Translations under genes and position numbers: made by a program | Notes under the pieces: model-generated | Told to the model about the DNA's origin: nothing | The model's input: the letters and a program-made list of their open reading frames with translations, nothing else | Databases searched by the model: none | Shown here: in pieces, positions 1 to 23,301 of the stretch | Position numbering within the stretch: position 1 is the first letter of the stretch | How the letters are laid out: every line of letters starts with the position of its first letter | Virus record (IMG/VR): IMGVR_UViG_3300025645_000469 | Location: 1 to 23,301 of that record | Direction: 5' to 3' (one strand) | Length of the DNA: 23,301 nucleotides | DNA from: a virus

Positions 1-811
1 TATACATTTCAGGGTTAGAGAATACTTCTTGTTGCATAGTGGCATTACCAGCAACTCTAGCAGCTACTTGCTTATTAGTCTGTCTATCTTGTAGCAGGGT
101 AGCATTAGCTTTAACAGCTTGCTCCATAGACAGTGGATTACCACTGGAATCAGTGAGGATACCACCAGCATCATTTACTTCTTTATACGCAGCCTTAAGT
201 GCAACCTCTTGATTAGCTGCTTGGCTCTTAGCCGCAGCAGTTAGGGTAGCCTGCCTCTCATTCTCTAACATGATGTTACCAGCATGTGTACCAAGGGCTT
301 CATTCTGTGCAGTAATGAACTCAGCACTACGTCCTGGCATTAAGGTAATACCCTTACGAGTAATGTCAGATACCCTAGCTCTCATCTCAGCTTCAGTAAT
401 ATTGCCATTAGCCTTAGCCCTCTGCAACTTAGCTAACTTAGTCTTAGCATCATTAATAGCACCCATCTCCCCCTCTGTCATAGTAGGGGGTTGGAAACCC
501 TCACCACCATACAGTACTGCGTCATCAGCAGTAATAAGAGCATCATTAGCTTGCTTAATCTGGGCATCTAAGGTCACTGCATCAGCAGCTTGGTTAGTGT
601 ATGCCTCAACTACATCAGTAATCTCCCCACTAGTCTGTGCTACATCCTTAGCTACCTTATACTCAAAGGCTTGTGCTCCTGCACTAGCTAATAGACCAGC
701 AAAGGCTTCCTTACCTACATCTCTAGCCCCCTGCTGCACATACATATCAGCACCAGACACAGCACTGGGACGATCTAAGCTAAACATACTACTTTTAGTC
801 TTCTCAGCCAT
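1..811 (-). CDS. Ejection (internal virion) protein, N-terminal part; gene runs off the left edge
   Basis: The frame is open from an ATG at 811-809 to position 1 with no stop, giving at least 270 residues; the C-terminus lies outside the window. The product begins MAEKTKSSMFSLDRPSAVSG and is then almost entirely predicted helix, rich in Ala, Gln, Lys and Glu, with no signal peptide, membrane segment or enzymatic motif visible. Its ATG overlaps the TAA of the 1599-residue gene by one base (TAATG), so translation is probably coupled; a GGGG run about eight bases upstream may add a ribosome site. It follows gp14-like and giant ejection-protein genes, the place of T7 genes 15 and 16, so it most likely joins the trans-envelope DNA ejection channel. 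This role comes from position and composition, not from recognised homology; a tail or structural protein remains possible. Confidence 0.72.
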   Translation of the reverse strand, partial: MAEKTKSSMFSLDRPSAVSGADMYVQQGARDVGKEAFAGLLASAGAQAFEYKVAKDVAQTSGEITDVVEAYTNQAADAVTLDAQIKQANDALITADDAVLYGGEGFQPPTMTEGEMGAINDAKTKLAKLQRAKANGNITEAEMRARVSDITRKGITLMPGRSAEFITAQNEALGTHAGNIMLENERQATLTAAAKSQAANQEVALKAAYKEVNDAGGILTDSSGNPLSMEQAVKANATLLQDRQTNKQVAARVAGNATMQQEVFSNPEMY

Positions 812-3800
812 TACTTAAACCCCATGTCCATTAGTTCCAAGATCTTGTCCTTGTTTTGCTGTGGCATTGCAGACCCCTGTATTGTATTAGATAGTTCTTC
901 TTTTGTGCTGTCACCTGCACCAGACATGTTTATAACAAATGTGGTTAGATTCTGTTCAGTAGTTTCTAATGAATATGTCTCTAATTTAACCAACTCTTTT
1001 TGTACCATAGGCAAAAGCTCTGGCCCCATGAGGGCTTCAGCAGCTTTGATCTGCTCAACCACCCTAAAGAATCCATTCCTATCATGTGGATACATTATCC
1101 TCTGTTTAGCATAGGCATCATGAATCATCTTAGCTGCATCCTTAGCATCTTGATTCATGGTTCCCATCTTACGAGCAGTATTCCATACAGCTTCCTCTGA
1201 GTATGTCTGTAATCCAAACAACTTACCCATAGCCTCTGCATGAGTAGCATCTACGATGGCATCACCATGAGTAGAGACCAACACCCCTGAGTTCATAGCT
1301 ATACGGTACTTAAGACCATCACTGATGCCAGATGCTAGGCTACCTACTGCTACCAAAGAGGAGATTAACTTCTCTTTAGTATCTATTTCAGGTAATGCAG
1401 TGATTACTTTGATATCCTCGTACACCGTCTTGAATCTACCAAAGGCATGGAAGGATGGCCCCATTAATGCAGACACTTCACCATCTAATAGGTGTGTTAG
1501 TATCTCTGCACCGGGGATAATCTTATCACCAATAGGCGACCAGCTATCTGAGAACTTAATGTTAGTACCATCATCCTTATCATCTGACATTGTTCTTAAG
1601 AACGAATTCATGGCTGTATCCAACACACCACCCTTGATACGAATGATCTGATCAGTAGTTAGATCAGTACCATACTCATCCAGTATCTTGGTAATGAGAC
1701 TATCCATACCAACACCAACACCACCAAACATGACAAGGTTCATTGCTGCCAATCTAGCCTTTTCAGACCCCAAGTATCCATACTTAGAAGTAGAGGATAA
1801 GGTTCTGCTACCCCCCAACCCTTCTGATAGTACTGACAGAAACGCCTTATGGGGGACTGACATGAACTGTAAGGGGATAGACAGCATACCCTGTTGGTAC
1901 TTAAAAGATCCCGGCTGATTCATGGCATAGGACAATGCCCTACCATCTGCATCAATGACATCTAAGTATTGCTTATCTGCCCACTTACTAGCAATCTCTG
2001 GGTTAGCCTTCATCCAACGATGTCTAGCAGTTAGCCAACTACCAGTTAAGTTGATGAATTCACCAGTATCAAAACCCGCCTGCTTGGAGATGTCCCTGAT
2101 ACCACGAGGTACTGCTAATGCAGCGTCTGCTGCTCGTTTAATAGGAGTATCCAAGTGACTCTTGTGAATGTCTTTGACGATACCCTCTACATAGATATGA
2201 CTATCAATACTATAGGGTAGGCCTGACCTATCCAAGTATGCCTTAGCAATGTTAGAGTACTCTGCTTCAGTAACACCAAAGAGTTTAGCCCCTATCTTAT
2301 TAGATCCAGCAGTTAGCTTTGCATTGCCCCAAGTAGTACGGGATAGGGACAGGGCTAACAATTCTTTAGGTGCTTGACCACTAAGTAGATACATAGGATT
2401 CACAGCAGCCAACTGGAGTAGCTGAGTAGGCTGTATGTACAACTGACGTAATGGTCTAAGAGCAATGAAGAGGTTGCTAGGCACACTACGAATAGCATTA
2501 ACAGGGGATATGTCAGCTAAGTTGCGAACAGCTTTAGCTGCAAACATACTACCACCCTCTAATGTCTCAGCAGCAGCTAGAATAAAACTCTTCCATCGTA
2601 TGTCAGACACAGAAGCAACAGAGTGCATCATCCCCAACTGCTCATGTATTGTTCTAGCAGCAGCGTAGGCTGCATCATCAGCTAACAATGCCCTAGATAC
2701 ATCCTCAAACTTAGATGGATACACACCATTACTAGCATGACCAAATGTCTTAACCCACCTAGCCTTTGAGCTAGTAAGGAAGTCATCCATAGCTACATAC
2801 TTAGACATAGTACGAATGTTCCTAAACAGGGACTCCATAGGATCTTCAATGGTAGCCAGTGAGTGGTCTATGTCACCATCAAGATGCTCCTTACGACCCT
2901 TAGCTGCATTTACATAGCTCTGTCGTAGCTTGAGGTCACGAACATCAGCATCACCAATCTCATTAGCAAGTCGGACATTGTAATAGTACCCCTCTTCTAC
3001 TGGCAATTGTGCAGCTTTAGCTTGTAGTTGCTTACGACTACTCCCAGCAGCAAGAGCACTGCCATACTTAGCTTCTAGTACAGCAGGGTCTGTAATTAAC
3101 TTACCATCCACACCTAGTTTAATGGGAACTTTATCAAGGAAGTAGTGCTCCTTGTAGGATCTCTGGAAGTATCCCTTAATGTATGGTAATGGGTTAGCTG
3201 GCAAGCTAGACAGAGAGATGCCTTTGTTGTCAATGATTACATGGGTAGTCCTGTTGCCAGCAGTCTTGATACCAGACTGTAACTTGCCTATCTGACCACC
3301 ACCTGCATAGATTTCATCCAGAAGCTCTTTAGTGGCAGGCACTACAGCCTTCTTCACAGTATCATAAACTTCAGTTATGTTCTTAAGATCAATTCTGGCT
3401 AGGGGTTTAACGAACTGCCTACCTAGATCTAGACCTAATCCCTTAATCTCTTTCATACCCTCTGCAACTAAAGACTTGCGGAAGGTTCTGTTAGTCTGCA
3501 TCCATGCTACATCCTGCACCCTACGGTAAGTATAGTATGCTTGGATCTCTTTGTTATCCATACCATACTTAGTAGCTAGCTCAGTAGCAGTCCAGATGTT
3601 ACCATCCCCTACTGCACCCTCTTCAAGAGCAGTGAACAACTTAGCATTGCCTTTACGAGAGAGCTTGGATACATCCCTACGAACCTCATCTAGCAATCTC
3701 TTCTCTACAGCAGTACCAGAGTCTGCTGCCTTAAGAGCAGCCCTAGCCCACCATTGTGGTAGTCTTGCAGTAATGTCCTGCATGTACCCAGCCCACCGCC

Positions 3801-5610
3801 CTTGGGATATGGAAGCAATACCATCAGAACCTAGTGCAGCAGAATCTCTAGCATCAAAGGGTCTAGTAAACTTACGACCTACATAGTAGTTACCCTCGAA
3901 TTCTCCCCTCTTACTGGGGAGGGGCACACGATTACCGGAGATAAGATCCTTACCAGAGATAGCTACCTCAGTGAGTTCATCATTAGCCCCACGTTCATAC
4001 AATACTAGCTCTTCTGCTGGTATGTTATTCTCTATTGCTCGTGCTACAGCACTCTTAGCAGACACAAATCCATTCTCTGCGTCCTTACCATAGATACCAA
4101 TACCACTAATAGATTCACCATCAGTAGTAACAGTAATACCGGGGATCTTACCCCCATCTGGGGTATAGACAGACTTATTAACATGGAGATACAGACCATC
4201 AACAGCCTTCAGGTTGGCCACAGCAGCATTAACAGCAGCCTGCTTCTCTACTGTCTGGTAGTTAATACCAGCAGTGTCTAAGGTAGCTCTCAGATCTGTG
4301 TATAGGTCGTCAATCTCTTGTATACGGTCAATAACATCAGCAGGTAGGTCATTGATTACCTCCTCTGGCATCTTAGGAAGGATGTGCTCTGCTGCAATCT
4401 CAACCTTCTTAGCACCAAGAGCTTTAGCTAACTCCCCACTTTGATCAGTCATAGCAGTAGCAGCTAAGTTAGCAGACTCAGTTTTACTAACTGTACCTGC
4501 TGTCTTTATAACAGATGCTGGATGTACCTTCATTGTCAAAGCACCAGCTTTAAGCAACTTGCCTACAGGAGCTAACACTATAGTGCTATCTAAGATACCT
4601 ACGGCATTATCAATCCATCTTTCCCAATCAGCATACTCACCTGACTCAGCAAAGACATTAAGATAGATCATCTTCTTAAAGTCCCCACCGGGGAGGGCAC
4701 TGATAGCCTCAATCATCTTAGTGGTGAATTCCTTTCTCTTCTCAAAGGGCATAGCAGCTATACCATCACGAAGAGCTTTCTTATTCTCCCCCATAAGAAC
4801 CATACTAAGGGCTTTACCCCCAGCACCTTGATCATCTAGCACAGTGTCTCGTAAAGAGTTAACCATTGCCTGATCTAAGAAGGGTACTACTAACTCCAAC
4901 ACACCAGCAAACCCAGCAGAAATGGAAGGATCAAACTGGACAGCAGCACCATTGATTAGCTGGGCCTTCACACCCTCCCATTGAATCCTCTCATCTAAGC
5001 CAGATAAGTCTATTGGTTTGCCTTTAACTTCTGCTTGTACCAGTTCATTGGCAGCTAGAGTGTTGATGTACTCCTGCCGTAGATCTATTACATCCCCCTT
5101 ACGTGCAATGAACCGCTCTACAACAGACTTCTTAACATCCATAGAGATACTAGGATCACCCAGTACAGATGTTACAGCAGCAACATCTAGTTGCTTGGAC
5201 ATCTTAGTAATATTATTGTATGCCTGTGAGAGTTCATTACTACCCCCAGTAGTAATAAGATCATTTGACATCCTATCAAACTGGGCCTTTGCTTCTGTAG
5301 GATCTGGAGTAATGCCAGTACTATGGTTAATAGTAGAGGCATAATAAGACTCCTCTATTAAAGCAGTGTCTCTGATAGTAGGTTGTTTGTTCTCATCATT
5401 CTTATCTAAGAAGTCCTCAGGATTAGCAGGTGCAGCTTCTGCATCTAAGAACTCTGCTGATTGATCAATACTATCCATCTCTGTATCAGAGATAGCATTG
5501 AATGCCTTATCAGTAGCAACCCCTTGGGTTACATTACGAGTAGCAGCACTAGCATCCTCATAAGGAAGTCCCTGTGCTTTAGCTTCTTCTGGAGTAATAC
5601 CAATAGCCAT
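811..5610 (-). CDS. Giant internal virion (ejectosome) protein, T7 gp15/gp16-like position
   Basis: This is the largest gene in the window (1599 residues) and starts at the ATG at 5610, one base into the TAA of the gp14-like gene. The protein is mostly helical and soluble, with an acidic N-terminus of about 80 residues. Two hydrophobic glycine-containing stretches stand out, near residues 334-355 (AVGILDSTIVLAPVG) and about 1285-1305 (MNLVMFGGVGVGM), which could insert into or cross a membrane. In T7, gp15 and gp16 leave the capsid through the tail and build the tube that carries DNA across the cell envelope; size, order and composition fit a similar job. I saw no lytic transglycosylase signature like the one at the N-terminus of T7 gp16, so any wall-cutting activity must be divergent or lie in another virion protein. 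The class assignment is fairly secure; equivalence to gp15 or gp16 individually is not. Confidence 0.8.
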   Translation of the reverse strand: MAIGITPEEAKAQGLPYEDASAATRNVTQGVATDKAFNAISDTEMDSIDQSAEFLDAEAAPANPEDFLDKNDENKQPTIRDTALIEESYYASTINHSTGITPDPTEAKAQFDRMSNDLITTGGSNELSQAYNNITKMSKQLDVAAVTSVLGDPSISMDVKKSVVERFIARKGDVIDLRQEYINTLAANELVQAEVKGKPIDLSGLDERIQWEGVKAQLINGAAVQFDPSISAGFAGVLELVVPFLDQAMVNSLRDTVLDDQGAGGKALSMVLMGENKKALRDGIAAMPFEKRKEFTTKMIEAISALPGGDFKKMIYLNVFAESGEYADWERWIDNAVGILDSTIVLAPVGKLLKAGALTMKVHPASVIKTAGTVSKTESANLAATAMTDQSGELAKALGAKKVEIAAEHILPKMPEEVINDLPADVIDRIQEIDDLYTDLRATLDTAGINYQTVEKQAAVNAAVANLKAVDGLYLHVNKSVYTPDGGKIPGITVTTDGESISGIGIYGKDAENGFVSAKSAVARAIENNIPAEELVLYERGANDELTEVAISGKDLISGNRVPLPSKRGEFEGNYYVGRKFTRPFDARDSAALGSDGIASISQGRWAGYMQDITARLPQWWARAALKAADSGTAVEKRLLDEVRRDVSKLSRKGNAKLFTALEEGAVGDGNIWTATELATKYGMDNKEIQAYYTYRRVQDVAWMQTNRTFRKSLVAEGMKEIKGLGLDLGRQFVKPLARIDLKNITEVYDTVKKAVVPATKELLDEIYAGGGQIGKLQSGIKTAGNRTTHVIIDNKGISLSSLPANPLPYIKGYFQRSYKEHYFLDKVPIKLGVDGKLITDPAVLEAKYGSALAAGSSRKQLQAKAAQLPVEEGYYYNVRLANEIGDADVRDLKLRQSYVNAAKGRKEHLDGDIDHSLATIEDPMESLFRNIRTMSKYVAMDDFLTSSKARWVKTFGHASNGVYPSKFEDVSRALLADDAAYAAARTIHEQLGMMHSVASVSDIRWKSFILAAAETLEGGSMFAAKAVRNLADISPVNAIRSVPSNLFIALRPLRQLYIQPTQLLQLAAVNPMYLLSGQAPKELLALSLSRTTWGNAKLTAGSNKIGAKLFGVTEAEYSNIAKAYLDRSGLPYSIDSHIYVEGIVKDIHKSHLDTPIKRAADAALAVPRGIRDISKQAGFDTGEFINLTGSWLTARHRWMKANPEIASKWADKQYLDVIDADGRALSYAMNQPGSFKYQQGMLSIPLQFMSVPHKAFLSVLSEGLGGSRTLSSTSKYGYLGSEKARLAAMNLVMFGGVGVGMDSLITKILDEYGTDLTTDQIIRIKGGVLDTAMNSFLRTMSDDKDDGTNIKFSDSWSPIGDKIIPGAEILTHLLDGEVSALMGPSFHAFGRFKTVYEDIKVITALPEIDTKEKLISSLVAVGSLASGISDGLKYRIAMNSGVLVSTHGDAIVDATHAEAMGKLFGLQTYSEEAVWNTARKMGTMNQDAKDAAKMIHDAYAKQRIMYPHDRNGFFRVVEQIKAAEALMGPELLPMVQKELVKLETYSLETTEQNLTTFVINMSGAGDSTKEELSNTIQGSAMPQQNKDKILELMDMGFK
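1592..1603. repeat. 12-bp palindrome GTTCTTAAGAAC in the giant ejection gene
   Basis: This is the fourth exact copy of the 12-bp core. Here the coding frame is different (it encodes SFLRT rather than VLKN), so the repeat is not explained by a shared peptide. A near copy with one mismatch, TGTTCTTAAGATCA, lies at 3378-3391 in the same gene. Confidence 0.65.
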
Positions 5611-6095
5611 TAACCATTTCCTTTATCAGCGATAGTCTTAAAACCACCAGCAGAGGAGAAGATACTAGACCCTAGACCCCCAACAGCACCAAAGATACTA
5701 GCAGTAGACTGAGCACTTGCAGCATCCTGATTGAATGCAGAGGCTTGACTAGACATGGCTTGTAGTTGTTGACTAGTGGCTAACTCAGATGCTAGGCCAG
5801 TTGCCTGCCCTGCAATCGCACCAGCAATACCAGAACTACCTCCTGCACCACTAGTAGAAGCTGCTTGCTCTGCACCAGCCCTCTTAATCCTAGCTTCTCG
5901 TACAGCAGCATACCTGCTACGAGCAGACTGGATATCAGCCTGCCTCTGTTGAATCTCCATAGACTTACGTTGTGCCTTACCTGCCTTAGAACTATTGACA
6001 GCACTACCCACTGCACCAACACCCGCTGCTACAGCACCCACGGCTGCAATAGTTGCGGCATTGGCTACTACATATGCAGAAATCAATCCACTCAT
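5610..6095 (-). CDS. Internal virion protein, T7 gp14-like
   Basis: The 161-residue product starts at the ATG at 6095, overlapping the TGA of the cupin-SET gene by four bases (ATGA). Residues 3-33 form a hydrophobic Ala/Gly/Val stretch. A basic, Gln/Arg-rich helix follows at about 36-75 (RKSMEIQQRQADIQSARSRY), and the remainder is rich in Ala, Gly, Ser and Gln. This matches the style of T7 gp14, the smallest core protein, which forms the outer-membrane part of the ejection channel. Its place directly upstream of a very large ejection protein supports this. The sequence is low in complexity, so the assignment leans on order and composition rather than on specific motifs. Confidence 0.75.
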   Translation of the reverse strand: MSGLISAYVVANAATIAAVGAVAAGVGAVGSAVNSSKAGKAQRKSMEIQQRQADIQSARSRYAAVREARIKRAGAEQAASTSGAGGSSGIAGAIAGQATGLASELATSQQLQAMSSQASAFNQDAASAQSTASIFGAVGGLGSSIFSSAGGFKTIADKGNG

Positions 6096-6940
6096 TCTTC
6101 TATCCTCGTGCTAAGGAACGCATCTATATAATTCACAGTGACTTCATCACCCATAAGACCACCATTACTACCACCAATATCTTCACAAGCGACAAGATCG
6201 ACATCCCCATCATCTGACATTACCATCCTTGCATTAGGCAAGGCAGAGTGGTTAGTGTATCTGCCTGCTGGAGTTCTCTTCCCATCTATCCTACCCTTTG
6301 CTATAATGTCACCCGCTTTAATGGGGGCAGTAGCAAACAAACCCAACCCATGTAACGTAGATGGTCGTACCATCACTGAGTATGTCCCATCTGGGAAGGG
6401 GATCAAGTCTCCTTCATACTCAGCCATCTCCTGTACCTGCTCAGGAGTGAATCCTAAGTACCTACAAGCCTCGTTGTAGTCTTCCCTCTCTAGTTCTATC
6501 ACCTCACTGTAAAGCTCCCCCAGAGCCTCCTCCTGCTCATACAGAGCAACACTGTCAGTGAAGATGTCCTGCTCAATACTAAGGACATCCTTCTTATCAG
6601 TGGAGTAGATGTTAAGCCAGATAGAATCCTCTAGGAATATACCAACCTTCTTACCCGCAGGGGCTACCATCATGTGAGGAGCACTAATAGTTTGCTTAAC
6701 CCCCTCAGGGGTATAGAAGGTACAGCTACCCTTGAGGACTACATTCATCTGTGCATTCTTCTGCTCTCTACCAGTAGCAAATGTACCCGCTGGTACATGC
6801 AACTCTCTGATGTATAGGTTAGGCCCAAAGGTGTGGTACACAGGAGTCTGTGCTTGGGGAGACTTCAGTAAAGCAACCTCGAACTTAACCATCTCCTCTG
6901 GAGTATACTCAGATATGTTCTTAAGAACAGAAAGGTTCAT
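6092..6940 (-). CDS. Cupin-SET fusion protein, probable protein-lysine methyltransferase
   Basis: The start is the ATG at 6940: AGGAG lies seven bases upstream, and the codon overlaps the TGA of the tail-nozzle gene (ATGA). A longer frame from a TTG at 6973 is less likely. The 282-residue product has a cupin-like beta-barrel at about 43-112, containing PAGTF and a late APAGKKVGIF strand, a helical acidic linker at about 115-178, and a C-terminal SET domain at about 187-272. The SET hallmarks are all present in order: HGLGLFA (197-203) for S-adenosylmethionine binding, GRYTNHSALPNA (226-237) matching the NHS-x-PN pseudoknot motif, and GDEVTVNY (264-271) carrying the catalytic tyrosine. SET proteins transfer methyl groups to lysine side chains; the substrate here is unknown. 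The gene sits between gp12-like and gp14-like genes, the slot of T7 gene 13. Domain calls are strong; the virion or host target is inference. Confidence 0.88.
   Translation of the reverse strand: MNLSVLKNISEYTPEEMVKFEVALLKSPQAQTPVYHTFGPNLYIRELHVPAGTFATGREQKNAQMNVVLKGSCTFYTPEGVKQTISAPHMMVAPAGKKVGIFLEDSIWLNIYSTDKKDVLSIEQDIFTDSVALYEQEEALGELYSEVIELEREDYNEACRYLGFTPEQVQEMAEYEGDLIPFPDGTYSVMVRPSTLHGLGLFATAPIKAGDIIAKGRIDGKRTPAGRYTNHSALPNARMVMSDDGDVDLVACEDIGGSNGGLMGDEVTVNYIDAFLSTRIEE
6916..6929. repeat. 14-bp palindrome TGTTCTTAAGAACA at the start of the cupin-SET gene
   Basis: The palindrome falls in codons 4-8 of the cupin-SET gene (SVLKN), just after its start codon and near the gp12/SET junction. 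It is identical to the copy at 13494-13507 including five flanking bases. Confidence 0.75.
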
Positions 6941-9285
6941 GGTGCTTCTCCTGCTATGAATGGAATACTCCAACCCAATAACTCCATGTCCTTGCCAGCC
7001 TCCGATGTAATCTGTATAGACAGAGCCTTCCCTCTACCACGAATCTTATTCTTAGTAGTGATGACAGACTGCCCATAGTCAAAGGTATCATCAGCACCTG
7101 TAGGTATGTAGTTCCTAAGAAGTCTATATGCTTGGAACTGCGGCCCAATCTTGCCACTATTGGCATGATCAGCAAAGTCCCACTTAGCACTAACTAAACA
7201 GCTACTAGGATTGATTGCAGTAAGGGCACCACCCGTATCAATGAACCCCTGCTCAGTCCTTGTGAAGTGAAAGGTTACATACATAGCCTGCTTCCACTTA
7301 GAACTATCTCCTACTATCTCGTACCCTGTGACAAGCTCACTAGTGTAGTCTGCACCCGCCGTATTGTAGGTGTACCAGTCAGCAAAGGTGCTACTTCTAT
7401 AGCTACTGAAAGTAAATAGAAGGTTGCCCGAGGAGTTGGGGAGTATTGTGAGATACTTAGTATAGCCGCTACCCCTAGAGAACTCTCCCCTAGTGACAGC
7501 CACATCAACAGCATTTGCTTGCACTAGGACTCCATTAACAACCACAGGGTTAGCAAAGTCTACTACTGTAAAGGTAGGCATGACAGCAAACCCAGCAACA
7601 TGTGGAGAGTTAGCATCTCCTGATATGTCAGATATGGTATTGGTATAGAAGGCAGTAAGCAGTGTATCAAACACTAACTCTCTATTGTAATTGTGCCTAC
7701 TTGTGACACCATCATAGCCCACCTCATCATTGTAAAGCCATGTAACCTTCCGAGTCTCACTATCAAAAGATCCCTTAGCAAACTTCCTACCAACAGAGGG
7801 TATCGCTGAGTAGTGGCTCTGTATTGTAGTAGCTGAGATGTTCTGTGGACGTAGGTATCCAGAACTCTGGTCATAAGACAGGGTATAGATACCACCAGCA
7901 GCCCAGTACAGGATAGTACCCTCCACTTCTACAATACTAGTAGCACTCAAAGCACCAATACTACCAATCTTATTTACTTGATAACCTAATGCAGTAAAGC
8001 CTGCATCAGTGTCCCCAAGCAATTCCCATACACCATTCTCTGCAATGATGAGTAATGATCTATCAGTAGCAACCATCTTGAAGATGTTACTAGCCTCAGG
8101 TATCTGTATGTATCCACCATCAGTGGCTACAAGATCTGAGATATTCTCTGATGTTGGGTCAGCCTCTTGGTAGCAGTATCCAAGATCATCTACATTAGAT
8201 ACTAACTTAGTAAAGAAGACAAAGCCTGTGTAATCAGGAGACTTAGAGTCTCCATTTGACACATCACTCTGTATACCAGAGTAAAATACTCTACCTGCAT
8301 ATGCAGCAGAAGTAGTAATAGCCCCATTCTCTAAATCTTCTGGTAGACTACTAAAGATTAGATTGTCTGGTGTGAAGTACCCAGTATCTATGTTGATGGA
8401 GTATCCACCCTCATAGAAAATCTCATCTTCAATGACGTTATTGTACAAGGAGGCTTGTTCATTACGACTAGCTCCCCTAGAGAACGCATTGATAACCATC
8501 CTACCCTTGGGGGCTGGAGTATTACCTGCATAGTTACGAACAATCAACTGGGGTTTGAATACTTCTTCAGCACTCTTACCATACACCTGTAGATCTACAT
8601 TAGATGGGTACAATCCAGTACCCGGAGCATCACCATCACCACTAGATCCCCCAGTATTAAACTCTTGTATCTTTTCCATGTCCCAACCCTGATTAAGTAG
8701 GTTGTATTTATGGACATCTGTTAAAGAAGCGGGTCTTTCTGTGACAGTCTTGTCTTCATAGATACCAAAGAAGTCTCTAATGGAGAATAGGATTAGTTCT
8801 GAGGATACAGTGTCTGTATCTTCATCATACACTAGGTAGAATGGCTGAAAGCCCACACCACACACCACTAAGTACCCATTGATACTAGTCAGATCCACTA
8901 AATCATCCCCAGAACCTTCTAATGTAAAGGCACTACCCCCATTCTTGAAGTTAGCAGAGAGATCATCGTGGAACATATCAACAAACCACAACTTATTACC
9001 CACTTGCACTACACCAAAACGTAGGGTGGACTTGTTATTGATACCATACCAGATATCAAACCCTACAGCAGCAGTATCTAGGGATACATTAGTACTACCT
9101 GAGTCTTTTAATAGGTATCCGTTTTCATATTCCATGCCCAGCCTACGTTGAATACTCCCAGTACGGTTCAATAGAAAGTTATCAACCACTTGTGCAGTGT
9201 TTTCAGGATATGAAAGAGGGGATGCCTCCGTCATTAAGCCTTTGACAAAGGTAAAGGAGGTTTTAGTACCCGCAGATACCGGCAT
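6937..9285 (-). CDS. Tail nozzle / tail tubular protein B, T7 gp12-like
   Basis: The 782-residue product starts at the ATG at 9285, immediately after the TAG of the 61-residue gene. The N-terminus (FVKGLMTEASPLSYPENTAQ, then a VVDNFLLNRTGSIQRRLGMEYE stretch) is the typical opening of T7 gp12-like proteins, in which most genome-adjacent loci are followed by a beta-propeller-like body. The rest is beta-rich with repeated aromatic and Gly turns and has no membrane segment. In T7 six copies form the nozzle at the tip of the stubby tail and seal the DNA channel until adsorption. The partner adaptor (gp11-like) is encoded two genes upstream, consistent with joint assembly. The reading frame ends in an ATGA overlap with the cupin-SET gene, so expression of the two is linked. 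Confidence 0.9.
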   Translation of the reverse strand: MPVSAGTKTSFTFVKGLMTEASPLSYPENTAQVVDNFLLNRTGSIQRRLGMEYENGYLLKDSGSTNVSLDTAAVGFDIWYGINNKSTLRFGVVQVGNKLWFVDMFHDDLSANFKNGGSAFTLEGSGDDLVDLTSINGYLVVCGVGFQPFYLVYDEDTDTVSSELILFSIRDFFGIYEDKTVTERPASLTDVHKYNLLNQGWDMEKIQEFNTGGSSGDGDAPGTGLYPSNVDLQVYGKSAEEVFKPQLIVRNYAGNTPAPKGRMVINAFSRGASRNEQASLYNNVIEDEIFYEGGYSINIDTGYFTPDNLIFSSLPEDLENGAITTSAAYAGRVFYSGIQSDVSNGDSKSPDYTGFVFFTKLVSNVDDLGYCYQEADPTSENISDLVATDGGYIQIPEASNIFKMVATDRSLLIIAENGVWELLGDTDAGFTALGYQVNKIGSIGALSATSIVEVEGTILYWAAGGIYTLSYDQSSGYLRPQNISATTIQSHYSAIPSVGRKFAKGSFDSETRKVTWLYNDEVGYDGVTSRHNYNRELVFDTLLTAFYTNTISDISGDANSPHVAGFAVMPTFTVVDFANPVVVNGVLVQANAVDVAVTRGEFSRGSGYTKYLTILPNSSGNLLFTFSSYRSSTFADWYTYNTAGADYTSELVTGYEIVGDSSKWKQAMYVTFHFTRTEQGFIDTGGALTAINPSSCLVSAKWDFADHANSGKIGPQFQAYRLLRNYIPTGADDTFDYGQSVITTKNKIRGRGKALSIQITSEAGKDMELLGWSIPFIAGEAP

Positions 9286-9471
9286 CTAGGATACTTTGGC
9301 CGGTTCTTTGGCCGCTTTCTCATAGCTAGTTACTGCCTGCCAAGCAGCAGACTGAGAAGTGAACATGCCTTGGAATGCTACAGGCAATTCACCACCAGTT
9401 GTGAACTGGAGAACATAATGATTGCCTAGAGGGGCTGTAACTACACGCAATTCTTTATTACCGTACTTCAT
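9286..9471 (-). CDS. Small conserved-position protein of unknown function
   Basis: This 61-residue frame begins at an ATG (9471-9469) that shares a base with the TAA of the gp11-like gene (TAATG) and ends at a TAG directly abutting the ATG of the gp12-like gene, so it is fitted exactly between two coupled genes. It lies on the coding strand of the operon, which supports it being real. The product is basic at its N-terminus (MKYGNKELRV), probably beta-rich in the middle (APLGNHYVLQFTTGGELPVAFQG) and helical and Lys/Ala-rich at the end. There is no signal, membrane segment or recognisable motif. It could be a minor tail or assembly factor; I do not recognise a family. Confidence 0.7.
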   Translation of the reverse strand: MKYGNKELRVVTAPLGNHYVLQFTTGGELPVAFQGMFTSQSAAWQAVTSYEKAAKEPAKVS

Positions 9472-10229
9472 TATTTCTTCCCCTTGCGACCATAGTTAGG
9501 ATATGAGATGCCACCTTCCAGTCTCCACCTATCTTGTGAGAGTCTGCGTCTTTGTCTAGTGGCTCGTTGTTCTTCTTTAGCATTGGCCGCTTGCTTAAGT
9601 GTATTGAATGCTACTGACTTAGCCTCAGACAGTAGGTATGGGAATGCCTTGGATGGCAGGTCTGCTACAAAGGCATCGGACAATGTGAACACAGGCTCTC
9701 TATATCCATAGCACTGTACCTTAGCACTCTGTAATGTACTGTCTACCGCAGCATCATAACTATCAAACACTACCACATCATTATCAAATGAGGTGTAGTA
9801 TGTAGGGGCTGTGTCATTTGTTATTAGTAACAAAACTGAGCTGGGGTCTGTCACTGTAATGACATTCGCCTTGCTGCTATCTCTACGATTCACATACTCC
9901 ATGAAGGATGCTGGATCTTTATACTCTACAGACTCATACACATCCTTTGTATCTGTAGTAGTCCTCTTGTTATACTTCACCCACTCAATGTATCTAACAT
10001 TATCTGGGATAGTCATGTGTGTAGGTATAGTGTTGTCACCACTAGCAGTAAGTTGAAGCAACTGCCCTAAGTGGGGCCACTCACCCTCAGTAATGATCTC
10101 AAAGAAGGTAGTCTTAACTATCTGTGCTACCTGAAGAGACTCCACACTATCACTAATAGAGTTCACAGTATCACTATCTAAGTCAGATAGGATATCTTGT
10201 ACTAGTTCTAATAGAGTAAGTTTAGCCAT
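9471..10229 (-). CDS. Tail adaptor / tail tubular protein A, T7 gp11-like
   Basis: The 252-residue protein starts at the ATG at 10229, overlapping the preceding TAA by one base (TAATG). The opening (LTLLELVQDILSDLDSDTVN) and the following helical pair with EWPHLGQLLQL resemble the gp11/gp4-type adaptor proteins that form a twelve-fold ring under the portal and receive the nozzle. The C-terminus is a helix leading to a very basic tail (ATRQRRRLSQDRWR then YGRKGKK). Length is a little above T7 gp11 (about 196 residues). Its position between head genes and the gp12-like nozzle fits the standard podovirus order. Confidence 0.85.
   Translation of the reverse strand: MAKLTLLELVQDILSDLDSDTVNSISDSVESLQVAQIVKTTFFEIITEGEWPHLGQLLQLTASGDNTIPTHMTIPDNVRYIEWVKYNKRTTTDTKDVYESVEYKDPASFMEYVNRRDSSKANVITVTDPSSVLLLITNDTAPTYYTSFDNDVVVFDSYDAAVDSTLQSAKVQCYGYREPVFTLSDAFVADLPSKAFPYLLSEAKSVAFNTLKQAANAKEEQRATRQRRRLSQDRWRLEGGISYPNYGRKGKK
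9818..9833. repeat. Inverted repeat TTGTTATTAGTAACAA, possible degenerate relative
   Basis: The half-sites TTGTT/AACAA match the long palindrome at 23068-23083 while the centre differs. A similar sequence, TTGTTCTTAGTAACAA, occurs at 20241-20256 in the holin-like gene. Kinship is uncertain because short AT-rich inverted repeats arise by chance. Confidence 0.35.
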
Positions 10230-10828
10230 TAGATAGTACCACTAGTGTTCATATCTATGAAGATAGAGGGTGCTGTGATGTCCAGTGTCCCTGTATCAGT
10301 TGCAATGAATACCTGACCACCATTAGCCACAAAGGTAGCCAAGCAGAAGATTGGAATACTGACAGTAACTGTGTAGGGCGGTGTCTTGGTCACAGGGTAG
10401 TCTATTTCTGTGACTACTATTGTAGGTGCTGCACCACCACCGATGTCTATTTGTATGGATATTGCGGTAGGTGTACCAGTCTTTGCTGTCACTGGTAAAT
10501 TTACCCTTACGTTGAAACTATCCCCTGCTCTAATGGGGGTAATCTTATCTGAAGTAGCATCCCACAACTCAGCACTACCCCGAATCTCTCTAGGTAAATA
10601 GTTACTGTCAGAGGTACTACCAGCACCATTAACACTTAACTTTGCAGGGGTAGTATTGAAAGTTTGGGCAGTTGCATTATCAGCATAGTTACCCCAACCC
10701 ATTGGGAGGTATACCCACTCACCAGTATCACTACCCCTAGAAATATATACCTTGCCATTGGCAGCAGAGCTTAAGCCCTTAGGCTCATGCCTCTCTCCAT
10801 CTGGGATTACATCATGCTCAATTGCCAA
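10229..10828 (-). CDS. Probable virion surface protein with C-terminal beta-sandwich
   Basis: The best start is the TTG at 10828, because GGAG sits seven bases upstream (GGAGAATTAATTTG) and no in-frame ATG offers a comparable site. The 199-residue product has a short N-terminal segment (DVIPDGERHEPKGLSSAANG, then KVYISRGSDTGEWVYLP) that looks like an anchoring domain of the kind used by phage head or tail appendages. A Thr/Val/Ile-rich beta-sandwich follows from about residue 45 to the end, without Cys-rich or enzymatic motifs. It lies between capsid genes and the tail adaptor, separated from the 160-residue gene by an inserted HNH gene. A head fibre or capsid appendage is my preferred reading; a tail-associated protein is possible. 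No specific family is recognised. Confidence 0.7.
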   Translation of the reverse strand: MAIEHDVIPDGERHEPKGLSSAANGKVYISRGSDTGEWVYLPMGWGNYADNATAQTFNTTPAKLSVNGAGSTSDSNYLPREIRGSAELWDATSDKITPIRAGDSFNVRVNLPVTAKTGTPTAISIQIDIGGGAAPTIVVTEIDYPVTKTPPYTVTVSIPIFCLATFVANGGQVFIATDTGTLDITAPSIFIDMNTSGTI

Positions 10829-10860
10829 ATTAATTCTCCGAATTAGTAAAGGTCAGGGGG

Positions 10861-11136
10861 CTACTTCCAGTCTCGGTTTAGCCAAGTCTTTAATCTGTGG
10901 CAATTAGCGCACAGAGTTTGTAAGTTGCTCTCACTGTTATCCGTATGATCTCCATCTATATGATCAACATCTAACTGGCAAGTATGGATAGGAACAAACC
11001 CACACAACTCACACTCAGACTTTAAACTAGATCGGTAAGGTTTCTTCTTGCAAGGGGAACAGTACAAGTCCCATTTACCATTCCCTTTGTTAGTTGCATA
11101 ATTATTACAACTAGCATTCTTGCAATTTTGCCTCAC
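10861..11136 (-). CDS. HNH homing-type endonuclease with zinc-binding Cys pairs
   Basis: The 91-residue product shows the classical HNH core: DVDHIDGDHTDN (57-67), Asn71, and a closing CANCH (76-80) that pairs with CELC (42-45) to hold a structural zinc. A second Cys set (C5, C10, C26, C29) may hold another zinc ion. HNH enzymes make single or double-strand DNA cuts, and in phages they are commonly freestanding homing genes. The start is a GTG at 11136 preceded by a GGGGGGTG purine run eight bases upstream. Unlike its neighbours it is flanked by untranslated gaps on both sides (21 and 32 bases) instead of overlaps, which fits an insertion between the 160- and 199-residue head genes. Confidence 0.88.
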   Translation of the reverse strand: MRQNCKNASCNNYATNKGNGKWDLYCSPCKKKPYRSSLKSECELCGFVPIHTCQLDVDHIDGDHTDNSESNLQTLCANCHRLKTWLNRDWK

Positions 11137-11157
11137 TGAAATACACCCCCCTTCCTA

Positions 11158-11640
11158 TTAGTTACCCACTTTCTCAACAACATACTCTACAACAAGGCGA
11201 GCCTTGCCAGCAGTGTATGTACCAGTAGCAGCAACAGTGAGCTTACCAGCAGTAGCGCCTACAGAAAGGACACCACCAACTAAAGCACCATCACATACTA
11301 CAACATCACCCCGAGCATCCATGACAGCCAGTGCTACAGCAGCATCAATACCATCAGCATCAATCTCAACACCAGCAGCAGTGTACAGACCAATGTTGTA
11401 TGTAGTACCACCAGCAAACGCAGTCAGCACCTCTAAACGAGCAGAGGTAATCTTAGCGTATGCAGGGAGACTAACACCCATAGTGTCTTCGCCAGCTACC
11501 GGCAGGTCATCATAATCGAATGTCCATTCAGCAGTCTTAGTAACACCAGTGTCATTACCATACCGGCCATATTTGCCAGTAGTAGTGCGAGGGCCATAGT
11601 GTGTAGTAACACCTCGTACAGCAGCAGTTTCAATACCCAT
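11158..11640 (-). CDS. Probable capsid decoration or minor head protein
   Basis: The 160-residue frame starts at the ATG at 11640 with AAGGAG seven bases upstream; this ribosome site is built from the stop codon of the capsid gene (TAAGGAG), and the gap is only 11 bases. The protein is small, Ala/Gly/Val/Thr-rich and predicted to be almost all beta, with no cysteine-rich or catalytic motif. Its codon use is rich in GCA/GTA and resembles the capsid gene, suggesting high expression. Position directly after the major capsid gene and likely abundance fit a decoration (cement) protein or a head-surface beta-sandwich. I do not recognise the family, and a minor tail role cannot be excluded. Confidence 0.72.
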   Translation of the reverse strand: MGIETAAVRGVTTHYGPRTTTGKYGRYGNDTGVTKTAEWTFDYDDLPVAGEDTMGVSLPAYAKITSARLEVLTAFAGGTTYNIGLYTAAGVEIDADGIDAAVALAVMDARGDVVVCDGALVGGVLSVGATAGKLTVAATGTYTAGKARLVVEYVVEKVGN

Positions 11641-11651
11641 TCTAATTCTCC

Positions 11652-12626
11652 TTAGTATGCAGTTGCAGAAGTGAGGATAACGCCCAGAGTATCAATACGC
11701 TGTGCGCCAAAACCAAATCGTGCAGAGGTTTGGAAACGATCTTCCCGCAGTTCTGACTCACGCCAGCCTTCAACAGAAGGTTGACGACGCCATGCTCGCA
11801 TCATTGGACGAGTGTTATCGTCAGCAATACACATAGCAATGTTAGCTACGTTACCAGCAGCACCAGTAACAGCACCATCATCACGGTCTGTAACACTGGT
11901 CAAATCACCAGCAGCAACAGGCAGACGGTTAGACGTATAGATGTCCCAACCAAAGATGTTCTTCAGGAACTTATGCTCACGAGCAAAGCCCTCAGTGATA
12001 ACACCTTCAAACATTGGGTTGTTAGATACGTTAACCAAGTTGGTAATGCTATTGATAGACAGTTCTACAATAGGATCTACGAACATCACACGACCAGCAC
12101 CGGGAACATTGGCCTTGTCGAATGCGAACTTCATATAAGCGAAGTCCATCAGTTCCATCTGGAGACTAGCACCACCACCGTAATAACGGTGCTTGATGGA
12201 GTTAACCAGATTCAGACCGTTCAGGGTCTGTGCATTGTAACAAGCCTGCAAGAACTTAGTTTCAATATTCTCTTGAATAGCACGAGTTGATTCCATAGCT
12301 GAAGCAGCAGAAAGCTGATCAATCTGGGCACCATCTTCACGCAGTTCATCAGACACTGACCAAGCATCACCGATGTAATCAGTGATAGTCAGAGTGACTG
12401 AACCAGAGTCAATTGGGTTGAAGCTCATGGCTACGCCTTCCTGTACATCCTGAATGGTACGAGTACCAACAGTCTTTACATTCAGTGTAGTGCCTGAGCC
12501 GAAGTCAGATACATCCCGAGTCAAGCCATCAGGCAACATGCCGTCATGCAAGTTCTCAAGGATGAATTGGGAGTACTGTTGCGCTTCAATAAACGCAGTG
12601 CTATTGCTAGTATTTTGACCAGCCAT
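11652..12626 (-). CDS. Major capsid protein, HK97-type fold expected
   Basis: The 324-residue product starts at the ATG at 12626 with AGAGGAT a few bases upstream, 11 bases after the scaffold gene. Features consistent with a podovirus major capsid protein are the length, the N-arm followed by a beta-rich E-loop region (about 45-110, with GTTLNVKTVGTRTIQDVQEG), a long spine helix near residues 120-140, and P-domain and A-domain segments such as GRVMFVDPIVELSI. The C-terminus is a beta-rich domain with RRQPSVEGWRESELREDRFQ. Hundreds of copies build the icosahedral shell around scaffold and portal. It has many more CpG dinucleotides than the ejection genes (26 counted in 11701-12300), which may reflect selection for preferred codons in the most highly expressed gene. 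Confidence 0.9.
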   Translation of the reverse strand: MAGQNTSNSTAFIEAQQYSQFILENLHDGMLPDGLTRDVSDFGSGTTLNVKTVGTRTIQDVQEGVAMSFNPIDSGSVTLTITDYIGDAWSVSDELREDGAQIDQLSAASAMESTRAIQENIETKFLQACYNAQTLNGLNLVNSIKHRYYGGGASLQMELMDFAYMKFAFDKANVPGAGRVMFVDPIVELSINSITNLVNVSNNPMFEGVITEGFAREHKFLKNIFGWDIYTSNRLPVAAGDLTSVTDRDDGAVTGAAGNVANIAMCIADDNTRPMMRAWRRQPSVEGWRESELREDRFQTSARFGFGAQRIDTLGVILTSATAY

Positions 12627-12637
12627 GTTTTAATCCT

Positions 12638-13357
12638 CTATTGATTAGTTGGTTTAGCATTGTGCCAAGCAGATACCATGTCTTTGCTAGAGGCACCGAA
12701 CTTCACCTTAGCAGATGGTTTGTCTTGGCTATTCATATTAAACACTTCTGTGTTAAAGCTACTGGATGTCTTAGGGGGAAGGTTAGTAACCTTACCCTGT
12801 ACTCCCATTAACTTAAGTACAGCAGCAGGTGCAGTTGCTGCAAGCTCATTAATCTGTTGCATACTCAAGCCTGCTTCTTTAGCAGTTGAGTAGAACATAG
12901 CTTCAGCCTTCTCACCATATACTTCAGCAACCTTGCCTGTAACCGACTTCAGGTTACTAGCATGTACTTCAGCAAGTTGTCGAGCAGTTAGTCTACTATC
13001 TACTAACTTCTCTATTTGCGCTAGATCAACAGTATTCCCAGAGGGTTGTTCTGTTCGTTCTGGTGTCTTGCTTTCTAAACGATTCAATACATCTTCAGCA
13101 GATTGCCGTCTAGCAACTTCCGCACGTAACTCTTCCATCTCTACTTCAAGCCTAGAGATGTGGTCATTAGCATGTGGTAAGCTCTTCAGAGCAGTCATTA
13201 CATCAGTGTACTTCTGTCGTCCATCTGCACTCTTAATAGTTGCCAGCAGGTCTGCATAGGCATCAACAGTTTGTACAGGTTCCTGAGCTTGTGCTGTCTC
13301 AGTAGCAGCCGGTGCCTTGGTAGACTCCGATTCAAATATACTTGACTGGTCAGTCAT
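12638..13357 (-). CDS. Capsid assembly scaffold protein, T7 gp9-like
   Basis: The 239-residue product starts at the ATG at 13357, overlapping the TGA of the 83-residue gene (ATGA). It is hydrophilic and acidic at the N-terminus with Ala/Gln/Glu-rich disorder (to about residue 30). A heptad-patterned coiled coil follows at about 65-95 (ISRLEVEMEELRAEVARRQS), then further helices, and a basic C-terminal tail (KPSAKVKFGASSKDMV). This layout, plus placement between portal and major capsid genes, is that of scaffolding proteins, which chaperone procapsid assembly and then leave; the basic C-terminal part usually contacts the coat protein. No protease motif is present. Confidence 0.86.
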   Translation of the reverse strand: MTDQSSIFESESTKAPAATETAQAQEPVQTVDAYADLLATIKSADGRQKYTDVMTALKSLPHANDHISRLEVEMEELRAEVARRQSAEDVLNRLESKTPERTEQPSGNTVDLAQIEKLVDSRLTARQLAEVHASNLKSVTGKVAEVYGEKAEAMFYSTAKEAGLSMQQINELAATAPAAVLKLMGVQGKVTNLPPKTSSSFNTEVFNMNSQDKPSAKVKFGASSKDMVSAWHNAKPTNQ

Positions 13358-13605
13358 GGAATTAACTCTAATAGTTTAATTAACGTTCTCTTACTACCTA
13401 GTTGGTCTGCTTGGAAAAACTCCCAAGCCCCCATTTGGTAGTTGTCTTTACTCAGCATAGTCTTATCAACAGTGCGAATATCCTCTTCGAGAATGTTCTT
13501 AAGAACAGAAAAGACATCACTACAATTAGCTAACCTCTCCTCCATTCCTTTCTTTTCACTGTCCTTTAGGTGCTTAGTCCAGCGAACTGAAATAGCCCTA
13601 GTCAC
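13354..13605 (-). CDS. Small protein between portal and scaffold, function unknown
   Basis: The 83-residue frame begins at a GTG (13605-13603) that overlaps the portal TGA (GTGA) and is preceded by GGAGGTGAT, the strongest Shine-Dalgarno match in the window, ten bases away. It ends in an ATGA overlap with the scaffold gene. The product is charged and helical (RWTKHLKDSEKKGMEERLAN, then a SVLKNILEEDIRTV helix), with no membrane segment or cysteine. The strong ribosome site argues for efficient expression despite the GTG. A role in head assembly is suggested only by position. The palindrome TGTTCTTAAGAACA lies inside this gene at 13494-13507. Confidence 0.75.
   Translation of the reverse strand: MTRAISVRWTKHLKDSEKKGMEERLANCSDVFSVLKNILEEDIRTVDKTMLSKDNYQMGAWEFFQADQLGSKRTLIKLLELIP
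13494..13507. repeat. 14-bp palindrome TGTTCTTAAGAACA within the 83-residue gene
   Basis: This is an exact copy of the palindrome at 6916-6929; the identity extends to 19 bases (ATGTTCTTAAGAACAGAAA, 13493-13511 and 6915-6933). On the coding strand both copies encode SVLKNI in the same frame, in unrelated proteins. Confidence 0.75.
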
Positions 13606-15380
13606 TGTGGGATCACCTCCTGAGGCGGCAGACCGGGTTCCACTGGTGTGGCTTGCTCGACTGCCTGTTGCTCTTGCAAAGATGCTATTAACTGCTGTGT
13701 CTCAGCCTGTTCAAAGATGGCAATGTTCTCTCGTATAACTGAGTACTTCTCCCATCCAAACAACTCCTCGACAGCCTTTGCAAGATTCTTTGTGGAGACA
13801 TGTGGAGCAATCATCTGCCCAACAGGACTACCAAATACCCCAGACATGTTCTGTACTAACTGTGCCTGTGCAGCAAAGTGGCTAGATCCTAATGGACGTA
13901 GCTTACCACTAGCTTTAATATCTTCTTTAGTGATTGAGAGGAAGTCTGCCATACCCAACTCATCATCCATGATACGGACTACATCAGCCCCTATGAGGTT
14001 CCTACGACCAACCTCTAGCATGATGTTGAGGATGGGTTCAATGAACTCCTTCTCAAACTTACCAATCTTATCTTGGAAGATCCTACCAGCAGCATTCTGT
14101 AACTGCTGTACCTCGAAGGCAGTCTTCTCACCGGGGGTACGAATACCCATAGCTTCCTTAGGTGAACCAGACATCTCATCCATGAGACTCATGATGTAAG
14201 CAATCTCATTGTTAACTTGGAATGCAGCCACGTTAGGTGACAGCAGACTTACTGAACCATCACCATCAGACACATGGATCTCTGCTCCGGGTTCCCAGAT
14301 GAAGGACTCTACATCCCCTGTGATTACCACTGGAGGATGGATAGTTAAGTCCAGAGCATCTGCCTTAAGGTTCTCAAGGTGGTCAATACGGTACTGCATA
14401 CCAACCAAGTTCTCTAATGGCCCCATAGCATACAGGTTGTCAGGACGTTCTCTCCAACCTACATGACCCCTAGCTCCATGACCTAACCATGAAGGGTTCT
14501 GTTTGTTACGCACTACATACTTACGGTCAACAATAGTAATCAGATGATTCTTGTAGTATGTCTGATTAGCATTGTCATAGATGTCACCCTCAAACTCTAG
14601 GATCTCTACATACCCCGAAGCATAATACTCGCGCATACTGCCAAAGCCATCAAGCAAATAGCCTTCTGCTTTATCCAGATCACTGTCTCTGTACGCCCCA
14701 ATCGCCATGCGATTATCTTTAATCTTCTGCATAATAAGTGGATCATAGTCAAGGTCAGGTCTCTCTAATAGCTCTTGCTCCAACTCACCAATAGACTTAA
14801 TGTACCGTACAATCTTAGGACTCTGTTGAAAGCTAGGGGCTGTAGGATTGAATACAATATCTAGTGGTGAGGTACGAACGAGCTTAGGCCCAACATACCC
14901 CTTAATGATCTCTCCAGTATCTACATCAGTGATCTCTTCATTAACAAAGACAACCTCTCCAAATACATTACCGTAGTCTATGTAGTCATAGAGCAGTCTA
15001 GCTATGACAAGTTCAAAGCCTGCACCTTTAATCTTATTCTTCATGTAGGCTTCTATGCCTTCACGCTTCTTCCTGATGTTATCATCAGCATTGTCACCTT
15101 CCCACTTCATCCAATCAGGATTAGAGAACAGAGCAGCCATATAGTTAGCGTGTAGATTGTCACGTATCTGGGCGAGCTTAGGAGTTGTAGTAGAATTTTT
15201 CCACGGTAGAGTACGATTAGAAGTAGTAGAAGTATCGGTAGCAAATAGATAATTCCTAAGTTCCAACCACTCAGATTCTTTGACATCCCTCTGTACCTTC
15301 CATTGGCTGTACTTGGATACTATATCAGCAGCCAGCACTTCTGGTTGCAGAAGGTTCTGTAACTCTTGTACCTTACTCAT
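13602..15380 (-). CDS. Portal protein (head-tail connector), podovirus type
   Basis: The 592-residue product starts at the ATG at 15380, 33 bases after the large-terminase stop; the upstream AGGGA is somewhat distant, so the ribosome site is weak. The protein has the podovirus portal pattern: an N-terminal wing with helix-strand units, a stem region, and the segment SPKEAMGIRTPGEKTAFEVQ followed by QNAAGRIFQDKIGKFEKEF, which is typical of gp8-type connectors. A Gln/Glu/Pro-rich C-terminal tail follows. Twelve copies form the ring at one capsid vertex through which the terminase packs DNA and to which the gp11-like adaptor binds. Placement directly after TerL and before scaffold fits. Confidence 0.9.
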   Translation of the reverse strand: MSKVQELQNLLQPEVLAADIVSKYSQWKVQRDVKESEWLELRNYLFATDTSTTSNRTLPWKNSTTTPKLAQIRDNLHANYMAALFSNPDWMKWEGDNADDNIRKKREGIEAYMKNKIKGAGFELVIARLLYDYIDYGNVFGEVVFVNEEITDVDTGEIIKGYVGPKLVRTSPLDIVFNPTAPSFQQSPKIVRYIKSIGELEQELLERPDLDYDPLIMQKIKDNRMAIGAYRDSDLDKAEGYLLDGFGSMREYYASGYVEILEFEGDIYDNANQTYYKNHLITIVDRKYVVRNKQNPSWLGHGARGHVGWRERPDNLYAMGPLENLVGMQYRIDHLENLKADALDLTIHPPVVITGDVESFIWEPGAEIHVSDGDGSVSLLSPNVAAFQVNNEIAYIMSLMDEMSGSPKEAMGIRTPGEKTAFEVQQLQNAAGRIFQDKIGKFEKEFIEPILNIMLEVGRRNLIGADVVRIMDDELGMADFLSITKEDIKASGKLRPLGSSHFAAQAQLVQNMSGVFGSPVGQMIAPHVSTKNLAKAVEELFGWEKYSVIRENIAIFEQAETQQLIASLQEQQAVEQATPVEPGLPPQEVIPQ

Positions 15381-15413
15381 GTATAGGAGATCCCTGTCTG
15401 ATTAAATATTGCA

Positions 15414-16961
15414 TTAGCGGTAAGATACTCCACCAAACCTACTGTGACTAATCACATTACTCTTTGCTGTCTGCATATAACCCATTCTCTTTGGTGGAAT
15501 TGATATTTCAATAGCTGATGTTAAAGCATCCTTGATGTCATCATGTGGTGGATGAGATGCAATAAGCTCTTCTTCAAGAGTCTGACAATGACCACCACGA
15601 TAATGCCACATAGCAAGGTTGTCATAACGAGGCTCAAGCACAGCAGCAATACGCTCTTCTTTAGTTCCTTCATGGCGACTAGGACGATGCTCCTCTACTG
15701 ACAGTGCAAGACCATACTGCTTGATCTGTTCACGTAGTTCCCGTACGATAGCCTGTTGAGCTACCGTTACTTCAGCCCTAATCTTCCTAAAGCCCCACTT
15801 AACATTAGACTGCATAATCTTCTCGAAGTACTCTTTGATCCTATCAGTCTTGAATCGTTCCACATCTACTACATAGATGTTACCTTCAAAGTCTAAGCCT
15901 ACTACTACAATGGCTGTAAAGTCAGCCAGCTTCTTAAGGCTGAATGCAAAGTCAATAGCAGCAAACAAGTTCAGCTTCCTATCTTTGTAGTACCAAGCCC
16001 CTTCATTCTGTAATAGATGCTTACGATCATAGTACTGGAACTTACTGGCTGAGATCCCAGACCCTGTGGGGTCATTGGGGTTGTTGTAGTACTGTGCATA
16101 AAATTGTGTCTTATCCAAGTACTGTCCTCGCTTCTTAGCAAGGATAGCAACATCAAACCCAAACCATTTACCATCTGCTCTACGCATCTTAGGCCAAAGG
16201 AACTGACCCCTACCATCACCCTGATCTTCTACTACTCGTTCAAAGATCTCATAGATGTTATCACTGCCTAGTAACTCACCTTCATCATCATAGGTATCCT
16301 CCTGCATCTCCTGTAGATCGTTGTACAGATCCCTTGGGTGATACCTAGTACCTACTACCCACTCCATAGCTCCGGGGTTCTCAATGGAGGATAGGAGGCT
16401 ATACTGTGTCCTAACCTTGTTACGACCATCCTCAGTGTAAGCATTCTCCTGTACGATCACATCATCCAGTACAGCTATGTCACAGTGTAAGCCTGTAATA
16501 CTTGTAGTCAGTCCTGCTGTAAAGACTGTGGGATCTCGTACACCCTCTGTCTTTCTCTTGGGGTGATCTACTGATATCTCCCCTGCTGTCCACTTCTCTC
16601 TCTTGCCCTCCTGAGGGTTGATCATGTCAGGCCAGTACCTAGTGTATACTGCACTAGTTAAAACGTCCTGTATGGCCTTCAGTTGCTTCTCAGCGAGGTT
16701 TGCAGTAGAGCTGATGTATAGGATAGTAACCTCTGGATTCTTAGTGATCCACCATGCTACCCTGTACGCAATCATGTTACTCTTCTGATGTCCTCGTGGG
16801 AGTAGGGTAAGCTGATGTGTCTTAGCATCAGACCTATTCCACCACTCCACCAACTCACTATGGATATTACCAAGCAATCTCTGTGGAGCTACTAACTTAA
16901 TGAATGTGATTAGGTCTGCTTCAGCAGCCTCCCTAATCTCATCCTTAGTGTACTTAGCCAC
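15414..16961 (-). CDS. terL: Terminase large subunit (packaging ATPase and nuclease)
   Basis: The 515-residue product starts at a GTG (16961), adjoining the TAA of the LamG gene, with a GGGG purine run about eight bases upstream. The ATPase domain has a Walker A loop LLPRGHQKSN at 53-62 (G-H-Q-K-S, a diverged form of GxGKS) and Walker B IAVLDD at 162-167. The nuclease domain has the RNase H-like acidic residues at Asp337 (FAAIDFAFS), around Asp366 (VVDVERF) and at 474-478 (HDDIKDAL). This is the motor that docks on the portal and translocates and cuts concatemeric DNA. The small subunit is encoded upstream, but a LamG gene intervenes, and portal follows, an order unlike T7, where gene 19 comes last. 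Confidence 0.95.
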   Translation of the reverse strand: MAKYTKDEIREAAEADLITFIKLVAPQRLLGNIHSELVEWWNRSDAKTHQLTLLPRGHQKSNMIAYRVAWWITKNPEVTILYISSTANLAEKQLKAIQDVLTSAVYTRYWPDMINPQEGKREKWTAGEISVDHPKRKTEGVRDPTVFTAGLTTSITGLHCDIAVLDDVIVQENAYTEDGRNKVRTQYSLLSSIENPGAMEWVVGTRYHPRDLYNDLQEMQEDTYDDEGELLGSDNIYEIFERVVEDQGDGRGQFLWPKMRRADGKWFGFDVAILAKKRGQYLDKTQFYAQYYNNPNDPTGSGISASKFQYYDRKHLLQNEGAWYYKDRKLNLFAAIDFAFSLKKLADFTAIVVVGLDFEGNIYVVDVERFKTDRIKEYFEKIMQSNVKWGFRKIRAEVTVAQQAIVRELREQIKQYGLALSVEEHRPSRHEGTKEERIAAVLEPRYDNLAMWHYRGGHCQTLEEELIASHPPHDDIKDALTSAIEISIPPKRMGYMQTAKSNVISHSRFGGVSYR

Positions 16962-19634
16962 TTAGATACCCCAGTACTCTCTACCCATGTCATCCAATCC
17001 ACCAGTATACCCCATGTCAATAAGGTACTGTTTCTCCATATCTTGTACTGTACCCTCATACCCCAATGAACTGAGAGCACTCCTCTTAACATCATCAATA
17101 GAACCTGTGGGAGCTACTAGTACTCCAGTATCCATATCAATAGTGACAGCCTCTAGCACTGAACTATCTTTATCTAGGAGGGTACTAACTAGGTATCCAT
17201 CTATATGACTAGACCCTAAGTATCTCTGTACTAGGAGTACTTCATAGTCTGTCAATGCCCTGTCGAAGATGATGAATCGGGCTATACTGCCGGTGAGGGT
17301 GTTGGCGACTGCATCACTCGCAAAGAGTGTCACAAACTGCATGTCTTCCGCGCCCAGATCGCCAACTATTTCCGACAATCCGTTAGCTTGTACTGAGCTT
17401 GTCGTGTCTTTGTTATACCTCACTGTCAGTAATCTTGGGTCAGTATTTGCCGCTCCCGGAATCAAAGATGCACCTGCGTTAATCTGGTAATTCCCAGTGG
17501 TATTAACCGCTTGATAAAGCGCCTTTGTGATGTCGTCCCTTGCATTAGAAATAAATTGTGCAACGCCAGTTAAAGCGTCTAATTTTGCAACCGTGAATTG
17601 AGTTAGTTCGCCAGTAATCAGCGCCGGTGCCACCGTAGTCTCAAGCCCTGCTGCACCGTAACTCTTAACCTCATCCTGCCCGCTGTTCTGGATTACTGCG
17701 CCACCGTGGAGTGTGTAGGTAGCACCATCAGATGACACAAAGGTATCACTATCCAGCCCAGTAGCTGATCGTCCTGCGAGGGCTGGGTTGAAGTCTACTG
17801 CGATGGCTGCGGTGGGTTTGACGGAGCTAAGGGAATCGTCCCATGTCAGGGTCGCTCCTACAGTTAGCGTGTTTACCACAAGCGCCACATAAGTTGTGGT
17901 GGCAGTGGCCGTGAATGGCAAGCTAAAAGCGGTGCCTGCGGCCTGAGCCACGGTAGCGTATGGAGCTGCAGCAACGGGACTATTTGATACGTTTAGCGCA
18001 CCAACAGCCCCACCTATATTTGAGGAAGCAAGGTAAGCATTGAAGACATAAGACACGCCAACAACCGTTGTTATAGCCTTAATCGCTCTCGCGGTACTGC
18101 CATCTGCCCCATTCTCAAGGATAACGACCGTATCGCCATCTTGCACTAAAGGCGCACCGAAACCGGAGTCTGTCCAATCCCCAGCAGGAAGAATATCCTC
18201 CCCAAACTCCAACCCCTGCGGCAAGATACCGCTGATGATACCGGCACGGTGGATTTGGCCTGTGAGGGGTTCGGCTGCGCCTGCGGCATAAGCACCAACT
18301 TCTAAGGTTGCCGTGTTGTCAAAGATAGCGGTCTGCGTAATTGCAACTGCTGATCCAAGTTGTGTCGCTGCTGCAAATGCTGTTGAGACATCTGCCGTGG
18401 GTGCAGATGGAGAGGTGTAAAAGGTAATGTTTGTGCCGATATCTATGGCGGCGAATAACCAGTATCCCGCCCCATCTGCGTAGGGCGTTACAGCGGCTCC
18501 TTGGTAAACACTTGCAGAAGTCCCATCTAGGCTCAAATAACACTGAGGTGTTCCTGCCGTTGGCGAGTGGTCTATCATTAGCGTGAAACCACGTTGGTTG
18601 CCGGTTGGGAGGTGCTTGCTAATAATAGTTTGCCCAGAAGCTGGAGTATTATCCACCGGCTGCACATACCCATAAAGAATACAGTCACCCGTAACACTAT
18701 TAGCAGGACTATCAGCCGCACTCGCATAACTACCCGACACACCATCGAGCAGCATCGCGCCTGAACTGTGTGACCGGAGGTTTGCCGCTGTGCCAAGGAT
18801 GGTGTCGAGGTCGTAGGCGTCACGGTAGATGGCGTTGGTTGATGTCCATACTGCTCCACCTGATGTCAGCGTACTACTCGCATAGTCACTCTGCTCACGG
18901 GCATCCCAGCTTGCGGCTAGGCGGGTGTCGTCGTGGAGGGTGAATCTTTGGATGGTGCCGGTGAAGGGGGAGAGTCCTGATGCGTAAGCGCCAATATCTA
19001 AAGAAGTAGTAGAGGTAAATAACGCCCCTGAAGTTCCAGCTACAGTTGCACCTAATTGGACGAAGGCTCCTCCTGCTGGAGTTGTATAGAAAGTCCATAC
19101 TCCTGTCGATGCTACTCGCTCAACTTTGATGTCGTAACTCTGACCGTCCGTGAGTGTTGGCGCTACCGTTGAGTTTGCACCTAATGTGTTTGTCCCGTCC
19201 GTGGAATACCACACATGCAAACTACCGGCAGGGGAGTTGTCAATGTCAACGATCCACGATTTAGTGCCTGCCCCTACCCACTTCCCCGCCAGCGCCTGAA
19301 ATTCAGCAGGCGTAAAGTCACTCGCAGCCACACCATAGAATGTCCAAGTCTGCACAGCCCCAGTCAACGCCAAGGCACCACTGTCAGGTGTACTCACATA
19401 GGCATCTGTGCCATTGAAGTATGCTGCCTGATTACGGTTAGCCATGTTACGCCAGCGGGTTACTGCACCTGCTGAGGTGGTGATGCCAGATGAGTTGAGA
19501 TCAACCAGTGCTGTACTGATGAGAGCTTGTGTCTCACTCACCTTAGCTAGAGCTTGGTAGTACTGACGCTCAACGTCTGTACCCCTAGAAGCACTACCAA
19601 TTGCACTAGCCATTGCTGTATACTTATTAGTCAT
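16962..19634 (-). CDS. Multi-LamG virion adhesin with compositionally foreign core
   Basis: The 890-residue product starts at the ATG at 19634, directly after the TAG of the small-terminase gene. After a helical N-terminus (1-50) come a LamG/concanavalin-like domain at about 70-235 (AAYFNGTDAYVSTPD opening), a second at about 290-470 (AMLLDGVSGSYASAAD), a jelly-roll carbohydrate-binding-like module at about 482-600 (GDWTDSGFG to LTWDD) and a third LamG-like domain at about 605-806. The C-terminus (807-890) is a different, acidic region with SLGYEGTVQDMEKQYLIDMG. LamG folds commonly bind glycans, so a receptor- or surface-binding virion protein is likely. DNA from about 17,260 to 19,480 is richer in GC and CpG, while both gene ends have the composition of the neighbours, suggesting domain exchange inside a resident gene. 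Whether it attaches to the tail or the capsid is not shown. Confidence 0.82.
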   Translation of the reverse strand: MTNKYTAMASAIGSASRGTDVERQYYQALAKVSETQALISTALVDLNSSGITTSAGAVTRWRNMANRNQAAYFNGTDAYVSTPDSGALALTGAVQTWTFYGVAASDFTPAEFQALAGKWVGAGTKSWIVDIDNSPAGSLHVWYSTDGTNTLGANSTVAPTLTDGQSYDIKVERVASTGVWTFYTTPAGGAFVQLGATVAGTSGALFTSTTSLDIGAYASGLSPFTGTIQRFTLHDDTRLAASWDAREQSDYASSTLTSGGAVWTSTNAIYRDAYDLDTILGTAANLRSHSSGAMLLDGVSGSYASAADSPANSVTGDCILYGYVQPVDNTPASGQTIISKHLPTGNQRGFTLMIDHSPTAGTPQCYLSLDGTSASVYQGAAVTPYADGAGYWLFAAIDIGTNITFYTSPSAPTADVSTAFAAATQLGSAVAITQTAIFDNTATLEVGAYAAGAAEPLTGQIHRAGIISGILPQGLEFGEDILPAGDWTDSGFGAPLVQDGDTVVILENGADGSTARAIKAITTVVGVSYVFNAYLASSNIGGAVGALNVSNSPVAAAPYATVAQAAGTAFSLPFTATATTTYVALVVNTLTVGATLTWDDSLSSVKPTAAIAVDFNPALAGRSATGLDSDTFVSSDGATYTLHGGAVIQNSGQDEVKSYGAAGLETTVAPALITGELTQFTVAKLDALTGVAQFISNARDDITKALYQAVNTTGNYQINAGASLIPGAANTDPRLLTVRYNKDTTSSVQANGLSEIVGDLGAEDMQFVTLFASDAVANTLTGSIARFIIFDRALTDYEVLLVQRYLGSSHIDGYLVSTLLDKDSSVLEAVTIDMDTGVLVAPTGSIDDVKRSALSSLGYEGTVQDMEKQYLIDMGYTGGLDDMGREYWGI

Positions 19635-20129
19635 CTAGTGCATCCCTACTCGTTCAGCATCTTCATCCAGTTCAGCTTTGATGTTAGTACGAACACGTTC
19701 TTCCCTAGCTAGTTCATCTTTGGATGGGCGACCTCTGGTCTTCTCCCAACCTTTCTCTGCTAAGTACTTGGCTGCACTAACACCTTTACTGCCCTCTTCC
19801 AATGCAGCCCTTCTCATTGCTTTAAGGGCTTCACAACGTAACTTAATCTCCAACTCCTCTCTCCATCCTTGGAAGACTGGAGCAAGAGCATAGCTCTTAT
19901 TCATAGCTTGCCAATGATCCCAACCACCCAGTACCTCAGTAGCAAAGCTATACTCAGTAGGATCTGCATAGTCTAAGAAGATGTTCTTCAAGGAAGGGTA
20001 CACTACACCATCCTTCTCCAAGTCATACCCCTTCAGTGTAAAGGATGGTTCATGTACAGCATGACGTTCTTCCCAGAAGATCGCCAAGGTCAACCACTTA
20101 CCTGTTCCATCTTTACAAGGGCCAATCAT
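19635..20129 (-). CDS. terS: Terminase small subunit, T7 gp18-like position
   Basis: The 164-residue product starts at the ATG at 20129, overlapping the TGA of the holin-like gene (ATGA). It has the recurrent pattern of many marine and enteric podovirus small terminases: a segment with FLDYADPTEYSFATEVLGGW and WDHWQAM, a helix with WREELEIKLRCEALKAMRRA, then AAKYLAEKGWEKTRGRPSKD and a charged helical C-terminus. The small subunit recognises the concatemer and regulates the TerL ATPase. The order spike, holin, TerS matches T7 17, 17.5, 18. The assignment rests on the family-like pattern and position; the DNA-binding region is not an obvious textbook helix-turn-helix. Confidence 0.82.
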   Translation of the reverse strand: MIGPCKDGTGKWLTLAIFWEERHAVHEPSFTLKGYDLEKDGVVYPSLKNIFLDYADPTEYSFATEVLGGWDHWQAMNKSYALAPVFQGWREELEIKLRCEALKAMRRAALEEGSKGVSAAKYLAEKGWEKTRGRPSKDELAREERVRTNIKAELDEDAERVGMH

Positions 20130-20431
20130 TTAAGTATGCTCCCAATCCATGTAAGTACTGAGCCAACTGCTACGGTCAAGATAGCCCAGAAGACTTTAGC
20201 TGCATGTTTGTTTAGTGTTGTATTCACTGCTACTTCTAAATTGTTCTTAGTAACAATATTATCCTCTAGGCTATGTATCTTGCTGGATATAAGATCCAGC
20301 TTAGTAGACACCTGTTGAAGTATCTTCTCATTAATGCCTGCCTTACTACTAGCAAGGGCAACAGCTATCTCTAGTTCTTTAGTAGTCTGTGATAGTCTAC
20401 CAATCTCTTTTTGTTGGTATGCTTCAGGCAC
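20126..20431 (-). CDS. Holin-like coiled-coil protein with a C-terminal membrane segment
   Basis: The likely start is a GTG at 20431, inside the end of the peptidase gene, with AGGGA about nine bases upstream; no early in-frame ATG is available. The 101-residue product is a long helical coiled coil (about 5-75, with KILQQVSTKLDLISSKIHSL) followed by one membrane segment at 80-100 (VFWAILTVAVGSVLTWIGSI) ending in Lys. This layout recalls XhlA-type haemolysin/holin accessory proteins and single-pass holins. It occupies the slot of T7 gene 17.5 (holin), between fibre and TerS, and overlaps the peptidase gene, so a part in lysis is likely. A membrane-tethered structural protein is the alternative. 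Confidence 0.68.
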   Translation of the reverse strand: MPEAYQQKEIGRLSQTTKELEIAVALASSKAGINEKILQQVSTKLDLISSKIHSLEDNIVTKNNLEVAVNTTLNKHAAKVFWAILTVAVGSVLTWIGSILK

Positions 20432-20804
20432 CTTTGAATTTCCCTAGTAACATCTTAATGGCTGTAACCCAGAATGGGTACTGCCACTTATGGAACTTAT
20501 GTCCATAGGTGTCTTCCATGTATTGCTTAGTCACATACTTACGTGACCAGTTGTCAATGTACATACCAGCAAACTTCAGCACTGCATGACCACCACCGTT
20601 GGCTGTAGTCACGAAGTGGATCTTGGCAGAGCCAAACACCAGAGCCATCCAGAACGACCACAGTGATCCTGTGGCGATGTACAGGGCAGTACATGCAAAG
20701 TCATCGCAGTCTCCGTGCAGGTCGCTCACATCCAGTATACGCCATGAGTCAAACTTACCGTCCGACTGGTATGTGAAGCCTGTTGCTAGGTCGTCGAGTG
20801 TCAT
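20424..20804 (-). CDS. Transglutaminase-like cysteine peptidase (BTLCP / peptidase C93-like)
   Basis: The 126-residue product starts at the ATG at 20804, overlapping the TGA of the tail-spike gene (ATGA). It contains the three catalytic blocks of the transglutaminase-like fold in order: Cys33 in HGDCDDFACTA, His73 in GGGHAVLKF and Asp84 in MYIDNW. The GDCDDF and HAVL blocks closely resemble bacterial transglutaminase-like cysteine proteinases, which cleave peptide bonds rather than crosslink. There is no signal peptide; the C-terminus is amphipathic (YPFWVTAIKMLLGKF). It lies in the lysis slot beside a holin-like gene where no classical endolysin is visible, so it may cut the peptide part of the cell wall, or it may process a virion or host protein. 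The catalytic triad is clear; the substrate is inference. Confidence 0.8.
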   Translation of the reverse strand: MTLDDLATGFTYQSDGKFDSWRILDVSDLHGDCDDFACTALYIATGSLWSFWMALVFGSAKIHFVTTANGGGHAVLKFAGMYIDNWSRKYVTKQYMEDTYGHKFHKWQYPFWVTAIKMLLGKFKGA

Positions 20805-22465
20805 ACGAAGTAGGTTATGGCCACAATAAAAGTATCTCCTGATGTAATGTCACCAACTTGTAAGTCTAGGGGTGCAGCGGCTGTTCGTGATCCTGATACT
20901 ATAAAAGTAGAATCAGATCCATTAGTCCAAGCACCACAAGATAGATTCTGAATTGCTGCATTTAATACAACGCCATTAGTCGTTACATTGCCAGTCAAAA
21001 ACTGTAAAGCGCCTTTAGGGTATGGTAGACCCCCGAATCTAAGAGTCCCTGTGCCGGGAGTATTAATAGTGACCGTTAGCAAAGCGGATACCGTAACTTG
21101 CCTGCCGATACGAACAAACTGCGCGGTTGTACTTGCAATAGTGTAATCCCCCGGAGTTGTCCCGCCTACTAAAGTAGGTATCCAAGCACCCTCTTCATAG
21201 TAATCTAAAGTGTTCACATCTGTGCTTGGAATCAGCCCAGTTAATTGGATGCCTGTGGGAGATCTAGTTGCTATTGTGCCCCCGCTAATACTTGTGGTTG
21301 TGGAAGAGTCATCCAGTACCGTACCCAGACCTGTTATGTACGCAGTCTCGATTACCGCATTGTTAACATCAGCCTCTATCTGGTATCCGATTAACCCATT
21401 TTCGATATAGCCCCCATGTACCCTGTTCTGGGTATTGGTATTAGCTGCTGGAGAATTCCACTGGTAACAGATACCGTTAGTTGTATCAACATTCTCTATA
21501 GCTACGTTGTAGATAGAGTTACCATTACCTTCAATATGAAAGCCCACAGCGCATTGACCAACTCGCCCTCCTATCCACGTATTAGCGTTAGCAGATCGGT
21601 ATAAGGGGGTGGTTGATGACATAAAAAAGCCAGTATGGTCTGTGCTATCCACACCCTGAACTTGGCAAGTATCGAACCTGTTATAATATGGGCCTGTACC
21701 ATTAGTCTCATCACCTACAAGAGTAATGCCCTTACCATTAGTAACTCCTGCCCGGATAAGCACATTGACTTTATTGAATACACTATAACTTGTTTGTAAT
21801 AGTATTCCAGATGTAGATGTGCCAGCATTGAGATATATAGCTAATGAATCTATAGTTATTTCAGTATTGTAAGTGGTGCCATTTAGTAAATTAAATCCAA
21901 TTGCATGAGCAGTGCCATAGTAATCAATGATGGCATTTCGTCCCAAAATAGTTGTGCCATATCCTGTGATATTAAGGGTGCTCTCTGTTCTAAATTTTGC
22001 TCTTGCTCCTGCATTCCCAAAATCTAAGACTCCATAGGCGGCAGCATCTAATGCCGCTTGTAGATAACTAGATACGTCTACAGTACTTGTTCCAGCAAGG
22101 ATATCGGGATATAGTGAGGCTGGTATATAGTCCTTAACGGATATAGTCTGACGGAGCTTATCTTCAACCGTAGTAGGTATCGCCCCAGTACCGTCAGGAG
22201 TAAAAGTTATTTGCGAAGCATCTTCAGCCACTAATCCTGCTGGCGCTAGCAAAGTACCATTGAGTAAAAACTCTGTAGCATTTACCCTCTGCACATTTAA
22301 AAGATCATTGTTATTAAGATCAATGTCAGCAAGCATAGTATTAGGACTAGTCCCATCACGGGACAGGGTATTATCAAACCCTGTGGAGATTAAATCAAAC
22401 AAAGCATTAAGGGCAGCTACAGACCCATAGCTTCCAGTAATGTCATTCAAAACTACCTTACTCAT
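20801..22465 (-). CDS. Tail spike with beta-helix body, receptor-binding protein
   Basis: The ATG at 22465 is preferred: AGGTG lies six bases upstream, and a longer frame would need a GTG at 22474. The product (554 residues) starts with a helical N-terminal anchor (SKVVLNDITGSYGSVAALNA) and an LNNNDLLNV segment common in podovirus fibres. About residues 120-400 read as a right-handed parallel beta-helix, opening with a pectate-lyase-like start (QTISVKDYIPASLYPDI) and continuing in short Asn/Gly/Thr-rich turns. From about 420 a separate beta module begins (DYYEEGAWIPTLVGGTTPGD) of a type shared by many phage fibres. It would bind, and may degrade, a surface polysaccharide; no catalytic pair can be assigned by eye. 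It overlaps the HNH gene by eight bases and the peptidase by four. Confidence 0.88.
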   Translation of the reverse strand: MSKVVLNDITGSYGSVAALNALFDLISTGFDNTLSRDGTSPNTMLADIDLNNNDLLNVQRVNATEFLLNGTLLAPAGLVAEDASQITFTPDGTGAIPTTVEDKLRQTISVKDYIPASLYPDILAGTSTVDVSSYLQAALDAAAYGVLDFGNAGARAKFRTESTLNITGYGTTILGRNAIIDYYGTAHAIGFNLLNGTTYNTEITIDSLAIYLNAGTSTSGILLQTSYSVFNKVNVLIRAGVTNGKGITLVGDETNGTGPYYNRFDTCQVQGVDSTDHTGFFMSSTTPLYRSANANTWIGGRVGQCAVGFHIEGNGNSIYNVAIENVDTTNGICYQWNSPAANTNTQNRVHGGYIENGLIGYQIEADVNNAVIETAYITGLGTVLDDSSTTTSISGGTIATRSPTGIQLTGLIPSTDVNTLDYYEEGAWIPTLVGGTTPGDYTIASTTAQFVRIGRQVTVSALLTVTINTPGTGTLRFGGLPYPKGALQFLTGNVTTNGVVLNAAIQNLSCGAWTNGSDSTFIVSGSRTAAAPLDLQVGDITSGDTFIVAITYFV

Positions 22466-22997
22466 ATGTAGCACCTACCCATTCAGCGAATGCCCTTAAC
22501 TGTTCGGGAGTGGCATTGTTCTTCATTCGATTAGCTAGGTGTGACATAATCATTACATTCCCTTTGACATATCCCTCTGATGGGATGATCTTATCTATTG
22601 TGGGGCTACCTGCTTGGAGACCACCTGCATTGTCATCTCCACGGTAAATCAATTCTATGCCCAACACTGGGCAATGAGTGGGCCACTCTAAGTCTTTCTT
22701 TGTTAAGTTAAAAGGAACTCCTTGGCGCTTGGCTCTAGCCTTTGCTGTAGCAACCATTTGAGTCTGTTGTGCCTTGGGGCTACTCTTTTGATACTCAGCA
22801 AAGTACTCTCTACGTTCCTGCTGAAGCCTACGAGTATTTGCTGACGCACAGGTCTTGCACTCACCACGCAAACCATCCTTAGAGGCACCCCTACTACTAA
22901 AGGAAGACATGGGCAAGGTGTCCTTACACTTAGCACAAACCTTAATCCCCTCAAGGAGATGTACATTGGAATGTACTTGTGATGTAACCTTAGCCAA
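22458..22997 (-). CDS. HNH endonuclease, endonuclease VII-like with N-terminal zinc ribbon
   Basis: The start is a TTG at 22997 with GGAG nine bases upstream and no better in-frame ATG nearby. The 179-residue product begins with a zinc ribbon (CAKC at 21-24, CKTC at 47-50), has a basic helical middle, and ends in a phage-type HNH core: HCPVLGIELIY (108-118), TIDKIIPSEGYVKGN (133-147) and LANRMKNNATPEQL (154-167). This pattern is shared by freestanding phage HNH enzymes and endonuclease VII-related nucleases. It is the first gene after the leader and precedes the tail spike, a common place for homing genes. It could promote its own spread or fibre exchange; a role in DNA processing is possible but not shown. 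Confidence 0.87.
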   Translation of the reverse strand: MAKVTSQVHSNVHLLEGIKVCAKCKDTLPMSSFSSRGASKDGLRGECKTCASANTRRLQQERREYFAEYQKSSPKAQQTQMVATAKARAKRQGVPFNLTKKDLEWPTHCPVLGIELIYRGDDNAGGLQAGSPTIDKIIPSEGYVKGNVMIMSHLANRMKNNATPEQLRAFAEWVGATYE

Positions 22998-23024
22998 ATT
23001 AACTTACTCCAATAGTAAAAGATT

Positions 23025-23049
23025 AAAACCCTACCCCACCTTAGTGGGG
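23025..23049 (-). terminator. Possible intrinsic terminator ahead of the late operon
   Basis: On the minus strand a perfect six-pair stem CCCCAC/GTGGGG (23049-23044 with 23039-23034) closes a four-base loop and is followed after five bases by TTTT (23028-23025). It would stop transcripts arriving from genes to the right, just before the late operon. The T-run is short and displaced from the stem, so termination may be partial or the hairpin may protect the late mRNA 5' end. Confidence 0.4.
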
Positions 23050-23067
23050 ATCTTCAAGGAATGGTTA

Positions 23068-23083
23068 TTGTTCTTAAGAACAA
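23068..23083. repeat. 16-bp perfect palindrome TTGTTCTTAAGAACAA
   Basis: This is the longest copy of a palindrome centred on CTTAAG that recurs inside genes at 1592-1603, 6916-6929 and 13494-13507. It is the only copy in non-coding DNA, close to the start of the late operon, the position expected of an operator or processing signal. Confidence 0.75.
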
Positions 23084-23089
23084 ATATAT

Positions 23090-23130
23090 AATACTTAATA
23101 TTAAATGTAGTTGTTTAATATATAAGTATT
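23090..23130. repeat. Long AT-rich hairpin
   Basis: The left arm AATACTTAATATTAAA (23090-23105) pairs with the right arm TTTAATATATAAGTATT (23114-23130) over 16 pairs with one bulged base, around an eight-base loop TGTAGTTG. It is transcribed as a stem in either direction. It could be a cruciform, a replication or unwinding element, or an RNA processing site. Confidence 0.65.
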
Positions 23131-23140
23131 TAATACTCTC

Positions 23141-23157
23141 CTCCCCCTTAAGGGGAG
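23141..23157. repeat. GC-rich hairpin CTCCCC/GGGGAG
   Basis: A six-pair stem (23141-23146 with 23152-23157) flanks a five-base loop, and a CCCCTTAAGGGG palindrome lies at its heart. Neither strand has a T-run directly after it, so it is not a standard intrinsic terminator. Confidence 0.5.
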
Positions 23158-23161
23158 AGAG

Positions 23162-23186
23162 GATATTTAAATATCTAATATCTAAT
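23162..23186. repeat. 14-bp AT palindrome plus tandem heptamer
   Basis: GATATTTAAATATC at 23162-23175 is a perfect palindrome. It runs into two tandem copies of ATCTAAT (23173-23186). Together with the nearby hairpins this makes an unusually repeat-dense patch of easily melted DNA. Confidence 0.5.
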
Positions 23187-23301
23187 ACCCCTATAAGGTA
23201 AATGTTGAAATGTGAACACTTTTGTAAACTAATTTATAAGTTGTTGTTTCTGTTATGTATTTATTTTGTAAGTATTTTGTATTTTCCGACGAACGGTAAC
23301 C

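What the first reader, a model, noticed from the sequence alone, without database searches (positions are those of the whole stretch)
6092..6940. Cupin-SET fusion in the T7 gene 13 slot: a candidate virion-associated lysine methyltransferase
The sequence shows a complete SET signature (HGLGLFA, GRYTNHSALPNA, GDEVTVNY) fused C-terminal to a cupin-like barrel, and the gene is locked by ATGA overlaps between nozzle and gp14-like genes. SET domains are eukaryote-typical protein-lysine methyltransferases, rare in phage structural operons. The gp13 slot in T7-like phages holds a small protein often annotated, to my recollection, as an acetyltransferase-like fold, so this slot may be reserved for enzymes that modify lysines of virion or host proteins. 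Whether the enzyme acts on ejection proteins during assembly or is carried into the cell is inference. A cupin plus SET architecture at this place is not one I know as described.
Basis: partly seen in the sequence, partly recalled or inferred. Interest (0 to 1): 0.82.

Follow-up and report, generated by a model that had tools for sequence, protein, structure and literature searches.

The report
Phage cupin-SET methyltransferase before ejection genes
A short-tailed phage carries, immediately before its DNA-ejection-channel genes, a gene for a cupin barrel fused to an intact-looking SET protein-lysine methyltransferase; hundreds of environmental phages share it, and related phages put an acetyltransferase or a bare cupin in the same place, suggesting a little-known protein-modification step in building or using the ejection machine.

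Summary
Confirmed, with corrections. The gene (minus strand, 6940-6092, 282 aa) encodes a cupin barrel, a helical linker and a C-terminal minimal SET domain. Evidence: Pfam SET in 37/37 relatives; AlphaFold pLDDT 91.6; all 50 top PDB matches of the SET part are protein-lysine methyltransferase SET domains; GxG, Asn and catalytic Tyr are 130/130 in distinct homologues. About 490 viral contigs encode relatives. The gene almost always lies directly before the first ejection-protein gene. A reverse search from ejection proteins found a cupin there in 77/77 loci, 68 with SET. Most of these phages have a P22-gp10-like hub; the window has a T7-type nozzle. In roseophage SIO1, whose nozzle and gp14-like proteins are homologous to the window's, this slot holds a GNAT acetyltransferase. 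So an exchangeable amine-modifying-enzyme slot is supported. 'Virion-associated' is not: the T7-slot analogue gp13 was absent from a phiPsa17 virion proteome. The first ejection protein is excluded as a universal lysine substrate (six SET-bearing phages encode one without lysine). Best reading: a late, assembly-time lysine methyltransferase of unknown substrate, most likely the lysine-rich later ejection proteins. Activity is untested.

The parts
6092..6940 (-). cupin-SET gene (282 aa), phrog_34170
   Evidence: phrog_34170 E=4.6e-73; start supported by AGGAG shortly upstream of the ATG, ATGA overlaps both sides
6551..6853 (-). cupin (jelly-roll) domain, residues ~30-130; no classical metal motif
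   Evidence: AF2 model and Foldseek PDB cupins, best E=9.9e-6; N-terminal match to phrog_12032/24280; motif test 0/130
6407..6550 (-). helical linker, residues 131-178, the least conserved part
   Evidence: AF2 secondary structure; mean column conservation 0.46 against 0.68 in the two domains
6116..6400 (-). minimal SET domain, residues ~181-275
   Evidence: Pfam SET; SET-only AF2 model pLDDT 90.7; Foldseek PDB top 50 all SET methyltransferases
6341..6349 (-). GxG motif (G198-L-G200), presumed AdoMet site
   Evidence: G198 and G200 130/130 in distinct homologues
6245..6253 (-). NHS motif (N230-H231-S232) inside RYTNHSALPN
   Evidence: N230 130/130, H231 129/130, S232 104/130
6128..6130 (-). 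catalytic Tyr271 of EVTVNY
   Evidence: Y271 130/130, E266 130/130
6937..9285 (-). tail nozzle / tail appendage (T7 gp12 position), upstream neighbour
   Evidence: phrog_8094 E=2e-189; 31% identity to SIO1p30 over 793 columns, E=2e-99
5610..6095 (-). gp14-like small first ejection protein, downstream neighbour
   Evidence: phrog_8168 E=6e-24; 36% identity to SIO1p28, E=4e-6
811..5610 (-). large internal virion/ejection protein (1599 aa, 7% Lys), candidate substrate
   Evidence: phrog_18427 1e-78 and phrog_12003 'internal virion protein' 3e-41; 112 Lys

Best explanation
A late-expressed, assembly-time protein-lysine methyltransferase. SHOWN by computation: cupin fold plus minimal SET fold with all catalytic signatures; conserved position directly upstream of ejection-protein genes and overlapping their translation start; the same slot is filled in relatives by a bare cupin, a GNAT acetyltransferase or other small proteins. 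INFERRED: the cupin barrel is the targeting or scaffold module that recognises an ejection or tail component as it is made (it persists without SET), and the SET domain uses AdoMet to methylate lysines of a virion-building protein, most likely the large lysine-rich second or third ejection proteins, changing their charge or protease behaviour, DNA contacts or refolding during ejection. The enzyme probably does not stay in the virion. GNATs in the same slot would modify the same kind of amine by acetylation. The substrate and the effect are guesses.
For: SET family and fold. Cupin fold. Catalytic residues invariant across 130 distinct sequences, hence selected. Position: of 79 loci with a downstream gene (window included), 75 encode a recognisable first ejection protein there (72 P22-gp7-type by profile, 3 T7-gp14-type); L009 is resolved by overlapping locus L145; the other three (L046, L067, L075) have a similar-sized Ala/Gly-rich ORF. 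Reverse search from ejection proteins: cupin in the slot in 77/77, SET in 68. Gene fission: L186 encodes cupin and SET as adjacent overlapping genes, and L184 a stand-alone SET gene just before a gp14-like ORF and an internal-virion-type transglycosylase. SET gained or lost at least twice on the cupin tree. Slot exchange with GNAT: SIO1 and 10 contigs. Non-virion analogy: T7-type gp13 not among phiPsa17 virion proteins; Pfam names gp13 'probable scaffold'. Later ejection proteins are lysine-rich, ~7% and 6.4% against 2.3% for the first.
Against: No activity or virion data for any member. No lysine column is invariant in the first, second or third ejection protein (best 67%, 51%, 33% in the main clusters), so no substrate is visible. 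The slot is empty in five nozzle relatives (one of them, L325, at a contig end) and in SP6, so it is not essential to the architecture. The SET-I insert that helps bind substrate is very short (about 10 residues where the MLL1 alignment has 44), so substrate binding may differ.
Confidence: 0.5

Rival explanations
1. Virion-carried effector: the protein is packaged, enters the cell with the ejection proteins, and methylates host proteins at the start of infection.
For: Position among ejection genes. SET effectors acting on a host are known in other systems (general knowledge).
Against: No ejection-associated feature was seen. The T7-slot analogue gp13 was not detected in phiPsa17 virions although gp12, gp14, gp15 and gp16 were. 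The gene is replaced by GNAT, cupin or nothing in relatives.
Confidence: 0.12
2. Late enzyme acting on a host protein during phage production (for example translation or envelope factors), with the ejection-operon position only giving late timing.
For: No conserved lysine in ejection proteins; six first ejection proteins have no lysine at all.
Against: The tight linkage to ejection genes across P22-hub and T7-nozzle phages and in a stand-alone SET gene is hard to explain by timing alone.
Confidence: 0.18
3. Structural or accessory tail protein: the cupin is a virion or tail component ('short tail fiber', 'tail fiber adhesin' in PHROGs and RefSeq) and the SET part is a decorative beta fold.
For: PHROG names of the cupin-only relatives; cupin conserved without SET.
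Against: GxG, N, E and Y invariant in 130/130 sequences indicate selection on catalysis. The fibre names rest on no experiment found here; the VvAW1 paper calls its protein a hypothetical phage protein (PHA00672).
Confidence: 0.12
4. SET acts on the cupin itself or on small molecules or other non-lysine targets rather than on another protein's lysine.
For: K98 of the cupin is invariant in 130/130 SET-bearing proteins.
Against: The K98 region is shared with cupin-only proteins, so it is not tied to SET. SET domains overwhelmingly modify protein lysine (general knowledge).
Confidence: 0.08

Closest known systems
SET-domain protein-lysine methyltransferases (Pfam PF00856), e.g. MLL1 and the algal-virus enzyme vSET (PBCV-1 A612L)
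   Same: Fold and signatures: GxG, RYxNHSxxPN, ExTxxY; profile hit to MLL1 3e-7, vSET 5e-4; Foldseek MLL1 E=3e-6, vSET TM 0.64 by target length
   Different: SET-I nearly absent; aliphatic residue (I/V/L) just before the DY of the last motif where MLL1 has Tyr; fused to a cupin; inside a phage ejection operon; activity untested
phrog_34170 (PHROGs, unknown function)
   Same: Full-length match 4.6e-73; phage proteins of the same cupin-SET architecture include Rhodoferax phage P26218 (by direct alignment)
   Different: That family carries no function; one cupin-SET protein (MW202744) is annotated by structural similarity as 'pbcV-1 histone H3-lys 27 methyltransferase structure'
Cupin-only phage proteins, phrog_12032/24280, PHA00672 (VvAW1 gp04, BA3_0007, BPP-1 Bbp23)
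   Same: Homologous N-terminal barrel; several in the same slot before the ejection gene
   Different: No SET domain; BPP-1 Bbp23 and the Alteromonas H4/4 protein lie near the portal instead
GNAT acetyltransferase of the SIO1/cobavirus slot (phrog_1249) and its proposed T7 counterpart gp13
   Same: Same position between a homologous nozzle and a homologous gp14-like gene; amine-modifying enzyme. The cobavirus paper already equated pc40 with gp13 (PMC6775973)
   Different: Unrelated fold; acetyl rather than methyl transfer

Membership tests
SET-domain protein-lysine methyltransferase | SET fold | tested here: met
   AF2 pLDDT 90.7, pTM 0.83; top 50 PDB matches all SET methyltransferases
SET-domain protein-lysine methyltransferase | GxG, NHxxxPN and catalytic Tyr motifs | tested here: met
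   130/130, 130/130 (N) with 129/130 (H), 130/130
SET-domain protein-lysine methyltransferase | SET pseudoknot topology | not tested
   Implied by the fold match only; model coordinates were not analysed
SET-domain protein-lysine methyltransferase | SET-I insert contributing to the substrate groove | tested here: inconclusive
   About 10 profile positions between the two matched blocks against 44 residues in MLL1
SET-domain protein-lysine methyltransferase | AdoMet-dependent lysine methylation | not testable with these tools
   No experiment available
Cupin superfamily | double-stranded beta-helix fold | tested here: met
   Foldseek top PDB matches are cupins
Cupin superfamily | classical metal motif 1 G(X)5HXH(X)3-4E(X)6G | tested here: not met
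   0/130 cupin-SET and 0/21 cupin-only proteins; a cupin fold, not shown to be a metal enzyme
T7 gp13 (PF11090 / phrog_308) | sequence family | tested here: not met
   Pfam and PHROG scans give no such match; T7 gp13 itself matches both
T7 gp13 (PF11090 / phrog_308) | position between nozzle and gp14-like gene | tested here: met
phrog_34170 | full-length profile match | tested here: met
   E=4.6e-73, residues 7-275 to profile 10-279 of 296
Virion protein | presence in purified particles | not testable with these tools
   No proteomics for any cupin-SET phage found; slot analogue gp13 not detected in phiPsa17

The most novel reading that the evidence does not exclude
Short-tailed phages have a dedicated 'ejection-slot' class of assembly enzymes, exchangeable between lysine methylation (cupin-SET) and acetylation (GNAT), that chemically tune the ejection proteins before packaging so that they can unfold, pass the tail and rebuild a channel. 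T7 gp13 and P22 gp14, whose roles are obscure, would be members by function.
Probability: 0.25. Interest if true: 0.85.

Novelty: new variant of a known kind. Interest (0 to 1): 0.62.

Why it matters
Protein-lysine methylation by SET enzymes is mostly studied in eukaryotes, giant viruses and a few bacterial effectors. A SET enzyme fixed in the ejection operon of hundreds of environmental phages, interchangeable with an acetyltransferase, would mean that the ejection machine is built or activated with post-translational modification. It would also give a concrete test for what the long-unexplained gene between the phage tail and ejection genes (T7 gene 13, P22 gene 14) does.

Tried and rejected
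(1) Single-sequence scan of viral contigs found nothing; the six-sequence alignment then found 492. (2) Conserved lysine in the downstream ejection proteins as substrate signature: none; six SET+ phages encode a first ejection protein with zero lysine, so that substrate is rejected as universal. The second and third proteins align poorly and remain open. (3) Tail-fibre reading of the cupin: only inherited names. (4) Testing T7 gp13 and P22 gp14 as GNAT folds by sequence: weak (E=0.39) or negative; P22 gp14 homologues retrieved were 94-100% identical, too uniform for a profile test. (5) The ~100-aa slot protein of 50 nozzle loci as a degenerate GNAT: hhalign probability 2%, P=0.02, in the expected register, a lead only. 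(6) Relatives of the L186 and L184 stand-alone SET proteins in viral contigs: none. (8) The Hardies 2016 phiRIO-1 virion-proteome paper was not held.

Full report
OBSERVATION. The window is a 23.3-kb viral contig with a T7-type structural module on the minus strand: TerL, portal, scaffold, capsid, tail tube A, nozzle, the gene in question, a gp14-like protein and a 1599-aa internal virion protein. The gene runs 6940->6092, 282 codons, with AGGAG upstream of its ATG and ATGA overlaps with both neighbours.

DOMAINS. Pfam recognises SET (25.0 bits, cut-off 22.4), and all 37 diverse relatives match SET (best 1.1e-9). A profile of the family finds MLL1 (3e-7), EZH2 and vSET among PDB sequences. AlphaFold with 37 sequences gives pLDDT 91.6, pTM 0.87. 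Foldseek matches the N-terminal half to cupins and the C-terminal part, folded alone (pLDDT 90.7), to SET methyltransferases only in the first 50 hits. In 130 distinct homologues G198, G200, N230, E266 and Y271 are invariant and H231 is 129/130; the cupin lacks the classical metal motif in all of them. The SET-I insert is unusually short, and the residue before the DY of the last motif is aliphatic (I/V/L, 128/130). From general knowledge of the F/Y switch this may allow more than one methyl group; that is inference.

DISTRIBUTION AND PLACE. 492 viral-contig stretches encode relatives, as do a handful of sequenced phages (Rhodoferax P26218, Pseudoalteromonas PH1, zth2-2, Manatee Spring genomes) and some bacterial or metagenome assemblies. 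The next gene downstream is a first ejection protein in 75 of 79 loci by homology (72 P22-gp7-type, 3 T7-gp14-type); L009 is resolved by overlapping locus L145, and three carry a similar-looking but unmatched ORF. The upstream gene is usually a P22-gp10-like hub or a small protein; a T7-type nozzle is the minority (window, L008 and its overlapping locus L275, L276, L082). Searching instead with ejection proteins, the gene before them is a cupin in 77/77 loci, 68 with SET (one frameshifted, L126) and 9 without. The query set was seeded mainly with SET-associated ejection proteins and some contigs recur, so the proportion of SET is biased; the cupin linkage is not in doubt.

MODULARITY. Cupin-only homologues occupy the same slot in Vibrio phages VvAW1 and 234P9, Thalassomonas BA3, Dickeya Amaethon, Vibrio 1.067.O and Sphaerotilus R1. 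On a tree of cupin domains SET changes state three times, at least two forced by well-supported branches (a quick tree with long branches, so only a rough count). In Paraburkholderia ferrariae the cupin and SET are separate overlapping genes (L186); in a Comamonadaceae contig a stand-alone SET gene precedes a gp14-like ORF and a transglycosylase of internal-virion type (L184).

THE SLOT. In roseophage SIO1 the nozzle (31% identity over 793 columns, E=2e-99) and gp14-like protein (36%, E=4e-6, same PHROG) are homologous to the window's, and between them lies a GNAT acetyltransferase (Pfam Acetyltransf_1 above cut-off; phrog_1249). The same PHROG matches BPP-1 Bbp24, the neighbour of the cupin Bbp23. 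A nozzle-anchored survey of 77 contigs found GNAT in 10 (Pfam 10/10; PDB profile 3.5e-10), cupin-SET in 2, cupin in 4 (one truncated by a contig end), a ~100-aa family of unknown nature in 50, weak P22-gp14-like proteins in 2, nothing in 5 (one at a contig end), and 4 undetermined. The cobavirus paper had already suggested that the GNAT pc40 corresponds to T7 gp13 (PMC6775973). T7 gp13 itself gives only a weak GNAT hint and P22 gp14 none.

MECHANISM. The gene is embedded, with overlapping start and stop codons, among structural genes, so early takeover is unlikely. In T7-like phiPsa17 the gp13 homologue is missing from a virion proteome that contains gp12, gp14, gp15 and gp16 (PMC4517105); by analogy of position, not homology, the slot product is an assembly factor rather than a virion part. 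The first ejection protein is lysine-poor and has no lysine in six SET+ loci; no lysine is invariant in the first three ejection proteins. The later ejection proteins are lysine-rich (window: 112 Lys in 1599). I therefore favour methylation of later ejection proteins or of a tail or portal component during assembly, guided by the cupin. Fold and motifs are shown; enzymatic activity is very likely but inferred; substrate and effect are speculative.

NOVELTY. SET proteins are annotated sporadically in phages, and phrog_34170 exists without a function. My searches of the open library found no paper describing this architecture or slot; the library is incomplete. I file it as a new variant of a known kind: a SET methyltransferase with new architecture and context.

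Noticed in passing
L273:13268-13729 (SIO1, minus) and L277, L295, L320, L330, L337, L341, L344, L346, L350, L353: GNAT acetyltransferases sit in the slot homologous to the window's cupin-SET gene, between nozzle and gp14-like genes.
   Followed up: yes
L278-L343, e.g. L306:6222-6527: A ~100-aa protein family of unknown fold fills the slot in 50 of 77 nozzle-anchored contigs; alignment register hints at the C-terminal half of a GNAT, but the statistics are weak.
   Followed up: partly
L328:6433-6951: One contig has a P-loop, sulfotransferase-like 172-aa ORF in the slot (sequence impression only).
   Followed up: no
window 10861-11136 (-): HNH endonuclease gene (Pfam HNH 26.2 bits) inserted between the capsid/tail genes, probably a homing endonuclease.
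   Followed up: no
window 16962-19634 (-): 890-aa protein with repeated laminin-G/concanavalin-like segments (sequence impression) between TerL and a terminase-small-like gene; no Pfam hit.
   Followed up: no
L031, L036, L044, L052, L074, L085: First ejection proteins of 198-259 aa containing no lysine at all, next to lysine-rich second ejection proteins where those are present.
   Followed up: partly
L186:7201-8648 (Paraburkholderia ferrariae NBRC 106233): Cupin and SET encoded as two overlapping genes near replication genes, without ejection genes detected in the fetched stretch.
   Followed up: partly
L126:325-1161: A cupin-SET locus whose cupin part is broken by apparent frameshifts while the SET ORF and the ejection gene are intact; could be sequencing error.
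   Followed up: no

Follow-up and report, generated by a model that had tools for sequence, protein, structure and literature searches.

Phages are known to swap domains of their binding proteins, and the recent cases presented in the main text of PMC10684548 were mostly exchanges between related phages. In cobaviruses, the stretch adjoining the large terminase gene (TerL) has been reported as variable and fibre-coding (PMC6775973), and the account of metaviromic islands in PMC3909814 names recognition genes as variable among close relatives, and terminase genes likewise, the latter for reasons called 'more obscure'. The locus analysed here adjoins TerL in a 23.3-kb virus record (the window, that is, the whole stretch of DNA analysed), a podophage fragment known from sequence data. 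On the homology of its TerL, head-tail connector and TerS-like proteins, this fragment can be placed in Zobellviridae/Cobavirinae. Our preferred reading, to which we give a probability of roughly 70%, is that the 890-residue product of the gene beside TerL is a virion adhesin whose lectin-like modules are exchanged through recombination at their conserved borders.

The adhesin-like gene and the slot beside TerL

The gene for this modular, adhesin-like protein (16962-19634, minus strand), recognised from its open reading frame and composition, is open and unbroken over 890 codons and has no spacer on either side: the TAG of the upstream gene stands directly before its ATG, and its own TAA directly before the GTG of TerL. 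TerL (15414-16961, minus strand), the right flank of the site, was identified by Pfam and PHROG matches and by homology, and its product is 61-64% identical to the TerL proteins of Roseobacter, Lentibacter and Celeribacter cobaviruses. The left flank is a putative small terminase gene (TerS; 19635-20129, minus strand) of the conserved family phrog_8035, for which the PHROG function label is 'unknown'. Among the 60 matches listed of 98 records, none was called terminase; no relative of solved structure was found below E 0.39, and the window member has no Pfam match. To judge by its position, it probably is TerS.

In a survey of the locus, 80 TerL relatives were kept of 598 passing; 91 loci had a TerL match, with L005 and L014 being one contig counted twice. 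A TerS match was present in 39 of the 91, and the other 52 end too soon or are without detectable TerS. The gap between the two genes was below 60 bp in 14 of these 39 loci, 60-999 bp in 12 and at least 1 kb in 13, and where annotated records show a long gap, tail, fibre or structural genes lie in it. In L016 (TerL 89%), the TerS stop overlaps the TerL start and no gene lies between them, so that the site is empty. These long, fibre-filled gaps together with the empty site indicate that the gene occupies a normal and optional slot. The preliminary description had regarded the terminase genes as normally adjacent or separated by spanin genes, and the adhesin gene as wedged between them; to judge by the 13 long gaps, adjacency is not the rule in this phage group, and the location is ordinary here, the cobavirus stretch beside TerL being a known variable tail-fibre region (PMC6775973). 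In view of the same gaps, we no longer regard the insertion point itself as unusual. TerS adjoining the adhesin gene was seen in the window alone, which counts against our preferred reading; in L002 the adhesin gene also precedes TerL, and no TerS match was found upstream of it.

Some observations were made on other genes of these loci. In L017 (TerL 88%), a different small gene (71 aa, L017:135-350) precedes TerL, and so the slot holds other cargo too. A second putative receptor-binding protein, formerly called the tail spike, is encoded in the window at 20801-22474 (minus strand) and matches phrog_18671 over aa 4-64. Its first ~60 residues are common to many related phages and the remainder is mostly without a match; in several related phages, the gene with this spike-type N-terminal segment sits between TerS and TerL. 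By eye, a 293-aa protein (6092-6973) is SET-domain-like in its C-terminal half, and two small genes (10861-11136 and 22458-22997, the second adjoining the spike gene) are HNH endonuclease-like.

Modules, predicted folds and base composition

All parts of the protein are encoded on the minus strand. The head (aa 1-47, 19494-19634) has phage-like composition and predicted helices, and gave no significant match in 50,697 phage records. It is followed by the LamG-like module A (aa 48-260, 18855-19493), with homologs in L002, L094, L095, L096 and L099, and by its LamG-like paralog B (aa 261-470, 18225-18854), with homologs in L002, L102 and L104; both were assigned by fold matches, and B-type modules are 27-36% identical to module A of the window. 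Next come module J (aa 471-606, 17817-18224), missing from L002, and the putative module C (aa 607-806, 17217-17816), previously called LamG-like, with homologs in L002, L003, L004, L099, L102, L103, L104 and L105. The tail (aa 807-890 and stop, 16962-17216) is free of CpG, carries two GYxGxxxDM repeats, and is confined to the lineage of the window among the loci scanned. A similar repeat ends the Vibrio phage protein QH_0010; matches to Vibrio phages through this double repeat (16962-17174) were at E 1 or worse.

Neither Pfam at E 1 nor PHROG at E 0.1 returned a family for the 890-aa protein, and the curated cut-offs of Laminin_G_3 and Laminin_G_2 were reached neither by it nor by eight homologs, the best of which were L099 (PF13385, E 0.0022, 18.6 bits versus a cut-off of 27.6) and L104 (PF02210, E 0.01). 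The predicted model of the whole protein had a mean pLDDT of 48.5. Module A folded alone reached 65.9, with ten-residue blocks of 68-92 over residues 51-190. These weak models count against our preferred reading. The structural matches of the full model and of module A were pentraxins, the thrombospondin N-domain, sialidase CBM40 and laminin LG domains, with Z 14.2 (rmsd 3.2, 165 aligned) for module A alone, Z 14.6 for module A in the full model, and Z 13.6 (rmsd 2.9, 156 aligned) for module B against CBM40. Modules A (~aa 66-271) and B (~aa 278-472) are thus predicted, at low to moderate model confidence, to belong to the laminin-G/pentraxin/CBM40 fold group. Of the LamG-like domains and jelly roll proposed earlier, A and B are upheld by predicted fold, but the jelly roll, assigned to module J, is not (pLDDT ~25-32). 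The fold group takes in the sialic-acid-binding CBM40, the heparin-binding thrombospondin N-domain and pentraxins; a shared fold by itself shows no function, and glycan binding by the modules is a conjecture from it.

No member of the family turned up in the phage, plasmid or prokaryote collections searched. By tblastn at E 1e-5 the whole gene had no match in the 50,697 phage records, the core alone at E 10 gave three weak rows (best E 0.2), and the L102 adhesin protein had no match at E 1; 72,556 plasmid records held no match. Profiles of the borders and of module C were run against genome contigs of 84,980 prokaryote species and yielded 55 and 29 pattern hits, none of them a relative, in scans that require a short peptide pattern first and so could miss distant relatives. 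The titles and abstracts searched describe no such gene family, with most subscription papers outside the scope of that search.

The core of the gene (17260-19480) has a GC content of 52.6% and a CpG o/e of 0.83, and stretches of the same 2221-bp length outside the gene reach at most 0.468 GC, with a mean of 44.3% (sd 0.010). The first 154 bases of the gene (GC 0.455, CpG o/e 0.25) and the last 298 (GC 0.423, no CpG) resemble the rest of the phage. The GC- and CpG-rich core with phage-like ends noted in the preliminary description was thus confirmed; its figure of ~60% GC is correct for two 60-base lines (0.600 and 0.633) but not for the core as a whole. The GC3 of codons 53-790 was 0.474 versus 0.328 expected from the codon usage of the other genes of the window; therefore, the GC excess of the core is not explained by amino-acid make-up. 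Both composition steps fall within one uninterrupted 890-codon frame. Flanks of carriers in the lineages named V, U and Y below have GC 0.50-0.55 and CpG o/e 0.89-1.03, and those in the window's own lineage Z have GC ~0.44 and CpG o/e 0.43-0.49. Since the composition of the core is closer to the former, this suggests that the core was imported into lineage Z. If the gene were simply an inherited tail-fibre gene with atypical codon usage, the site would suit it, being the usual fibre site; however, the site is empty in L016, parts of the gene are common to unrelated phages, and the GC3 excess goes beyond what amino acids explain. We consider this rival already contradicted and hardly credible.

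Carriers of the modules and their near-identical borders

Eight scans of viral contigs, with repeats of the same contig merged and L109 (a 20-residue match) left out, identified parts of the adhesin in 15 contigs, the window and 14 others, which fall into seven lineages by their flanking genes: Z (window, L002, L003, L005, L015, L103), Y (L099, L102), X (L095, L105), V (L094), U (L096), T (L004, L107) and S (L104). Judging by their metagenome numbers, several carriers presumably come from one estuary. The architecture is head-A-B-J-C-tail in the window, head-A-B-C-tail in L002, head-A-C in L099, head-B-J'-C in L102 and head-C in L105. Carrier flanks differ and include a T7-type TerL, other TerL types, a portal of another family, a lambda J-like tail tip and a different major head protein; the other proteins of the window had no tblastn match in L004, L094-L096, L099, L102, L104, L105 or L107. 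In lineages Y, T and S, the adhesin gene also closely precedes terminase genes, by gene order and the PHROG match of TerL. Two further similarities were observed outside the adhesin gene: L096:3723-3949 and L107:5171-5610 have 55 bp at 96% and 179 bp at 84% in common, and a gene that by eye is NusG/RfaH-like directly precedes the adhesin gene in L099 (1734-2165) and L102 (2274-2705).

Gene order also bears on the alternative that the protein decorates the capsid, coating the head and binding particles, mucus or extracellular polymer, and is not a receptor-binding protein of the tail. In L095/L105 the adhesin gene comes after one small gene and, before that, the gene for the major head protein (seen in L095), and the gene for the Vibrio phage protein QH_0010, cited above for its C-terminal repeat (E 1 or worse), lies near genes that look head-like by eye. 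On the other hand, the adhesin gene comes after tail genes in L094 and L096, and the cobavirus site beside TerL is described as holding tail-fibre genes (PMC6775973). We regard capsid decoration as unlikely, yet as the rival to be taken most seriously.

An exchange was observed between the siblings L099 and L102, whose contigs match at 93-97% outside three regions, namely a run of small genes, the TerS-TerL genes and the middle of the adhesin gene. Their adhesin genes agree at 95.6% in the first 159 bp and at 97.4% in the last 457 bp, but the middle has been replaced: identity runs up to the VTRW codons and is back at GIETTV. As the difference is a block replacement, it argues against point diversification. 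L105, of another lineage, resembles L102 up to a point in the gene and L099 beyond it, or the reverse depending on the direction of reading, and L095 and L105 have a common head (92% over 52 bp) and then differ. The siblings also have different TerS-TerL genes (L099:3776-5536 versus L102:4863-7070), and by BLASTP their TerL proteins have only a 66-residue C-terminal stretch in common, at 38%.

In lineage Z the pattern is mixed. Between the window and L002 (TerL 88.7%), the head fails to align, the N-terminus is the least conserved part and module A, although it lies within the presumed foreign core, the best, with nucleotide identity mostly 0.78-0.96 between aa 69 and 228. Between the window and L103 (TerL 96%), module C and the tail have both diverged (52% nucleotide identity overall), and only the last 25-30 codons rise to 64-78%. 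These codons are the part of the tail still alignable at the DNA level in L002 and L103, and because they stand directly before the TerL start they may be kept for translation of TerL. In lineage Z, conservation of the ends does not exceed that of module A, which counts against our preferred reading. The earlier proposal of an exchangeable core between conserved anchors thus holds in lineage Y and, for the head, in lineage X, but only by half in the window's own lineage. Compared as sequences, the anchors are specific to a lineage and not strongly conserved; the exchange is a patchwork by module, while behaviour of the core as an exchangeable cassette is supported.

Stretches of the window's core were found at 87-99% nucleotide identity in contigs otherwise unlike it in gene content, and between lineages with non-matching flanks, segments at 85-99%, with silent sites agreeing as well, recur at module borders. 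With thresholds of at least 30 bp and at least 85% nucleotide identity, 19 inter-lineage rows passed, four of which were set aside: three repeat the window via L003, and one, a duplicate of the L003-L099 hit, was projected onto the wrong repeat. The remaining segments all touch four border zones (aa 42-109, 226-286, 641-686 and 778-793), with two rows spanning a module junction and touching one zone on each side. In the window these borders lie, on the minus strand, at 19308-19511 (aa 42-109; 87-93% identity with L094, L095 and L096), 18867-18959 (aa 226-256; 98.9% over 93 bp with L094), 17616-17713 (aa 641-673; 96.9% over 98 bp with L004, within an otherwise diverged module) and, at the 3' composition step, 17257-17301 (aa 778-793; 86.7% over 45 bp with L004). 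At the protein level, identity was 94% over 51 aa with L096 and 80% over 66 aa with L095; fragments of at least 70% amino-acid identity between otherwise unrelated phages, by which mosaic receptor-binding proteins are recognised, are therefore present.

Near-identity between the window and L094 extends over ~aa 50-105, with a dip to 0.69 around aa 65-90, and over aa 226-255. The borders themselves are 96-100% identical, including 10 of 11 four-fold sites at aa 50-64 and all 8 at aa 226-240, in contrast to aa 111-220, where identity is 38-69% and each 15-codon window has 0-2 identical four-fold sites. For each of three pairs (window and L094, window and L004, L099 and L105), none of 2000 column shuffles reached such a block; for window and L103 the best block was matched in 1175 of 2000 shuffles and so does not exceed chance, which counts against our preferred reading.

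Two readings of these blocks would do without recent exchange between phages. The core could be a piece of another phage joined by the assembler at near-identical blocks: 10 of the 15 carrier contigs terminate within the adhesin gene, which indicates that it is difficult to assemble, and since lineages have blocks of 93-202 bp at 87-99% identity in common, the assembler could have made a chimeric join there, which weighs against our preferred reading. However, the independent contig L003 spans aa 604 into TerL and agrees with the window at 99.3% in the last 287 codons, and a single open frame covers A-B-C-tail-TerL in L002, a further contig of this lineage. Over the lengths given, the blocks in common fall short of full identity, and neither composition step interrupts the 890-codon frame. 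We find such an artefact very improbable. Alternatively, strong selection or a nucleotide-level signal, e.g. a recombinase target, might account for the blocks in place of recent exchange, as the border peptides AGAVTRW and IETTVAPAL recur across many lineages. Yet other pairs keep the peptide with differing silent sites (window versus L099, 30 of 74 four-fold sites identical), and no direct or inverted repeats of at least 14 bp were found in 16800-19800; we find this account very improbable. A repeat-driven or invertible switch was also considered, and was dropped because no repeats of that length were found there.

The reading preferred here, a virion adhesin with swapped modules, would work as follows. 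The adhesin would consist of LamG-fold lectin-like modules, to which one more may be added, between a head and a C-terminal tail that are both phage-specific; its gene would take the slot beside TerL that serves this podophage group for variable fibre genes. The middle would be drawn from a module pool common to unrelated phages. During co-infection, recombination at short, near-identical border DNA would swap or add modules in frame; this would change what the particle binds, while head and tail would keep the protein attached to it. As a doubtful but possible extension, podophages and siphophages sharing hosts or habitat may combine A, B, J and C from one cross-lineage pool of lectin cassettes, with near-identical standard DNA borders as crossover points, and the adjoining terminase genes may be swapped in the same hot region.

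Comparison with known systems

The predicted fold of modules A and B is that of LamG-fold lectin-like domains such as pentraxins, CBM40 and the thrombospondin N-domain; sequence identity, however, is 8-16% among the matches listed, and the window protein has no Pfam match. With the cobavirus tail-fibre region as described in PMC6775973 (CRP-5, ICBM2, SIO1, P12053L), the locus has in common the position beside TerL, the variable number and content of genes, and a TerL within the identity range given above. It differs in that these phages have no match to the window adhesin itself, and in that the window carries one compact modular gene with a foreign core.

Like the marine phages with metaviromic islands in PMC3909814, L099 and L102 differ at both adhesin and terminase genes; such islands are recognised by under-recruitment of reads from the same habitat, and the present comparison used contigs. 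The locus thereby bears on the marine-virome puzzle, left there with 'more obscure' reasons, of terminase variation between near-identical phages, and a common cassette pool with terminase genes swapped in the same region, if true, would help explain such variation between close marine phages.

On its sequence, the gene is probably an instance of known receptor-binding-protein mosaicism, one that reaches unusually far across lineages and has its shared DNA at the borders of modules. As in the cases given in the main text of PMC10684548, domains of high identity are shared between otherwise unrelated phages, and close relatives combine a near-identical end with a swapped domain. Unlike those cases, the window gene has no receptor-binding-protein annotation, L099 and L102 swap the middle and not the C-terminus, and shared DNA lies at module borders; the words 'laminin' and 'lectin' are absent from that main text. 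Here, seven lineages with non-matching flanks hold pieces of one adhesin family, silent-site identity is concentrated at module borders, and an empty site in a close relative is accompanied by a sibling pair with the middle exchanged. Together, these make the route of exchange testable.
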